Assembly (NCBI GenBank): GCA_024330965.1
Contig: JANDJL010000002.1
Span: forward strand, 124,001-188,000
Origin: Nitrospira sp.
Lineage (GTDB): Bacteria > Nitrospirota > Nitrospiria > Nitrospirales > Nitrospiraceae
Length of the DNA: 64,000 bases
Reading direction: 5' to 3'
Shown here: positions 1 to 64,000 of the stretch, in pieces
Numbering within the stretch: the stretch's first letter is position 1
Layout: each line of letters begins with the position of its first letter
Notes under the pieces: generated by a model
The model's database searches: none
What the model was told of the DNA's origin: nothing
Seen by the model: only the letters and a program-made list of their open reading frames with translations
Program-made: the position numbers and the translations under genes

Positions 1-1110
1 GTCGCGCGTGCGGGAGTACCGGTGAGGCTGAAAGAGCACGACCACTCGCCGATCCCATCCTTGTTTCGCCGCCGCCAACGTCGCTCGAATTTCCGTAGGA
101 TGATGCCCATAATCATCGACGACCGTGACGCCGCCGACTTCGCCGCGGAGATGAAACCGGCGTTCAACGCCGCTGAACGCCGCGAGCCCCTTGCGGACGA
201 GATCGACGGGGACCTCCAATTCGATCCCGATGGCGATCGCCACCAGCGCGTTCGAGACGTTGTGGATTCCCGGCACGGCCAGCCTGAATGGGCCAAGGTT
301 TGTTCCCCGAAAATACGCTCGAAACTCCGAACCCCGTTGTTTGAGCACGATGTCCGTCGCCTTAAAATCCGGCACAACGTCCTTGTGCTCCTCCAGACCG
401 TAGGTGTAGTAACGTTTGACGACACGGGGCAACAACGAGCGAAGACGCTCGTCGTCGGCACATAAGACCGCCGACCCGTAGAAGGGCACCTTGTTGATGA
501 ATTCCACGAAACCGTCGGCGAGACGCTCCATCGACCCGTAATGGTCGAGATGTTCACGATCGAGATTGGTGACCGCGACGATGGTCGGCGAAAGACGGAG
601 AAACGACCCGTCACTTTCATCCGCCTCGGCCACCAACAAATCGCTTCGGCCGAGTCTGGCGTGACTGCCCAGTGCGTTGACCTTGCCGCCGATTACCATC
701 GTCGGATCGAGCCCCCCCTGGGCCAGCACGTTCGCCACCATCGAGGTTGTCGTCGTCTTCCCATGGGCTCCCGCAATCGCGATGCCGAACTTCAGGCGCA
801 TCAGCTCCGCGAGCATTTCGGCCCGCGGAATGACTGGAATCTGCCTGCTCTTCGCCGCCAAGACTTCTGGATTCGTCGGCAGAATGGCGGACGACACCAC
901 CACAACCTGGGCGGGCCCCACGTTCGACTCGTGATGCCCGATGAAGACCTTCCCACCGAGCTCTTCCAGCCGTTTCGTCGTCTCGGATGCCTGCAAATCC
1001 GAACCGGTCACCGTGTATCCCATGGTCAGGAGAACCTCGGCGATGCCGCTCATTCCAGCACCACCGATCCCAACGAGATGGATGTGCTGGGTCTTTCGAA
1101 ACCTTGCCAT
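1..1110 (-). CDS. murC: UDP-N-acetylmuramate--L-alanine ligase (partial, 3' end outside window)
   Basis: MurC adds L-alanine to UDP-MurNAc, the first peptide step of cytoplasmic peptidoglycan precursor synthesis. The reading frame is open from the ATG at 1108-1110 to the window edge, giving 370 residues of the roughly 460 usual for the family. The N-terminus [20 protein letters not shown] carries the MurC-type GIGGAGMSG nucleotide loop, and a P-loop GAHGKTTTT lies near residue 118 (the family usually has GTHGKTTT). A GGGGTGAG sequence precedes the ATG. It is the last visible gene of the dcw operon, 73 nt after murG. The C-terminal ligase domain lies outside the window. Confidence 0.93.
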
Positions 1111-1183
1111 GCGCCTCACCCCTTGTAATCGATCCCCGCCATACGGTACGGACTCCCGGACCACGGCATCAGATCCTCGCCGC

Positions 1184-2293
1184 TCAAACAGCCCCGTCGT
1201 CATCGTATGCCTCCCCCACCAGGACGTAACATTCGCGCACGATTTTCTCGCCGGCGTCGATCCGCCTCATGGCTCGGCTCCTGGCGCCCATGGCCCGAAG
1301 CCGTCCTGGATCGGACAGAATGTCAACGATCGAGTCGCTCAATCGACCCCCTGTGAGCTCCGCCTGCGAAATGACGATCGCCCCCCCGGCAGCTTCCATC
1401 GCCCGCGCGTTTTTCATCTGATGGTCGTAAATGGCCGTCGGAAGCGGGATCAGAATCGCCGGTTTTCCACAAGCCGTCAGTTCCGCAATCGTCATGGCGC
1501 CGGCCCTGGCCACCACGAGATCGGCGTTCCGTAAGACCTTCGGCATGTCGTACAGAAACGGCACGACCTCCGCGTGCACCCCGAGCCGTTCATAACCTTC
1601 CCTCACCCGTTGATACTCCATCTCTCCCGTCTGATGCGTGATGGCCACGTTTGGAACCTGCTTGATCAGAGACGGCATCCCCTCCAACACCGCGTTGTTA
1701 ATCGCCCTGGCCCCCTGACTTCCACCGAAAATCAAGAGACGAGGCGGCGAGTGGAGGGCGGGCGCACCAGACTGATCGGCTTGAGATACAAATTCCTGTC
1801 GAATCGGCGTGCCGGTCACGCGAACCTTTTCGCGGTCGAACTCCTGTGCCGCCGATTCGAACGCCACAAAAATCCGCTGCGCAAACGGAGCGACGACCTT
1901 GTTCGCCATGCCGGGATAGGCGTTCGGCTCCACAATGACACGCGGAGTCCCCAGCAAGAGAGCGGCAGTCAGCACGGCCGGACTGGTGTAGCCTCCGACC
2001 CCGATCACGAGATCGGCCCCGCGCTGTCTCAGAATGGCTCTGGCTTGCCACACGCCGATCGGAAGGGACAGCAATCCCTCCAGCACTCCGAACGGTCCTT
2101 TCCCCATCACCGGTTTCGCCGTAATGAGCGCCAACTCGAACCCTTCATGAGCCAGAACCTTGGATTCAATGCCGCGTTTCGTTCCGACGAACAGGATTTT
2201 GTTCGTACTATCGCGGCGGAGAAATTCACGGGCCAGCGCCACGGCCGGATACAAATGGCCTCCGGTCCCTCCCGCGGCGATCACAACGGTCAT
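1184..2293 (-). CDS. murG: Undecaprenyl-PP-MurNAc-pentapeptide GlcNAc transferase
   Basis: MurG transfers GlcNAc from UDP-GlcNAc to lipid I at the inner face of the inner membrane, making lipid II. The 369-aa product starts [13 protein letters not shown]; the glycine-rich GGTGGH motif at residues 8-13 is the family hallmark, and the second glycine-rich loop [10 protein letters not shown] follows in the C-terminal Rossmann domain. The frame is open far upstream (to 3706), but the ATG at 2291-2293 is chosen because it overlaps the ftsW stop as ATGA and gives the family's usual length. This implies translational coupling with ftsW. Confidence 0.96.
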
Positions 2294-3489
2294 CGGCGTT
2301 TCGAGCCTCCTTCTCTCCGTCTCGTTTCCTCCCGCCCCGCTCGACGATCCCGTGAGATGTTCAGCAGAATTCCAACCCCCGTCATACAGGTCACCAACGA
2401 CGAGCCACCATAACTGACGAACGGAAGGGTCAGTCCCTTGGTCGGCAACAACCCCGTCACTACACAGGCGTTGATCAAGACCTGAGTGCCGATGAGCAGC
2501 GTAATGCCCATCCCCAGATACCGGCCGAACGGCATCCTTGCCCGAGCCGAGATCTGAAAACCACGGACGACGAACAGGGCGAAGAGCGTGATGATGAGCC
2601 CCGTACCAATCAATCCGAGTTCCTCGCCCACCAACGCCAGCACGAAATCCGTATGGGCCTCCGGCAGGAAAAACAGTTTCTGCCTCCCTTCTCCCAACCC
2701 CACGCCGAACAGCCCTCCGTGTCCGAAGGCCAGAAAGGACTGTGTGATCTGAAACCCCGCATCCGTCGGATCCTTCCACGGCGCCAAGAAGACCATCACT
2801 CGTTGCAGACGAAAGTTCGACTGAAGCACCAGCGCCGCGACGGCCGCGATCCCTCCCATTCCCAGCGCCAGGAGATGCGACAGCTTCGCTCCTCCTAAGA
2901 AAAAAAGCCCCATGACCGTCAGGCCCATGACCACCACTGTACCCAGGTCCCGCTCCAGGAGCACCAAGCCCCCTAACACGCTGAACACGATCAACGCGGG
3001 AACAAGCCCTGTCAAAAACTTGGTGATCCGGTCTTCTTTCCTGGCCAAATATGCGGCAAGGTAGATCACCAGCATCAGCTTGGCCATTTCCGCCGGCTGG
3101 ACCATGATCGGCCCCGCCTGTAACCATCGCCTGGCTCCTTTGGCGACAACGCCGATCGACGGGATCAGGACCATCGCCAAGAGAACCACCGTCAGACCGA
3201 GCAGGGGGGCGGCCAGCCTCTTCCACCAAACATAGTCGAGGCGCGACGCCACGTGCATCAGCAGAAGCCCGATCGTCAGCCAGGCGATCTGCCGTTTGAG
3301 AAAATATCCCGCGTCGTGAAACCGACTCCCAGCCACGACGGCGCTGGCGCTGAAGACCATCACCAGCCCGACAAGGGTCAGAACAATCGTGATGGCCAGC
3401 AAGGGATGGTCCAGCGCCACCCGCTTCGCCGAACGGGATCCGGAAGAAGTCCAGGGTAACGGCAGCGTCCCCGAGGTTTTGTGTGACAT
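2290..3489 (-). CDS. ftsW: Lipid II polymerase / division SEDS protein FtsW
   Basis: FtsW is the septal SEDS-family glycosyltransferase that polymerises lipid II with its partner FtsI. The 399-aa product has about ten hydrophobic segments starting near residue 30 (ALDHPLLAITIVLTLVGLV), with SEDS hallmarks such as LLERDLGTVVVM and, near the C-terminus, LPFVSYGGSSLV. Both ends are hydrophilic and basic (C-terminal [20 protein letters not shown]). It lies between murD and murG, the usual dcw position, and overlaps murG by four bases. RodA is the alternative paralogue, but the position in the cluster favours FtsW. Confidence 0.94.
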   Translation of the reverse strand: MSHKTSGTLPLPWTSSGSRSAKRVALDHPLLAITIVLTLVGLVMVFSASAVVAGSRFHDAGYFLKRQIAWLTIGLLLMHVASRLDYVWWKRLAAPLLGLTVVLLAMVLIPSIGVVAKGARRWLQAGPIMVQPAEMAKLMLVIYLAAYLARKEDRITKFLTGLVPALIVFSVLGGLVLLERDLGTVVVMGLTVMGLFFLGGAKLSHLLALGMGGIAAVAALVLQSNFRLQRVMVFLAPWKDPTDAGFQITQSFLAFGHGGLFGVGLGEGRQKLFFLPEAHTDFVLALVGEELGLIGTGLIITLFALFVVRGFQISARARMPFGRYLGMGITLLIGTQVLINACVVTGLLPTKGLTLPFVSYGGSSLVTCMTGVGILLNISRDRRAGREETRRREGGSKRR

Positions 3490-3524
3490 TATTCGGTATC
3501 AACTTTCTTGTAACCCACCGTCGG

Positions 3525-4943
3525 CTATTCAGGCAAAGCATGCACCAGCGCTTTGAATTGGCGCCCCCGGTCCTGATAATCGGCAAACATGTCGAAGCTC
3601 GCGCAGGCCGGCGACAGCAACACCACATCGCCCGCCGCCGCACCGGCCGCGGCGATGTCCACCGCCTCTCGGAGCGTGCTGGCCCGATCGATCGATTCAT
3701 AGCCACGCACGGCGTCGGCGATGAGCGGTGCGGCCTCTCCGATCAACACCAGCCGCCTCACTCGTTGACGGACGACGGGAGCCAGTCGAGAGAAGTCCCC
3801 CCCCTTATCCCGCCCGCCGGCGATGAGCCAGATCGGCCGATCGATGCTTTCCAACGCTTTGAGCGTGGCATCCACGTTGGTGCCCTTCGAGTCATTGATG
3901 AATCGGACCCCCCGCCGGTCGCGAACGACTTCCAGTGCATGTTCAAGACCGGGGAATTCACGCAGAACCCGTCGAACCGCCTCGACGGGGCACCCGCACA
4001 ACAACGCAAAAACGGAGGCGGCCATCGCGTTTTCGACGTTGTGCGGCCCGATGATCTTGATCTCCCCGCGATGACAGACCTCCTGGCCCCGTCCATCGAT
4101 CACCGCCATCACACACTCACCGTTGAGATAGGCGCCTCCTTCCACGTCTGGCGGCAACGCCGCGCACTTTGTGAATCCCAACAGACGGGCCTTCACCTGC
4201 CGCCTCAGCGGAGCAACCAGCGGATCATCAAGGTTAAAGAGGGCATAGTCGCCGGACGTTTGATTCTCGAAAATTCTGGCCTTGGCCGCGATGTACTCAT
4301 CGAGTGACTCGTATCGGTCCTGATGATCGACGGTCACGTTCAAAATCGAAGCGATTCGGGGATGAAACCGCTCCACGGTCTCCAACTGGAAGCTGGACAC
4401 TTCCACGACCAGCGCGTCGAACGAATCGGATCGCGCAGCGGCTTGATCGGCACGAAACACCTGACTCGCGGCTTCACTGAGCGGCACACCCAGGTTTCCT
4501 CCGACGAACACACGCTTGCCACTTGCCTGCAACATCTTCCCGATCAACGTCACGGTGGTGCTTTTGCCGTTGGTGCCGGTGACGGCCAACATTGGAGCGG
4601 ACAGAAACCGCGAGGCCAGTTCGAGCTCGCTCAGCACCTTGACGCCTCGTCGGCGCGCTCGCTCCAGCGCCTTCGCGCGATAGGGCACTCCCGGACTGAT
4701 AACCACAAGATCGGCGGCATCGATCGCCGACTCATAGTCCGGGCCCGCCACAACGGTCACTGCGGACTGATCAAGTTGTTCAAGGCTCTGCCGCAATTCG
4801 GTCCGATCCTTTCGATCCGCCACCGTGACCACAGCGCCGGCCTCTGCCAGTAACCGGGCGGCTGCCACCCCGCTTCGGGCCAGCCCTACGACCGTGACCT
4901 TGACCCCTCTGACGTCCAACCTTTCCGGCGCAACCATGTTCAT
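3525..4943 (-). CDS. murD: UDP-N-acetylmuramoylalanine--D-glutamate ligase
   Basis: MurD adds D-glutamate to UDP-MurNAc-L-Ala in the cytoplasm. The 472-aa product contains the Mur-ligase P-loop GTNGKST at residues 123-129, the substrate-binding [10 protein letters not shown] segment, and the C-terminal NDSKGTN and GGRDKG motifs typical of MurD. The length is slightly above the usual 440-450. The ATG at 4943 lies four bases after the mraY stop, so coupled translation is likely; an ATG two codons later (MVAPERL) is an equally possible start. Confidence 0.95.
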
Positions 4944-4947
4944 CGCG

Positions 4948-6024
4948 TTACCGCAGTTTCAACGTGCTCAGGCTCAGCAACGCCAAAAGGATGGCGATGA
5001 TCCACAGACGCACCACCACCTTGGGTTCTTCCCATCCCTTCATTTCAAAATGATGATGAATCGGAGCCATGAGAAAAATGCGTTTCCCCCTGGACTTGTA
5101 GGAGAGCACTTGAAAAATGACCGATACCGCTTCGATCACGAAGACCCCGCCGACCATGAGCAGCAACAACTCGTGCTTGGTGATGACCGCCACCGTCCCC
5201 AACGCGGCGCCGAGGGGCAGCGACCCCACATCTCCCATGAACACGGAGGCCGGGTAGGCGTTGTACCAAAGAAATCCTAGGCTGGCTCCCAGAATCGACG
5301 CCGTAAAGACGGCCAATTCCCCGGCTCCCTCAATATGAGGGATCAACAGGTACTCCGACATCAACCGGTGTCCGGTCACGTAGGCGACCACGGTGTAGGC
5401 CAAGGCCGCGATCATGATGGGGCCGACCGCCAGCCCGTCCAACCCATCGGTCAGATTGACGGCATTGGAGCTGCCCACGATGACGAGTACCGCGAAGACG
5501 ATGTAGAACCACCCCAGATCCGGCATAAAATTCTTAAAAAACGGCACACTGAGTTTGGTGCTGTAGTTGGGCAACAGGTACAGTGTGAGCGCGATGCCCA
5601 GGGCGATACAGACTTGCGCCGCAAATTTTTGCGACGCCGACAGCCCCTTCGAACGGGCCTTGACGAATTTGAGGTAGTCGTCCGCAAACCCGATGACGAA
5701 GAAACCGAAGGTGGCCGCGAGAACCAGCCAGATGACGGGTCGGGAGATGTCGGCCCACAGCAACGTCGACAGCACGACGGCAAAGATGATCAGAATCCCC
5801 CCCATCGTCGGTGTTCCGCTCTTGGCCAGATGCCGCTTCGGCCCGTCCTCCCGCACCTGTTGTCCCAATTTGATCTCCTGCAACTTGCGAATCATGGGAG
5901 GAGCCAGAACGAACGCGATCAAAAACGCCGTGACGGCGGCGTAAATGATCCGAAAGCTCTGATACCGAAACACGTTCAGAAACGAAAATTCCGTATGGAG
6001 CGGATAGAGCCAGTTATAGAGCAT
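4948..6024 (-). CDS. mraY: Phospho-N-acetylmuramoyl-pentapeptide transferase
   Basis: MraY transfers phospho-MurNAc-pentapeptide to undecaprenyl phosphate, making lipid I. The 358-aa length and start ([10 protein letters not shown]) match the proteobacterial/Nitrospirota form. The hallmark [10 protein letters not shown], the catalytic Asp pair in [10 protein letters not shown], the [10 protein letters not shown] loop and the C-terminal [12 protein letters not shown] histidine motif are all present, spread over about ten transmembrane helices. It sits between murF and murD in the dcw operon. Confidence 0.97.
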
Positions 6025-6083
6025 GATCCGTCTCGGATCTCGTGATTCGGAGCGATCGAGCCCTTCTCACGAAACACTCCCGG

Positions 6084-7529
6084 TTATGAAGCCTTTCGGG
6101 TCTCGCTTCCGACCCCTTGCAACGCCTCGATCACCCGCTCCAATTTCATCCCGCGTGACCCCTTGACCAGCACAACGTCGCCCGATTTCGCAATGGCCTT
6201 GACGGCCTCCCCCGCACGAGCCGCGTCGGAAACAAGAACGATCCTCGATCGATCCAAACCGCCGCGCTCGGCTCCAGCCGCGACGTGCTTTCCCAACGCT
6301 CCGCACACCACCAATCGGTGGATTCCCTGTTCCGCCACGAACGCTCCGATTTCCTCGTGCATGGAGACGGCGTCGGCCCCCAGCTCCAGCATGTCACCGA
6401 TGACGGCGATTGTCGTCCGACCGCTCCCTCGTTGCGCCAACAGCCGTACCGCCGCTTTCATCGACGCTGGGTTGGCGTTGTAACAATCGTTGATGATCGT
6501 GACGCCGCGGCTCACGACGATTTGCGACCGCATGGCCGCCGGCCTGAAACGGAACAAGCCTTCGGCGATCAGGCCGCCGGGCAGACCCAGCTCGCTGCCG
6601 ACCGCTGCGGCGGCCAAGGCGTTCATGACGTTGTGTTCCCCTTGGACGTGCAATCGCACCGTCGCCTGTCGAACTTTTCCCGGCAGTATCAGATTGAAAA
6701 CCGTTCCATTGCGCCGGTCCGTCCTGATGTGAGTCGCCCGCACAGCGGCTTTCTGCGATAATCCGAACGACACGACGCGGCACCGAGCCCTCGACGCCAG
6801 ATACTCGAAATAGGGATCGTCGGCATTCAAGACGGCCACGCCGTTTTCTGCGATCAGATCGAGCAGCTCGGCCTTCGCCTGGGCCGATCCTTCCATGTTT
6901 CCGAAGAATTCCAAATGATCAGGGCCGACGTTGGTGATGATGCCGATGGTCGGTCTGGCGATCTCGCAGAGCCTTGTCGTCTGACCGACGCGATCGACCC
7001 CCATCTCGATCACGGCCGTCTCGTGCCTGCTGTTAAGACGGAACAACGTCTGGGGAACGCCGATCCGATTGTTCAAATTTCCCTCTGTTTTCAGCACCCT
7101 CCATCGCCGCGCCAACACGGCGGCTACCATTTCCTTGGTCGTGGTTTTGCCGTTGCTTCCCGTCACTGCCACCACCGGAATGTCGAACCGGCTGCGATGA
7201 TGGGCGGCGAGCTGCTGGTAGGCGAACAACGGATCGCGGACACCTAAAATGAGCGTCGCTCGCCCATTCCGCCCCATTTTCTTTAAGGACGCCTCGTCAA
7301 CGGAATCACGGACGATGGCTCCCATCGCTCCGCGGGAGACCGCCTCCCCGACGAAATCATGACCGTCGAATCGATCGCCCCTGACCGCCACAAACAAATC
7401 GCCCGGTCGAATGGATCGGCTGTCCAAGCTGATCCGCCGAACAGGCAACTTGAGCCAGCCGGAACACTCACCGGCTAAGACCTTGATGCTGATCACTTCT
7501 CTTAGTTCTTCAACGGTAAACAGCGGCAT
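6084..7529 (-). CDS. murF: UDP-N-acetylmuramoyl-tripeptide--D-Ala-D-Ala ligase
   Basis: MurF attaches D-Ala-D-Ala to UDP-MurNAc-tripeptide, finishing the cytoplasmic pentapeptide. With the ATG at 7527-7529 the product is 481 aa and starts MPLFTVEELREV, a normal MurF N-terminus. The frame is open further upstream, but an earlier start would intrude into murE. The P-loop GSNGKTTTKE is at residues 124-133, and the C-terminal NDCYNANP and GDMLELG motifs are typical of MurF. The gene starts 34 nt after murE. Confidence 0.96.
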   Translation of the reverse strand: MPLFTVEELREVISIKVLAGECSGWLKLPVRRISLDSRSIRPGDLFVAVRGDRFDGHDFVGEAVSRGAMGAIVRDSVDEASLKKMGRNGRATLILGVRDPLFAYQQLAAHHRSRFDIPVVAVTGSNGKTTTKEMVAAVLARRWRVLKTEGNLNNRIGVPQTLFRLNSRHETAVIEMGVDRVGQTTRLCEIARPTIGIITNVGPDHLEFFGNMEGSAQAKAELLDLIAENGVAVLNADDPYFEYLASRARCRVVSFGLSQKAAVRATHIRTDRRNGTVFNLILPGKVRQATVRLHVQGEHNVMNALAAAAVGSELGLPGGLIAEGLFRFRPAAMRSQIVVSRGVTIINDCYNANPASMKAAVRLLAQRGSGRTTIAVIGDMLELGADAVSMHEEIGAFVAEQGIHRLVVCGALGKHVAAGAERGGLDRSRIVLVSDAARAGEAVKAIAKSGDVVLVKGSRGMKLERVIEALQGVGSETRKAS

Positions 7530-7563
7530 TGGAATCGTGCGTCCCCTGACAGGAAATTCTCTT

Positions 7564-9066
7564 TCACGCACAACGTGCGATCCGCTCAATGGCCTCGCGC
7601 GCCACCTCGCGATCGTCGAAATGAAACTTCTGCGTCCCGATGATCTGGTAATCTTCATGCCCTTTGCCGGCAATCACCACCATGTCGCCCGGACGGGCCA
7701 GGCTGATGGCCGTCTCGATCGCCGCCCGCCGATCGGCCACCTTTTGATACTGAACGCCGGGGCGTTCCTTTAACGCCTCAATGACGCCGACCTCGACTTC
7801 GCTGAGGATCGACAAGGGATCTTCGGTTCGTGGATTATCAGAGGTCAACATCACGATATCGCTGTATCGCACGGCCGCTTTCCCCATCTTGGGTCTCTTC
7901 CCCCGGTCACGGTCCCCCCCGCACCCAAAGACGGTAATGATGCGACCGGTCTTGACAGCCTGCACGGCGGTCAACAACCGGATCAAGGCGTCCTCCGTAT
8001 GGGCATAATCGACGACCACCGTAAACGGCTGTCCCGCCATCACACGCTCGAACCGACCCGGCACGTTGGTCACACACGCTACCGCCTCCCGCACCTGATC
8101 GGGCGTCGCGCCTTCATGCAGAGCGACCCCGATCGAGGCAAGCAGGTTATAGACATTGTGCTCACCGACAAGGTGACTCTCGACGGGGAACGATCCGGCT
8201 GGCGTCATGGCCGTGAAGGTGGCGCCTCCGATCGACAGCCGAACGTTGTCCGCCCGCAAATCGGCCTTTTCTCTAAGCCCGTAGGTCCAGACCGGCGCGG
8301 GACACAGTCGTGCGATCCGTTCTCCGGCCGGGTCATCGATGTTCACAATGGCCCGCTTGTTTGATTTGCTCGTCCCCGTTAAACCGGTGAACAGCCGCAA
8401 TTTCGCCTCGAAATACGCTTCCATCGTCTTGTGAAAATCGAGATGGTCCTGCGTCAGATTCGAAAACACGGCGACGTCATATTCGCAGCCGGCGGTACGA
8501 TCTTGGGCGAGCGCGTGGGAGGACACCTCCATCACGACCGCCGCGCAACGATCCGCAACCATCTTGGCCAGCAACTGTTGTAACTCCAGTGCGCCGGGCG
8601 TGGTCTGGGAAGCCGGAACCGTCCGTTCACCGATTCGATAAGCCACAGTGCCGATCAAACCGACCCGGAAGCCCATCGTTTCCAGCATGGCCTTGCACAG
8701 ATAGGTTGTGGTCGTCTTGCCGTTCGTGCCGGTCACGCCGATCATGCGCATCCTCGACGATGGTTCGTCGTAGAATCGGCTGGCGAGAAACCCGATCGAC
8801 TTTTTCGAATCCGCCACTTGCGCGAAGGGGATTGAACAGTCCCGCGGCGCCCGCTCAAGCACCAACGCAATCGCGCCAGCCTTCACCGCCGCGGAGACGT
8901 ATTCATGACCGTCCGTTCGCTCGCCCCTCACAGCTACAAACACGCTCCCGGGCCGAACGGATCGAGAATCGTCCGTCACAGAGCCGACGGTCACGGCATG
9001 ATCTCCTCGTCGGTCGATGATTTCGACCCGTCCTTCAAGCGCCCGAAGGAGTTCCGCAAAGGTCAT
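7564..9066 (-). CDS. murE: UDP-MurNAc-L-Ala-D-Glu--meso-DAP ligase
   Basis: MurE adds the third stem-peptide residue. The 500-aa product has the P-loop GTNGKTTT (about residues 113-120) and the DNPR motif at 410-413 (SDNPRTEDP), which in characterised MurE enzymes marks specificity for meso-diaminopimelate rather than lysine. Ordinary Gram-negative A1-gamma peptidoglycan is therefore expected. It is flanked by ftsI (30 nt upstream) and murF. Confidence 0.96.
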   Translation of the reverse strand: MTFAELLRALEGRVEIIDRRGDHAVTVGSVTDDSRSVRPGSVFVAVRGERTDGHEYVSAAVKAGAIALVLERAPRDCSIPFAQVADSKKSIGFLASRFYDEPSSRMRMIGVTGTNGKTTTTYLCKAMLETMGFRVGLIGTVAYRIGERTVPASQTTPGALELQQLLAKMVADRCAAVVMEVSSHALAQDRTAGCEYDVAVFSNLTQDHLDFHKTMEAYFEAKLRLFTGLTGTSKSNKRAIVNIDDPAGERIARLCPAPVWTYGLREKADLRADNVRLSIGGATFTAMTPAGSFPVESHLVGEHNVYNLLASIGVALHEGATPDQVREAVACVTNVPGRFERVMAGQPFTVVVDYAHTEDALIRLLTAVQAVKTGRIITVFGCGGDRDRGKRPKMGKAAVRYSDIVMLTSDNPRTEDPLSILSEVEVGVIEALKERPGVQYQKVADRRAAIETAISLARPGDMVVIAGKGHEDYQIIGTQKFHFDDREVAREAIERIARCA

Positions 9067-9096
9067 CGTCGTTCCACCGAGCTTGAGGAATACGCT

Positions 9097-10821
9097 TCAT
9101 CGCCTTGCGGCTGCCATCGCAAGCTGGACCGGCTTATTCGAGGAGATTCCCCAATACTTCAATACTTGTTCGCCCACGCGACGAAAAACCGGTGCAGCCA
9201 CGGTTCCTCCCCAGGCCTCGCCGCTCGGCTCATCGAGCACCACGATCATGGCCAATTTGGGATTCTCCGCCGGAACGTACCCGACGAAGGAACTGACGAA
9301 CTTGGTGGTCGAATAGGTCCGCGTGCGCGGATCGATTTTCTGAGCCGTTCCGGTTTTCCCGGCCACACGAAATCCGTCGATCGCCGCCTTGCTTCCTGTG
9401 CCGTCGGTCACCACTCCTTCGAGGATCGAGGTGACGGTTCGCGCGGTTTCCGGAGAAATGACGCGACGCTTCGCGGAAGGGAGTATCCGCTTGATGATCC
9501 GCCCGTGTGCATCTCGAATTTCCGCGACCACGTAGGGTTTCATTAACGTCCCGCCATTCGCAATGGCGGCCACCGCCGAGACCATTTGCATCGGCGTCAC
9601 GCCGATTTCCTGCCCCATCGAAACAGACGCCGCTGTTCTCCTTCCCCACTCCTTCGGATGTTTCAGCAATCCTACCGTTTCGCCGGGAAGATCGATCTCC
9701 GTCCGCTCTCCGAATCCAAAAGCCCGGAGATACCGATACAGCCGTTCTTCACCCAGCGCCATACCCACCTTAGCCGCGCCGATGTTGCTCGACTTCTGCA
9801 CGACCTGCGCAAACGACATCCAGCCGAGTTTCTCGTGATCATGAATCACAGTGTTGGAAACGGCCATACGGCCCTGCTCGCCATAGACCAACGTCTGCGG
9901 CGTCATCACCCCTTCCTCGATCGCCGCCGCGGCCAAAATCGCTTTCATCGTCGATCCCGGTTCATAGGCATCCGCCACGGCCCGGTTGCGCCACCGATCC
10001 GGCTCCAGCCCGGCGATCGCGTTGGGATTAAATCGCGGGCTGACGGCCAAGGCCAACAGGGCTCCGCTTTCGGGTTCCAACGCAATCACCGTTCCCGACT
10101 TGGCGCGCGAGCGAGCAACGGCCTCCTCCAGTTCCTTCTCCACGATGTATTGAATCACTTCGTCGATGGTCAACACCAGTTGGTGACCAGGTGCGGGAGC
10201 CGGTTCCTCTGACAAACCCTTCGGAAAGACAGCGCGGCCACGAGCGTCTTTCTGAAGCACGATCTCTCGTTTTTCCCCGCGCAATTCTTTCTCATAGCGA
10301 CGTTCAATGCCCTCGAGCCCCTCCCCATCCATCCCTGCAAAGCCCAGCACGTGAGACAGCAGCGGCCCCTTCGGGTAGAACCGCCGGCCTTCCATCTTGA
10401 CGCCGACGCCTTCCATGGAAGACACGCGCTCGACCAGATGTCGTCGGTCTGGATCCACTTTTCTCGCCAGCCACACAAACCCTCGCTGCTGGCGGAGCTT
10501 GCGCTCCAGTTCCTCACTCCGTACGCGCAAAATGGGGGCTAGCACCCGGGCCGTTTGAGCAGGGTTGTCGAGAACGGTGGGAACCCCATAGACCGACGGC
10601 ACTTCCAGATTCATGGCGAGCACTTTTCCATGACGATCGACGATCGCGCCCCGCACTCCCTCGACCGAGACGGTCGTTTGATATTGCCGGTCCGCCTTGG
10701 CCGTCAGCTCGGCGGCTTGCCAAACCTGCAACGTGATCAATCTAAACAGTACTACTCCGAACCCGCTTAAAAGCAATAAGATCGTGAAGTATCGACGGCC
10801 GCGGGAAAGAGGAGCTGCCAC
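9097..10821 (-). CDS. ftsI: Septal peptidoglycan transpeptidase (class B PBP3)
   Basis: FtsI cross-links septal peptidoglycan in the periplasm. The 574-aa protein has an N-terminal membrane anchor (residues about 11-32), a PBP dimerisation domain and a transpeptidase domain with the three catalytic motifs: STMK at 290-293, SSN at 344-346 and KTG at 489-491. The start codon is GTG, overlapping the ftsL stop by one base (TAGTG). A GGGAGGAG ribosome site lies at the end of ftsL, so translation is probably coupled. Confidence 0.96.
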   Translation of the reverse strand: MAAPLSRGRRYFTILLLLSGFGVVLFRLITLQVWQAAELTAKADRQYQTTVSVEGVRGAIVDRHGKVLAMNLEVPSVYGVPTVLDNPAQTARVLAPILRVRSEELERKLRQQRGFVWLARKVDPDRRHLVERVSSMEGVGVKMEGRRFYPKGPLLSHVLGFAGMDGEGLEGIERRYEKELRGEKREIVLQKDARGRAVFPKGLSEEPAPAPGHQLVLTIDEVIQYIVEKELEEAVARSRAKSGTVIALEPESGALLALAVSPRFNPNAIAGLEPDRWRNRAVADAYEPGSTMKAILAAAAIEEGVMTPQTLVYGEQGRMAVSNTVIHDHEKLGWMSFAQVVQKSSNIGAAKVGMALGEERLYRYLRAFGFGERTEIDLPGETVGLLKHPKEWGRRTAASVSMGQEIGVTPMQMVSAVAAIANGGTLMKPYVVAEIRDAHGRIIKRILPSAKRRVISPETARTVTSILEGVVTDGTGSKAAIDGFRVAGKTGTAQKIDPRTRTYSTTKFVSSFVGYVPAENPKLAMIVVLDEPSGEAWGGTVAAPVFRRVGEQVLKYWGISSNKPVQLAMAAARR

Positions 10822-11153
10822 TATCTCCTCCCTTCGCTCACGTCGTTTCGCGCCACACGGATTTCAACCGGAACAGCCGAGGGAACGGAGGGGCTTGCCG
10901 GCCTGGACTTCACCATGATGACCTGCCCATCCTGTGGCAACGTCATACCCAGCCGTTCGGTCGCTACTTTGGCAATGCGATCCGGTGCACTGAGCGCAGA
11001 CAGTTGCACGCGGAGATGATCGCGTTCCCGCTCAAGGCGCACCTTCTCAGCCTTGAGCCGTTGGATCTGATATCCGACCCGCACAATGTCGCCCCGCTCC
11101 CACACAAACACCAGCACCAGGCACAAGCCGCCAATGCAGCCCAGAATCCTCAT
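10821..11153 (-). CDS. ftsL: Cell division protein FtsL
   Basis: A small bitopic divisome protein of 110 aa: an N-terminal hydrophobic segment (residues about 2-19) followed by a coiled-coil heptad stretch (YQIQRLKAEKVRLERERDHL) and a short periplasmic tail ending in basic residues. In other bacteria FtsL joins FtsB and FtsQ to activate FtsWI. The sequence alone is weakly diagnostic, but the place between rsmH and ftsI, with an ATGA overlap to rsmH and a one-base overlap to ftsI, makes the call firm. An FtsB-like function cannot be separated by sequence alone. Confidence 0.88.
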   Translation of the reverse strand: MRILGCIGGLCLVLVFVWERGDIVRVGYQIQRLKAEKVRLERERDHLRVQLSALSAPDRIAKVATERLGMTLPQDGQVIMVKSRPASPSVPSAVPVEIRVARNDVSEGRR

Positions 11154-12076
11154 CGCGTTGTCCTTTCCACCATACGTTCGGCGACTCGCAGCTTGGCGCT
11201 ACGCGCCCGCGGATTTGTCCGACATTCCTCGTCCGTGGGAGCGATAGGTTTTTTGGTGAGCACCGAAAGCCGAGCGCCCGGCCCTTGCGCCAGTGCACGG
11301 AACACTCGCTTCACGATACGATCTTCGAGTGAATGAAAAGAGACGACGCACATTCTTCCTCCCGGCACCAACAGGTCTGCCGCATCGTAGAGCGCGGGCT
11401 CCAAGCTTTCGAGTTCGCGGTTGACGGCGATCCTCAGGGCCTGAAACGTTCTCGTCGCACAATGGATCCGTCCGTGGCGATAGGCGGAGGGAACCGCCCC
11501 GGTGATGATCGACGCCAGCTCACCCGTCGTCTCAATCGGGTTCCGCTCTCTCGCCCGGACGATCGCACGGGCGATCCGTCTTGCATATCGCTCGTCTCCA
11601 TACCGATAGATGATGTCCGCCAGCGTATGCTCCGGCTCCCGATTGACCAACGTCGCCGCCGTCATCCCAGCCGTCTGGTCCATGCGCATGTCAAGCGGCC
11701 CGTCTTCCCGAAAACTGAACCCGCGCCGGGGATCATCAAATTGAGGAGACGACACTCCCAAATCAAACAGGACACCCCCTACTTGTGAAATCCCCATCTC
11801 CATCAGGCCACATTTGAGATCTCGATAATCCATCTGTTTGAACGTCACCCGATCTCCAAATTCCGCCAACCGCTCCCTCGAATAGGCAATCGCCTCGCCG
11901 TCACGATCCAAACCGATCAATTTCACGGTCGAATCCGAATTTCTCAGCAGCATCTCGGCATGCCCACCATACCCCACCGTGCAATCGAGAATGACCCGTG
12001 GATTCTGAGAAAGTATCCATTCTGTGACTTCAGTTGCCAGAACCGGAACATGTGCTGATCGATCTCCACCTTTCAA
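11150..12076 (-). CDS. rsmH: 16S rRNA (cytosine1402-N4)-methyltransferase
   Basis: RsmH (MraW) methylates C1402 of 16S rRNA in the ribosomal decoding centre. The 308-aa product shows HVPVLATEV near the N-terminus, the SAM-binding DCTVGYGGHA segment, FDLGVSSPQFD, and the C-terminal VSFHSLEDRIVK motif of the family. The start appears to be TTG (12074-12076), preceded at good spacing by GTGGAG. It is the first gene of the dcw operon; its upstream neighbour would normally be mraZ, which is absent here. Confidence 0.95.
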   Translation of the reverse strand: MKGGDRSAHVPVLATEVTEWILSQNPRVILDCTVGYGGHAEMLLRNSDSTVKLIGLDRDGEAIAYSRERLAEFGDRVTFKQMDYRDLKCGLMEMGISQVGGVLFDLGVSSPQFDDPRRGFSFREDGPLDMRMDQTAGMTAATLVNREPEHTLADIIYRYGDERYARRIARAIVRARERNPIETTGELASIITGAVPSAYRHGRIHCATRTFQALRIAVNRELESLEPALYDAADLLVPGGRMCVVSFHSLEDRIVKRVFRALAQGPGARLSVLTKKPIAPTDEECRTNPRARSAKLRVAERMVERTTR

Positions 12077-12110
12077 CCAAATTACTCCACTTTATACCAC
12101 ACAGGTGGGG

Positions 12111-12138
12111 AGTATACTCTCCACGTTGTTGTTGTCAA
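12111..12138 (-). promoter_or_regulatory. Strong sigma70-type promoter of the dcw operon
   Basis: On the minus strand, TTGACA (12133-12138) and TATACT (12111-12116) are separated by 16 bases, close to the housekeeping sigma consensus. The predicted start of transcription lies about 30 nt before the rsmH start codon. The leader contains several GTGGA-type words (GTGGAG, TGTGG, AGTGGAG, GGTGGAG); these recall MraZ-box spacing only loosely and are not claimed as MraZ sites. Confidence 0.7.
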
Positions 12139-12143
12139 TGGGA

Positions 12144-12160
12144 ATTTCAGTATCTGAAAT
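12144..12160. promoter_or_regulatory. 17-bp palindrome next to the dcw promoter
   Basis: ATTTCAG-TAT-CTGAAAT is a perfect 7+3+7 inverted repeat ending five bases upstream of the -35 box of the dcw promoter. The size and position fit an operator for a dimeric regulator. Which protein would bind is unknown. Confidence 0.45.
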
Positions 12161-12332
12161 CTCCGACATCGCTTGAATTCTCAACTGGTTTCACACTCTC
12201 GGTGGTGATGACATCTCTTGCCCCCAGTGGTGTCTTCTTTTTCCACCCTCAATACTCTCCCCCTATCAATTCAACAGTGTTGCTTCTTGATGTTTCATTG
12301 ACTTCCAAGGGATTGGGCCGGAGAATGCCCGC

Positions 12333-13406
12333 ATGTCTTTCTCTTGCCGACTCAATGCGCGCTCCTTTCTTATTTCTTTCGTCCTGTCCCTTGTCACATT
12401 TTGGGATGCAGACCGACCTGAAGCCAAAAACTTTAATCCGGACAATCCCCTCAACACCCCAGCCCCCATCTATTGGTGTCCGGACAAGACTCGAGACCAG
12501 CAGATTTCCGCGAAACCCAAAGGCACTTGTCGCCCACTCTACGACAAGCGGGAAGATGAATCGTTTCGAGAGGAGGCGAAGCGGTTGGGCTACGACCTCC
12601 CTGATCGGGTCCCCATTAAGATCGTCGATCTACAGAGTGCGGCTGCAAGGTTTTCTGATCGCTATCGACACTTCCTCACCTGCTGTGTGACCGATGATGA
12701 GGCCCCTAGAGAGATCTTCCTATTGATCGACGAAGCGAACCATCTCCTCCACGCCGTCCAGCACAACGGTATCTTTAACGCCGCCGGTTTCGGGATCGGA
12801 TCCGGCGACGATGGGCTCGGTGGCGGAGTGGGTGAGGCGCCAAAGCTGGGAACGTTCGCCCGGCAATTCACCCTGAGCGAAATCGTCGGCACGGTCGTGC
12901 GCGCGCGTGAAGATTTGATAAGCCTTCGGCAACGTCTGGAACGGCTCGGCGACTTGCAGCAAAACCTGGATGGGCAGGACTACGAAACGGCCGGACGGAC
13001 CAGATTGCTTATCCAAGAGGAAGAAGAAGCCATCCGGAGGGACTTCCGGGCCAAACAACCGCCGTCTTCGGCCCCCACCGGAATGGATATCCAGGACACG
13101 ACCTTGCCGACCAGAATCGGCGGGGACATCGAAGAGACGATGCTGAACTCTCACTTCGGCGCCGATATCGGCGCGGCCGTCTCTCCGTACAGCAACGTCA
13201 ACGAGTCACTTCGACCAAGGCGCGGCGAGGCCGTACATGACAGCCTTCTTCCCCACCGACCCGGGACGGAGATGGAAGACACCTCTCTTCCCAACAGCAC
13301 CGGTTTTGAAATCGACAGAACACAAAACCCGGACGGAACATCGACCCTCCCGTTGCGCGGGGTCGGTCCCTCCATCGGGGACTCCGATCTCAACCGCCGT
13401 CGCTAG
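12333..13406 (+). CDS. Secreted protein with C-terminal 13-residue tandem repeats, unknown function
   Basis: I do not recognise this 357-aa protein. A hydrophobic N-terminal segment (residues about 10-24) suggests export. Residues 30-90 hold three to four cysteines (YWCPDK, GTCRPLY, FLTCCVTDD). Residues about 180-240 are charged and helical (likely coiled coil). From residue 250 to the end the chain is built of about seven copies of a 13-residue unit of the form Gx(D/E)IxDTxLPxxx: GMDIQDTTLPTRI, GGDIEETMLNSHF, GADIGAAVSPYSN, (a 9-residue short copy), GEAVHDSLLPHRP, GTEMEDTSLPNST, GFEIDRTQNPDGT, and a final GPSIGDSDLNRRR. It converges with the BNR lipoprotein gene, the stops being only 6 nt apart. 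Confidence 0.8.
   Translation: MSFSCRLNARSFLISFVLSLVTFWDADRPEAKNFNPDNPLNTPAPIYWCPDKTRDQQISAKPKGTCRPLYDKREDESFREEAKRLGYDLPDRVPIKIVDLQSAAARFSDRYRHFLTCCVTDDEAPREIFLLIDEANHLLHAVQHNGIFNAAGFGIGSGDDGLGGGVGEAPKLGTFARQFTLSEIVGTVVRAREDLISLRQRLERLGDLQQNLDGQDYETAGRTRLLIQEEEEAIRRDFRAKQPPSSAPTGMDIQDTTLPTRIGGDIEETMLNSHFGADIGAAVSPYSNVNESLRPRRGEAVHDSLLPHRPGTEMEDTSLPNSTGFEIDRTQNPDGTSTLPLRGVGPSIGDSDLNRRR
13080..13403 (+). repeat. Degenerate 39-bp (13-codon) coding repeats
   Basis: This segment encodes residues 250-357 of the upstream secreted protein and consists of six or seven 13-codon units plus one 9-codon unit. The register is kept by a glycine at position 1, Ile/Met at position 4, Asp/Glu at 6, Thr/Ser at 7 and Leu-Pro at 9-10. 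The repeat is clear in protein but has diverged in DNA, so it is old and probably maintained by selection on the protein. Confidence 0.65.
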
Positions 13407-13412
13407 TGTACG

Positions 13413-14444
13413 TCAGCGTCGATCCGTCACCAGCGGCAAGGCTTCCCAGGTCTCTCCGGCGTCGCGGCTGCGATATAACCCGCTCCCGTTTGTGCCGGCA
13501 TAGAAGAGCCGTGGGTCTGTCTCGCTCTGAACCAGCGATCGGACATTCATCGTGGCCAAGCCGCGATTGATCGTCTTCCACGTGATCCCCCCGTCTTCGC
13601 TCCGGTGAATCCCGTCACGCCCGGCGAGATACACCACGTCCCTCCGTGCCCGATCCAAGACCATCGTCACGATCATCTGATCGGCCAGCGATTCGCCGAT
13701 TCTCTTCCACGACTTGGCCCCGTCCGTCGTTTTGTACAACCCGGCCAGAGTTGCGGCATAGACAGTATCCGGCTCGTGGGGATCAACCTGAACGGCGGTG
13801 ACGTTCAACGCGCGGGAGGTCTTGAGCAAATGCGGCGGCACCAGGCCATTATTCACCGGTTCCCAATGGCCGGCTTGATCGACGGACTTGTACACGCCGC
13901 CGCTCGTGCCGGCGTACAACACAGTGCGCCGCGTGGGATCCATTCCCAGCGCCGTCACCATCAGCACTTCCTTCATCCCCTCCATTTTCTTGACCCAATG
14001 GTCTCCGCCGTTCTTCGTTTCAAACACGCCCATGGTCGTGGCCGCAAAGATGTGGAGATTATCGGCCGGATCGAAGAGCAACTGATTGACGACCGAGGTG
14101 ATCGTCGCGTCATCCAACCCCCTCCGCATGGAAGTCCACCGCTGACCTCCGTCGTGACTTTTGTATACCGCATCTCCCTTTGTCCCCGCATACACTGTCG
14201 CCGGATAGACCGGATCGATCGCCAGGGAGATGACACGCGAATGACTCATCCCCTGGGACAGATTGGCCCATGTTTGGCCTCCGTCCCGCGTCTTGTAAAT
14301 GTAATCGTTCGTCGCCACGTAGAGGATATCCGGATTGGTGGGATGAGGTTGAATCACGACGATGGCGTCGCTGCGATTGCACCCCCAGGTCAACACTCCG
14401 CACGCCAACAGCAGGAGGCCGACAAGGAGCCCGAATCTCTTCAT
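13413..14444 (-). CDS. BNR/Asp-box repeat lipoprotein (YCF48/sortilin-like beta-propeller)
   Basis: 343 aa with a lipoprotein-type signal peptide; candidate lipidated cysteines are C15 (LLLAC) and C22 (LTWGC). The remainder is a run of about six repeats of the form YxTxDGGxxW (for example YKTRDGGQTW, YKSHDGGQRW, ETKNGGDHW, YKTTDGAKSW, RSEDGGITW, YRSRDAGETW), the Asp-box units of beta-propellers of the sialidase/YCF48/VPS10 type. A periplasmic or outer-membrane-anchored propeller is expected; the ligand cannot be inferred. It lies 59 nt downstream of yajQ on the same strand. Confidence 0.85.
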   Translation of the reverse strand: MKRFGLLVGLLLLACGVLTWGCNRSDAIVVIQPHPTNPDILYVATNDYIYKTRDGGQTWANLSQGMSHSRVISLAIDPVYPATVYAGTKGDAVYKSHDGGQRWTSMRRGLDDATITSVVNQLLFDPADNLHIFAATTMGVFETKNGGDHWVKKMEGMKEVLMVTALGMDPTRRTVLYAGTSGGVYKSVDQAGHWEPVNNGLVPPHLLKTSRALNVTAVQVDPHEPDTVYAATLAGLYKTTDGAKSWKRIGESLADQMIVTMVLDRARRDVVYLAGRDGIHRSEDGGITWKTINRGLATMNVRSLVQSETDPRLFYAGTNGSGLYRSRDAGETWEALPLVTDRR

Positions 14445-14503
14445 AGGAAACGCGGAGGGACTGACCCGCCCATTGGCGAACTGGCCGTTTCCGCCTCCGG
14501 ACT

Positions 14504-15001
14504 TTAGCGATAGTTCGTGAACTGCAAATCGATGCCGAAATCTTTGCCCTTCAGAAAAGCGATGGTCGCTTGCAATTCGTCCTTACTCTTACCCAACACC
14601 CGCACCTGGTCGCCTTGAATCTGAGCCTGCACCTTCAATTTTGAATCCTTGATCGCCTTGACGATCTCCTTTGCCTTTTCCACCGCCAATCCGCTTTGAA
14701 TCTTGGCCGTTTGCCGAACCGTTCCGCCCAGCGCCGGCTCCACGGCGCCGTAGTCGAAAGCTTTGAGCGATACGCCCCGCTTGACGCACTTGGTTTTGAT
14801 GATGTCCTGCACCGCTTTGAGTTTATAGTCGTCGTCCGACACCACGACCAGTTCCTTTTCTTTTTCCTTCAAGGTGATCTCCGTCTTCGTATCCTTGAAG
14901 TCAAACCGTTGTTTGATTTCCTTGTTCGCCTGATCCAATGCGTTTTTCAGTTCCTGCATGTTCACTTCCGACACCACGTCGAACGAATACTGCTCCGCCA
15001 C
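14504..15001 (-). CDS. yajQ: YajQ-family nucleotide-binding protein
   Basis: 165 aa, the usual family length, starting at GTG (14999-15001), which is preceded by GGGAGGAG; the longer frame upstream has no family similarity. The N-terminus ([20 protein letters not shown]) and the two alternating RNA-recognition-like folds with [11 protein letters not shown] and KIQGDQVRV-type segments are typical. YajQ-like proteins bind nucleotides and RNA, and some bind cyclic di-GMP; the role here is not known. Confidence 0.9.
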
Positions 15002-15145
15002 GATCTCCTCCCTTCCTGTTTTCCACCCAGACACAGACGATCCCTTGACGGTCGCTCCCCCACGAGAACATACGCACGGGGCCGGCGGCTCCTCGAATAC
15101 AGGCGAGACCTCCGCACACAAGTGGAAAAACGACGGCCCCCTTCC

Positions 15146-17161
15146 TCAGCAACAGCCTGACCCATGCGGCAGTTTGAATTCCCTTGACGAATCATGATCG
15201 TCCGCGCTCACGACCGTCCTCGTCCGCCCTACCGACCCTCCGCCCGTCGTGACGATCACCTCGCTCGATACAAACGGTTTCTTCAAGATCACATAGCCAT
15301 ACCATTGTTTGAAACTGTCGCTCAACACGATCGCTCCCAACAGCACCACCAGCGCCACTAACACGGCGTCAAGATACAACGCAAACGCCTGTCCCGCCGC
15401 GGAAGCCGACGCCCGTTCAAAGAACATTCCAAACATCTTGTACGATCCGCTTAACGTAATCACCCCCACAAAGAGCATGGGCAGTGCCGTCACCCACAGA
15501 TACGACGACTTCCACATCTTGATCAGCACCGTCGTGCCGATACAGAGGGCCAACATGCCCAGCAATTGATTCGCCGCGCCGAACATCGGCCAAATGGTCG
15601 AGATACTGCCTGTCCCGATCAGATAGGCCCACGCCCCCACCACCACCCCGCTGCTGAACACCACGCCGGGCCACCAATTCATCCGGCGAAACGGCGCATA
15701 GACGCGCCCGGTCATTTCCTGAATCAGATAGCGCGCGACGCGGGTGCCCGTGTCGATCGTCGTCAGGATGAACAACGCCTCAAACACCAGGGCGAATTGA
15801 TACCAATAGGCCATCAACCCGGCCATTCCAGGCAGGGCCGTGAAAATCGACGCCATCCCGACGGCCAACGAGACCGCGCCGCCAGGCCGGCCCGCCACGT
15901 CCACTTCGACGAGTTGCGACAACTCAGCAATCCGAGCGGGGGCAAAGCCCATAGCGACTAAGGCTTCGTTGTCCAACGTCGTGTTGATCGCCAGATAATC
16001 TCCGGGGATCAACACCGACGCCGCGATCAACGCCATCACGCCGACGAAACTTTCCAAGAGCATGGCGGCATAGCCCACCACCGCCTGCGATTCCCGCTCG
16101 ATCATCTTGGGCGTCGTGCCCGAGGACACCAGCGAATGAAATCCCGAAATCGCTCCGCAGGCGATCGTGATAAACAGAAAGGGAAAGAGCGTGCCGGGAA
16201 TAATCGGCCCACCGCCTTCGGCAAACCGGGTCACACGCGGCATCTCGATGGTCGGAGCCATGAGGATGACCCCCAAGCCGAGCAGAACGACCACGCCCAA
16301 TTTCATAAACGTCGAGAGATAGCCGCGCGGAACCAGCAACATCCAGCCCGGCAGCACCGACGCCAGAAAACCGTAACCGGCCAACAACCACACCAGCGTC
16401 GGCCTATCGAACTCAAACAACCAGGCATACGAGGACTGGGCGACGCCCCGGCCTGCCAACACCGCCACGATCAGCAACAGGACTCCGACCAGGGACACCT
16501 CCCCCACCGCGCCGGGACGGAACTTCTGGAGATAGAACCCCATCATAAGCCCGATGGGAATCGTCATCGCGATCGTGAAGGTGCCCCAGGCATTCTGGTA
16601 GAGCGCGTTGACCACCGCGAATCCCAGCCCCGCCAGCGCCACCACGACGATAAACAGCACCGCCACGGCCGTCGCCGTTCCCGTGACCGAGCCGAGCTCA
16701 TCGTGGGCGATTTCCGGGAGCGATCGTCCGTTGCGTCTTATCGACGCGACCAGGATGATGAAGTCCTGCACCGCGCCCGCCACTACCGCGCCGATGACGA
16801 GCCACAGAAATCCAGGCAGAAATCCAAATTGCGCCGCCAGCACGGGGCCGAGCAACGGCCCAGCCCCCGCGATCGCCGCGAAGTGGTGGCCGAAGAGCAC
16901 AACTCCGTTGGTGGGATGAAAATTGACGCCGTCGTTCAACCGCACAGCGGGCGTCACATGCCGATCGTTCAATTCCACGACGCGGCGCGCCAACCACCGT
17001 CCGTAGAAACGGTAGGCCAGCGCATAAATGCAGGCCGCGGCCACGACCAGCCAGAGGCCGTTGACTTTTTCATCGGGGTTGACAGCCCCTGTCACAAAGG
17101 CCAAGCTCACCGCGCCGACGGTCGCAAGCACAACCCAGAGGAGATTCATGGCCACGCTCAT
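15146..17161 (-). CDS. cstA: Carbon starvation / peptide transporter CstA
   Basis: A 671-aa multi-pass inner-membrane protein of the CstA family; in enteric bacteria CstA takes up pyruvate and peptides under carbon starvation. Many hydrophobic segments run the length of the protein. Conserved segments include FHPTNGVVLFGHHFAAIAGA, GPLLGPVLAAQFG and VQDFIILVASIRRNGRSLPE. The ATG at 17159-17161 is chosen because an AGGA ribosome site lies eight bases upstream; an ATG three codons earlier is possible. The C-terminus ends HGSGCC, two neighbouring cysteines in the cytosolic or periplasmic tail. Confidence 0.92.
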   Translation of the reverse strand: MSVAMNLLWVVLATVGAVSLAFVTGAVNPDEKVNGLWLVVAAACIYALAYRFYGRWLARRVVELNDRHVTPAVRLNDGVNFHPTNGVVLFGHHFAAIAGAGPLLGPVLAAQFGFLPGFLWLVIGAVVAGAVQDFIILVASIRRNGRSLPEIAHDELGSVTGTATAVAVLFIVVVALAGLGFAVVNALYQNAWGTFTIAMTIPIGLMMGFYLQKFRPGAVGEVSLVGVLLLIVAVLAGRGVAQSSYAWLFEFDRPTLVWLLAGYGFLASVLPGWMLLVPRGYLSTFMKLGVVVLLGLGVILMAPTIEMPRVTRFAEGGGPIIPGTLFPFLFITIACGAISGFHSLVSSGTTPKMIERESQAVVGYAAMLLESFVGVMALIAASVLIPGDYLAINTTLDNEALVAMGFAPARIAELSQLVEVDVAGRPGGAVSLAVGMASIFTALPGMAGLMAYWYQFALVFEALFILTTIDTGTRVARYLIQEMTGRVYAPFRRMNWWPGVVFSSGVVVGAWAYLIGTGSISTIWPMFGAANQLLGMLALCIGTTVLIKMWKSSYLWVTALPMLFVGVITLSGSYKMFGMFFERASASAAGQAFALYLDAVLVALVVLLGAIVLSDSFKQWYGYVILKKPFVSSEVIVTTGGGSVGRTRTVVSADDHDSSREFKLPHGSGCC

Positions 17162-17443
17162 GCGCGGCATCCTATCATAAGTCGACCAGACGGCACCCCG
17201 CTCATCTTCTCTGTTCGGCCGCGCACGGAGTCTCCGGCCGGTCCCGTAGCCAGTACGCGAACGGCGACGGTGGAGGAGACGAAGCACACCATCTTGGTGA
17301 GACAGGACCGGATGATATCAGAGGGGATGAGGCGGAAAAATTATCGGAGGCTGGTTACCCTCTGCAATTGATGAATCAGCGGAACGTGCCCACACGTTGT
17401 GAGGGCTTGTCCGATCAGACATCGACCAGTGTAGCCAAAGACG
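17162..17443. other. Intergenic stretch, nothing recognised
   Basis: Between the cstA start and the hairpin downstream of the miniprotein gene. The only open frames are short and have no ribosome site or protein-like composition. It presumably holds the cstA promoter. Confidence 0.4.
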
Positions 17444-17476
17444 ATGCGGGGAGAGCTCCCTTGTCTCTCCCCGCAT
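17444..17476 (-). terminator. Hairpin downstream of the 58-aa membrane protein gene
   Basis: ATGCGGGGAGA (17444-17454) and TCTCCCCGCAT (17466-17476) form a perfect 11-bp inverted repeat with an 11-base loop. It starts 27 nt after the stop of the small minus-strand gene. There is no long U run, so termination may not be purely intrinsic. Confidence 0.55.
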
Positions 17477-17502
17477 ATCGACTGACCGAGTACAAGTGAG
17501 AT

Positions 17503-17679
17503 TCACGCAGCCTTGAGGAGCGAATCGAGGTCCTTTTGATGTGATTGGATCCGAGCCGGTGACTCGGAGACAGACACGGCGTCCGATTCGACGGACAAGA
17601 TTGAGAACCCCATCGCGAGGACCACAATCGCTCCCGCGACTGCCAGTCCGGCATCAATAACCGAACTCCAATCCATCAT
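17503..17679 (-). CDS. 58-aa single-pass membrane miniprotein, unknown
   Basis: A short gene, ATG at 17677-17679 (or the adjacent second ATG), stop at 17503-17505. The ribosome site AAAGGAGGTGAG is almost a perfect anti-16S match about nine bases upstream. The product begins MMDWSSVIDAGLAVAGAIVV, continues through a hydrophobic stretch to about residue 29, then has a polar acidic/serine-rich segment and a basic end (KDLDSLLKAA). One transmembrane helix or an uncleaved signal is expected. It is flanked by a downstream hairpin, so it looks like its own transcript. I do not recognise a family. Confidence 0.65.
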   Translation of the reverse strand: MMDWSSVIDAGLAVAGAIVVLAMGFSILSVESDAVSVSESPARIQSHQKDLDSLLKAA

Positions 17680-18014
17680 GCACGCAGCTCACCTCCTTTC
17701 TCAAAACGACCCGTCACCCTGCCCGACTAAAACAAGCCAAGCGACAGTGAAGATGCATCACCTCTCGCCGCACACTCCGCAGCGGAGACTCGCGGGCATT
17801 CGCCCTCTCTTCGCCACAGCGTGCTGACTTTGCTCCAGACACTCGATCCCCGGCGTCCGCCGGCCTGCGCTGATTGTTCAGCTTCTTTGCTCCCATTCTC
17901 TTTTCGCCATCGCCGCCACAATGCATCGTATCTCATCCGCACCCTCCATTTCCTTTGTCGCCTGACCACGTTCGGTGGCCTTCCAGACTCTTCTTTCTGG
18001 CGAACGCAGCCGAC
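17680..18014. other. Intergenic stretch, no gene supported
   Basis: Overlapping frames exist on both strands but are Arg/Ser-rich, lack ribosome sites and look like non-coding translation of GC-rich DNA. The promoter of the 58-aa gene should lie at the left end of this stretch. Confidence 0.4.
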
Positions 18015-18047
18015 GGGGCCTCGCCGCGCAAAACGGCGGCGAGCCCC
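18015..18047 (-). terminator. Hairpin downstream of hsp20
   Basis: CTCGCCG (18020-18026) pairs with CGGCGAG (18037-18043), extended by GGGG (18015-18018) with CCCC (18044-18047) across a one-base bulge. It begins 26 nt after the hsp20 stop codon. No U run follows on the minus strand, so this is a weak terminator call. Confidence 0.4.
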
Positions 18048-18072
18048 CGCCTCCATGTCAACAACCGATCTG

Positions 18073-18513
18073 TCACGAACCTTCGATCAGAATCTGCCGA
18101 GGCTTAGCCTCTTCCTTCTTGGGGAACGTCACGGTCAACAGACCATGTTTGTGCGTGGCGGAAGCCTTGTCCTGATCGACAAAACCCGGCAGCTTGAAAG
18201 CCCGCGTGAACCGATCCGCCGCAATCTCACGCAAATGATACCTCCGCCCATCCGACTGCTGCGCGTTCCGCTCGCCTTTGACAGTGAGAACCTGGTTGTT
18301 CATTTCCAATGCGATGTCCTTGGGTTCCCACCCTGGCAATGCCATCTGGACATAAAACCCGTTGTCGTCCTCCCACACATTGCAATCGGGGGTCCAACGA
18401 TCGTCGGACACACCAAATGCGCGCATCGCTTCGCTAAAGAGCTGATCGATCTGTCGGTCAAATTCATCGGTTCGCACAGAAGAAATCACGCTTGGGAGAT
18501 AGCCATTCATCAT
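18073..18513 (-). CDS. Small heat-shock protein, Hsp20 family
   Basis: A 146-aa alpha-crystallin-type holdase that binds unfolding proteins without ATP. Start at ATG 18511-18513 (MMNGYLP), preceded by AAAGGAGGGATC. The core holds VQMALPGWEPKDIALEMNN and the C-terminal GLLTVTFPKKEEAKPRQI, with the A-x-x-x-n-G-L-L-T hallmark and a terminal I-x-I-type tail (ILIEGS). It stands alone, with a hairpin downstream; I did not find a CIRCE-like repeat upstream. Confidence 0.92.
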   Translation of the reverse strand: MMNGYLPSVISSVRTDEFDRQIDQLFSEAMRAFGVSDDRWTPDCNVWEDDNGFYVQMALPGWEPKDIALEMNNQVLTVKGERNAQQSDGRRYHLREIAADRFTRAFKLPGFVDQDKASATHKHGLLTVTFPKKEEAKPRQILIEGS

Positions 18514-18725
18514 GATCCCTCCTTTCAAAAACCTTCTGAGTTGATCGATGGAAAGGGCGGAAGTCAGCCCAAACGGAGAGGCACTACGCTGCCGCTGCTA
18601 CTTCTCCAGTGTCGGGCGCTCCGCATTCCACCTGGTCAAGTATCAGCAACGGCTCTCAGATAATTTCTTCGCCTTGAAAGTCAAGAGGAGGACCGCGAGG
18701 CCCATCGACGCAGCCGCACGGGCGT

Positions 18726-19736
18726 TTATCCTGGAGAACTCACTTTCCCTTCTTCCCCATAGACTTTCTTCTTCCCCATAACCGCCAGGCAGAGAAGGCC
18801 GATGCCGATCCACACCAGTTCGCGGAATCGCCGCAACAACGCGAAGGTCAACCCGGTCACCTCGCCATAGCCGAACGCCTTCAGCAGCAACACATTTCCT
18901 CCATCCTGGGCGCCTAAGCTTCCGGGGATAAAAAAAGAACCGCCTTTGATGAAGACGGCGAGCGCGCCGATGGAAAACGCCGACAGAAAAGACGTCGGTC
19001 CACCGAGATAATGGAGAATCACAACAACCTCCAACGATTCAGCCATCCATCCCAAAAAATACACGCCGATCGAGGCATAGAACGCCCGTTGATGATGACG
19101 GTAGAAATGCCGAATGGTCTGGTCGATCGAGCGCAGGTGCTCTTCCTGCGACTCCAAAAACGCGCTTCGCACTCGTAACGCCCTGACGGCTCCCAGAATC
19201 GACGCAAAGAGGCCGCGGCGCTGTATAAAGACGAAGGCGGCGATCGAACAGACCAGCACTCCGACGCTCAGCAGTGCCGCCGTCACCGTAAAGCCGGCTG
19301 AATCTCCTGCGCCCAGCAGCAGAAATCCAAGAGCGATACCCGTCAAAATGTAACAGACCTCGGCAATCGTCATGGTCGTCTTGGCGATCACCACGGACGC
19401 GGCCCCCTCCGCTACCGGGACGTTGTGCTTATTGAGGAGATAGGCCTTGATCGGCTCACCGCCCAAATAGGCCGTCGGCGTCGTCATATTCACAACTTCC
19501 CCCGCCGTTCTGATCGCCAGCAGCCGCCAAAACGGCACCGCTCGCCCGGCCTGCCCCAGCACGACTCTCCAGCCATAGGCTTCAACCGTGTACATAATGA
19601 ACGACGGAAGGATGATGACCGCGAGGGCCGAGGGACCGAGCTGGGTGACCGCCTCGTAAATATTCAGGGGACCGATGTGCCAAATGAGAAGGCCGAGGAC
19701 GGTGAGACCGAGCGCCAGTAAAAAATAGCGAAGCAC
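18726..19736 (-). CDS. Flippase-like integral membrane protein (LPG synthase TM / UPF0104 family)
   Basis: 336 aa, GTG start, with about eight hydrophobic segments. It has the family hallmarks RTAGEVVNMTTPTAYLGGEP near residues 76-95 and GSLGAQDGGNVLL near the C-terminus. Relatives include the membrane half of lysylphosphatidylglycerol synthase (a lipid flippase) and HpnL-type proteins of hopanoid clusters. It is the last gene of a minus-strand run of phosphonate genes, 13 nt after the CDP-alcohol phosphotransferase. A role in moving the lipid product across the membrane is an inference from this context. Confidence 0.8.
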   Translation of the reverse strand: MLRYFLLALGLTVLGLLIWHIGPLNIYEAVTQLGPSALAVIILPSFIMYTVEAYGWRVVLGQAGRAVPFWRLLAIRTAGEVVNMTTPTAYLGGEPIKAYLLNKHNVPVAEGAASVVIAKTTMTIAEVCYILTGIALGFLLLGAGDSAGFTVTAALLSVGVLVCSIAAFVFIQRRGLFASILGAVRALRVRSAFLESQEEHLRSIDQTIRHFYRHHQRAFYASIGVYFLGWMAESLEVVVILHYLGGPTSFLSAFSIGALAVFIKGGSFFIPGSLGAQDGGNVLLLKAFGYGEVTGLTFALLRRFRELVWIGIGLLCLAVMGKKKVYGEEGKVSSPG

Positions 19737-19749
19737 GAGCGGCTCACGC

Positions 19750-21186
19750 TCAGACGTCGGTCGAGGTCACGGTTGACGAGCGAACGACCCACACCATGAC
19801 GCCCGCGAAGAGGAAGGAACCGATCGCTGCAAACCCAAGAAACCATTCCAACTTGGCGAACAACGCGAACAACACGAGCGTCACCGAAAAATCTCGACTG
19901 GCGACGTTCTTGAGCATGAAATCCGCCCATGCCGCATCCGACGGCGTCTTCCACCGGTTCGCGGCCTTGATTTTCTGTGCCCGCTCCACCAGCAAAAACG
20001 ACAGCCCGTTCCCCAGCACAGCCGTTGCGCCGAGCGCCAACATCCCCCACGCCCACGGCTGTCCCGCCTGCGCCGTATAGAGGCCGATCGCGATGCCCGC
20101 AAAAATGGCCATGTGCACAAGATTATCCATAAACAGATCGAGCCAGGCGCCGAACGATGATTCGGCAAACGTCAGTCGCGCCACTTCGCCGTCGCAGCAA
20201 TCAATAACGGCCGCCAACTGAAACACCAGCGCCGCGACGACTCCCGCCGTATAGGTGCCCAGGGAAAATCCAGCCGCAGCCGTAAAGCCGATCAGAGAGG
20301 CCACGACCGTAATAACGTTGGGAGACAGTCCCGCGGCAAGAAACAGGCGCGTGAACCAACGAGAAATCTTGCGGTTGAAATACCGATCAACGAACCCCTC
20401 CGTGTCACTTCTCAGGGAGCGGAACAGCTTCTTTTCCGCGAGCGGCAGGTCTTCAGGGGTTCTGACCGCCTGATACCACAGGCCGCGGGCCTCTGCCGTT
20501 TCTATTACGCGGACACGTCCCTCGACCGCAGCCCGTTCCAGCCAACGGCGGATCGGCAGCCGGCCGCTCTCCGTTCCAGCATCCCGAGCAGCGCTCATCA
20601 AACTGGCCGGCAAAACCACCATTTCGGCAGCCGAGGGCGCCGAATTATCGAAATGCGCGGGAGCAAACGACGTCAATCGCTGGGCGCGGGTTTTTAGCCG
20701 AACCCCTCCCCTAACCGCCACCGTGGACGGTCGCGACGTCGCTTGCGCCACCACCATCGCCTCACCGTCCCGCGCCTCTTTCCTGAGATGCTCGATCAAG
20801 CCTCGCGAGAAGACCGCGTTTGCGTTCAAAACAAGGGCGCAATCACCCACTTCGGCCCCCAAAAACTCCCACGTCCTTGGATCGTCAAGCGGAAATTCCC
20901 GGATCGGCATCCATCGCACAGGGATCGCCACCCGCGGCCCATTACACAAGGATTGTTTGAGCTGTTCTTCTTCGGGACCAGCCAACACGATCAATTGACG
21001 GATCCCCCCCCGCTGCAACGTAAGGACCGCGCGATGGAACAGCCCGATTCCCACCACGCTCGTCAGCGGTCCGACGCCTTCCCTCCGCCATCCGATCGAA
21101 TCACCGAACAGATCCACCGACGGGAGCAGAATCGCCGTTGCCAACCCTTGGATCCCGACATGGTTCTGTGCAAGACTCTCCTTCAT
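19750..21186 (-). CDS. CDP-alcohol phosphotransferase with N-terminal degenerate nucleotidyltransferase-like domain
   Basis: 478 aa. The C-terminal half (about residues 265-470) is a CDP-alcohol phosphatidyltransferase membrane domain with the full signature D329xxDG(x)2AR(x)8G(x)3D(x)3D354 (DCCDGEVARLTF...GAWLDLFMD). Such enzymes join a CMP-activated head group and a lipid alcohol. Residues about 15-250 resemble a MobA/GlmU-type nucleotidyltransferase fold (GLFHRAVLTLQRGGIRQLIV, CALVLNANAVF) but lack the GxGxR and PKxL motifs, so catalysis by this half is doubtful. The arrangement recalls the bifunctional IPCT-DIPPS enzymes. Here, amid AEP genes, the activated head group is probably CMP-2-aminoethylphosphonate. 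Confidence 0.85.
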   Translation of the reverse strand: MKESLAQNHVGIQGLATAILLPSVDLFGDSIGWRREGVGPLTSVVGIGLFHRAVLTLQRGGIRQLIVLAGPEEEQLKQSLCNGPRVAIPVRWMPIREFPLDDPRTWEFLGAEVGDCALVLNANAVFSRGLIEHLRKEARDGEAMVVAQATSRPSTVAVRGGVRLKTRAQRLTSFAPAHFDNSAPSAAEMVVLPASLMSAARDAGTESGRLPIRRWLERAAVEGRVRVIETAEARGLWYQAVRTPEDLPLAEKKLFRSLRSDTEGFVDRYFNRKISRWFTRLFLAAGLSPNVITVVASLIGFTAAAGFSLGTYTAGVVAALVFQLAAVIDCCDGEVARLTFAESSFGAWLDLFMDNLVHMAIFAGIAIGLYTAQAGQPWAWGMLALGATAVLGNGLSFLLVERAQKIKAANRWKTPSDAAWADFMLKNVASRDFSVTLVLFALFAKLEWFLGFAAIGSFLFAGVMVWVVRSSTVTSTDV

Positions 21187-21240
21187 TTCAACACCGCGTG
21201 ATTCGCGCCGGGCTCTCGGCGTAAGACTTTGTTCACTCTC

Positions 21241-21960
21241 TCACAATTTCGGCAAGACGTCCAATTCGGCTTTTCGCACATCGTCGGGAAAATCGATCTC
21301 CGTCCATGGCAACCCGCCGATCCGCTCGTAGCCAACCGAGACCGTTCGGAAAAAGGGGAGCAGCGCATCCTCGTATTCCATGGTCCACGCCCCTTGGTCG
21401 ACAAACGACCGCAGCGAGTCGATTAAATAAGGGGTATCGGCGTGCCGGACCCGGAGAAATCCCACGCCCTCTCCCGCAAAGTCATACTGCTCCGGCAGCC
21501 GTTTCGACAGGGCAATCACGCGCCCGCCCGCCACAGCTACCATACATTCCTCGCCCGTCTGCACGACGGTCTCGTCCATCAGCAGGGCGTTTTTGTGGGG
21601 CGATTCCACGAGACGCCTCAGAATATCGCGGTGAAAGAGCACGTCGGCATCCATCACGATCACGTCGTCGTCAAGCGCCGCGCGGGCGGTCCAGAGCGAA
21701 GAAATGCTGCCCCGATGGAATTCCTCGTTGACCAGAAAATTTACCGCGACCTCTGAGACCCCCTGCCCCACCGCCTGACGGATCATCTCCTGCTTGTATC
21801 CCACCACGATGTCGGCCCGTTTGATGCCGAGCCATGCCAACGTCTCCAGATAGCGAAGGAGCAGCGTCCGCCCACCGATTTCAATCAGACATTTGGGACG
21901 ATGCTGGGTGATCGGCCACAGCCGCTTCCCGACGCCGGCCGCGAGGATGACCGCTTTCAT
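21241..21960 (-). CDS. Nucleotidyltransferase, probable phosphonate (AEP) cytidylyltransferase
   Basis: 239 aa, starting at the ATG that overlaps the AEP transaminase stop as ATGA (21957-21960). MKAVILAAGVGKRLWPIT followed by RPKCL is the intact GxGxRL...PKxL nucleotide-binding signature, and MDADVLFH holds a metal-binding Asp. The fold matches sugar- and choline-phosphate nucleotidyltransferases such as LicC, and the PntC phosphonate cytidylyltransferases. Coupling to the transaminase makes CTP:AEP cytidylyltransferase the best guess. Phosphocholine- or sugar-type substrates are not excluded by sequence. Confidence 0.82.
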   Translation of the reverse strand: MKAVILAAGVGKRLWPITQHRPKCLIEIGGRTLLLRYLETLAWLGIKRADIVVGYKQEMIRQAVGQGVSEVAVNFLVNEEFHRGSISSLWTARAALDDDVIVMDADVLFHRDILRRLVESPHKNALLMDETVVQTGEECMVAVAGGRVIALSKRLPEQYDFAGEGVGFLRVRHADTPYLIDSLRSFVDQGAWTMEYEDALLPFFRTVSVGYERIGGLPWTEIDFPDDVRKAELDVLPKL

Positions 21961-23039
21961 ACGGCTACGCACGCTCGCTCGAAGGCGTCCAGAAATCCCG
22001 TCACCTGCGCTTCGGTCAACGCCCCCATGTTGGCCACACGGAAAATCCTGTTTTCCAAATTGCCCTGACCGGCGTAGATGACGTACCCCTCAGCCTTGAG
22101 TCGGTCATGCAGCGTCCGATAGGACAAGCCTTCCGGCAAATAATACGCCGTGATCGTGTTCGATTGACGGTCCGGAGGAAGAACCGGCTTGACACCCAGT
22201 TTGGCCATACGCTCGCGAATGACCGCCGCCATTCTCTTATAGCGTCGAATCCGGTTGGCCACCCCTTCTTCCAGCAGTTCGCTTAAAGCTTCATCAAAGG
22301 CATAATACACCTGAACCGCCGGTGTGAACGGAATCGTGCCCCGTCCTTCGTCATCGATATAGTGCGTCAGATGAAGATACCACGATCGTTTGGGGTAGGA
22401 CCTCATCCGCTCGACAAATCCTTTGCGCACGAGCACGAACGAGACACCCGGGAATCCTTGGATGCACTTTCCCGCCGTCCCCGCCACCATGTAAATGTGC
22501 GACTTGGCGATATCGAGGTTTTCGCCGGCCAAGGCGCTCACGGCATCAAGCACGAAGACGCGATTCTGCCCATCGACGATCTCGGCGATCTCCCGCACCG
22601 GATTGATCAGACCGGTCGTGGTTTCGTGATGGACCATGGCGACCGCGTGGACCTCCTGATGCTGTCGCAGCGCCAGCAGCAATTTGTCTGGATCCGGCCG
22701 CTCCGTCCAGTCATGCTTCAACTCGCTCACGCCCAAACGATGAAGCCCGACGATCTGAGACATCCGGTCCCCATAGACGCCGTTGTTGATGATGAGCACG
22801 CGGCGGCCGTGAGGCAACGACGACATCAACGCGGCCTCGACGGCGGCCGTGCCGGACCCGGTGATGACCACCGCCACGTAGTCCGACTCCGCTCCCGGCA
22901 CGAACGCCGTGAGCAGCTTGGCTTGGATGCGATGCAACAATTCGGTGAATTCCGACTCGCGGTGACAGATATCCGGGCGCAGCAACGCTTGTCGCACGCG
23001 CTCGCTGACATTCACTGGTCCGGGATTGAGAAGGATCAT
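21957..23039 (-). CDS. phnW: 2-aminoethylphosphonate--pyruvate transaminase-like enzyme
   Basis: 360-aa class V aminotransferase. It begins MILLNPGPVNVSERVRQALL as PhnW and serine-pyruvate aminotransferases do; LDAVSALAGE (Asp165) contacts the PLP ring and Lys191 in GTAGKCIQGFPG is the expected Schiff-base lysine. PhnW interconverts phosphonoacetaldehyde and AEP. Next to phosphonopyruvate decarboxylase and PEP mutase the direction is biosynthetic: amination of phosphonoacetaldehyde. A CGAGG ribosome site precedes the ATG. Confidence 0.87.
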   Translation of the reverse strand: MILLNPGPVNVSERVRQALLRPDICHRESEFTELLHRIQAKLLTAFVPGAESDYVAVVITGSGTAAVEAALMSSLPHGRRVLIINNGVYGDRMSQIVGLHRLGVSELKHDWTERPDPDKLLLALRQHQEVHAVAMVHHETTTGLINPVREIAEIVDGQNRVFVLDAVSALAGENLDIAKSHIYMVAGTAGKCIQGFPGVSFVLVRKGFVERMRSYPKRSWYLHLTHYIDDEGRGTIPFTPAVQVYYAFDEALSELLEEGVANRIRRYKRMAAVIRERMAKLGVKPVLPPDRQSNTITAYYLPEGLSYRTLHDRLKAEGYVIYAGQGNLENRIFRVANMGALTEAQVTGFLDAFERACVAV

Positions 23040-23128
23040 CGCGCCTCGCAGCTTATGGCGGGAAGGACTCGACCGTGCCTGCTTTCAGCGGTACAGCCTG
23101 TCGCACCTTCCGTGTTTCTCATTTCTGC

Positions 23129-23707
23129 TCACTCGATGGCCTTCATAAACCGCTTCGTCAGATCGGGAGGGTCGAGCGCGATCCGCTCCGCCTCCTCCTG
23201 AAATTCGTTGACCTTGATCAGCAACATGCTGGGGCCGTCTTTTTTGAGCAGCTCTCGGAACTCGTACACGAGATCGTCACGATCGAGCACCCGCACGGCG
23301 TTGACGTAGCCGGCGGCTTTCGCCACTTTCTCCAACGGCACCACGTTGGAGATCGTCGGCTGATTGCCGGTCGTGCCGTACACTTCATTGTCAAAGACCA
23401 CGTGGATAAAATTTTTCGGTTTCAACGCTCCGACCGTCGCCAAGGTCCCCATGCCCATGAGGACGTTGCCGTCGCCGTCGAACGTTACGACCTGCTTGTC
23501 CGGCTTAGCCAGCGCGACACCCAACGCAATGGCCGGGGCGTTGCCCATCGACCCGATCATGTAAAAATGCGTCGGGCGGTCGGCGATTTTCTGCACCTCG
23601 CGCGACGGAAACCCGTTACAGACGATGACCGGCTGGTCGGTCAACAGTTCCAGCAACGCCCCGATCGCCTGTGCGCGGCTGATCAAGGTGCCTTCTTCCG
23701 GCCTCAT
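23129..23707 (-). CDS. Phosphonopyruvate decarboxylase, C-terminal (beta) subunit
   Basis: 192 aa, the ThDP-diphosphate-binding half of a Ppd/ComE-type decarboxylase. It carries the ThDP motif GDGNVLMGMG about residue 110 and ends the motif with FDNEVYGTTGNQ; GSMGNAPAIALGVALAKPD is the family's helix before it. Most bacterial Ppd proteins are one chain of about 380 aa; here the two halves are separate genes, as in sulfopyruvate decarboxylase ComD/ComE. The start follows GAGAGGATTGGA. Confidence 0.86.
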   Translation of the reverse strand: MRPEEGTLISRAQAIGALLELLTDQPVIVCNGFPSREVQKIADRPTHFYMIGSMGNAPAIALGVALAKPDKQVVTFDGDGNVLMGMGTLATVGALKPKNFIHVVFDNEVYGTTGNQPTISNVVPLEKVAKAAGYVNAVRVLDRDDLVYEFRELLKKDGPSMLLIKVNEFQEEAERIALDPPDLTKRFMKAIE

Positions 23708-23810
23708 TCCAATCCTCTCGTCATAGGCAACCTCTCACGCGCATGCAACAGGGAGGAAAACCACGGTCGCTCGTGATTCCGACGAACAATGTTTCCCCAA
23801 TCAAGACCGC

Positions 23811-24308
23811 TCACGGATGGAGCCCCCTCACGACCCCCTTCGTGATCAGGAGTGCCACCGGAATCCGTCTATTGTGATAAATGTCCGCCACCCAGGCCAA
23901 GTCTTCCTTCGCCGTGTTTTCCGACAAGGTCCGATGCGGAATGGTTATCGTATCCAGCAACCGCGGCAGGACTTGGCCCATGATGAGATGCTCCGGCGCG
24001 TCCTTCCCTCCCTGGCCTCTCCACGATACGATCAAAAGACAGGGCTGGCGATAAATCATGTTCAGCGAAATCAATGTATTGAGCGATGTCCCCAATCCTG
24101 AATTCTGCATCAACACCGCCGGCATTCTCCCCGCCATATAGGCGCCGGCCGCCATGCCCACCGCTTCATCCTCCCGGACGGCGGGAACGTACAAGCCGCG
24201 ATTCATCAGCTCGGCGATGATTCCACCCAGAATCGAGTCAGGCACCCCGGTAAAAAAATTCACGCCTATCGCTTGAAGAGATTGAACAAACTCATCGCTG
24301 TCGATCAT
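23811..24308 (-). CDS. Phosphonopyruvate decarboxylase, N-terminal (alpha) subunit
   Basis: 165 aa, the pyrimidine-binding half of the ThDP decarboxylase that turns phosphonopyruvate into phosphonoacetaldehyde. Hallmarks are FFTGVPDSILGGIIAEL, VREDEAVGMAAGAYMAG (the Glu that activates ThDP) and VLMQNSGLGTSLNTLISLN. It is first in the minus-strand run and lies 103 nt upstream of its partner. Sulfopyruvate decarboxylase is the alternative; the linked PEP mutase argues for phosphonopyruvate. Confidence 0.86.
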   Translation of the reverse strand: MIDSDEFVQSLQAIGVNFFTGVPDSILGGIIAELMNRGLYVPAVREDEAVGMAAGAYMAGRMPAVLMQNSGLGTSLNTLISLNMIYRQPCLLIVSWRGQGGKDAPEHLIMGQVLPRLLDTITIPHRTLSENTAKEDLAWVADIYHNRRIPVALLITKGVVRGLHP

Positions 24309-24450
24309 ATCTCACACCTTGCGCCCTCCTCTCTATGCTGAGATCGCCGGGCGACGCATCCGGAGAAGTGGCGCATTATAGGCCAGCGCCCCTTCATTCC
24401 TCAAGGAACGAGACGTCGAACGCGGTCGGTTGCGCGAACCCTTCTTCCAT

Positions 24451-24476
24451 GATAGATAGCGTGGATAGATAGCGTG
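24451..24476. repeat. Tandem duplication of 13 bp
   Basis: GATAGATAGCGTG occurs twice head to tail (24451-24463 and 24464-24476) in the divergent spacer between the decarboxylase genes and the secreted-protein gene. It could be replication slippage or a paired binding site. Confidence 0.6.
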
Positions 24477-24483
24477 TGAACAC

Positions 24484-24512
24484 ACGGCACGGAGCCGTTC
24501 CTTTTTTATTAT
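24484..24512 (+). terminator. Short hairpin followed by a T-rich run
   Basis: ACGGC-ACGGA-GCCGT (24484-24498) is followed by TCCTTTTTTATTATT. This is the shape of an intrinsic terminator on the plus strand, yet nothing is transcribed toward it from the left. It may act as an attenuator in the leader of the gene at 24550. The stem is only 5 bp. Confidence 0.35.
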
Positions 24513-24549
24513 TGATGACTTATCGCTTACAGATCACATCTTGAATGCC

Positions 24550-25080
24550 ATGAACAACCCCGTTTCGCCATCGTGGCGCCTCGGCCTTTTCTCGCTTTTC
24601 CTTTGGCTGGTGCTTCCCGCGAACCTGTCGTGGGCCGTTCCGATGCTGAACGATCCCAAAGGATTTGGCGACATTCCGTGGGGGAGCCCGCTCGCAGCAC
24701 GAGACGACTTGGAAGTGCAGCGAGCCGGAGCCCATATCACGGAATACCGGTCAAAAAATGGGAAGATGACGTTCGCCGACGTCGAGATGACGAGCATCCT
24801 TTACGTGGCGTTCGACGACCAATTCGCTCGGGTGACCATCCGCTACCAGGGAGAGTCGGTCCACAAACACGTGCTGGATTTTCTGGAAACCCGGTACGGC
24901 GCTCTCCAACGGATCCCCGGACAGATGACGCGCGGACTTAACCAGCAATACACGTGGCGCGGATCGGACACGGAAATCACCCTCACCTACCAAGCCAGCA
25001 CGGAACGCGGCTTCATTTTTATCGACAGCCGATCCCTCGCGCCGCGATTCAATGATGACCTGACCGACTCAGCGGAATGA
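24550..25080 (+). CDS. Secreted protein of unknown function
   Basis: 176 aa from the ATG at 24550 (a TTG three codons earlier is possible). The N-terminus is a signal peptide, basic then hydrophobic, with probable cleavage after LSWA. The mature part contains FGDIPWGSPLAAR, a pattern seen in small secreted proteins where a short calcium- or substrate-dependent domain follows, and alternates beta strands throughout. I cannot name a family with confidence. It lies in the divergent spacer of the phosphonate locus, 233 nt before pepM; whether it belongs to it is unknown. Confidence 0.75.
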   Translation: MNNPVSPSWRLGLFSLFLWLVLPANLSWAVPMLNDPKGFGDIPWGSPLAARDDLEVQRAGAHITEYRSKNGKMTFADVEMTSILYVAFDDQFARVTIRYQGESVHKHVLDFLETRYGALQRIPGQMTRGLNQQYTWRGSDTEITLTYQASTERGFIFIDSRSLAPRFNDDLTDSAE

Positions 25081-25313
25081 CGCCTCACTCCCCGCACTCG
25101 TCGAGATCGAAGCGCCGACGCCATTCGTCCCCCCGTTTTGCGGATGCGGTTCCGCCGAACATAGGCCGGCCCGTTGACCGCATCCTCTTCCGATCCCCAC
25201 TTTTCGCGTATAAGCACTCCGCTTTTTCCCGTTTCGCTTCCGGTCGTCTCGCGCAAGGCCGGTGCCCATTCTCACAAACTTTTCATTGACATCCCACCCG
25301 CTGCTTTCGCATC

Positions 25314-26999
25314 ATGGCGCCCATGACCAACGCCGCCAAGCTCCGAGCCGCCCTCAAACGACCCGGCGCCCTGAAAATCGTCGGTGCTCACGACGCACTG
25401 AGCGCCCGCCTTATTGAACGCGCGGGCTTCGACGGCGTTTGGGTCGGCGGATTCGCCGTGTCAGCCTCACTGAAATGCGTTCCGGACGCCAGTTTCATCG
25501 ATTCCAGCGAACAGCTCGCCATCGAACGTAACATCGTCGAGGCGGTCAGCATCCCCGTCATCGCCGATTGCGACACCGGCTATGGAAACGCGCTGAACGT
25601 TATGCGCACCGTCAACGACCGCGAACGGGCCGGTGTCGCCGGCATCTGCATCGAGGACAACATCTATCCCAAGCGATGCAGTTTCTATGCGGGTGTCCGC
25701 CGAGAGCTGATTTCCATCGAAGAACATTGCAGCAAAATCAGGGCGGCGAAAGCGGCACAGATGTTCCCCGATTTCGTGGTCATCGCGAGAACGGAAGCAT
25801 TGATCGCAGGGTGGGGACAGGCGGAAGCGCTGAAACGGGCGGAGGCCTACGCCGAAGCAGGAGCCGACGCAGTGCTCATCCACTCAAAATCGAAAACGTT
25901 CGACGAGCTGCGGGCCGTTTACCGGGCCTGGTCCGGCCGCGTGCCTCTGGTCGTCGTGCCTACAATCTTCGATCAGACCACGGCGGCGGAAATGGAGGAG
26001 GCGGGCGCCAAAATCATCATCTACGCCAACCAACCGGTGCGGGCTGCCATCCGCGCGATGCGGGACGCGCTCCATCTCATTAAACAAGATACCCGCCCCG
26101 GAGCCGCCAACGACATTATCGTTCCGCTTCAGGACGTGTACGATATCGTCGGCGTCCCGCAAATGGAACGGGATGAACGGGAATTCCTGCCCGTGGGCGG
26201 CGAAACCATCACCGCCATCATCGCCGCCGCGGGATTCGAAAAGCAGTTGCTGCCGCTGATCGAAGACAAGCCCAAATGTTTGCTGGACATCAAAGGGAAA
26301 ACGATCCTCGATCGGCAGGTGGCGGCGCTCAACGAATGCAACATCAAAGACATCGCGCTCGTGCGCGGATACAAAAAAGAAGCCATCACGCTGCCCAATA
26401 TCCGCTATTACGACAACGATCGGTACGAAACCACGGGCGAATTGTTTTCTCTCTTCTGCGCCGAAAACGAGTTGAAGGGACGGATCATTGTCCTCTACGG
26501 CGACATCATCTTCGACACGGCCGTTCTTGAGAAGTTGCTGAAGAGTCCCGCCGATATTTCCATCGTGGTGGACTTGGCCTGGTTCGACCAGCATCAGCGC
26601 CACGCTCAGGCTACTCACCCGAATCCGGACCTTGTCTCCCTCGCTGAACCGCCCGGCAGGAGCTATCTTTCTCGGTTCATCATGTCGGAAGGGGAGCATC
26701 GCGTCGTCAAGATCGGTCGGCATGTGCCCGTGGAGGAGGCGCACGGAGAATTCATCGGCATGGCCATGTTTTCCGAAAAAGGGACGCAAGTGCTTCGCGA
26801 CTGTTACCGGTCGGCGCAAGAGTCCGCCCGATCCATCGGCTTCCACGAAGCCACCGACCTGACTACAGCCTCGTTCACCGACATGATTCAAGAACTGATC
26901 GATCGCGGCCACCGGGTCGACGCCGTCCCGATTTTCAAGGGCTGGACGGAAGTCGATTCGTTCGAGGAGTATCAGAAAGCCTGGGCCAAAATCCGATAG
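25314..26999 (+). CDS. pepM: Phosphoenolpyruvate mutase fused to a nucleotidyltransferase domain
   Basis: 561 aa. Residues about 5-290 are a PEP mutase/isocitrate lyase superfamily barrel, which forms the C-P bond by turning PEP into phosphonopyruvate. Residues matching the mussel enzyme are kept (DCDTGYGN at 85-92, E114, K120, R159, H190). But the diagnostic EDKx5NS loop reads EDNIYPKRCS (114-123): Lys116 is Asn and Asn122 is Cys. Residues about 297-561 form a nucleotidyltransferase fold whose loop is AAAGFEKQLLPL...DKPKCLL: PKxL is kept but GxGxR is not. Fused PEP mutase-cytidylyltransferases are known in phosphonate clusters. It is divergent from, and presumably supplies, the decarboxylase/transaminase run. 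No clear ribosome site is seen; an ATG at codon 4 is possible. Confidence 0.85.
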   Translation: MAPMTNAAKLRAALKRPGALKIVGAHDALSARLIERAGFDGVWVGGFAVSASLKCVPDASFIDSSEQLAIERNIVEAVSIPVIADCDTGYGNALNVMRTVNDRERAGVAGICIEDNIYPKRCSFYAGVRRELISIEEHCSKIRAAKAAQMFPDFVVIARTEALIAGWGQAEALKRAEAYAEAGADAVLIHSKSKTFDELRAVYRAWSGRVPLVVVPTIFDQTTAAEMEEAGAKIIIYANQPVRAAIRAMRDALHLIKQDTRPGAANDIIVPLQDVYDIVGVPQMERDEREFLPVGGETITAIIAAAGFEKQLLPLIEDKPKCLLDIKGKTILDRQVAALNECNIKDIALVRGYKKEAITLPNIRYYDNDRYETTGELFSLFCAENELKGRIIVLYGDIIFDTAVLEKLLKSPADISIVVDLAWFDQHQRHAQATHPNPDLVSLAEPPGRSYLSRFIMSEGEHRVVKIGRHVPVEEAHGEFIGMAMFSEKGTQVLRDCYRSAQESARSIGFHEATDLTTASFTDMIQELIDRGHRVDAVPIFKGWTEVDSFEEYQKAWAKIR

Positions 27000-27138
27000 A
27001 TCAGCCCGCTCCCCACCGGATCGCCTTCTTTTTTTCTTCCCGCGTCATAGGACGCCGCCAGCCCTGTCTCATCAAATCTCATTTTTCTTAGCGACGCCGG
27101 CCTGGTGTGCTACAACAACCTCGTCTCAACGCCTCTCT

Positions 27139-27546
27139 ATGGAACGAGCACGAAGCGGACAAACACTCAGAACGCGGGCACGGGAAGACAGCCGTCACGC
27201 AGAACGGGTCGCCTATACATGCCCCGTTTCCTTTACGGGGGAGATTCCCTCTCAACCTCATCAGGGCGAAGGCCTGACACAAAACATCTCTGTGACCGGC
27301 CTCAAAATCGTCAGTGCCCAGCCGGTAACTCGCGGAACCCTTTTGACCCTCTCCCTCGCCCTCCCGGACGGGCATCCTCCGCTCAGAATTCACTCAGCCC
27401 ACGTCGTCTGGGTCTCCGGCGCCCATTTTTCCGTGCGCTTCCTGCACTTGAGCCAAGAGCATCGCAAACGGATCCTCTCCTTTGTCCTGCGGCATATCGG
27501 CAAAGAAGCGATGACCGATCACTGGAGCCGCTTCAGGATCGCCTGA
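27139..27546 (+). CDS. PilZ-domain protein
   Basis: 135 aa. Residues about 18-110 form one PilZ domain: an Arg-rich lead (RTRAREDSRHAERVAY) gives the RxxxR motif and QNISVTGLKIV gives the (D/N)xSxxG motif, together the cyclic di-GMP-binding elements. It is therefore probably a c-di-GMP effector. No partner domain is present, and the target cannot be inferred; the next gene is an efflux adaptor 252 nt away. Confidence 0.85.
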   Translation: MERARSGQTLRTRAREDSRHAERVAYTCPVSFTGEIPSQPHQGEGLTQNISVTGLKIVSAQPVTRGTLLTLSLALPDGHPPLRIHSAHVVWVSGAHFSVRFLHLSQEHRKRILSFVLRHIGKEAMTDHWSRFRIA

Positions 27547-27798
27547 TCATCGTCCTTCCGCGCCGCCCCCTTCCGTCATCTTCAATCGCCCCGGCGCTTG
27601 TTCCCTGCAAAGCGGGCGTGCTAGGGTACGAGAGAAGTAGCCGTCTGCTCCCCTATGTTCGTCATCAGCACCGTCGTAGGCGCCGTCGCCCATCACGAGA
27701 TTCCCTTGCTCGATACCATCGGAAACCGGGCAGGGGTGAGGAATCGCTCCCCGCAGCAAGCTCCTCTCTTTTCCCTTTGATGGGGGCCGGCGACGTTC

Positions 27799-29022
27799 AT
27801 GAACCGTCTCTTCCGACATCCGATCGTTACGCTTGGAAGTCTCGCCTTGCTCGTGGTGATCGGCTTGGTCGTCTTTCGCCTGGGGACCGGCGCCGACCCC
27901 GCTCAGCGGAAAGCCCCCCGTCCTGTAGTGGGCACGATGATCCCGATCAAAGAGGATCTTGACGTCTATCTGTCCTACACGGCCGACATCTTGCCCAACC
28001 AGATCGTCAACATCTTTTCACGCGTGGACGGATACATCGCCAAACTGCACGTGGACAAGGGCGATTTCGTGAAACGCAACCAACTGCTGATCGAAATCGA
28101 CCATACCGACTATCAGCACGCTGTCAATCAAGCCAAGGCCAATCTCGCCGCCGCGAGCGCCAAAGTCGCCCAGCAACACGCAGCGCTGCGCAACGCGACG
28201 CTCACCCTGGATCGCATGAAAGCCCTGATCCAGAATCAATTCGTCTCACAACAGGACCTCGATACCGCGCAGGTGAATGTCGACGCCGCAGCGGCGGCGT
28301 TGGAGTCTCTCCAAGCCCAGGTCAAGCAAATGGAAGTCGCCCTGGCTCAAGCGGAGACCAACTTGGCATACTCATACATCCGAGCCCCCTTTGCCGGCTA
28401 TATCGCTGAGCGCAACCTCGACGTCGGCGCCTACGTGACCGGCACCACCGCCAGCACCTCGACCCTGTCTCGCGGCATTTTGAGCCTTCATGACATCGAC
28501 ACCGTGCGCGTCCTGATCGACGTGGTCGAAAAAGAGGTGCCGCTGATCAAAATCGGGCAAAAAGCCGAACTGCGGACGGAAGCCTATCCAGGCGAGACAT
28601 TCGAAGGAACGGTGGCGCGCATGGCCCAGACCCTCAATCGAGCCACCCGCACCATGCCGGTGGAAATCGACGTGGTCAACACGGATCGCCGGCTGAAGGG
28701 CGGCATGTTCGCACGGGTCAAGGTCCATGTCGGCACTCATCGGATGGCCGTCCAACTTCCCATCGACGCGGTGAGCAGAGCAGAAGACACGCAATATGTC
28801 TTTGTCGTGCGCGACGGCCTGGCCCGGCGCACGGCGGTCGAGATCGGCGCCCGCAACGGAAACTGGGTTGAAATCACCAATGGCCTGACCGGCGACGAAG
28901 AAGTCATCGTGTCCGGGAAAGACATGGTGCGCGATGGCACCGCCGTCCAGACACAACTTTTGAATCCGGTGGACAGTGATCGACCACTCCGAAGGAGCGG
29001 CGTCCAAGTTTCCACGCCGTAG
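27799..29022 (+). CDS. RND efflux periplasmic adaptor (membrane fusion protein)
   Basis: 407 aa. An N-terminal hydrophobic anchor (residues about 10-28) is followed by a biotinyl-lipoyl-like half (VDGYIAKLHVDKGDFVKRNQ), a long alpha-helical hairpin rich in Ala/Gln (about residues 105-190), the second lipoyl half (YIRAPFAGYIAERNLDVGAYV) and beta-barrel and membrane-proximal domains. It links the inner-membrane RND pump to an outer-membrane channel. It ends 9 nt before the pump gene; no TolC-type gene is in the window. Confidence 0.93.
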   Translation: MNRLFRHPIVTLGSLALLVVIGLVVFRLGTGADPAQRKAPRPVVGTMIPIKEDLDVYLSYTADILPNQIVNIFSRVDGYIAKLHVDKGDFVKRNQLLIEIDHTDYQHAVNQAKANLAAASAKVAQQHAALRNATLTLDRMKALIQNQFVSQQDLDTAQVNVDAAAAALESLQAQVKQMEVALAQAETNLAYSYIRAPFAGYIAERNLDVGAYVTGTTASTSTLSRGILSLHDIDTVRVLIDVVEKEVPLIKIGQKAELRTEAYPGETFEGTVARMAQTLNRATRTMPVEIDVVNTDRRLKGGMFARVKVHVGTHRMAVQLPIDAVSRAEDTQYVFVVRDGLARRTAVEIGARNGNWVEITNGLTGDEEVIVSGKDMVRDGTAVQTQLLNPVDSDRPLRRSGVQVSTP

Positions 29023-29031
29023 AACCCCGCC

Positions 29032-32000
29032 ATGTGGCTGACCCTGTTCGCGTTGCGCAACCGTATTGGCATCTTGATGCTGTCGTGCGCCATGGTTGTA
29101 CTCGGCGTCCTCTCGCTTCAGCGGTTGCCCATCGATTTGTTCCCGCAAATTCAAGTCCCGGTGGCGTTCGTCGGCGTCGTCTACAAAGGCGCTCCCCCGC
29201 TCGACATCGAACAGAGCGTCGTGTATCCCATCGAAAAGGCCGTGAGCTCGGCGTCGAACGTTGAACACGTCGAGTCCTTCTCCAAACAAGGGCTCGGCGC
29301 GGTGCAAGTCTGGTTCAATTGGGGAGCCGATATCAACGTCGGGCAAATGGAAGTCATGCAGCGCGTCACCCAGATTCTGAACAGTCTTCCGCCCGGCATT
29401 CTGCAGCCGTTCATCATCAAATTCGATGTCTCCAACATTCCCGTTGCGCTCGTCACAGTCTCCGGCGAGGATCTGGACGAACGAGACCTCTATGATCTGG
29501 CCTATAACACGATCGCCCCGCAGATCGAGCAAATCGCCGACGTCGCCGCGGCCACGGTGGAAGGGGGGAAAATCCGTCAGATCAACATCAACCTCGACCC
29601 GGCCCTCTTGGGCGCACGCGGGCTTTCGATCCTCGACGTAGTCGAGGCCGTGAAGACGGCCAACGTCATTCTCCCGTCCGGCAACATCAAAGCCGGCAAT
29701 CTGGACTACAACGTGTTCACGAATTCGCAGTTCAAATCCGTCGAGCCGATTCAAGACGTGATCGTGAAGATCGACGAGCGCGGGAACCCCGTCCGCATCC
29801 GCGACGTGGGCACGGTGACGGACTCCTCCGACATTCAAACCAACATCGTCCGAACGGACGGCGCCAGGGCCGTCTTTCTCCGTGTCAACAAGCAGCCGCT
29901 CGCCAATACCGTCAAGGTCGTCGATTCGCTGCGGGCGGCGATTCCCAAACTGATTGGCATTCCGCCCGGCGTCAAGCTGGGCATCTCCTTCGACCAATCC
30001 CTCTACATCCGCCAGTCTATTCGCAACCTTGTCGAACAGGCCCTGCATGGTTCCCTGCTGGCTGCGGCCGTCATCTTGTTGTTCCTCCGCAACCTGACCA
30101 GCACGATGATCATCTCCGTGGCGATTCCGTTGTCGATCCTGGTCACCTTGATCGTGCTGGATTTGAGCGGACAAACGCTCAATGTCTTCACGATGGGCGG
30201 CCTTGCGCTCGGCGTCGGCCGTCTCGTCGATGACTCGATCGTCGAACTCGAAAACATTCAGCGGCACCTCAACACCACTCCCCACCGATGGGAGGCGATC
30301 TTGAACGCAGCCCGAGAGGTCGCCATGCCGATCTTCGCCTCGACCGTCACCACCGTCGTGGTCTTTCTACCCGTATTTTTCATCGTGGGCATCACCCGCC
30401 TTCTGCTGATTCCGCTGACCGTCACGATCGCCATCGCCCTGTTCACGTCGTTTTTCATCTCCCGCACCGTCACGCCGGCGCTCTGCTACAAATTTCTCAA
30501 GCCCGAACAGGAAACATTCCACGGTACGCCAACGTGGGTTGCGCGGATCATGCAATGGAGCCGCAACCGCTATGCGGCCCTTGATGAAGGCTACGCGGCG
30601 TCGTTGCAATGGGTCTTGCGGCACCGCCGGCTCTTCATCTCCGCCGTGCTGGGCATCTTCGCCGGCTCCCTTGCGCTGCTGCCGAGAATCGGGACCGAAT
30701 TTCTGCCGGTATCGGATGAAAGCCAGTTCCGCATCGTGTTGCGAGCCCCCGTCGGCCAGCGCGTTGAACAAACAGCTCGACAGGTCGAGGAAGTCGAGCG
30801 TGTCCTCCGCGAAACCATCCCTTCCCATGAGTTGGAAACGATCGTGTCCAGCACAGGCGTCCTTACACAAGGACGGGCATCTCTCTTCAACCCCAACAGC
30901 GGCCCCCACACATCATGGATCCAAGTCTATTTGTCCTCACCGGACAAACGGACCAGAAATCAAGTGGAGATCATGAACGACGTGCGCCCGAAGGTCGCCA
31001 ATCTGTTTCCCGGCGTCGCCATGTACTTCGATCCCGGCGGCCTCATCAAACGGGTGACCAGTTTCGGTTCGCAGAAAGCCGTGGACGTCGAGATCTACGG
31101 ATATGACTTCGAGCAGGCGAGAACCGTGATCGGTCGCGTCAAGGAGATCATGGAACGGACGCCGGGCCTGGCCGACATCGAACCCAGCCGGGAGGAAAAT
31201 TATCCGGAAGTCAACGTGATCGTCGATCGTGAAAAGGCGGCGCTCCTCGGCGTCACCGAAGCCGACGTCGCCAACACGGTGCTGTTTTCCCTGAACGGCA
31301 ACGGACAAACCGATCCCATCATTTATACGGACCCGCAAAACGGAAACGAGTACTTCATCAGCGCCTGGTTGGCCGAGGAACATCGAAACGATCTGACCGA
31401 TCTGGAAAACATCCTCGTGCGCTCGAAAGCAGGACCGCCCGTTCTGTTGAAAAACGTGGCGTCTCTTCGATTGAACGCCGGCCCCATCAAGATCGACCGC
31501 AAATCATTCCAGCGTGTGGTCCACATCACGGCGAATCCGACGACCAGACCGCTGGGAGACATCGCCGCCGATCTGGAGTCGGCCTTCGCCTCGCTCCAAC
31601 TGCCGGCCGGGTTCAGTGTCAAACTGGCTGGTCAGATCGAGCAGCAACGGGAGACCTTTCAAGGCCTCCTCTTCGCCAGCGTCTTGGCCCTCGTGCTCGT
31701 CTATATGGTCATGGCCGCGCAGTTTAAGTCGCTTGTCGATCCGTTGATCATCATGTTCTCTGTGCCGATGGGCTTTCCCGGCGTCATCCTGATGTTGTTC
31801 CTGACGGAAACGACGCTTTCCACCACCTCCATGATGGGTGTCATCATGATGCTCGGCATCGTGGTCTCCAACGGCGTATTGCTGGTCGATTACACAAACG
31901 TGCTGCGGCGCAGGGGCCGTTCATTGCACGACGCAGTGGTCGCCGCTTCGCGGACGCGCCTGAGACCGATCCTCATGACCTCGCTCGCCACAGTCTTTGG

Positions 32001-32193
32001 GCTCCTCCCGATGGCTATCGGCTTTGGCACCGGGGCAGAGACGAACGCGCCGCTGGCTCGGGCGGTCGTGGGAGGCTTGAGCGTCTCCACACTCCTGACG
32101 CTGTTTCTCATCCCGACGATGTATGTGCTCTTGGAAGAACGATTCCCCCGAAACGTGGAGGACGACGGGGCGTTCCCCCCGGCGTCCGTTTAA
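29032..32193 (+). CDS. RND-family efflux pump inner-membrane transporter
   Basis: 1053 aa, the size of AcrB/MexB-type trimeric proton-driven exporters. TM1 follows the start (LRNRIGILMLSCAMVVLGVL), then a large porter domain, TM2-6 around 340-480, a second porter domain and TM7-12. The proton-relay Asp pair is present in VGRLVDDSIVELENI (TM4). The sequence resembles the HAE1 (hydrophobe/drug) group more than heavy-metal pumps; the substrate is unknown. A weak CACCG/CGGTG hairpin (32194-32210) follows the stop in the convergent spacer. Confidence 0.94.
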   Translation: MWLTLFALRNRIGILMLSCAMVVLGVLSLQRLPIDLFPQIQVPVAFVGVVYKGAPPLDIEQSVVYPIEKAVSSASNVEHVESFSKQGLGAVQVWFNWGADINVGQMEVMQRVTQILNSLPPGILQPFIIKFDVSNIPVALVTVSGEDLDERDLYDLAYNTIAPQIEQIADVAAATVEGGKIRQININLDPALLGARGLSILDVVEAVKTANVILPSGNIKAGNLDYNVFTNSQFKSVEPIQDVIVKIDERGNPVRIRDVGTVTDSSDIQTNIVRTDGARAVFLRVNKQPLANTVKVVDSLRAAIPKLIGIPPGVKLGISFDQSLYIRQSIRNLVEQALHGSLLAAAVILLFLRNLTSTMIISVAIPLSILVTLIVLDLSGQTLNVFTMGGLALGVGRLVDDSIVELENIQRHLNTTPHRWEAILNAAREVAMPIFASTVTTVVVFLPVFFIVGITRLLLIPLTVTIAIALFTSFFISRTVTPALCYKFLKPEQETFHGTPTWVARIMQWSRNRYAALDEGYAASLQWVLRHRRLFISAVLGIFAGSLALLPRIGTEFLPVSDESQFRIVLRAPVGQRVEQTARQVEEVERVLRETIPSHELETIVSSTGVLTQGRASLFNPNSGPHTSWIQVYLSSPDKRTRNQVEIMNDVRPKVANLFPGVAMYFDPGGLIKRVTSFGSQKAVDVEIYGYDFEQARTVIGRVKEIMERTPGLADIEPSREENYPEVNVIVDREKAALLGVTEADVANTVLFSLNGNGQTDPIIYTDPQNGNEYFISAWLAEEHRNDLTDLENILVRSKAGPPVLLKNVASLRLNAGPIKIDRKSFQRVVHITANPTTRPLGDIAADLESAFASLQLPAGFSVKLAGQIEQQRETFQGLLFASVLALVLVYMVMAAQFKSLVDPLIIMFSVPMGFPGVILMLFLTETTLSTTSMMGVIMMLGIVVSNGVLLVDYTNVLRRRGRSLHDAVVAASRTRLRPILMTSLATVFGLLPMAIGFGTGAETNAPLARAVVGGLSVSTLLTLFLIPTMYVLLEERFPRNVEDDGAFPPASV

Positions 32194-32225
32194 CACCGTC
32201 GGGGGCGGTGCGCTGGGCTGGCGGT

Positions 32226-32552
32226 CTATTGCCCGATACCAGGAAACAATGACTTCAACTGCATGGCCAGCCCGATGTCCCCGGCGATCTGAAGCCTCCC
32301 CGACATGACGATGGCCATCCCGCTGAGCTGCCCCTTGAGCAATTTGACGCAATCGTCCGCATCCATTGAAAGCGTGACGTGCGGATCTGGGTGGCTCCCC
32401 TCTTTCACCTCGCAGGTGCCGTTGCGCACGAACAACTGATAGTGCCCTCCCTGCGCCCCCGTCAGGTCGAATTGATAGACGGCTTCGAGGTCCTCCGCCG
32501 CTTCTTTGTCGAACTTCGAGGGAAGAGAGTCGATGATTTCTTTGGCCGTCAT
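32226..32552 (-). CDS. SCP2 sterol-binding domain protein
   Basis: 108 aa, ATG at 32550-32552 with CTGGAGGATC upstream. The start MTAKEIIDSLPSKFD and the domain (AVYQFDLTGAQGGHYQLFV, DPHVTLSMDADDCVKLLKGQ, SGRLQIAGDIGLAMQLKSLF) are classic for stand-alone bacterial SCP2 proteins, which bind lipids in a hydrophobic tunnel. The physiological ligand is unknown. A longer frame upstream is open but overlaps the SpeD-like gene and has no domain similarity. Confidence 0.92.
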   Translation of the reverse strand: MTAKEIIDSLPSKFDKEAAEDLEAVYQFDLTGAQGGHYQLFVRNGTCEVKEGSHPDPHVTLSMDADDCVKLLKGQLSGMAIVMSGRLQIAGDIGLAMQLKSLFPGIGQ

Positions 32553-32659
32553 GGTGATCCTCCAGTGTGTGGTGCGAGCGAACGGGGCAACGCAACGCGA
32601 GGGATGCGCATCGCATCCCTCTTGCATCACTCGATCGCAGCGTTCAATCTCAGGATCGC

Positions 32660-33124
32660 TCAGTACCGCAGCGTCGCCGTCGCCGTACTGCGACGGGCGC
32701 CGAAGAATTGTTTTGAAAAGGACTCGACGACCGTGGGGTCGTATCCTTTGCAACTGAAAATGTCGAGATAGGCGCTGTTGGTATCGTTGGCGAAATGGCC
32801 GCTGATCAACGATGTGGAAATAAGCTGTACCATGGAATACCCGGCGACGCGCCCTTCGCCGAAATCAACAACCTGGCAGTCGCCGTACCGTTTCATACCG
32901 ATAAGGTCGCACAGTTCCACGACGTAGCGTTTGATATGCTCGGCGTCGCGGATCAAGTGGGGTTGACAATCCTGCAGATCGACGGCGGTGCAAAGCCCCC
33001 ACGCTTTGCCTTCTCCCACCATGTCTTGGATGGAAACGGATGAAGTGCTGGAAACGCCGGAAGAAACATCGGACGAGGCATCGGATGACACGATCGTAGA
33101 CTCGGAACCTGACGGAATGCGCAT
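32660..33124 (-). CDS. S-adenosylmethionine decarboxylase-like (SpeD-fold) protein
   Basis: 154 aa. After a Ser-rich N-terminal extension (residues 1-33), the chain follows the short prokaryotic SpeD fold. STSLISGHF aligns without gaps with the ESHLSIHTW self-cleavage site of SpeD, so Ser105 is where the pyruvoyl group would form, but the preceding Glu is Thr and the following His is Leu. The shared AYLDIFSC follows 16 residues on. Either a pyruvoyl decarboxylase of altered specificity (arginine and ornithine decarboxylases of SpeD origin are known) or a non-processed homologue. The N-terminal start is uncertain. Confidence 0.75.
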   Translation of the reverse strand: MRIPSGSESTIVSSDASSDVSSGVSSTSSVSIQDMVGEGKAWGLCTAVDLQDCQPHLIRDAEHIKRYVVELCDLIGMKRYGDCQVVDFGEGRVAGYSMVQLISTSLISGHFANDTNSAYLDIFSCKGYDPTVVESFSKQFFGARRSTATATLRY

Positions 33125-33298
33125 ACCATGTACACCTTTCTCAAAAAGTCCATACCACCTGACCTATGCGTATACTCACCGCGTGCAACTATACCACGAA
33201 TCGGCGAAAGCTCAGGTCGAGAGGAAAGAATAATTTTGCTTTTCCTCACCCGCGTGGCGCAGTTGACAAGATTCGGCACCCTTGGAGACAATGCGCCC

Positions 33299-33469
33299 AT
33301 GGAAACACCCGCCGAAACCGATCTTCCCGACCGACGGTGCACCTGGTGCGGAATTCCGATGAAAAAACGTCTGGTCGGCGGCAAGCAATTCGTTCACTAT
33401 ACCTGCCCCAAGTGCATCTTTCAGCACACGATCAAACTGCCTCCCAAACTCGTCGCGCCCAAAGGCTGA
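33299..33469 (+). CDS. Small zinc-ribbon protein
   Basis: 56 aa starting METPAETDLPDRRCTWCG, with two CxxC pairs (CTWC and CPKC, 22 residues apart) that would hold one zinc ion. GGAGA lies about ten bases upstream. It is divergent from the SpeD-like gene. The end is basic (LPPKLVAPKG). Function unknown; nucleic-acid binding is possible but not shown. Confidence 0.7.
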   Translation: METPAETDLPDRRCTWCGIPMKKRLVGGKQFVHYTCPKCIFQHTIKLPPKLVAPKG

Positions 33470-33592
33470 GAGCGACGCGCGACCAGGGCTTTCCGTCTCA
33501 CGCGACGAAACGCCCGCCTCTTCTTTTGACCGAATGACCAGAGAGCCGACCGCCGCCGTCCCGTTTCCGCCAGGGATTGGAAGAGAACCCGT

Positions 33593-33955
33593 CTACAGCT
33601 TCCCGGACGTCAGCCTGCGGATCTCTTCCATCCGTCGGCGGTTCACACCGAAATCGCCGTACCCCGTGCGCGAGGCGGACCGAAAATGAACGACTTTGGC
33701 GTCGTCGTCGAAGAGAAACTCCACGTCGTCAACAAACCGAAAGATGAGACTGATGAATTCATAATGCAGGTAGGTGTGGTCTTCTTCCACGAGCCGAACG
33801 CGCGGCAACGACCCCACAACGGCTTTCAGCACCTCCTTGGCCTCGGCCATCGGCTTTTGATACCGCAGGGGAGCAATGGCATGGCGATCATCCTGCGCTT
33901 GAGTAGAGACGCAGTTGGGGCTAGAGGGGCAGGGAGCGAGCCGCCGCGGCGTCAT
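33593..33955 (-). CDS. DUF1499 family protein
   Basis: 120 aa with the family's opening APCPSSPNCVST and the later LHYEFISLIFRFVDDVEFLF and FRSASRTGYGDFGVNRRRME. The family is widespread in bacteria and plastids but has no firm function. Signal peptide absent with this start. The gene stands between two unknown genes. Confidence 0.85.
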   Translation of the reverse strand: MTPRRLAPCPSSPNCVSTQAQDDRHAIAPLRYQKPMAEAKEVLKAVVGSLPRVRLVEEDHTYLHYEFISLIFRFVDDVEFLFDDDAKVVHFRSASRTGYGDFGVNRRRMEEIRRLTSGKL

Positions 33956-34197
33956 GGCATCGCATCATAGGTGGTTCCATTGGATCACGCAACCGGATCC
34001 CGCGCGATTGTCATCCGAAGACAAGGTAGCCGATCGCGCGCGGTCCTCATGTGTTGCGTGACGCCGTAGGCGTTCCAATCGTCGTGGCACCGAACACCTT
34101 CCCAACAGAAACCGACTTGCCGCACGCGGCCGGTGATCCAGACACACGGATTTTCTTGCTCGGAAGTCCTGAGCCGGAGACCCGGCCCGACGCCTGT

Positions 34198-35259
34198 TCA
34201 CACGAAAGCCGAAAGGGGAGCATAGACCATCGGATACCCGATCAACCCTTCCAGCCAGCCGACCATAGCGTCTTCCGCCAGCGGAGCCCGGTTGAGCCGC
34301 GCTTCAATGCGAAACCGCCCGTTGACCCCGACGACCCCGATGATTGCCGACGCGTCATCACCGTCTGGAACGACATCCTGGGTTTGAAATTCGCAGAGCG
34401 TGGCGTACAGACGGCCGTCGGGTTCAATCGCGCGCAATACCTCGGGCAGTTCGTCCAGCGGACAATGGACCGAGCACCGATACGCACACCGGCTGATGCC
34501 TTCAATAGAGCCGAATTCCTCCATAGCCGGTTGAGAAAAGCCCGTCAGATACGCCCGTACTTCGGCGGGTTCCGGAGCAAACGTCTCCGCCAACTTGCTC
34601 GCCGAGACCAGAAACTCATACACGTCGGAGGAATTGTACTCGAATTGACAAGGGCCGAAGGCATCAGGCCACGAGCAAAAAAACGGCACCGACGCTTCAT
34701 ACGGCCGTAGCACGACCTCGCCTCGCTCGACCGCCGTCTCCACGGGCAATTCCAACGTCGTGACGGCTTCCCCGAACACCGCGCGCCGCTCATCCAACCA
34801 ACGTTCTCGGTCGGCATCGCCCCGTGTTTCCCCCGGCGTGATAACCTCGCGCGTGTGCAGCCGAATCCTGACGAAGGAATGGGCATGGCGGAACCCCAGC
34901 CACAACATGCCTCGGGGCTCGTGGAGGCACAACGGCTCCCGCACCCGCCACGGATGGCTGATGGAACAGTACGTGCCGAGATCCTGGTACTTCCGATAGA
35001 CCGTGTGGTAGGCGCCGGCCAACAAGAAGAAATCGCCACGCCACCGCTCGCGGACGTGTACCAGCGTCACGTCCTCGATATCCCAAGCGTCGAGTCGATC
35101 AAAATCGTCAGGCGAACGAACCGTCCATTCTTCCACATAGCAGATGACGTCTTGGGCCGGCGGCGTCGGCTTGAGGCCGAGCACCGACAATCGTTCCCCG
35201 ATCTCGATCACCTGGTCGAAGGTCAGGGGCACCGTCGTTTCCCATCGCCGCTCACGCAC
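34198..35259 (-). CDS. Conserved-looking hypothetical protein
   Basis: 353 aa, GTG start with GGGGGAG five bases upstream. It is soluble-looking, acidic overall and rich in aromatic residues, with Cys residues at YCSISHPW, PFFCSWPD, GPCQFEY and a CAYRCSVHC cluster. I do not recognise the family. It has no signal peptide or membrane helix. Composition and codon use look like its neighbours, so it is a real gene. Confidence 0.75.
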   Translation of the reverse strand: MRERRWETTVPLTFDQVIEIGERLSVLGLKPTPPAQDVICYVEEWTVRSPDDFDRLDAWDIEDVTLVHVRERWRGDFFLLAGAYHTVYRKYQDLGTYCSISHPWRVREPLCLHEPRGMLWLGFRHAHSFVRIRLHTREVITPGETRGDADRERWLDERRAVFGEAVTTLELPVETAVERGEVVLRPYEASVPFFCSWPDAFGPCQFEYNSSDVYEFLVSASKLAETFAPEPAEVRAYLTGFSQPAMEEFGSIEGISRCAYRCSVHCPLDELPEVLRAIEPDGRLYATLCEFQTQDVVPDGDDASAIIGVVGVNGRFRIEARLNRAPLAEDAMVGWLEGLIGYPMVYAPLSAFV

Positions 35260-35354
35260 AATGTCTCCCCCAGACAGAGAACAAAAGACTGCTCAAGAGG
35301 AACAAGCCGGCTGGTTCTTCGGCACGCGGCCTTCCTTCTATCGCGCCGCAGGAG

Positions 35355-36002
35355 CTACCGAACGGACCGCAGCCCGTTCTGAGCAATTTTGGTGTCGATG
35401 ACAAACCGGTCGATACCGTCGTTGATTGTATCCATCAGCAGGTCTCTGACATCCTCGTCTTCAAACCAGAACACCGTTCTGGTTCGCGCGCCTTCGATCA
35501 TGCGAGTCGTTGAGCTGTTGTCCACCCGATTCTTTGCCTGAATGACCAGCCGTTGTTTGGTTTCAATCACGGTCGAAAACAACCGGCTCTTGGCGTTTGC
35601 CGAAAGTTCTTCGACCTCTCCTGTAATGAGAATGTCGGCATCGGCGGACGAACCGGCTTGTTCCAAACGGACGTTCCACGGTCGGCCGCCCCACCCTCGC
35701 GTTTGGAGCCGATGTGCCAGTTGCTGAGCGATCAGCTCGGCGGGTCGTCCGCCGGTTACGTCGAAATGGGTCACGCCGCCCCAGAGGTGGCTACGGCTTC
35801 CAATCCTGGTTGTGGTCGCCCGTTTGTCTTCGAACGGCTCGATCACGATTTTTACCGGCTCCACGCCTGCGGAGGGGGCGTCCGATTGCTTGGGTTGAAG
35901 ATCGAACTGCCGGACCTCCCCTTTTCCTGCACAACCGACGACCGATGAGACAAGCAAAGCCATGCCCCAGACCAGTGACCTATGCAGAAATGATCGTTCC
36001 AC
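35355..36002 (-). CDS. Outer-membrane-type lipoprotein, unknown
   Basis: 215 aa from a GTG (36000-36002) with AAGGAGG five bases upstream; an ATG seven codons earlier has no ribosome site. Signal peptide with lipobox VVGC, lipidated Cys24. The mature part (PVKIVIEPFEDKRA..., TELIAQQLAHRL-like helix, ADILITGEVEEL) resembles the periplasmic YajG/LpoB-like or ABC-auxiliary lipoprotein fold. Function unassigned. Confidence 0.8.
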   Translation of the reverse strand: MERSFLHRSLVWGMALLVSSVVGCAGKGEVRQFDLQPKQSDAPSAGVEPVKIVIEPFEDKRATTTRIGSRSHLWGGVTHFDVTGGRPAELIAQQLAHRLQTRGWGGRPWNVRLEQAGSSADADILITGEVEELSANAKSRLFSTVIETKQRLVIQAKNRVDNSSTTRMIEGARTRTVFWFEDEDVRDLLMDTINDGIDRFVIDTKIAQNGLRSVR

Positions 36003-36093
36003 GGAATCCTCCTTGAGTGGCATACCACGGTGAGCGAATAGCGATGCAGTCTACTCGACCCATCATCCAGAGGCAATCGCTCCCCGAGAGAGT

Positions 36094-36720
36094 CTATGGG
36101 GTGACAACAGGCAACATAGCCCGAAACGTTTCCTGGCTCAACTGTGGCAGTGCTCCTCCTTGAATGCGGGGATCGGTCAAGGGCATACAACGAACGATTT
36201 TGAAAAACGACCGTTCCGCCAAGACCGCAGCCAGTTGAGCCCTCCGATCATGACTGATCGGCAACGTATAGCCTTCGCCGCGTTTCCATTCCCACAACGT
36301 GTGAGCCAAAGACAGTTCAAGTCCCCGTCCAGCCAATTGATGAAACCGATCGACAAAATGTTTTTTGTACCGTCCGACCTCGTCGCCATCAAGGAGCCAT
36401 GCCCAGGCGACGTGGTGGCCCCACCAGAACAAGGTACGAAAGGTAAAGGCATTGCCCCCGTGGAAATGTTTGGGAAAATCCAGATACTGATAGGGGAACT
36501 CTTCGAGATGCTCGCCTTTGACAAGCTGATAGGCCTGTGGGTTGAAACCGACCGGACCAGCCAACGGAACGTCGGCCAGGGCCGTCTTCAGGACATGATG
36601 CGCGGTTTCCAATTGCGCCCGCACCTTCGCAGTAATCGCAGCCTTCTTGCGAAAAAACTGCGTGTCGGCGACCAGGGCGGTCTCCTCATCGGTCAACGCA
36701 GCAGAGGTGGGCGTCTTCAC
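36094..36720 (-). CDS. Hypothetical cytoplasmic protein
   Basis: About 208 aa from a GTG at 36718-36720 (AAAGAG upstream), or 221 aa from a TTG at 36759. Helical and rich in His and aromatic residues (YQYLDFPKHFHGGNAFTF, WWGHHVAWAWLL). No membrane segment. I do not recognise a family. It follows a zinc-ribbon gene by 18-57 nt and may be co-transcribed with it. Confidence 0.65.
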   Translation of the reverse strand: MKTPTSAALTDEETALVADTQFFRKKAAITAKVRAQLETAHHVLKTALADVPLAGPVGFNPQAYQLVKGEHLEEFPYQYLDFPKHFHGGNAFTFRTLFWWGHHVAWAWLLDGDEVGRYKKHFVDRFHQLAGRGLELSLAHTLWEWKRGEGYTLPISHDRRAQLAAVLAERSFFKIVRCMPLTDPRIQGGALPQLSQETFRAMLPVVTP

Positions 36721-36777
36721 AAATCGCTCTTTCGGACAATGACATTCGAATGCCGGCAATCGATCGACCGGCCCATG

Positions 36778-37143
36778 CTATTTCTGATGTGTCTCGAAGA
36801 TCGACACCCGCACCACATAGTGGCGTCGGCAATCCGCGCACCGAAACACCACCACATCTTGGAACACGTCCATTTCGCGGAGCGCAATCGACGCCCGATG
36901 AACAGTCGCACAGGTCGCGAGCAATAGAGCTCCCGGCGTCTCCGTCGGGGCTCGGTCGCCTGCGGCCTGCGCGGACGACTCTCTGATTTCCACCGACTCG
37001 GCCGTCACATAATGGGACGATCGACAAGAGCGGCACGACAGGACGACCGTTCGGCCCTCCTCCATTCGCGCAACGGTGACACAGAGAGGATGGACCGACC
37101 AACATTGTTGGAGGAACGCGCCGCTGCGAATGATGTGCGTCAT
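36778..37143 (-). CDS. Two-CxxC zinc-ribbon-like protein
   Basis: 121 aa; ribosome site AGGAGGGG before the ATG. Two knuckles, CRSCRSSHYV and CADCRRHYVV, lie about 60 residues apart, suggesting one four-cysteine zinc site. Additional Cys are in LLATCATVH. Function unknown. Confidence 0.65.
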   Translation of the reverse strand: MTHIIRSGAFLQQCWSVHPLCVTVARMEEGRTVVLSCRSCRSSHYVTAESVEIRESSAQAAGDRAPTETPGALLLATCATVHRASIALREMDVFQDVVVFRCADCRRHYVVRVSIFETHQK

Positions 37144-37327
37144 ACAACGCCCCTCCTGACCGTCGTTTCCGCCTCAATCAATCCTGGCAGAGACCGTCGT
37201 CAAGGTAGAAGAAGGGGAGCCCACATACCGGAGAATGATCCACCCCTCTTCTGATCGACGACTCCCGCGTCGAGGCACGACGTCGCCCGCACAATGCGTG
37301 AACCGAGCGTGGTGAACCGGCGCCCCG

Positions 37328-37630
37328 TCACCATTTCCAGAGCGCCAACATCACAGCCCAACCGGCCACATAAGGAACGACACAGGAATGGAACACGGCC
37401 GCCTTTGCGCGACCAGAAGGAACGTTCATCGAGAGTTGTTCTTTATAGACAAACTCGTACGACAGGATCAGCACTGTGGCGGTCAAAATCAGGATGCGAC
37501 TCGTCTCTGGCCATGAATAGTGCCCACTGATCGCGAAGTTGGCCGTCACGAAACCACTGCCCCACAGGACCAGCGGGGCCAACACCCATCGGATCATTTC
37601 AGGAAACAGCCTCTGTCTGATTGAAGGCAT
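37328..37630 (-). CDS. Small integral membrane protein
   Basis: 100 aa, MPSIRQRLFPEMIRW start, with three to four hydrophobic segments (APLVLWGSGFVTANFAI, ILILTATVLILSYEFV, VPYVAGWAVMLALW). The frame is open further upstream into the zinc-finger gene; the ATG at 37628-37630 starts the plausible protein, 28 nt after that gene. No clear ribosome site. Family not recognised. Confidence 0.6.
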   Translation of the reverse strand: MPSIRQRLFPEMIRWVLAPLVLWGSGFVTANFAISGHYSWPETSRILILTATVLILSYEFVYKEQLSMNVPSGRAKAAVFHSCVVPYVAGWAVMLALWKW

Positions 37631-37658
37631 TGGAGAGGACCGAATCGTGAGCCGGAAC

Positions 37659-37952
37659 TCATGACCCGACGGCAGCAGGCACATCGGAACCCTTGGCCGA
37701 AGATGGAACGGCGGCGCCGTCTTGCGCAGCCCGGCAGAGCTTGCACACACGCGGCCGCGCCTTGAGAAAAGATACCTTGCCGCTGGCCAGGCAACTGTAG
37801 TGCACAAATTCGTCGCACACCGTGCAACGGGACCAGCCGCCGCGAAACAACGTTGTGTCGCGATACAGACCCTGTTTGCACACTTTGCACTGGCGCGGCT
37901 CGATCGGAAGCAACATCGGCTCCCACTCACCGCCAGCTTTCCGAATGCTCAT
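37659..37952 (-). CDS. Small three-knuckle zinc-finger protein
   Basis: 97 aa with CKVC, CTVC plus HYSC, and CKLC pairs in residues 22-75 (CKVCKQGLYRDT, WSRCTVCDEFVHYSC, RVCKLC), a treble-clef or FYVE/PHD-like cross-brace arrangement that would bind two zinc ions. The C-terminal tail is low-complexity. Possibly co-transcribed with the membrane protein gene that follows. Confidence 0.65.
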   Translation of the reverse strand: MSIRKAGGEWEPMLLPIEPRQCKVCKQGLYRDTTLFRGGWSRCTVCDEFVHYSCLASGKVSFLKARPRVCKLCRAAQDGAAVPSSAKGSDVPAAVGS

Positions 37953-38697
37953 GGGGCAAAAGTATAGCGAGGCACGTGCAGGAAAAACAAGCGACCGTCT
38001 TTCTCCAACCCTTCGGCGCTCAACACCGGAAACGATAACCGAAGAAACGATGTGGGGAAATGGGAGCGAGAGTCGTTTTTTCTCGGCCAGGAGTCGTTGT
38101 TTCTTTCTGTTTACGTGTTTCGTCCTTGAGTTTTCTCAACATCCGCTGCTCCCTGAGAAGTTCGGGTGGCTTGCAGGGAGCAATCCCCAGCTCTCGTCCC
38201 CATTTCCTTCCTGAAAACGGTCCAGGAACCACCTGGCCTCTCTGCTGCAAGTCTGCAAGAAATGTGACGACGCGATGGTGACGATCCATTTGATCAATCC
38301 CCATCTCCTGGGGATAACCCTGTGGACAAGTCTGTTGGGAACCAATACATCTTCGCCAATGATGATTCATTGAACCGTTTTGCTCATTTTTTAGGCATCC
38401 GCTATGGAAACCATCCACCACAACTAATAGGGGACTTCAAACAAATTGCTGACTTTCCGCCTATTCCTAGAAAAACCTCTTGACATCGTTTCATCGATAC
38501 CTTGGTGTCGGCGCGCGCTCTTTCAATGGACATTTTTTATCCACAAGACCCAACGAGTGGGACAAGGGTACGATAGGTCTCAACCCCTGTGACCATTCTC
38601 ACTTGTCACTCCCGCTCGTTTGACCTCTTCCCGCACCATTTGCTACGCTCCGCGCGGGCCGGTCGAGGTCACCAGCATCATGTGGAAGGGAGCATGT
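37953..38697. other. 745-bp intergenic region with DnaA-box-like words
   Basis: No gene is convincing here; a 133-codon minus-strand frame lacks a ribosome site and protein-like composition. It holds one perfect DnaA-box consensus TTATCCACA (38537-38545) and a near match in the other direction, TGTGGACAA (38321-38329), next to GGGGATAACCC. Base composition between them is more AT-rich than the surrounding genes. It also contains the ispA leader. Confidence 0.5.
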
Positions 38698-39588
38698 ATG
38701 ACCATCAAGGACTATCTTGAAGATAAACGGCTCGCTGTCGATCGGTTTCTCGACGAAGTCGCCCCCGCCGCGGTCACGCCGCCTGCCACGCTCCACGAGA
38801 GTATGCGGTACAGCCTGCTGGCGGGCGGCAAACGGATCCGGCCTATTCTGGCCATCGCCGCAGCGGAGGCGGTCGGAGGCGAGGCACCGGGGTTGATGGC
38901 GGTCGCCTGTTCGCTGGAATTGATCCATACCTATTCGTTGATCCACGACGACCTGCCGGCGATGGACAACGACGACTACCGGCGCGGCAAACCGACCAAC
39001 CACAAAGTCTATGGCGAAGCGATCGCGATTCTCACGGGCGACGCGCTGCTCACGATGGCCTTCGACTGGATCAGCCGCCCAGACCTCATGAAGGGCTGCG
39101 ATCCGGCCAGGCAGATACGGTTGATCCAAGAACTGGCCTACGGCGCCGGCAACAGGGGCATGGTGGGAGGCCAGGTTCTCGATATTCAAGCCGAGAACCG
39201 GGATATCGACCTGCCGGCCTTGCAAACGATCCACAAACACAAGACCGGTATGTTGATCCGCGCGGCGGTCCGAATGGGGGCGATCGCCGCTGGGGCGACC
39301 GAGCGGCAACTGGACGATCTGACCGGCTACGCCGAGGACATCGGTCTGGCCTTTCAAATCGCCGATGACGTGCTTAATGTGATCGGCACACGCGAAGAGC
39401 TGGGCAAGAATCCGAACACCGACGCGGAACGGGGCAAGAAAACCTACCCCGCGTTCTACGGTGTGGACGGCGCCAGGCAATTGGCGGACGAATGTGTGGC
39501 ACGGGCCGTCAGGCGACTCTCGTCTTTTGGACCGACCGCCGATCCGCTCCGCGAGATCGCCCGTTACATTACCGCCCGCAAACACTAG
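38698..39588 (+). CDS. ispA: Polyprenyl (farnesyl/geranylgeranyl) diphosphate synthase
   Basis: 296 aa; ATG at 38698 behind GGAAGGGAG. Trans-prenyltransferase fold with the first Asp-rich motif in LIHDDLPAMDNDDYRRGKPT and the second in QIADDVLN (the usual DDxxD ends in Asn here). The Tyr/His pair before the first motif (HTYSLIH) matches short-chain FPP/GGPP synthases of the IspA group. It supplies C15-C20 precursors for quinones, carotenoids and hopanoids. The next gene is HpnA-like. Confidence 0.92.
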   Translation: MTIKDYLEDKRLAVDRFLDEVAPAAVTPPATLHESMRYSLLAGGKRIRPILAIAAAEAVGGEAPGLMAVACSLELIHTYSLIHDDLPAMDNDDYRRGKPTNHKVYGEAIAILTGDALLTMAFDWISRPDLMKGCDPARQIRLIQELAYGAGNRGMVGGQVLDIQAENRDIDLPALQTIHKHKTGMLIRAAVRMGAIAAGATERQLDDLTGYAEDIGLAFQIADDVLNVIGTREELGKNPNTDAERGKKTYPAFYGVDGARQLADECVARAVRRLSSFGPTADPLREIARYITARKH

Positions 39589-39673
39589 GAGTGACTGGTC
39601 TCATGCCTCTCGGCACAAGCGACAGATTTGGATGTTTGCCTGCAATGCCCCCTTTTGACGGACAGTCCTCGCA

Positions 39674-40657
39674 ATGAAAGCTCTGGTTACCGGCGCAACA
39701 GGCTTTGTAGGGGGCGCAGTGGCTCGCGCGCTCGTGCGAGCAGGATACGGAGTCCGCGTCTTGACCAGACCCGACGCCGACATGAGCAATCTCGATGGAC
39801 TGCCGGTCGAGCGGGTTGTCGGCGACCTGCGAGATCCCGCCTCCCTCCGAGCAGCGCTGAAGGGGTGTCCGCACCTCTATCACGTCGCCGCCCACTACGC
39901 CCTCTGGGCGAGAGATCCTTCCATTTTTTACGAGGTGAACGTGACCGGTACGGTCAATCTGCTGGAGGCCGCACGCGAGGTCGGCACAGAGCGCATCGTC
40001 TATTGCAGCACGATCGGGGCCATCGGATTGCCGCCGAATGGAGGGCTCGGCACCGAGGAGACACCCGTGTCACTAGCACAAATGGCGGGACACTACAAAC
40101 GATCCAAGTATCTCGCCGAGCAGGAAGTCGTGCGCTTCGCCAAGGAGGGGCTGCCGGTCGTCATTGTCAATCCCAGCGCGCCCGTCGGTGAAGGGGATGT
40201 GAAGCCAACACCTACCGGCCGGATCATCGTTGACTTCATGAAGGGCCGCATGCCTGCCTATATCGAGACCGGCATGAACATCGTGGACGTGGACGACGTG
40301 GCGCAAGGCCATCTGCTCGCCATGGAAAAGGGACGGATCGGTGAGCGGTATATTCTCGGCGGCAAGAACCTGTTGTTACGCGAGGTGTTCGACATTCTAA
40401 GCCGGATCACCGGCATCAAAGCCCCAGCTTTAAAGCTGCCGCGGCTGGCCGTCCTGCCCCTTGCCTATGCCAATCATTGGCTTGCCAATGCGACCGGAAA
40501 ACCACCCCGTATCCCGCTCGAAGGCGTGAAGATGGCCAAGTACAAGATGCACTACGACTGTTCCAAGGCGATTCGGGAGCTAGGCATTCCCCAAACACCT
40601 CCCGAAGTCGCCCTCGAAAAGGCCGTGCGGTGGTTTAAAGATCACGGCTACGCCTGA
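39674..40657 (+). CDS. hpnA: Hopanoid-associated sugar epimerase
   Basis: 327-aa extended short-chain dehydrogenase of the HpnA group. TGATGFVGG at residues 6-14 binds NAD(P), YCSTIGAIG and HYKRSKYLAE supply the catalytic Ser and YxxxK. The NPSAPVGEGDVKPTPTG stretch is typical of HpnA. HpnA is genetically linked to hopanoid clusters, though its reaction is not settled. The neighbouring prenyl synthase and carotenoid gene fit an isoprenoid neighbourhood. No squalene-hopene cyclase is in the window. Confidence 0.86.
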   Translation: MKALVTGATGFVGGAVARALVRAGYGVRVLTRPDADMSNLDGLPVERVVGDLRDPASLRAALKGCPHLYHVAAHYALWARDPSIFYEVNVTGTVNLLEAAREVGTERIVYCSTIGAIGLPPNGGLGTEETPVSLAQMAGHYKRSKYLAEQEVVRFAKEGLPVVIVNPSAPVGEGDVKPTPTGRIIVDFMKGRMPAYIETGMNIVDVDDVAQGHLLAMEKGRIGERYILGGKNLLLREVFDILSRITGIKAPALKLPRLAVLPLAYANHWLANATGKPPRIPLEGVKMAKYKMHYDCSKAIRELGIPQTPPEVALEKAVRWFKDHGYA

Positions 40658-40752
40658 CAGATCCCCCTTTTACGGAGTCTGGCACCCTCTCCCAATCTTG
40701 AAGATCGGCTGGCAAGAATGCTACGGTGCCCCCGCTAGATCAAAACCCGCTC

Positions 40753-41616
40753 ATGTCGATGGACGTCGTCATTCTGTTCTTACAAACCATCGCGCTCCGC
40801 CCTTATGTCTTTCTGTTTCTCGCGACGTTCCTCTATGCCGCCACGCAACTGCTCGGCTGGCGCCGCACCTGGCGTTTCTGGCTTATCAGTTGGGCGACGG
40901 CATTCATCTGTGAATACGCCTCCACCCACATTGGGATCCCTTTCGGCTGGTATTTTTATAATGGCTCCACGGTGGGGCAAGAACTCTACATCGCCAACAT
41001 TCCCTTCATAGATTCGATCTCGTTCAGTTTCCTGCTCTACGCTGCCTATTGTGTCGCCCTGTGCCTCCTCCTCCCCTTGGAGACACCGTCGCACCCCGAG
41101 CGTGCCACCGTTCGTTCCAGGTGGAGCAAGCTTGCACGGTTGCGCTTCGATGAGAAGACCGCCACCCGTCCGCCAGTCCTCGCCTTAACCATCTTCCTGT
41201 TCGTGTTCATCGATATGGTCATCGATCCGGTCGCATTGCGCGGTGACCGGTGGTTTCTCGGCAAGATTTATTACTATCCGGATCCTGGCTTTCACTTCGG
41301 TGTCCCCATCTCCAACTACATCGGCTGGGCGGTAGTCGGAGCTGTTTCTTTTGTTCTCTATATTCCACTCGAACGCCGGTTGCCGCCTCTCGCCCCTTCC
41401 GACTCGGCAACCTCTTTCTTGTTTCTCGGCGCCGGTTTGTATTACGCCGTCTTGTTGTTCAATCTCGGCGCCACCTTCTGGATCGGCGAATGGATGATGG
41501 GACTCAGCGGTCTCCTGATGCACCTGCCGATTCTGGGACTGCTGATCTATCGTGTCGTGGAGTTTTCTCCCACCCTTTATCCCTCATACCGCAGCAACGT
41601 CCCGGTGAAAGACTGA
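40753..41616 (+). CDS. Carotenoid biosynthesis protein, CruF-like (DUF422)
   Basis: 287 aa from ATG 40753, or 296 aa from a GTG at 40726; neither has a clear ribosome site. Integral membrane protein with about seven helices. EYASTHIGIPFGWYFY and FIDMVIDPVALRGDRWFLG are family hallmarks, with HxG and DPV segments. Relatives hydrate C-1',2' double bonds of carotenoids (CruF, bisanhydrobacterioruberin hydratase). No phytoene synthase or desaturase gene lies nearby. Confidence 0.8.
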   Translation: MSMDVVILFLQTIALRPYVFLFLATFLYAATQLLGWRRTWRFWLISWATAFICEYASTHIGIPFGWYFYNGSTVGQELYIANIPFIDSISFSFLLYAAYCVALCLLLPLETPSHPERATVRSRWSKLARLRFDEKTATRPPVLALTIFLFVFIDMVIDPVALRGDRWFLGKIYYYPDPGFHFGVPISNYIGWAVVGAVSFVLYIPLERRLPPLAPSDSATSFLFLGAGLYYAVLLFNLGATFWIGEWMMGLSGLLMHLPILGLLIYRVVEFSPTLYPSYRSNVPVKD

Positions 41617-41651
41617 GAGGACGGGGTTCGCAGTCTGAGTTGATTCCCTGT

Positions 41652-42041
41652 ATGATGAGAAAAGTGGGAGCCATTCGTCACACGATACACCGAGGGTCAG
41701 CTATCGCGGCGCGTTCATGGATGATCGCCCTGGTGTGCATCTGTACGTTATCGTGGCATCTTTCCATGGTTCACGCAGCCGACAAGACCATTCAACATGT
41801 CGTTGGCACCGTCACGGCCATTGATCACAAACGCCTGGTCGTCCAGACCTTCAAGGGCTCGACGGTTTCGATCAAGCTGACGAAACAGGTTCGGTTCAAA
41901 AACAAAACCGACCCCCAATCCAATCGCCCTCCCGTCGTCGGCGATCGAGTGATCGTGGAGGCTGTACGAGACAAGAAGACCCTGACCGCCACCATCGTCC
42001 ACTATTCGCCCATGAGCCAGCTCCAGGAGTCGCGGGAGTAA
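41652..42041 (+). CDS. Secreted small protein, DUF5666-like
   Basis: 129 aa. N-terminal basic then hydrophobic segment (SWMIALVCICTLSW) with probable cleavage after MVHA. The mature 87 residues contain a KOW/OB-like beta pattern: VVGTVTAIDHKRLVVQTF and VGDRVIVEA, as in small exported DUF5666-type proteins. An internal Met (residue 23) could be the true start. It is followed after 9 nt by the next gene. Confidence 0.7.
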   Translation: MMRKVGAIRHTIHRGSAIAARSWMIALVCICTLSWHLSMVHAADKTIQHVVGTVTAIDHKRLVVQTFKGSTVSIKLTKQVRFKNKTDPQSNRPPVVGDRVIVEAVRDKKTLTATIVHYSPMSQLQESRE

Positions 42042-42050
42042 CCGTTTGCC

Positions 42051-42509
42051 ATGACCACCATCCGATTCTTCCGCTTCTCGCATGACTCTTCCCGGCAGGG
42101 AGGGCTTCGCCAGGTAATCCTGCGCGTCGTGATCACCGCAGTGGCGGTGTTCTTGGCCGTCTCAACCGTTCCCGGCTTGGAAGCAGAGAGTCTCACGGCA
42201 GGCGTCGCGGCGGTCTTTGTGCTGACCATACTCAACCTAATCCTCCGGCCGATCCTCCTGCTGGTCACCCTTCCTTTGATCGTCTTCACCTTGGGACTCT
42301 TCCTCGTCATCCTCAACGCCTTGCTGCTGGAATTGACGGCCTATTTGGTGAAAGGGTTTACGGTCTCCGGGTTCTGGTCGGCGGTCGGCGGAGCGCTGGT
42401 CATCAGCATCGTGACGACCGTGCTCAACAGTTTGATTGGCGACCGCCACTTGCCCCCGACCTTTCCCCACGAGCCCCGCCGCCCTCCCAAGATCATCAAT
42501 CCTGAATGA
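42051..42509 (+). CDS. Phage holin superfamily IV-like membrane protein (DUF360)
   Basis: 152 aa, GGAGTAACC ribosome site. Four hydrophobic segments: VILRVVITAVAVFLAVSTV, GVAAVFVLTILNLILRPILL, VFTLGLFLVILNALLLEL and SAVGGALVISIVTTVLNSLI. The LNLILRPIL and NALLL segments match the chromosomal 'mycobacterial 4TM phage holin' family common in bacteria. No phage context here, so it is not evidence of prophage. Function unknown. Confidence 0.85.
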   Translation: MTTIRFFRFSHDSSRQGGLRQVILRVVITAVAVFLAVSTVPGLEAESLTAGVAAVFVLTILNLILRPILLLVTLPLIVFTLGLFLVILNALLLELTAYLVKGFTVSGFWSAVGGALVISIVTTVLNSLIGDRHLPPTFPHEPRRPPKIINPE

Positions 42510-42794
42510 GCGGAGTCACGGCGCGGCCGTACCAGCCGTAGGTGTCTTGACGAGTTCGGCCTCCGGGCAGCCCCTCTCATAACAACGGAGTCCATACGTC
42601 TGGCTTGCCCTCGGCCGCGCCCCACGTTCCAACAGCCTTCGCCTTGACTGAGCCACCGTGCTGAAGCTAGGCTACCCCCTCGTCTCCCACGAACGTGGAG
42701 GGAGGAATCTATCGGCTCCCTCCATCATGGTGGCGCGGGCCTGATATGTCGGCGACATCTTCTTTTCATTCTTCAATTCGATGAGACATTCGAC

Positions 42795-43793
42795 ATGATC
42801 ACCATTGTCACATGGGCACTCATCGTCCTGCTGATCGTCGTCCTGATCGGATTCACCCTCTACCTGCTCTTTCCCCGCAAATACGAATCGGCCGACTCCG
42901 TCGCCAATTCCTATGATGACTGGACGAATGACGGCATTCTCGAGTTCTACTGGGGCGAACACATTCATCTCGGGCACTACGGTTCTCCACCCCGCAAAAA
43001 GGATTTTCGCCAAGCTAAGTCGGACTTCGTGCATGAAATGGCGCGGTGGGGCGGCATCGACAGACTCCCTCCCGGCACGACGGTGTTGGATGTGGGGTGC
43101 GGCATCGGCGGCAGCAGCCGGATCCTCGCACGGGAGTATGGCTTCGCCGTCACAGGCATCACCCTCAGCCCGCAACAAGTCAGGCGCGCTCAAGAACTCA
43201 CCCCTCCGGAGGTGAATGCCCGCTTCCAGATCGATGATGCGTTGGCGCTATCGTTCCCCGATGCCAGTTTTGATGTGGTCTGGTCGGTCGAGGCCGGTCC
43301 CCACATGCCGGATAAGGCTCTGTTCGCCAGAGAGCTCATGCGCGTCCTGAAACCGGGCGGCATTCTGCTTGTCGCCGATTGGAATCAGCGGGACGATCGT
43401 CAGGTTCCACTCCGTTTTTGGGAACGGCTGGTGATGCGGCAACTGCTCGACCAGTGGGCTCATCCGGCCTTCGCCAGCATCGAACAGTTTTCGGAATTAC
43501 TGGAGGCCACAGGGCTGGTGGAAGGCTCTGTCATCACAGCCGATTGGACTGCGGAAACCTTACCCTCATGGCTTGATTCCATTTGGCAGGGAATTCTCCG
43601 TCCGGAAGGGCTTGTGCGGTTCGGCCTGGTCGGAGTGATCAAATCATTGCGAGAAGTCCCCACGTTCCTGTTGATGAGGCTGGCATTTGGAACAGGGCTC
43701 TGCCGCTTTGGCATGTTCCGGGCGGTGCGCGCCGATGTCCCCACAAGCGAGATTCTGTCCTCACAGGCGGAGGAGAGGCTTGTCCGATCATGA
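42795..43793 (+). CDS. Membrane-anchored quinol methyltransferase, like cyanobacterial MPBQ/MSBQ methyltransferase
   Basis: 332 aa: one N-terminal hydrophobic anchor (residues about 4-26) then a class I SAM methyltransferase with VLDVGCGIGGSSRIL (motif I), GITLSPQQVRRAQELTPPEV, VWSVEAGPHMPDK and GGILLVADWNQRDD. The whole chain recalls, nearly residue for residue, the cyanobacterial enzyme (Synechocystis slr0418 type) that methylates MPBQ in plastoquinone and tocopherol synthesis, including the shared SVANxYDxWTxDGILEFYWG start. That similarity is from memory, not from alignment. Substrate here unknown; a quinone or tocopherol-type ring is implied. Confidence 0.85.
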   Translation: MITIVTWALIVLLIVVLIGFTLYLLFPRKYESADSVANSYDDWTNDGILEFYWGEHIHLGHYGSPPRKKDFRQAKSDFVHEMARWGGIDRLPPGTTVLDVGCGIGGSSRILAREYGFAVTGITLSPQQVRRAQELTPPEVNARFQIDDALALSFPDASFDVVWSVEAGPHMPDKALFARELMRVLKPGGILLVADWNQRDDRQVPLRFWERLVMRQLLDQWAHPAFASIEQFSELLEATGLVEGSVITADWTAETLPSWLDSIWQGILRPEGLVRFGLVGVIKSLREVPTFLLMRLAFGTGLCRFGMFRAVRADVPTSEILSSQAEERLVRS

Positions 43794-44019
43794 GTATTCC
43801 GTACCGACGCTCGGTTGAATGACCGAGCACCGACCGGTGATCGGCGTCTTTCCGATTCTCAGGCCATCGAGGTCCAGAAAGGCGCCGCTTCACCCTGTTC
43901 CTACTCAGCGGAACCTAGCCAACACCCAACGCTGCCACCAAGATGCCGGTAAGGCTATCTGCGGGAGCCGGTCACTCACCAAGAGACGGCGCCGTCCCGT
44001 CACCCCAGCGGAACGGTGA

Positions 44020-44262
44020 TCACCTCCATCGTCGAATGGCGTCGCACATGGTCTTGAAAGCTACGGTTTGACTGCCGAGTTCCGACAGGCAGGCTCGGCA
44101 CAGACAAACGTCATCCGGGACGTCACGGCCAATGACGCTTCGTTTATCCGGTGGGATGGACGCCGAGAAGCACCAACAGTCGGTCGAACCGGCAACCACA
44201 CCACAGTTGTTGGGTTGCTGGCACTGTGGGCAAAGAGATGGATCGCGTAGGGAATCGTTCAC
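44020..44262 (-). CDS. Cysteine-rich CWC-type protein
   Basis: 80 aa from the GTG overlapping the metE stop (GTGA). CPQCQQPNNCG, STDCWCFSAS and CLCRACLSEL match the short cysteine-rich CWC family, presumably a zinc- or iron-sulfur-binding small protein of unknown role. Last visible gene of the nrdAB-metE run; translational coupling to metE is implied by the overlap. Confidence 0.75.
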   Translation of the reverse strand: MNDSLRDPSLCPQCQQPNNCGVVAGSTDCWCFSASIPPDKRSVIGRDVPDDVCLCRACLSELGSQTVAFKTMCDAIRRWR

Positions 44263-46568
44263 GACGAGGTCCCGCTCAGTTGGCGACGGACCTGTCGCGC
44301 GGCCTCCACCATGTTGGTCAGCGCCGCCTCGACTTCCGGCCACCTTCTGGTCTTGAGCCCGCAATCGGGATTCACCCAGAGCCGATCCGCCGGCACCACA
44401 CGTTGCGCCCGTGCCAACAGCTCGACCATTTCGGCGGTGGACGGCACCCGCGGTGAGTGGATGTCATAGACGCCTGGGCCGATCTCGTTGGGATACTGAA
44501 AGCGGGCGAACTCACCCAACAGCTCCATTTTTGAGCGGGATGTTTCGATTGAGATAACATCGGCATCCAGTTCGGCAATCACCTCCAAAATGTCCCCGAA
44601 TTCCGAGTAGCACATATGAGTGTGAATCTGCGTCTCATCACGCACCCCGCCGGTAGTCAGCCTGAACGCCTCGACTGCCCAGCGAAGGTATGCTTGCCAG
44701 TGCTTGCGCCGCAGCGGCAGTCCCTCCCGCAAGGCCGGCTCATCAACCTGGATCATGGCGATGCCAGCCCGTTCCAGATCGAGCACCTCATCGCGAAGCG
44801 CGAGGGCGATCTGTCGGCAGGTTGCTTCACGCGGCTGATCGTCCCTCACAAAGGACCACTGGAGCATCGTGACAGGCCCGGTAAGCATCCCCTTCACAGG
44901 GCGAGTGGTGAGTGACTGCACATAGAGAGCCCATTCGACGGTCATGGGACGGGGGCGTGCGACATCGCCGACAATGATCGGTGGCTTGACGCAACGGGAT
45001 CCATAACTTTGCACCCACCCCTGTTCAGTAATGATGAACCCGTCTAATTGCTCCCCAAAGTACTCCACCATGTCGGTCCGTTCAAATTCGCCATGCACCA
45101 ATACATCCAGACCCATGGCTTCTTGTCTTTGCACGCACCGACGAATCTCATCTTTGAGAAAGGCTTGGTACTCTTCCAGTGCCATCCGGCCAGCCTTCCA
45201 AGCAGCCCTGGCCGCTCGCACTGCTTCAGTCTGGGGGAACGACCCGATCGTGGTCGTGGGAAGCAACGGCAAGTGGAACCGTGTCCGCTGTTTGGCCGCC
45301 CGCATGGGATATGGCGAACACCGACGCAACATCGATGCCGTTACGGCTTTCATGCGATCTCGCACGGCGGGATTGCAGACCAGTGGTGAATTGGCTCGCG
45401 CGGCTTTCACCCTGCGAGACTCTTCGAACAGGGGTCCCACTGCCCGGTCTGAGTCCGCTGCATCGGCAAGAGCCCGCACCTCGGCTAACTTTTGCTCCGC
45501 GAATGCCAGCCAGTCACGGATCCCACTGTTCAGTTTCCTTTCTTGACGGACATCGACGGGGACATGGAGCAGGGAACAGGACGGCGCCACCAGCACCCGC
45601 TCCGATCCCAAGGTCATGACGGCACGTCGGACCATCGCATGGGCTCTATCAAGATCAGTTCTCCAGATATTCCGGCCGTCAATCACCCCCATGGACAGAC
45701 TCATCGATGGAGGCAATGAAGCCATGACTTGATCCAACTGCTCTGGTGCCCGAACCAGATCAACGTGCACAGCCTCGCAGCCCGACGTTACGGCGATCGA
45801 GAGCTGGTCTTCGAGCGCACCAAAGTAGGTAGTCAGCAACAGGTTGGGACGGGGGTTCTTGGCCGTCAGGCGGGCCAATGCCAGGTGATAGGCTTCCTTC
45901 GCCTGATGATCGAGATCAAGCGCGAGGCAGGGTTCGTCAAGCTGAACCCACCTCACCGCTTGCGCAGCTAGCTCGACAAGGAGCTGCTCGTACACCGGCA
46001 CCAACTCATCCAGCAGGTACAAAGGAGTGACGCCCCGATCACCTGTTTCTATTTTCGACAGCAACAGAAAGGTGACGGGACCGAGGATCACCGGTCGAGG
46101 CTCGATACCAAACACTCGAGCCTCGTTGATTTCTGCCAACAGTTTCGAGGCATCGAGCGAAAACCTCTGGGCCCGATCCAGTTCCGGCACGATGTAGTGA
46201 TAGTTTGTGTCGAACCACTTCGTCATCTCCAACGCCGGCACATCGATGCCGGTCCGCTGATCTTGGAGCCCTCGCGCCATGGCAAAGTAGCGGGTCAACG
46301 GGTCGGCAATCGTTTGGTACCGTGCTGGCACAGCGCCAACAGTGACGGCCATGTCCAACACGTGGTCGTAGAGCGAAAAGTCTCCCACGGGAATGTGGTC
46401 GATTCCTGCTTGTTTCATCGCCAGCCAATGACGGCGTCTCACGTCGCTGGCAACCCCTTCAAGCTCATTGGCCTGGAGCCGGCCAGACCAGAACGATTCG
46501 AGCGCTCGTTTCAGCTCACGCAAAGCCCCGATCCTCGGATAACCGAGGCAGGTGGCAAGAACAGCCAT
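44259..46568 (-). CDS. metE: Cobalamin-independent methionine synthase
   Basis: 769 aa, usual MetE length. It moves a methyl group from 5-methyltetrahydrofolate polyglutamate to homocysteine without B12. N-terminal LGYPRIGALRELKRALESFW; C-terminal barrel with TTTIGSFPQTEAVR, the zinc ligands in IHTHMCYSEF (His, Cys) and VNPDCGLKTR (Cys). It starts 69 nt after nrdB with AAAGGAA upstream and no terminator between, so it should lie on the riboswitch-controlled transcript. Confidence 0.96.
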   Translation of the reverse strand: MAVLATCLGYPRIGALRELKRALESFWSGRLQANELEGVASDVRRRHWLAMKQAGIDHIPVGDFSLYDHVLDMAVTVGAVPARYQTIADPLTRYFAMARGLQDQRTGIDVPALEMTKWFDTNYHYIVPELDRAQRFSLDASKLLAEINEARVFGIEPRPVILGPVTFLLLSKIETGDRGVTPLYLLDELVPVYEQLLVELAAQAVRWVQLDEPCLALDLDHQAKEAYHLALARLTAKNPRPNLLLTTYFGALEDQLSIAVTSGCEAVHVDLVRAPEQLDQVMASLPPSMSLSMGVIDGRNIWRTDLDRAHAMVRRAVMTLGSERVLVAPSCSLLHVPVDVRQERKLNSGIRDWLAFAEQKLAEVRALADAADSDRAVGPLFEESRRVKAARANSPLVCNPAVRDRMKAVTASMLRRCSPYPMRAAKQRTRFHLPLLPTTTIGSFPQTEAVRAARAAWKAGRMALEEYQAFLKDEIRRCVQRQEAMGLDVLVHGEFERTDMVEYFGEQLDGFIITEQGWVQSYGSRCVKPPIIVGDVARPRPMTVEWALYVQSLTTRPVKGMLTGPVTMLQWSFVRDDQPREATCRQIALALRDEVLDLERAGIAMIQVDEPALREGLPLRRKHWQAYLRWAVEAFRLTTGGVRDETQIHTHMCYSEFGDILEVIAELDADVISIETSRSKMELLGEFARFQYPNEIGPGVYDIHSPRVPSTAEMVELLARAQRVVPADRLWVNPDCGLKTRRWPEVEAALTNMVEAARQVRRQLSGTSS

Positions 46569-46637
46569 AGTCTGGATTCCTTTCGTTCAACGCACACCGT
46601 TCTCTGACACGCCGCGCAACCAGCCGGCCCATGTTCG

Positions 46638-47660
46638 TCAGAACGCTTCATCGAGGGTTACCTCTCCCGTCACTCCGACTTGGTAAGCCGACACCCGCCG
46701 TTCGAAAAAATTGGCGAGTTCTTGCACGTCTTGGAGATCCATGAAAGGGAACGGATTCCTCGACCCGTATCGTTTTTTGAAACCGAGCGCCATAAGCCGC
46801 TGATCGGCAACAAACTCGAGGTAGCGCTGCATATCGCGGAGGGACAGCCCAACAATCCCTTCACCCAACAAATCCTGTGCGAACAAGAGCTCGCAGGCCA
46901 CGGCATCCTCGATCATCAGTTGCACATCAGCTTCGAGCGCGTCGTTGAACAATGCCGGCTCCTCGCGCCGCACCTGATTCGCCACCTCGAACGCAAAGGC
47001 CATGTGGCCGCTCTCGTCACGAAACACCCAGTTGGTTCCACTGGCCAGTCCGTGCAGGAGCCCACGCGACCGCAGAAAGTACACATAGGCAAAGGCCGCA
47101 AAGAAAAACAGTCCTTCGATACAGGCAGCAAAACACAGCAGGTTTCGGACAAATTGGCCCCGCTTCTCGCGGGAGTCCAACACATCGAGCCGGTGAATGG
47201 AATCCATCCATCGAAAACAGAAATCCGCCTTGCGGCGGATGGATGGCACGGTCTCGACGGCGGCGAATGACGCAAATCGCTCGCTGGGGTTCTCGATGTA
47301 CGTATCCAGCAGCGTCAGGTAAAACTGCACGTGCAGGGCCTCTTCAAAAAGCTGGCGTGAGAGATACATGCGTGCCTCCGGCGCGTTGATGTGCCGGTAT
47401 AGATTGAGCACCAGATTATTGGCCACGATGGAATCCCCGGTCGCAAAGAATGCGACGAGCCGCTGTACGAGATGGCGCTCGGCCGGAGTCATTTTGGCTC
47501 GCAGATCACCAAGGTCCGTCGAAAAATCCACTTCCTCTACCGTCCAGGTATTTTTGATGGCGGCACGGTACATCTCATAGAAGACGGGGTACGTCATGGG
47601 GCGGAGGGTGAGACAGAACCCAGGATCGAGTAACCGCGCTGGTCGTTGGACATGGCTCAT
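46638..47660 (-). CDS. nrdB: Class I ribonucleotide reductase, beta (radical) subunit
   Basis: 340 aa from the ATG that overlaps the nrdA stop (ATGA, 47657-47660); an ATG two codons earlier is possible. The chain holds the expected dimetal ligands (TGDSIV; FEEALHVQFY with E, H and the radical Tyr at the usual seven-residue spacing; CIEGLFFF; RDESGHMAF). The radical tyrosine is present, so it is a Tyr-radical (Ia/Ib-like), not an Ic, enzyme by this test. It makes deoxynucleotides with NrdA in an oxygen-dependent reaction. Confidence 0.95.
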   Translation of the reverse strand: MSHVQRPARLLDPGFCLTLRPMTYPVFYEMYRAAIKNTWTVEEVDFSTDLGDLRAKMTPAERHLVQRLVAFFATGDSIVANNLVLNLYRHINAPEARMYLSRQLFEEALHVQFYLTLLDTYIENPSERFASFAAVETVPSIRRKADFCFRWMDSIHRLDVLDSREKRGQFVRNLLCFAACIEGLFFFAAFAYVYFLRSRGLLHGLASGTNWVFRDESGHMAFAFEVANQVRREEPALFNDALEADVQLMIEDAVACELLFAQDLLGEGIVGLSLRDMQRYLEFVADQRLMALGFKKRYGSRNPFPFMDLQDVQELANFFERRVSAYQVGVTGEVTLDEAF

Positions 47661-50164
47661 TGGCATGCCTCGCAGATGTCAGGATGTTCGAGTGAACAAG
47701 AAACGGCCTTGGCCCCTGTGTTCGACGACGGAGAAGCGGCTTGCTCCGAATCAGGAGCCGAGGGTGAGGGGCTTTGAGCAACCTCCTGGGATCGTCCCAG
47801 CGAGGTCACATCGATCGTTGCCTTGGCAATCCGCGTGGCCGGACGGGACCGAAGATAATAGGTGGTTTTGAGTCCCTTCTTCCACGCATAGAAATACATG
47901 CTCGACAATTGCCCGATGGTGGGGTTCTCCACAAACAGATTGAGTGATTGGCTCTGGTCAATGAACGGCCCCCGCTCGGCCGCCATGTCAATTAGGGACC
48001 GCATCGGGATCTCCCAGGCCGTCCGATAGACGGCCCGGAGTTCGCTCGGCAGTTCTTCGATCCCTTGGACCGATCCTTCCGCCAGCTTGAGCTTCGCACG
48101 AATCGACTCATTCCAAAGCCCCAGCCGTTTGAGATCCGCGACGAGGTAGCGGTTGACTTGCAGAAAATCACCTGACAGCGTTTCGCGCTTAAACAGGTTC
48201 GAGACCTGCGGCTCGATGCACTCGTAACAGCCGGCGATCGATGCGATGGTCGCCGTGGGCGCGATGGCGATCAGGAGCGAATTGCGCAGCCCGTATTGTT
48301 TGATCCGCGACCGAAGCGCCTTCCACCGCTCCACCTCCTTGGGCACCACGCCCCAGGCGTCGAACTGTAACTCCCCACGAGCCGCTCGCGTTTCTGAAAA
48401 CGCCGGATGGGGCCCTTTTTCCACCGCCAACTCCACTGACGCCGAGAGGGCATGAGCGTACACCTCTTCGGCGAGACGGGCTGAGAGCTCCCGTGCCTCC
48501 GGCGCATCGAACGGCAAGCGCATCTGAAAGAAGACATCTTGCAACCCCATCACACCCAGCCCAACCGGCCGCCACTGTTGGTTCGATGATCGGGCCACTG
48601 CAATCGGGTAGTGGTTAAGATCGATCACCCGATCGAGTTGCCGAATGGCGTACCGGACGGTCCTGGCTAATTTGTCGAAGTCGAACTGCACCGTCCCATC
48701 TGGGCCTGTGGCAGTATGCCGGGCCAGATTGATCGAACCCAGGTTGCAGACCGCCACTTCGTCTCCCGACGTCACCTCGATGATTTCGGTGCAGAGGTTT
48801 GAAAGATGCACCACCCGGCCGTGACAGGCCGTTTGGTTGCAGGTTCGATTGGCACGGTCCTTAAACGTCATCCAGCCGTTGCCGGTCTGAGCGAGCGTGC
48901 GCATCATCCGGCCATAGAGGTCGCGGGCCTTGATGGTTTTTACGGCAAGCCCGGCCTGTTCAGCCCGCACATAGGCCGTTTCAAATGCTTCTCCATAGAG
49001 ATCCGGCAAATCCGGCACGGTCTTGGGGTCGAACAGGCTCCACTCCCCATCCGCCTCCACCCGCTTCATGAACAGATCAGGAATCCAGTTGGCAAGATTG
49101 AGATTATGCGTCCGCCGCGCTTCGTCGCCCGTGTTGTCCCGCAGCTCCAAAAACTCTTCGATGTCGGCGTGCCACGGTTCCAGATAAACACAACAGGCCC
49201 CCTTGCGTTTGCCCCCTTGATTGACCGCGGCCACAGAGGCATCGAGCGTCTTCAACCAGGGAATGATTCCGTTGGAATGGCCGTTCGTGCCGGCGATGAG
49301 CGAGCCGCGGGATCTAATGCGATGGTAGGCCAAGCCGATCCCACCGGAAAATTTCGACAGGAGCGCGACCTCTGTGTACCGTCGATAGATGCTTTCCAGT
49401 GTATCGTCCGGCGAATCCAACAAAAAACAACTCGACAACTGCTCATATCTTGTGCCGGCATTAAACAAGGTGGGAGAGCTTGGCAAATAGTCCAATGACG
49501 AAAACACGTGATACCACTCCACCGCCTCCGTGACGGTCTCGGCGAGGGCACAGGCCACACGCATGAAAAACTGTTGCGGAGTCTCAATCACCAGCCGCGA
49601 AACGGGATGTTTCAACAAATACCGGTCATAGAGGGTGCGTAACCCGAAATAGTCGAATTCTCGGTCGTGCTTGGGTTCTATTGCGTCGTTGAGCTTACGG
49701 CTGTTGCGGGCTACGAAGTCATAGAGGCGGTCGTTCACCAATCCCAATCGATGGCCGGCAGCGATCGACTGCGAGAAGGCATGAATTTCTTGGTTCCGCA
49801 CTTCCTTGTCGATGTACGTCGCGAGCAGGCGAGCCGCGAGCTTGGCATACTGTGGCTCCTCTACCATCAATGCCGCAGCCGTCTGAATCGACAGACGGTC
49901 CAGTTCGCGCGTTGTTGCCCCGTCGTAGAGCCCGCTAATGGTCTTCGTTGCCACCCGCAGGGGATCGACGTCCGACAAGCCTGTGCAACACCGTTCCACG
50001 GCCCGGACGATCTTCATGACATCGACCGGTTCCGTTGAGCCGTTGCGCTTGGTCACTCGCATGGTCCGTTGCGGCAGCTCATCATCCCCTTGCTGTCTGG
50101 ATTGGGCTGACGACGCAGAAGCCAGAGAACCACTTGAAAGACGTTCACTTGATTCACGAGCCAT
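47657..50164 (-). CDS. nrdA: Class I ribonucleotide reductase, alpha subunit
   Basis: 835 aa from the ATG at 50162-50164, behind GGAGGAGG; an open frame further upstream runs through the leader. N-terminal ATP-cone (MRVTKRNGSTEPVDVMKIV), then the barrel with LSSCFLLDSP (first active-site Cys), NLCTEI (Cys/Glu) and VCNLGSINLA (second Cys). The C-terminal tail CSLEHPDICEACQ offers the CxxC redox pair. Reduces ribonucleoside diphosphates. Upstream lies a cobalamin riboswitch. Confidence 0.96.
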   Translation of the reverse strand: MARESSERLSSGSLASASSAQSRQQGDDELPQRTMRVTKRNGSTEPVDVMKIVRAVERCCTGLSDVDPLRVATKTISGLYDGATTRELDRLSIQTAAALMVEEPQYAKLAARLLATYIDKEVRNQEIHAFSQSIAAGHRLGLVNDRLYDFVARNSRKLNDAIEPKHDREFDYFGLRTLYDRYLLKHPVSRLVIETPQQFFMRVACALAETVTEAVEWYHVFSSLDYLPSSPTLFNAGTRYEQLSSCFLLDSPDDTLESIYRRYTEVALLSKFSGGIGLAYHRIRSRGSLIAGTNGHSNGIIPWLKTLDASVAAVNQGGKRKGACCVYLEPWHADIEEFLELRDNTGDEARRTHNLNLANWIPDLFMKRVEADGEWSLFDPKTVPDLPDLYGEAFETAYVRAEQAGLAVKTIKARDLYGRMMRTLAQTGNGWMTFKDRANRTCNQTACHGRVVHLSNLCTEIIEVTSGDEVAVCNLGSINLARHTATGPDGTVQFDFDKLARTVRYAIRQLDRVIDLNHYPIAVARSSNQQWRPVGLGVMGLQDVFFQMRLPFDAPEARELSARLAEEVYAHALSASVELAVEKGPHPAFSETRAARGELQFDAWGVVPKEVERWKALRSRIKQYGLRNSLLIAIAPTATIASIAGCYECIEPQVSNLFKRETLSGDFLQVNRYLVADLKRLGLWNESIRAKLKLAEGSVQGIEELPSELRAVYRTAWEIPMRSLIDMAAERGPFIDQSQSLNLFVENPTIGQLSSMYFYAWKKGLKTTYYLRSRPATRIAKATIDVTSLGRSQEVAQSPSPSAPDSEQAASPSSNTGAKAVSCSLEHPDICEACQ

Positions 50165-50461
50165 GAAGAATCCTCCTCCCTCGGCCATGCCGGTCGATGG
50201 AATACAGCTTTTAGAACAGTCCACGCGGAGACCATGTGCCGGCACAGAGAGGCAGCCGGCCAACACAGAGAGGCAGCTGGATAGACGCTCAGACCGACCA
50301 GCCGCCATCCCGCGGAGACGTCACAGTGCCTGTTGGAAGAGGAAACGGCCGTGAGATCGGAACGGAAGAAAATGACAGGAAGGTTCCGTGCCAACTCAGA
50401 CCGACCGCCCTCCCTCGAGGCGTCCAGGTCGAACCGGCTACGGTCCACTCTCCGTTACCGG
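50165..50461 (-). promoter_or_regulatory. Riboswitch leader / expression platform of nrdA
   Basis: About 300 nt between the cobalamin aptamer and nrdA. It includes a 14-bp direct repeat CACAGAGAGGCAGC (50243-50256 and 50264-50277 on the plus strand) and two copies of CTCAGACCGACC (about 50288 and 50395). I could not identify a clear terminator or a ribosome-site sequester, so the switching mechanism is open. The nrdA ribosome site GGAGGAGG is at about 50170. Confidence 0.5.
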
Positions 50462-50641
50462 GTGCTGGCAGGTCTTCGGGCTCGCGAGCTTGCCGGATCT
50501 TGCCGATTGCCTTCCCCACGACTTCCCAGCCTCGCGGGCCAGTGTGTGTTTGTGGGGTCGTTCTCGTTCACCGCTGCGGGGCAGCCCCGGATTTGCACCG
50601 GGTTCCCTCTTCGTCACCGACAGTGGTCGGTGAACCAGCAC
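50462..50641 (-). ncRNA. Cobalamin (adenosylcobalamin) riboswitch aptamer
   Basis: Minus strand. The closing stem GTGCTGG (50635-50641) pairs with CCAGCAC (50462-50468). Inside are the conserved elements GAGGGAACCCGGTGCAAATC, CGGGGCTGCCCCGCAGCGGT and, near the 3' end, AAGACCTGCCAGC, which together mark the class-I/II cobalamin aptamer. The switch is located upstream of nrdA-nrdB-metE, all B12-independent enzymes, so B12 is expected to repress them. Confidence 0.93.
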
Positions 50642-50754
50642 GCGCGCGAGTCTAGAAGGGGGCTCCGTTCTTGTCAAGAGGGGAGGTCAAGAGGGAAGCA
50701 GGCGCTCCTGCTCCTTGGCTCTCAGAGAAAATGCGAGAGGGTGATCAGCTCCAG

Positions 50755-51474
50755 TCAGCGAGAGCAGGCAGGAGGCCCCTGCTCGCGATCGGCTTGTACG
50801 ACAGGATCTAAATTGAACGCAATGCTGATCCGCGGCGCGGTTCCCGTATAGACGTTCACGGCATGGAACAGCCAGCCGGGGAACAAGAGGCATTGGCCTG
50901 ATGAAGGAGTAAAAGAGACGCTGGTGCCGGCATCGTGGAGCTCCGGCGTCTTGTATCGAAGATACGGAGCCACCATCCGGGGCAAACAACCCCGCGGGTC
51001 GAACAGACGCAACTCGCCCCCGCACGACCCCCCCGTGCTCTCGCCCGCATCCACGTAGTACACCCCAGACCAGAAACTCCCGGGATGGGCGTGAGCGGCA
51101 TTGCTCCCCCCCTTGCGATGGACATTGGCCCATACTTCGGCAACCTGCCAGTCAAGCCGTCGCCCGCCCCGTTCGATTTCCGCCGCCAGTTCCGTCATAT
51201 GCGAGGCGACACCGATGACCCGTTCAAGCAACTCGCGCAACGAAGGCCCCGCCCACTCCAGCATCGTCAGATCGTGAGGCGACGACCAACCCACCACCTC
51301 AGGATCGGCATAGGCGGGGTACGCAGCCTCGCGATCGAGAATCGCGCGTGATAAGTCGGCGTTGAGCCGTTCGTGGTGCTCGACGGTAAAAATGAGCAGG
51401 GGGGTCGCAAACAGCGGGGCAATCGAAATTTCCATCTGTTTGGACGTGGAGGAAATGGACGGCTCACTCGACAT
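50755..51474 (-). CDS. Putative 2-oxoglutarate/Fe(II) oxygenase-like protein (TIGR02466-type)
   Basis: 239 aa from ATG 51472-51474 (AGGA upstream; a GTG 13 codons earlier is open). VWANVHRKGGSNAAHAHPGS, WSGVYYVDAG and FPGWLFHAVNVYTGTAPRIS give the HxD/E-like first histidine and a second His plus Arg as in the double-stranded beta-helix oxygenases of this family. Substrate unknown. It lies upstream of, and in the same direction as, the riboswitch operon, but the intervening aptamer suggests a separate transcript. Confidence 0.75.
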   Translation of the reverse strand: MSSEPSISSTSKQMEISIAPLFATPLLIFTVEHHERLNADLSRAILDREAAYPAYADPEVVGWSSPHDLTMLEWAGPSLRELLERVIGVASHMTELAAEIERGGRRLDWQVAEVWANVHRKGGSNAAHAHPGSFWSGVYYVDAGESTGGSCGGELRLFDPRGCLPRMVAPYLRYKTPELHDAGTSVSFTPSSGQCLLFPGWLFHAVNVYTGTAPRISIAFNLDPVVQADREQGPPACSR

Positions 51475-51814
51475 CGACGGCTTCCTGTGTGGTGACTGTG
51501 GCGAGGCTTGCACCTAGTCCTGGGCCCTACCGATTCTCGTACCTCCCACTCACCGTTTAATCACACACCGCTCGCGCTCTCCATCGCCGGCGATAGAGAG
51601 CGAACTGTATTGCCCGAAATCATTCATGTCAAGCGCCGAGCCGAGCATTGTTCAGCACATTCCACACGTTCTGATGCGGTGATCATTCTCCCGCGTTGCG
51701 GCAAGCGGCTCGATAAAGAAGACGAGCTTCGCACGATACCGGAATTATCACGATCCCCTTACGCCGACAAGCGATGAGGTCGAAGAGTAGCTATTCTTTC
51801 CCATTCCGGCTACA
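51475..51814. other. Divergent 340-bp spacer with a 28-nt palindrome
   Basis: It must carry the promoters for the oxygenase-like gene and the GAF kinase gene. The only structure I see is the inverted repeat at 51575-51602. No gene is supported. Confidence 0.5.
51575..51602. promoter_or_regulatory. 28-nt inverted repeat
   Basis: CGCTCTC-C-ATCGCC / GGCGAT-A-GAGAGCG is palindromic over 28 bases with one mismatch pair. It sits about 100 nt upstream of the oxygenase-like gene start and 212 nt upstream of the GAF kinase start. It could be an operator or, as RNA, a hairpin without a U run. Confidence 0.45.
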
Positions 51815-53656
51815 ATGCGAAATCGTATCGCCGATCGATCCATGACCACACAGCCCGTTCGAACAAAACCGACGCCGGAAACCCACCTTCAACGAACGCT
51901 CAATTCCGCCTTGAATGAAATGGCGGCGGAGGCGGTGCTGGCCGCGATCTTTCATCAGGAGAACGGCCCGCTCGTCGAACGGGCGTCTCGCGGGTTCACT
52001 CCGCGCGACATTCAAGCAATTCTTCGGACGCTGTCGGGATACGGAACCGCCATCCCCGCGGCATCGGACCAGGATCAAGACTCAGGACGGACGATCCGCC
52101 TGCGATTGATCGTACCGGGCGCCAAATCGTTGCTGGGCATTCCTCTCCGTCACCTCAATCGCATCTACGGTTATCTGGTCATCGGGCGCAAAGAAGGCGC
52201 CGTCTTCTCAAAAAAAGACAAAGCGATGTTGGAGCAAGCCTGCGACGGCATTACGAAAGCGCTGGAGCGAGAAGGACTGTTCAATACCGATGTCGTCCTC
52301 AGCCGCCCTTACGTCATGCAGGAACCAGCACCGCCGTCACCGGCCGGAACAGAGATGTTTCCGGCACTGACGAAACACTTCTCCCCGGAACTCCAAACGA
52401 AGATTGAAGCGGTCTTGACCGAGGCAGGTCAATTCGTCGCCTTCGACCGTGCCTGGGCCTGTTACTATGATCCCCTGGCTGGCAACGTAGAAGTGCTGGG
52501 GATCGTCGGAGACGCCAAAAGCGAGCAAAAGGACGCCAAAAAAGACCTAAAACCCGGTCAACGGTTGACACTCGACAGTTCCGCCGCAGGCTGGGCCGTC
52601 CGCCATCGCAAACCTCGCGTCGATCATGATCTCGCCTCGACACAAGGCCGGTTTTTGGACCATAAACATCTGTTCAAAGATCGCTTCCACTCCTCGCTGG
52701 TCGTCCCATTCTTCGTCCGCGGTCAAGTCGGTGGGACCCTGACTCTGGGATCGAAAGAACCCCAGCGATATCAGACGACCGACGCCCGTACGCTGGAGCC
52801 CATTATCCTCAAGCTGGCGGATCTGCTCCAGGCACCGGCCGTCGCTCCCGCCGCCGTATCTCCGGCAAGTGACGCCACACACCAGACGGCGGCCGCGGTA
52901 CCGCTGGAACCTATTATCCGAAAGCAGGAGCGCCAAGCCGCCATCGGAGAGTTCAGCGCATTTTTGGCTACCGAGATTCGGGAGCCGTTGGCTTCGATCC
53001 GCTCGCAGCTCGAAGAAGTCACCGCGGAAGGCATCTTGGACTTTGATCCCCAGACGCGCGTGGAAAACGCTATGCGCGACCTGATCAGAATCGAGGCCAT
53101 CTTGAACGAAATCCTGGACTTTGCCAAGCCGCTGGAGCTGAATCGCCAGCTCTGTCGCATCCCCGAAGTCCTGGAAAGTTCTCTCATGGTTCTCGCGACG
53201 GACCTCGAGGCCACCCGCATTCACGTCACCAAGGATTACGCGACCATCCTTGCTCCGGTACGCGGGGACGAAGCCAAGCTCCAACAAGCCTTCTTGAGCA
53301 TCTTCCGAAACGCCTGTGAGGCCATGACACCGGGGGGGCACCTTCACATCCAAGTCACCCAACATCGAGCGGGAAAGGGAGTGGACGTGCAGGTCCTCAT
53401 CAAGAACAACGGCGTGCCGATTCCAGCCGACCTCGTGGACAAGGTATTCGAACCGTTCTTCACCACCAAACGATCCGGTATCGGCCTGGGACTCCCCACC
53501 GTCAAAAAGATCATCGAAGAACATGGGGGAACCATCGCCATCAGCAGCGCTCCGGAGGAAGGGACCACTGTCACCATCAAACTCCCGGGTGTCAGCAGAG
53601 GTCCTTCCTTCCGCCATCAGGGGCGGGGACGCCGGCCCCATCGTCGAACCAATTAA
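51815..53656 (+). CDS. GAF-domain sensor kinase-like protein lacking the phospho-acceptor histidine
   Basis: 613 aa, soluble. Two GAF-like sensor domains (about residues 15-165 and 190-350) precede a histidine-kinase-type module. The dimerisation helix reads IGEFSAFLATEIREPLASI: where kinases have the H-box AHEIRNPL, Thr386 replaces His. The N-box region FLSIFRNACEAM and the F/G2 stretch EPFFTTKRSGIGLGLPTV are present, but the G1 box is NNGVPI instead of DNGxGI. A regulator that binds ATP or a partner without autophosphorylating is likely. Start uncertain (ATG at 51842 possible). Confidence 0.82.
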   Translation: MRNRIADRSMTTQPVRTKPTPETHLQRTLNSALNEMAAEAVLAAIFHQENGPLVERASRGFTPRDIQAILRTLSGYGTAIPAASDQDQDSGRTIRLRLIVPGAKSLLGIPLRHLNRIYGYLVIGRKEGAVFSKKDKAMLEQACDGITKALEREGLFNTDVVLSRPYVMQEPAPPSPAGTEMFPALTKHFSPELQTKIEAVLTEAGQFVAFDRAWACYYDPLAGNVEVLGIVGDAKSEQKDAKKDLKPGQRLTLDSSAAGWAVRHRKPRVDHDLASTQGRFLDHKHLFKDRFHSSLVVPFFVRGQVGGTLTLGSKEPQRYQTTDARTLEPIILKLADLLQAPAVAPAAVSPASDATHQTAAAVPLEPIIRKQERQAAIGEFSAFLATEIREPLASIRSQLEEVTAEGILDFDPQTRVENAMRDLIRIEAILNEILDFAKPLELNRQLCRIPEVLESSLMVLATDLEATRIHVTKDYATILAPVRGDEAKLQQAFLSIFRNACEAMTPGGHLHIQVTQHRAGKGVDVQVLIKNNGVPIPADLVDKVFEPFFTTKRSGIGLGLPTVKKIIEEHGGTIAISSAPEEGTTVTIKLPGVSRGPSFRHQGRGRRPHRRTN

Positions 53657-53891
53657 AGGAACGGGCTCGGCCGATGCAGCCGATATGCGAAGGGCTTCCT
53701 CTCCGTCCGAGGGCGCCTCTCCAACCCCTGCTCCGGATTCCTTCTCACACCTGCCGCTCTCACGCTTTCCGTTTGACAGAGCCCGCTCGTCATGGCTATG
53801 ATCCCGCTCGTTCGGCACCAGCCCAGGCATCCGACATCGCGAAGATGATAGCCGCGACCATTGTCTCTTCTATTATCAAAGGAGTAGAGGT

Positions 53892-54257
53892 ATGAAATTC
53901 GCCACCGTCGCGATAGCGACAACGTTCGCCGTCTTTTGTCTGATCTCGATGGCCTCGGCCAACCCGGCTCTGCTGCCCAAACACGATGGCTATCCCATGA
54001 AGAATTCCGAAAGCCCCGTGACCGGACAACCGACGGCTAACGATCCGGGGCAATCGAACGCCCATGGAACCGACTCTCTGCTCAAGTCTGCCGGATCCAT
54101 CAAGAATGCCGAGCAGCATTTGGTCAAGACGGACAACCAACGGATCATCGAGAGCCGGGGGGCCGGCCGCCTGCCGGCCGTACAAGGCCCGCAGGTAAAA
54201 ATCGATCCTCCGGTCAAGGCCGCAACCAAAGTCAACCCGGACCGGAAGATTCCCTGA
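53892..54257 (+). CDS. Secreted small protein, unknown
   Basis: 121 aa. Signal peptide MKFATVAIATTFAVFCLISM with probable cleavage after ASA. The 97-residue mature part is rich in Pro, Lys, Asn and Gly, has no Cys and looks disordered (NPALLPKHDGYPMKNSESPV). Ribosome site AAAGGAGTAGAG precedes the ATG. No family recognised. A long hairpin follows. Confidence 0.72.
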   Translation: MKFATVAIATTFAVFCLISMASANPALLPKHDGYPMKNSESPVTGQPTANDPGQSNAHGTDSLLKSAGSIKNAEQHLVKTDNQRIIESRGAGRLPAVQGPQVKIDPPVKAATKVNPDRKIP

Positions 54258-54265
54258 TCATCTCC

Positions 54266-54306
54266 CATCGCACAGGGGGGGGACGATCGTCCCCCCCTGT
54301 GCGATG
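54266..54306. terminator. Long G8/C7 hairpin between convergent genes
   Basis: CATCGCACA-G8-ACGAT pairs with ATCGT-C7-TGTGCGATG, a nearly perfect stem of about 20 bp with one extra G. It separates the secreted-protein gene from the convergent glycosylase gene and has no T tail, so it is a candidate bidirectional terminator or roadblock. Confidence 0.6.
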
Positions 54307-54328
54307 ATCGGTTCACCGGCCGTAGGCC

Positions 54329-54883
54329 TCAGTCTTCCCGGCAAACAACGTCTTTTTCATCGGTTCGCAGACGAAATCGCCAGGGTTTGTGCGCCCACTC
54401 TCCCGCGTAGTCCACGCCGATCCTGGGCAGCCGGTTAATCTGGCTGCGCGAAACGCAAACGCCTCGATCCTCAAACCACAGACATTGCTTGGCGGTCAGA
54501 TCGAGCCGGTTGAGCGAGCGATCGATGTCGAACGCGCGGCAGAGGCGACCGGGTCCATCGATGATCTCACCGTCAACCTCCACGGCTCTGATCAGCACCG
54601 CCGCCGGAAATCCTTCCCGTTCCGTAACGACGTTGAGACAATGATACATGCCGTAGATGAGATAGACGTACGCCACGCCTGGCGGCCCGAACATCACGTC
54701 GGTCCGAGCGGTTCTCCCCTTCGCAGCATGACAGGCTTTATCGCTGGTTCCCACATAGGCTTCGACCTCGATGATTTTACCGGCTAACGTGCCACGGCCA
54801 TTGTGCCGGACCAGATATTTGCCGATCAGGCTCCGCGCGACCATCACTGTCGGCCTCAGAAAATAGGGCCTCGTCAGAACCAC
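54329..54883 (-). CDS. 3-methyladenine (alkyladenine) DNA glycosylase, AAG/MPG family
   Basis: 184 aa; GTG start at 54881-54883 behind GGGAGGAGG. Conserved: LARSLIGKYLVR-type start, GKIIEVEAYVG (catalytic Glu in EVEAY), ACHAAKGRT, GVAYVYLIYGMYHCLNVV and GPGRLCRAFDID. The family removes alkylated and deaminated purines from DNA without needing an AP-lyase. Confidence 0.94.
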   Translation of the reverse strand: MVLTRPYFLRPTVMVARSLIGKYLVRHNGRGTLAGKIIEVEAYVGTSDKACHAAKGRTARTDVMFGPPGVAYVYLIYGMYHCLNVVTEREGFPAAVLIRAVEVDGEIIDGPGRLCRAFDIDRSLNRLDLTAKQCLWFEDRGVCVSRSQINRLPRIGVDYAGEWAHKPWRFRLRTDEKDVVCRED

Positions 54884-55050
54884 CGTTGCCTCCTCCCGCT
54901 CACCCTTACTCTGCGCAGAGAAGATGCCCTGCTCGCGGATCGGGACACCGCTTTTTTGTTCACATGTTCCATGGCAGAAGAATTGCCGAGCAACGAGCCG
55001 GAGGAAATCTTCCGCGTCTCAGCACCTGGGAACGGTTTCGGCCTTTTGAA

Positions 55051-56064
55051 TCAATCGGGAAAGGGAGCCGTCGAGGGATCCAACACGCGGTTCGGCACTA
55101 AATAGTTTGACACATAGTCACGCACCGCAACGTCGAGAGGTGTAATGGGCCGATCATACCCTGTTGCCCGCAATTTCCCGATGTCGGCCTGAGTAAAATA
55201 TTGATAGCGGGAGCGCAGATCTTCCGGCATTTCGATAAATTCGATCTTCGGTTCTTTCCCCAGTGCCCGGAACACAGCCATGGCCAGTTGCTTCCACGTA
55301 TGCGCCACGCCAGATCCGATGTTGAACAGCCCAGACGCCATCGGATGCGCGGCGAGGTGCAGTGTCATGTCCACCGCATCCTTTACATACAGAAAGTCCC
55401 GCTGCTGTTCACCGTCTCGATACTCCTGCCGATAGCTCTTAAACAGTCGGATCGTTCCCTCGACCCGCGCCTGAGCCGTCGCCTTGTGCACCACGCTGCG
55501 CATGTCGCCCTTGTGATCTTCGTTGGGCCCGAATACGTTGAAGTATTTCAGGCCCACGATTCGATCGAGCAGACCGGCCCGCCACGCATATCGATCAAAC
55601 AAGTGTTTGGAAAACCCATAGGCGTTGAGCGGCATGAATCGATCCAGCTCCGGCTCGGTATCGCTCATGCCGGCGCTGCCGTCTCCATAGGTCGCGGCCG
55701 ATGACGCGTACAGAAACCGGACGTTCTTTTCAAGCGCCCAATGGCAGAGTGACTTGGTAAATTCGAAGTTGTTTTTCACCAAATAGGCCGCATCCCGCTC
55801 CGTGGTAGAGGAGCACGCTCCCATGTGCAGGACTACGTCGAATTTTCCCAACGAACCGTTGAGCAAGCGAGGCAAAAGCTCGTCGGCCTCAAGATAATCG
55901 TGAAACCGGAGCGGGGCTAGATGGCGCCATTTCTCCGTCGATCGCAACCGATCGACGAGCACCAGACGCTCGCAACCCCGCCGATTCAATCCCCAGACCA
56001 GTGCGCTGCCAATGAAGCCGGCTCCCCCTGTCACGAGGATCCGGCTCTCCTCCAGGCGAATCAT
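55051..56064 (-). CDS. hldD: ADP-L-glycero-D-manno-heptose 6-epimerase
   Basis: 337 aa from MIRLEESRILVTGGAGFIGS (GGAGFIG, residues 13-19); earlier ATGs overlap the upstream gene. ASSAATYGDG and NAYGFSKHLFD (YxxxK) are the catalytic residues and NVFGPNEDHKGDMRSV is characteristic of HldD. It makes the L,D-heptose of the LPS inner core, so this is a lipopolysaccharide-bearing cell. Confidence 0.92.
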   Translation of the reverse strand: MIRLEESRILVTGGAGFIGSALVWGLNRRGCERLVLVDRLRSTEKWRHLAPLRFHDYLEADELLPRLLNGSLGKFDVVLHMGACSSTTERDAAYLVKNNFEFTKSLCHWALEKNVRFLYASSAATYGDGSAGMSDTEPELDRFMPLNAYGFSKHLFDRYAWRAGLLDRIVGLKYFNVFGPNEDHKGDMRSVVHKATAQARVEGTIRLFKSYRQEYRDGEQQRDFLYVKDAVDMTLHLAAHPMASGLFNIGSGVAHTWKQLAMAVFRALGKEPKIEFIEMPEDLRSRYQYFTQADIGKLRATGYDRPITPLDVAVRDYVSNYLVPNRVLDPSTAPFPD

Positions 56065-56068
56065 GCCG

Positions 56069-57046
56069 TTACCAGTCGAGGACATAGGCAAAGATCAACG
56101 GAGCCACGATGGTGGCGTCGGATTCGATCATGAACTTTGGCGTGTCGGCCCCTAACTTGCCCCAGGTGATCTTCTCGTTGGGAACGGCTCCGGAATAGGA
56201 CCCGTAGCTGGTCGTCGAATCGCTGATCTGACAGAAATAGCCCCACAGAGGGACCTGTTCTAATCGCAAATCTTGGCTCAACATCGGCACGACACAGATA
56301 GGGAAATCGCCGGCAATACCGCCGCCGATTTGGAAAAAGCCCACCGATTGAACGGCGGACTCACGCCGGTACCACTCGGCCAGCTCGATCATGTATTCGA
56401 TCCCGCTCCGAACCGTGTGCACGTTGCCGATCTTTTTGGTGATGCACTGGGCCGCGTACATATTGCCCAACGTCGAGTCTTCCCAGCCTGGCACAAACAA
56501 CGGCAGATCGCGTTCCGCTGCCATGCACACCCAGCTATCTTGGGGATCGATTTGATAATACTCCTTCAGCGTCCCCTGGCGGAGCACGCGATACAAAAAT
56601 TCGTGCGGGAAGTATCGTTTCCCGGCACGATCCGCCGCCGACCATTCCTGGAACACCGCCCGCTCCACACGGCGCATGGCTTCTTCTTCGGGAATGCAGG
56701 TGTCGGTCACTCGATTGAGGTGCCGCTCAAGCAACCGTTGCTCGTCCCGCGTGTTCAACTCGCGGTAATGGGGAATTCGTTCATAGTGATCGTGCGCCAC
56801 CAAGTTAAACACGTCTTCCTCAAGGTTCGCCCCCGTGCAACAGATGGCATGCACCTTGTCTTTGCGAATCATCTCCGCAAGCGACAGGCCCAGTTCCGCC
56901 GTACTCATGGCGCCGGCGATCGTCACCAACATCTTGCCGCCCTTTTCTAAATGAGCCCGATAGGCATGGGCTGCGTCTTTCAGCGACGCGGCGTTGAAAT
57001 GCCGATAATGATGATCGATAAACTGCGAGATGGACATTGGTTTCAT
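56069..57046 (-). CDS. Deoxyhypusine synthase-like protein
   Basis: 325 aa. GKMLVTIAGAMSTAELGLSL, ICCTGANLEEDVFNLVAHDHY and ITWGKLGADTPKF are the deoxyhypusine synthase landmarks; Lys297 lies where the active-site lysine forms the enzyme-spermidine intermediate. Bacteria lack eIF5A, so a homospermidine-type or other polyamine reaction is likely. GGGAGA precedes the ATG. It ends just upstream of hldD. Confidence 0.86.
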   Translation of the reverse strand: MKPMSISQFIDHHYRHFNAASLKDAAHAYRAHLEKGGKMLVTIAGAMSTAELGLSLAEMIRKDKVHAICCTGANLEEDVFNLVAHDHYERIPHYRELNTRDEQRLLERHLNRVTDTCIPEEEAMRRVERAVFQEWSAADRAGKRYFPHEFLYRVLRQGTLKEYYQIDPQDSWVCMAAERDLPLFVPGWEDSTLGNMYAAQCITKKIGNVHTVRSGIEYMIELAEWYRRESAVQSVGFFQIGGGIAGDFPICVVPMLSQDLRLEQVPLWGYFCQISDSTTSYGSYSGAVPNEKITWGKLGADTPKFMIESDATIVAPLIFAYVLDW

Positions 57047-57170
57047 ATAAACATCTCCCTTCTGGCTCGACCTGTTCTGCTTCGTCAGCGCGTTTCACAA
57101 CGGTCAAGCCATGCGGATCTTACCTTATAGCCACCGGTCAATCAAATCATCATTCTCACGAACGATTCGT

Positions 57171-59222
57171 TTAAAAATACCACGCCATCCCTCCCAGAAA
57201 GGTTCGGGGATTCCCCGGCACGAAGTGGATATCCAGCACCCCGTCCGGCTCACTCCTCAGTCGCGATTCAAACGCGAAGATCGCCTGTTCCCACTCGGTA
57301 TTGAACAGATTCTGCACAAACCAAAAGACTTCGAGCCGTCCGTGCGGCAATCGCACCGGAATACGGTAGCGTTGCGAAAGATCAAACGTGATCCACGACG
57401 GCGACCTGATACTCCGATCCTCGATAAGCGGACGAGCGCCAAGATACGTCACTTGCAGTTGAGAGACGAGTCCTTCCGGCCAATGGAGAATGGCCGCGCC
57501 ATACGCCGTGTATTCCGGCGCCAATGGAATCGCGTCTCCATTGCGGAACTCGGCATGGGTCCAAGTGAAGCTGCCGTTCACATAGAGCGGCCCCCAGATC
57601 CGGCCTCGCGCAGCCACCTCAAACCCTTGCCGCCTGGAGGCTCCACGGATCTCGGTCGTTCCTTCGTCGCCGACGAAGACAAGTTCCGACTCGAGATCCA
57701 AACGCCACGCCGTGGCGATCAGTTCAAGCCGCTCGCCCCCCCACGGCCTGGAACGGATACCGATCTCATACGTTCTCGCCCTTGCAAGTGGCGAGGCTCC
57801 GAGCGCCACCGCTGACCTCGCGTCATTGCCGTGAAATCCTTCGCCATAATTGACAAAGAATTCCGTCTTCGTCCAGGGTCCGAGCATCATGCTCATCTTC
57901 GGAAGAACGATGCCGGAGCCTTTCCGCCCCTCGGGTCGTTCCGCACATGTGTCACAGCGATTCGTCACGCGAAACGTGAAAAACTCTCCGCGAACTCCTC
58001 CTGCGAATCGCAGCCACGGCAGCGGTTGAATCTCCGCTTTCGCGAACGGAGCATAGGACACCGTGATGGTATCGCTATCGATCGTGGTGCCGGTCGGAAC
58101 CCGCAGTGTCTGAGTCCCCAACATGGTATGCACGTCATCCACTCGCGTTTGAAACCCCACGGTCCCAATCGCCGGCATGCCCAGAATTGTTCCCCGTTGT
58201 TTGTAGCCGATATCGCCGCCATAGATGACACGGCGGTCGAATTGGGCGAAGCCGTCACCATTGACGGGGTCGTTGAGGAAAAACGTGAAATCCGTGAACA
58301 GATCCAGCCGATAGTATTGCCCGTAGCCGTTGGCAAACAACTCGCCACCCGAGGTCGTATCGTAGTGATAGTTGAGTTGACCGGTGGTTCTGAGCGTATT
58401 CCCCCCTTCATACGGATTGAGAGAGCCGAACCGATCCAACAGCCCGGTACTCACGACACGGAACGGAATCTCACCGGAGCCGTCCCATCGGGACTGAAGA
58501 AACGTGGCTTGTAGGCTGAGTTCATCTCGCCCGGTCACGTTCGTGGTCACTTTGCCGAACACATTGGCCCGATGGTACTGATTGTCGTTCAGATACGGGC
58601 CGTTCGTATAGAATCCCTCGGCGGCAAACAAGGTGCGCACTCGCTCTTTAGTCGGGGAGAACATGAGCAGATACCGCTGCGTGCTGAATTGCCCGCCGGT
58701 GCCTTGAATCACACCTTCTTTGACCAGATCGCGCGTCCGAAAATTCACCGCTCCCGCCGTGACAAAATCGCCGTACTCCGGTAGGTACGCGCCCTTGTGG
58801 ACGTCGATGCCCTCGATCGTTTCGGGGATGATGAAGTTGAGATCCGTGTAGCCTTGACCGTGCGCATGGGATCGCAGATTGATCGGCATCCCATCAAGGA
58901 AAAATCCCACGTCCGTCCCATGGTCCGCGTCGAAGCCACGGAGGAAATATTGATCGGCCTTCCCGGCGCCGCCGGAATGTTCGACGGCTACAAAACCTGG
59001 AATCAGGCGAAGCACCTGGGCGGGACGTCCCTGGGGCTGCAGAACGATTTCGTTGTCCGGAATGAACTGTTGAGAAGAAGCTGCCACCGGCCGTTCTACT
59101 CGGACAGACACTTCCGGGACCTCGAGTTCCGGTTCGTCAGGGTCATGGGCCCAGGCCTTTCCCCACGAACTGAGAGCAAACGCAAGAGCAAGCACGAATA
59201 TCATTGCGCGCGTCATGTCCAC
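57171..59222 (-). CDS. TonB-dependent outer-membrane receptor, probably for nickel or a nickel chelate
   Basis: 683 aa. Signal peptide with cleavage probably after AWA (residue 25). A plug domain (residues about 30-150: LIPGFVAVEHSGGAGKADQY, RGFDADHGTDVGFFLDGMPI) and a 22-strand barrel ending in Phe (GGMAWYF). The family takes up metal chelates, B12 or other large ligands using TonB energy. Substrate is inferred: the gene lies behind nikR and a DUF3842 gene on the same strand. The leader 59223-59341 has a possible RNA structure. Confidence 0.85.
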   Translation of the reverse strand: MDMTRAMIFVLALAFALSSWGKAWAHDPDEPELEVPEVSVRVERPVAASSQQFIPDNEIVLQPQGRPAQVLRLIPGFVAVEHSGGAGKADQYFLRGFDADHGTDVGFFLDGMPINLRSHAHGQGYTDLNFIIPETIEGIDVHKGAYLPEYGDFVTAGAVNFRTRDLVKEGVIQGTGGQFSTQRYLLMFSPTKERVRTLFAAEGFYTNGPYLNDNQYHRANVFGKVTTNVTGRDELSLQATFLQSRWDGSGEIPFRVVSTGLLDRFGSLNPYEGGNTLRTTGQLNYHYDTTSGGELFANGYGQYYRLDLFTDFTFFLNDPVNGDGFAQFDRRVIYGGDIGYKQRGTILGMPAIGTVGFQTRVDDVHTMLGTQTLRVPTGTTIDSDTITVSYAPFAKAEIQPLPWLRFAGGVRGEFFTFRVTNRCDTCAERPEGRKGSGIVLPKMSMMLGPWTKTEFFVNYGEGFHGNDARSAVALGASPLARARTYEIGIRSRPWGGERLELIATAWRLDLESELVFVGDEGTTEIRGASRRQGFEVAARGRIWGPLYVNGSFTWTHAEFRNGDAIPLAPEYTAYGAAILHWPEGLVSQLQVTYLGARPLIEDRSIRSPSWITFDLSQRYRIPVRLPHGRLEVFWFVQNLFNTEWEQAIFAFESRLRSEPDGVLDIHFVPGNPRTFLGGMAWYF

Positions 59223-59266
59223 TACACCTCACCAAGAATTCCGTGGACGGATGAGACGCCTACGAT

Positions 59267-59314
59267 GGTCTCTCAGCAGTCGGCTCACCGACCGGCATAG
59301 ACCCTGGTGGTCTC
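59267..59314 (-). promoter_or_regulatory. Candidate structured leader of the TonB receptor gene
   Basis: On the minus strand GAGACC occurs twice and GGTCT once between them (plus-strand GGTCTC at 59267-59272 and 59309-59314, AGACC at 59299-59303), so the middle word can pair with either copy. A GTCGG/CCGAC hairpin lies inside. Such mutually exclusive stems are typical of switches, but I recognise no known class. Confidence 0.3.
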
Positions 59315-59341
59315 GCAACTCTGAATGGAAGAAGAATGGGC

Positions 59342-59767
59342 TTATGCTCGACAGGGTGCTTGCGCGGTAACACGGACCCGTGAGAGGCACTCGTCGATCA
59401 ACGTATCCATCGTGCGGCCTTCAGTCCCCACGATTTCGACACGAAGTCGATTCAGCGGCAACAGCACCTTCTTGGCCTTCGCCTCAAGAATCGCTTTGAC
59501 GAGATCCGGAGTGACCTCGCCTAACATGGCGCCGGGCAACACCATATTCAACGAGGCGACAATGACATCGACCGTCGGCATCATCTGAGCAATCGCATCG
59601 ACGCCGCATGCCACTTGTTCAGCCCCGGCCTTTCTCATCGCCTCGGCAGCGGCGCGGTTGGTTCCCACTGCCATGATCCGACAATCGAGAGTCAAGGTTT
59701 CCCGCAACCCCGACACCAGCCGGGAACCCAGCCCACCGCCTCGACCATCAATCACACAGACCCGCAT
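59342..59767 (-). CDS. DUF3842 family protein
   Basis: 141 aa, Rossmann-like: MRVCVIDGRGGGLGSRLVSG holds a glycine-rich nucleotide loop and the middle TVDVIVASLNMVLPGAMLGE is conserved-looking. The family is uncharacterised. It starts 3 nt after nikR and precedes the TonB receptor by 119 nt. Confidence 0.8.
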   Translation of the reverse strand: MRVCVIDGRGGGLGSRLVSGLRETLTLDCRIMAVGTNRAAAEAMRKAGAEQVACGVDAIAQMMPTVDVIVASLNMVLPGAMLGEVTPDLVKAILEAKAKKVLLPLNRLRVEIVGTEGRTMDTLIDECLSRVRVTAQAPCRA

Positions 59768-59770
59768 GGT

Positions 59771-60205
59771 TCAGTCCAGATGCTTTCCAGTGGTCGTCAT
59801 GGTCAACTTCCCGTGCTTCACGCCTTTGACACTTACCAACGCATCAGCCACTTTTCGAATCTCCGATCCCGTTCCTTTTACGACCAGCACTTCGAGACAA
59901 TGATCATGGTCGAGATGCACATGCATACTGGAGAGGATCTGCCTGTGATGGTCATGCTGAATATCCGTCAACTTACTCGTCAGGCCACGCACGTGATGGT
60001 TATACACGAAGGTGATGGTCCCGATAGTTTCCTGATCATGATCCCATTCCTGCCCGACGAGGTCGTCTCGGATCAGGTCCCGCAGCGCCTCGGACCGGTT
60101 GGTATAGCCGCGCACCCTGATACGGCGGTCGAAGGCATCCAGCAGCCGCCGGTCGAGCGAGACACCGAACCGCACCAGTGGGTTCGCACGATATGGGCGT
60201 GTCAT
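59771..60205 (-). CDS. nikR: Nickel-responsive transcriptional regulator
   Basis: 144 aa from ATG 60203-60205 (TTG three codons earlier possible). N-terminal ribbon-helix-helix ([33 protein letters not shown]) and C-terminal ACT-like metal domain with all four nickel ligands at the E. coli spacing: His84, His95, His97 and Cys103. NikR represses nickel uptake genes when nickel is bound. It heads a nikR-DUF3842-TonB receptor run. Confidence 0.92.
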
Positions 60206-60224
60206 GATTTTCAAAAACGTAGCA

Positions 60225-60239
60225 CTGCTGAACGAGCAG
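60225..60239. promoter_or_regulatory. Small inverted repeat upstream of nikR
   Basis: CTGCT-GAACG-AGCAG lies 20-35 nt upstream of the nikR start. It could be an operator half-site arrangement or a hairpin. It does not match the enterobacterial NikR operator, so binding is speculative. Confidence 0.25.
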
Positions 60240-60276
60240 CGTCAAGGGACAGAACGAATAATGCGTCCCAGATGCA

Positions 60277-61689
60277 CTAGTCGTTCTGAATCGGTACGTA
60301 CAGCACGTTGCCCTGCCGATTGATGAGCAGCAGGGCGAGATCGGTAGGTTTCAGGGGATCGGCCAGCCGTTGGAGGGCCATAAAACTTCCGACTGGTTGC
60401 CGGTTCAGTTCGAGAATGACGTCGCCCGGCTGTAAACCGGACACTTCCGCCAGCGATCCTTCTTCCACATCGGTCACGACGACGCCGCTTGTGACGGGCA
60501 GGTCCATCTGTCTCGCCAGCGAGACGGTGATATCGTCGAACACCACGCCGGAGAGCGGATGGGCGGCCGAAGAGGCGGAAGACACAGCCTGGGGTTTCTT
60601 GACCCGCTCGCGCGGCGCCTCCTGGATCACCAATTCGGCTTGGTACAATCGGCCGTCCCGAATGAGATCGATCTGATGTTTGCTGCCGATCGCAGCCTGC
60701 GCGATCAGGTTACGAAGGTGGCCGCTGTCCAACACGTCGCGCCCGCCGAAACGCACGACCACGTCTCCCCGCTTGAGGCCGGCCCGCTCTGCCGACCCCT
60801 TGGGCTGCACGTCCGTCACAATCGCACCTTTGATATCGGGCAGGCGGAAGATCTTGGCCAGCATCGGGCTCACGTCCTGTGTCGAGGCCCCGAGAAATCC
60901 ACGAACCACTCGCCCTGTTTTGAGCAAACTCTGCATCGCGGCGCGGGCCATATTGCTGGGAATCGCAAAGCCGACCCCCACGTTCCCGCCGGTGGGGCTT
61001 GCAATCGCCGTGTTGATGCCGACCAGTTCGCCGTGAATGTTGACGAGAGCGCCACCCGAATTGCCCGGATTGATCGGCGCATCGGTCTGGATGAAGTCTT
61101 CGAAATCCGCCACGCCGACGTCCGCCCGTCCGACGGCGCTCACGATGCCGAAGGTCACGGTGCGACTCAATCCGAGCGGACTGCCGATCGCCAAGACAAA
61201 GTCGCCCACCGCCAGTTTGCTCGAATCGCCCCAGGTCGCCGCCGAGAGATTCGTCGCCTGAATCTTGACCACCGCCACGTCGGTCTTCGGATCGCTCGCC
61301 ACCACCTTTCCCTTGAACTGACGGCGATCCGACAAAATCACTTCGACGTCCACGGCGTCGGCCACCACATGGTTGTTCGTGACGATCAATCCATCCGGCG
61401 AGACGATCACGCCAGACCCTTGACCATACTGCCGGCGCGTCGGAGGCTCCTTGAACAGCCCAAACGGCAAGGCTTCATCGCTGAAGGCTTGGTCTCGCAC
61501 CACCACGGTGGAGGCGATGCTCACCACCGCCGGAATCACCTTGCCGGCGGCGGCCTTCACTTGACTCTGCAAATCCTGGCCTCCGGCCGCGCGGACATCC
61601 GGCACATCAAGCATCAAGCAGGCGACCACAGCCCAACCAGCCCTCATGCCCCAGACGGCCCACCCATTCATCAACCGGCGATTCTTCAC
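60277..61689 (-). CDS. htrA: HtrA/DegP-family periplasmic serine protease
   Basis: 470 aa from the GTG at 61687-61689, which has AAGGGAG eight bases upstream and begins a proper signal peptide (VKNRRLMNGWAVWG). Trypsin-like triad His107, Asp137 and Ser211 (VTNNHVV, DPKTDVAVV, NPGNSGGALV), then two PDZ domains (about residues 260-350 and 380-460). Periplasmic protein quality control. A Ser/Ala-rich linker joins the PDZ domains. Confidence 0.94.
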   Translation of the reverse strand: MKNRRLMNGWAVWGMRAGWAVVACLMLDVPDVRAAGGQDLQSQVKAAAGKVIPAVVSIASTVVVRDQAFSDEALPFGLFKEPPTRRQYGQGSGVIVSPDGLIVTNNHVVADAVDVEVILSDRRQFKGKVVASDPKTDVAVVKIQATNLSAATWGDSSKLAVGDFVLAIGSPLGLSRTVTFGIVSAVGRADVGVADFEDFIQTDAPINPGNSGGALVNIHGELVGINTAIASPTGGNVGVGFAIPSNMARAAMQSLLKTGRVVRGFLGASTQDVSPMLAKIFRLPDIKGAIVTDVQPKGSAERAGLKRGDVVVRFGGRDVLDSGHLRNLIAQAAIGSKHQIDLIRDGRLYQAELVIQEAPRERVKKPQAVSSASSAAHPLSGVVFDDITVSLARQMDLPVTSGVVVTDVEEGSLAEVSGLQPGDVILELNRQPVGSFMALQRLADPLKPTDLALLLINRQGNVLYVPIQND

Positions 61690-61825
61690 TGGCCGCACTC
61701 CCTTTTGATCATATGGCCCCAGGTCCAAATGGCAATGCTGCGCGAACCTATCATAGGCAACCGGCTTCTGCACGATATTCGAAAGAGGCGTCCCCTGAAC
61801 AGAGGAAGGAAGAAACGGGCCTCTG

Positions 61826-62644
61826 TTAGAACCAAAGCCTGACGCCCGCCACAAATCGAACCTGACTCGGATTACCTCCTTCTTCCCTGACCAACGTCGC
61901 GGTCTCACCGAAACTTCGGTCAATCGAGAATCCGACATAGGGAGCGAATTCCCGCCGGATCTCATAACGGAGCCGGAGGCCGAACTCCAGATTGTTGAGC
62001 CCGGAGCCGATGGTAAACCGCTCGACCCGTTGCGCTGCCATGTTCGTTTCGAACCGTCCTTGCAGGATCAGTCGTTGCGTCAGCAGGAAATCCTTGGTCA
62101 AGGACAGCCGCCCCGACACATGACCGCCTTGATCGATGAACAGCGCGGCTTCCAGCTCGTAATTGTACGGCACCAGGCCCTGGATGCCGATCACACCCAG
62201 TCCGCGCGTCACATTCCGCCCGCGGAACCGTTGCGTTTCAACGCGCGAGCCGATCTGCACATCATAGTATTTGGCGACGAACCGGCCGTACAACAGTTGG
62301 AAGTCCACATCGTAGTCCGCCTTGAACGCCGTATCCTGCTGTCCCTCGCTTTTGAACCAGAGCCGGTGGTGGTCGCCGCCGTACCATCCGTCGAGATCCC
62401 ATCGATAATCGTCTCGTTCCGGCCTCGCCCCACCGGCAGGTCGGTATTCCAACAGGTCCATGAGCACGAACAGATAGGGTTGGTGATCATGGACAGGGCT
62501 CGGCCACCTCGCCGGCGGAGGCGACGCAGGTTGTGACATCGCAGGAGATTCGGTCGGTGGTTGTGCACCGGCATGAGAGACCAGACCGATCCCAACAGAG
62601 CAGACCAGAATCGCCATCCACAGCCATGGCCGTGCAGTTCTCAT
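61826..62644 (-). CDS. copB: Copper resistance outer-membrane protein CopB
   Basis: 272 aa; the ATG at 62642-62644 overlaps the copA stop (ATGA). Signal peptide ending near SHAGA. The rest is a CopB/PcoB beta-barrel domain (WDLDGWYGGDHHRLWFKSEG, ELEAALFIDQGGHVSGRLSL) ending in Phe. It works with the periplasmic oxidase CopA in copper tolerance. The Met/His-rich linker of some homologues is short here. Confidence 0.9.
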   Translation of the reverse strand: MRTARPWLWMAILVCSVGIGLVSHAGAQPPTESPAMSQPASPPPARWPSPVHDHQPYLFVLMDLLEYRPAGGARPERDDYRWDLDGWYGGDHHRLWFKSEGQQDTAFKADYDVDFQLLYGRFVAKYYDVQIGSRVETQRFRGRNVTRGLGVIGIQGLVPYNYELEAALFIDQGGHVSGRLSLTKDFLLTQRLILQGRFETNMAAQRVERFTIGSGLNNLEFGLRLRYEIRREFAPYVGFSIDRSFGETATLVREEGGNPSQVRFVAGVRLWF

Positions 62645-64000
62645 GACGGGCCGTGCCGCTCGCCTCCGGCAACCTCGACGACTCTGAACATCCCGGCCTC
62701 CATATGCAACAAGAGATGACAGTGGAGCGCCCATCGCCCTGGGGCATCAACCGTCACGGCCACGGACAGCCGCTCCGCCGGCTTGACGATCACCGTATGT
62801 TTGCGTGGCAGAAATTCACCAGCGCCGTTCTCCAGTTCCATCCACATCCCGTGCAGATGGATCGGATGCTCCATCATCGTATCGTTCACGAAGACCAGCC
62901 GCAGCCGCTCGCCGTCGCGAAGGGGGATCGGGTCGGGAGCCTCCGAATATTTCTTGCCATCAAACGACCAGAGATACCGCACCATGTGGCCGGTGAGATG
63001 CAATTCGATCGTCCGTTCCGGTTCCCTCCGGTCAGATATGGGGATGAGCCGCTTCAAGTCGGTATAGACCAGCACCCGTCGTTCCGTTTGGTCGAGCCCT
63101 GTTCCCGGCTCCATCAATCGACTGCGCGAGTACTCGGCTATCATCTGGTTGCCTGAGCCATGATCGTCGGGACCATGCCGAACCCACTCCCTGCCACCAC
63201 GGTCAGAGAGCGCCTGCTCCACGACTGTTTCATGGTCCTGTCTCCCGTAACCCTCATGAAGCAAGTGTCCAGCAGCCTGATGCTGGGCTTCCCCAACCCC
63301 ACGGAACTTGTGTTGATCGGCTCCCATATCCATGCCGTCCATCGCCATCCCCATGTCATCCATCGTGCGGAGCGGACGAGGGCGCCGTGTGGGCATGTCA
63401 CCGCTCATGCCAAGTCGTGGCGCGAGCGTGCCCCGTGCATACCCGCTTCGATCCATCGTCTCTGCAAAGATCGTATAGGCCCGATCGCCTTCCGGCTGGA
63501 CGATGACGTCATAGGTCTCTGCCGGACCCATGCGAAATTCATCCACCGCAACCGGCTGAACATTCTGCCCATCGGCCTGGACGACCGTCATGGTCAGTCC
63601 TGGTATCCGCACATCGAAAAACGTCACGGCGGCGGCGTTGATGAATCGCAACCGCACCAGCTCGCCGTCACGAAACAGTCCCGTCCAGTTCCTGGCCGGC
63701 GGCAAACCGTTGACCAAATAGATCAGGGCGGAACCGGTCACATCCGCGAAGTCCGTCGGGTCCATCCGCATGCGATCCCACAACAAGTAATCGGACAGAG
63801 CCGGCCAGAACCCCATCCGCCTCGCATCCGCTAAGAATTCGACCGCCGTCCGTTTTTGAAAGTTGTAGTACCCGCTGGTTTTTTTGAGATTGGCGAGGAG
63901 CATCTCCGGCTCATCCATGCTCCAGTCCGACAGCAACACCACGTGGTCACGGTCATACCGAAAGGGCTCCGGTTCCCGTGGCTCGATGATCAACGGCCCG
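62641..64000 (-). CDS. copA: Copper resistance multicopper oxidase CopA (partial, N-terminus outside window)
   Basis: The frame is open to the right edge, so about 453 C-terminal residues are visible and the signal peptide and first cupredoxin domain are cut off. The C-terminal copper ligands are present: HPIHLHGMW and HCHLLLHMEAGM (type 1 and trinuclear sites). A Met-rich stretch MDDMGMAMDGMDMG matches CopA/PcoA. It oxidises Cu(I) in the periplasm. It is coupled to copB. Confidence 0.92.
   Translation of the reverse strand, partial: GPLIIEPREPEPFRYDRDHVVLLSDWSMDEPEMLLANLKKTSGYYNFQKRTAVEFLADARRMGFWPALSDYLLWDRMRMDPTDFADVTGSALIYLVNGLPPARNWTGLFRDGELVRLRFINAAAVTFFDVRIPGLTMTVVQADGQNVQPVAVDEFRMGPAETYDVIVQPEGDRAYTIFAETMDRSGYARGTLAPRLGMSGDMPTRRPRPLRTMDDMGMAMDGMDMGADQHKFRGVGEAQHQAAGHLLHEGYGRQDHETVVEQALSDRGGREWVRHGPDDHGSGNQMIAEYSRSRLMEPGTGLDQTERRVLVYTDLKRLIPISDRREPERTIELHLTGHMVRYLWSFDGKKYSEAPDPIPLRDGERLRLVFVNDTMMEHPIHLHGMWMELENGAGEFLPRKHTVIVKPAERLSVAVTVDAPGRWALHCHLLLHMEAGMFRVVEVAGGERHGPS

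Follow-up and report, generated by a model that had tools for sequence, protein, structure and literature searches.

Can a protein of the phosphoenolpyruvate (PEP) mutase family make phosphonopyruvate when its active-site loop lacks the residues by which the family is recognised? In surveys of phosphonate producers, PEP mutase (PepM) is operationally defined by the motif EDK(X)5NS (PMC6697681, PMC8931226, PMC12723261). The question is raised by an ORF of a Nitrospira sp. (contig JANDJL010000002.1), within a stretch of 64,000 nucleotides that was analysed as a whole and is here called the window. The ORF occupies positions 25314-26999 on the forward strand, starts with the ATG at 25314 and encodes 561 aa. 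Codon 114 starts at 25653, and direct translation of 25653-25685 (forward strand) gives EDNIYPKRCSF for residues 114-124 of the gating loop.

When aligned with the mussel PEP mutase (1m1b) by phmmer, EDNIYPKRCS pairs without gaps with EDKLFPKTNS. The original prediction had read residues 114-123 in this way, with Asn for Lys116, Cys for Asn122, and E114, K120, R159 and H190 retained at the mussel numbers; this was borne out in full, and D58, D85 and D87 are likewise kept at those numbers, the numbering of the two proteins being shifted by one near residues 46-48. The magnesium shell (D58/D85/D87/E114) is therefore present together with K120, R159 and H190, and the EDK(X)5NS motif is absent. 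The EDK...TS loop of phosphonopyruvate hydrolases is also absent, the protein has EDN...CS and is placed outside the EDK clade, and in place of the lyase signature EDQ...K(K/R)CGH with E190 it has EDN...KRCSF with H190. A sequencing error or a one-off gene is ruled out as the source of the loop, since EDN[IV][YF]PKRCSFY is found in every ortholog examined from the order, and N116 with C122 in all 58 diverse members of the class compared below.

The PEP-mutase domain (residues about 1-292; 25314-26189, forward strand) matches PF13714 with 199 bits. It scores 266.4 bits on the PepM model TIGR02320, which is below the curated cut-off of 319.55, and the score of the protein on the phosphonopyruvate hydrolase model TIGR02321 is 257 bits. 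A feature absent from the original prediction is the C-terminal domain (residues about 297-561; 26202-26999, forward strand), which matches PF12804 and LicC (1jyk). It is an NTP_transf_3 domain with the PK and metal-binding Asp motifs of PntC; P320, D397 and D420 are invariant and K321 nearly so across the variant and canonical fusions. The domain is predicted to be a PntC-like, MobA/NTP_transf_3-type 2-aminoethylphosphonate cytidylyltransferase, and, as judged by these domain matches, the two-domain layout is the known PepM-PntC fusion architecture.

Upstream of the fusion ORF a set of genes runs divergently, all on the reverse strand, so that a phosphonate-biosynthesis context is present within the window. 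These genes encode PpdA, the alpha subunit of a phosphonopyruvate/sulfopyruvate decarboxylase (23811-24308; TIGR03297 N-half 133.6 bits, TIGR03845 114.9 bits), the TPP-binding beta subunit PpdB (23129-23707; TIGR03297 C-half 172.9 bits, TIGR03846 186.8 bits, PF02775) and a 2-aminoethylphosphonate aminotransferase, AEPT (21957-23039; TIGR03301 349 bits, cut-off 360.8). They are followed by a second, stand-alone nucleotidyltransferase, retained in the cluster across the genus (21241-21972; PF00483, PF12804), a CDP-alcohol phosphatidyltransferase with an extra N-terminal domain (19750-21186; PF01066, NF041135 99 bits) and an HpnL/LPG-synthase-type flippase-like membrane protein (18726-19736; TIGR03476 166 bits, PF03706). 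The long extra N-terminal half of the 19750-21186 protein resembles the arrangement of the bifunctional inositol-phosphate cytidylyltransferase/DIPP synthase. Between the two divergent units, on the forward strand, a secreted protein of about 179 aa (24541-25080), without a Pfam or NCBIfam match and syntenic across the genus, marks the PepM insertion site genus-wide; a diverged second tandem copy is often present.

Taken together, this gene set would make 2-aminoethylphosphonate and attach it to a lipid. The PepM domain, with its EDN...PKRCS loop, would convert PEP to phosphonopyruvate, PpdA/PpdB would decarboxylate this to phosphonoacetaldehyde, and AEPT would transaminate the aldehyde to 2-aminoethylphosphonate. 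The fused PntC-like domain, the second nucleotidyltransferase or both would then form the CMP conjugate, from which the CDP-alcohol transferase is likely to transfer the phosphonate headgroup onto a membrane lipid.

Comparisons within the genus support the first of these steps. Among 79 genomes, 29 have the EDN-CS fusion, 45 have a canonical EDK-NS fusion that is 34-40 % identical to it, none has both and five have neither (Fisher p 8e-17, the genomes being related and hence not independent). A tree built from AEPT and PpdB of the cluster has at least six to seven switches of PepM type, so a single old event does not account for the exclusion. The cluster itself stays: AEPT of the window type is present in 76 of the 79 genomes irrespective of the PepM type, and it is at least 80 % identical in nearly all of them. 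In six canonical genomes (G007, G019, G066, G067, G068 and G102) the old site between the same two flanking genes still holds remnants of the EDN-CS gene, broken by stops and deletions, and an intact canonical PepM lies elsewhere. The neighbours of the canonical gene in G022 and G007 are housekeeping genes (TPR, OmpA and clostripain; ispD, cysE-like, truA and amidase), none of them a phosphonate gene.

The decarboxylases point the same way. A fused aepY is found in 17 genomes, each with a canonical PepM. In the 28 canonical genomes that remain, among them the single-contig G059 and G022, the decarboxylase genes found are at most those of PpdA/PpdB, and the PpdAB orthologs that serve variant and canonical genomes are 75-97 % identical. 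Since PpdAB is the sole decarboxylase found in the canonical genomes that lack aepY, it takes phosphonopyruvate there; the orphan canonical PepM thus feeds the same PpdAB-AEPT cluster as the EDN-CS enzyme, and phosphonopyruvate would be their common product. As read from the genomes, this swap of PepM over the same cluster appears to be a natural complementation. The original prediction had left it undecided whether the protein belongs to a variant class or has another product. One-for-one replacement of canonical PepM and the same context in several phyla argue for the variant class; the other product finds no favour, as the genomes with a swapped-in canonical enzyme retain the downstream PpdAB, AEPT, nucleotidyltransferase and CDP-alcohol transferase genes, pointing to the same product.

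Some genomes are less simple. Two fairly complete ones in which the cluster is present, G064 (L143) and G088 (L144), have no PepM of either type that could be found, and this counts against the EDN-CS enzyme as the PEP mutase of the cluster. In G064 (L143 3630-5120) there is a gap of 1.5 kb between the flanking genes, in which no PepM remnant is recognisable. The exclusion between the two types could also stem from incompatible alternatives. The same split between variant and canonical types is seen in 396 genomes drawn from the phylum, each genome except G360 having a single match over the limit. G360 does not count as a case of both forms in one genome: its C9 copy departs from PepM around residue 110 and is a chimera, probably through MAG misassembly, and an ordinary variant begins on contig C115 with its residue 111. 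The chimera (L188 4819-5763; L197 1-1359) switches to another isocitrate-lyase-type protein.

The loop is not confined to this phylum. Scanning 84,980 species genomes with the pattern ED[N/K]x[YF]PKxCSF found at least 117 EDN-CS loci in about a dozen phyla, and all 117 matches listed are PepM relatives with Asn116 and Cys122. Although the pattern allowed K or N at position 116, there are no EDK...CS intermediates among the matches listed. By record title, these belong to Nitrospirota (44), Planctomycetota (20), Myxococcota (15), Binatota (8), Acidobacteriota (8), Actinomycetota (6) and Pseudomonadota (5), with others represented by one or a few; such tallies rest on titles that for MAGs are at times unreliable, for example L257 and L222 (titled Nitrospinota). 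L257, a MAG titled Klebsiella pneumoniae, carries a fused EDN-CS PepM cluster, and its title is probably wrong. Complete isolate genomes among the matches listed are those of Minicystis rosea and two Sorangium cellulosum.

The architecture and the context recur with the loop. The nucleotidyltransferase fusion is seen in 94 of the 117 matches listed, Ppd genes are near 67 of the 117 (within a fetched stretch of at most 8 kb), and AEPT and PpdA/PpdB adjoin many of the EDN-CS genes. The canonical operons of Mycetohabitans rhizoxinica and Roseomonas marmotae have near-identical gene content to the EDN-CS clusters (an aepX fusion, aepY, AEPT, a nucleotidyltransferase and a protein with an LPG-synthase domain), with a CDP-alcohol transferase additionally present in that of Mycetohabitans. 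Other members of the class, tested singly, score 252-297 bits on TIGR02320 (cut-off 319.55). A second PepM of the same genome that does the job is excluded: besides the fusion ORF, only a MICL-like protein was found in the genome of the window, and no PepM above the TIGR02320 cut-off was found in 40 further variant-bearing genomes from outside the genus. It is well supported by these sequence comparisons that EDN-CS proteins are a conserved, multi-phylum variant class of PepM that has so far been overlooked.

Unfused members are found in Actinomycetota, and they keep the loop motif too. That of Streptomyces sp. SID3343 (L256 6470-7471) would be invisible to motif-based mining of actinomycetes for phosphonate natural products. 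The Frankiales/Acidimicrobiales members (L215, L227, L230 and L266) are unfused and have Asn for Asp87 in the metal shell, and their genes still adjoin PpdA/PpdB and an AEPT-like gene. They form a divergent subgroup for which activity is less certain.

Residue by residue, the final alignment of 58 diverse EDN-CS proteins presents a mosaic. C122 (58/58), T160 (58/58), usually R/K121 and often H138 are states seen in lyases; H190 (58/58), N239, P216-T217, E161, S123 and S191 are states of PepM and the hydrolase; and N116 (58/58) is the mark of the class itself. Three of the 58 have D87N, and the other metal-shell residues, K120, R159 and H190 are kept in nearly all. A tree calculated without the loop columns unites canonical PepM with phosphonopyruvate hydrolase (99/99) and leaves the EDN-CS proteins outside the clade of proven PepM. 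They lie between the EDK clade and the lyases, as a sister group or a grade (AU p 0.22 for a single clade). A branch with 100/100 support separates the lyases from EDN-CS and the PepM/hydrolase side whether or not the loop is removed, hence the loop columns are excluded as the driver of this result. The EDN-CS proteins are possibly an ancestral grade outside the EDK clade. The loop cysteine was probably inherited from a lyase ancestor and not newly gained, and in the simplest reading Asn (mutase) and Thr (hydrolase) at position 122 would be later arrivals, although the direction may be the reverse, with Cys122 gained.

An AlphaFold2 model made from 44 sequences has a pLDDT of 90.9, with a dip to about 72 at the gating loop (121-130). 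The best PDB match is the PEP mutase 5unc (TM 0.98, rmsd 1.2), 1pym reaches TM 0.96, and the ranking places PEP mutases above the hydrolase and the hydrolase above the lyases. The predicted fold is that of a PEP mutase with a mobile gating loop.

It is likely, with a probability of roughly 0.8, that the EDN-CS enzyme is a working PEP mutase of a distinct class. The sequence, the predicted fold, the conservation, the gene context, the mutual exclusion and the decay of variant genes in genomes with a canonical PepM are observed; the reaction, the product and the downstream steps would follow from them. By analogy with known PEP mutases, the D58/D85/D87/E114 shell would bind the substrate's carboxylate and keto oxygen through Mg, and the phosphoryl group would move dissociatively while R159, H190, and K120 and S123 of the closed loop grip it, with Cys122 replacing Asn122 as the loop residue that faces this group. 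For the mussel enzyme, the prevailing view is that Asn122 and Ser123 assist in keeping the phosphoryl group in place (PMC7916636). A tentative extension, for which the odds are low, is that EDN-CS represents an older and mechanistically distinct class of C-P mutase linking the Cys-using C-C lyases to EDK-NS, in which a catalytic Cys122 might, for example, hold or transiently accept the phosphoryl group in place of Asn122-assisted, metaphosphate-like transfer.

The sub-cut-off TIGR02320 score and the lyase states Cys122 and Thr160 count against a PEP mutase, and they would suit another enzyme of the isocitrate-lyase superfamily, such as a 2-hydroxyacid C-C lyase with Cys122 as acid/base, in a cluster with a non-phosphonate product. 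The PKRCS loop does resemble PK(K/R)CGH, and titles in the PDB list C123S mutants of PrpB at the lyase loop cysteine. This is nonetheless unlikely, because H190 (E in lyases), S123 (G), E161 (D) and N239 (V/L) are PepM-like in 57-58 of the 58, the variant lies on the PepM/hydrolase side of the 100/100 branch, also in the loop-free tree, and canonical PepM repeatedly replaces it over the same downstream genes. Loop position 122 is where the catabolic phosphonopyruvate hydrolase, too, departs from PepM (Thr for Asn), and the 257 bits on the hydrolase model are near the 266 for PepM; that the variant has this activity is hardly credible when its context is biosynthetic, no other PepM is there to supply the substrate, and the hydrolases branch within the EDK clade, apart from the variants.

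Another pathway is suggested by PpdB, which has a slightly higher score on the sulfopyruvate decarboxylase beta model (186.8 bits) than on that of the phosphonopyruvate decarboxylase C-half (172.9), an observation that also counts against a PEP mutase. With decarboxylase subunits split as in ComDE, the enzyme might help to make sulfopyruvate, PpdA/PpdB being ComD/ComE and the headgroup taurine-like. PpdA, however, favours the phosphonopyruvate model (133.6 against 114.9), AEPT scores 349 bits as a 2-aminoethylphosphonate aminotransferase, and in single-contig genomes that have a motif-perfect canonical PEP mutase no decarboxylase other than this PpdAB was found. Cytidylyl activation, moreover, requires a phosphonate or phosphate oxygen, and a sulfonate pathway is very unlikely. 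Finally, two differences in the diagnostic motif could mean that the PepM domain is a remnant, inactive or in decay, and that the fusion is kept for its nucleotidyltransferase domain. This is most improbable, as the metal ligands, R159 and H190 are retained across very divergent members, the unfused Actinomycetota variants also retain the motif, and neither the genome of the window nor the 40 other variant genomes has another PepM; real decay, as seen in the six canonical genomes, looks different.

The EDN-CS enzyme thus appears to work like a PEP mutase, yet it fails the motif, the model cut-off and placement in the proven clade. A large set of proteins with the loop exists; the original prediction would have given way to a large set of proven EDN...CS PEP mutases, and none of these was found to be biochemically proven, nor was a published assay of an enzyme with the motif found. 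A search of the open-access literature, incomplete and hence weak as a negative, found no papers on Nitrospira phosphonates or non-canonical PepM motifs. The class is missed both by the EDK(X)5NS filter and by the NCBI model (266 bits against 319.55), and since it is present in 29 of the 79 genomes of the genus and is the sole PepM found in 40 of 40 further genomes, these would be counted among the non-producers. The class also offers a way to test what residue 122 does (Asn in the mutase, Thr in the hydrolase, Cys in the lyase and now Cys in a probable mutase), and bears on the origin of a C-P mutase from a C-C lyase.

One of the closest known systems is canonical PepM (PepM/Ppm/AepX; TIGR02320; mussel 1pym/1s2v, Streptomyces 5unc), which has in common with EDN-CS the fold (TM 0.94-0.98), D58/D85/D87/E114/K120/S123/R159/H190, the gene partners and the fusion to a PntC-type nucleotidyltransferase. 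It differs in K116/N122 against N116/C122, and in having V/I, T/V, L and F where EDN-CS has T160, R121, F47 and usually H138; unlike canonical PepM, EDN-CS is mostly paired with split PpdA/PpdB and lies below the TIGR02320 cut-off. The PepM-PntC fusions of Rice et al. (2019) have the same two domains, PepM and a MobA-like nucleotidyltransferase, in one protein (PMC6697681). They were accepted only with EDKXXXXXNS, and 26,231 sequences without the motif, 22 of them fused, were set aside (PMC6697681); EDN-CS members would fall among these. Phosphonopyruvate hydrolase (TIGR02321; Variovorax 2dua) shares the fold, H190, S123, F47 and a PepM-like pocket, but has EDK, Thr122 and a catabolic context and branches with canonical PepM, apart from EDN-CS; one proposal, which is contested, ascribes its activity to the Asn to Thr change (PMC7916636). 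The 2-methylisocitrate lyase, petal death protein and isocitrate lyase group (PrpB 1mum, 1zlp) shares the loop Cys, T160 and K/R121 with EDN-CS, which differs from their EDQ...CGH, E190, D161, V/L239 and gene context.
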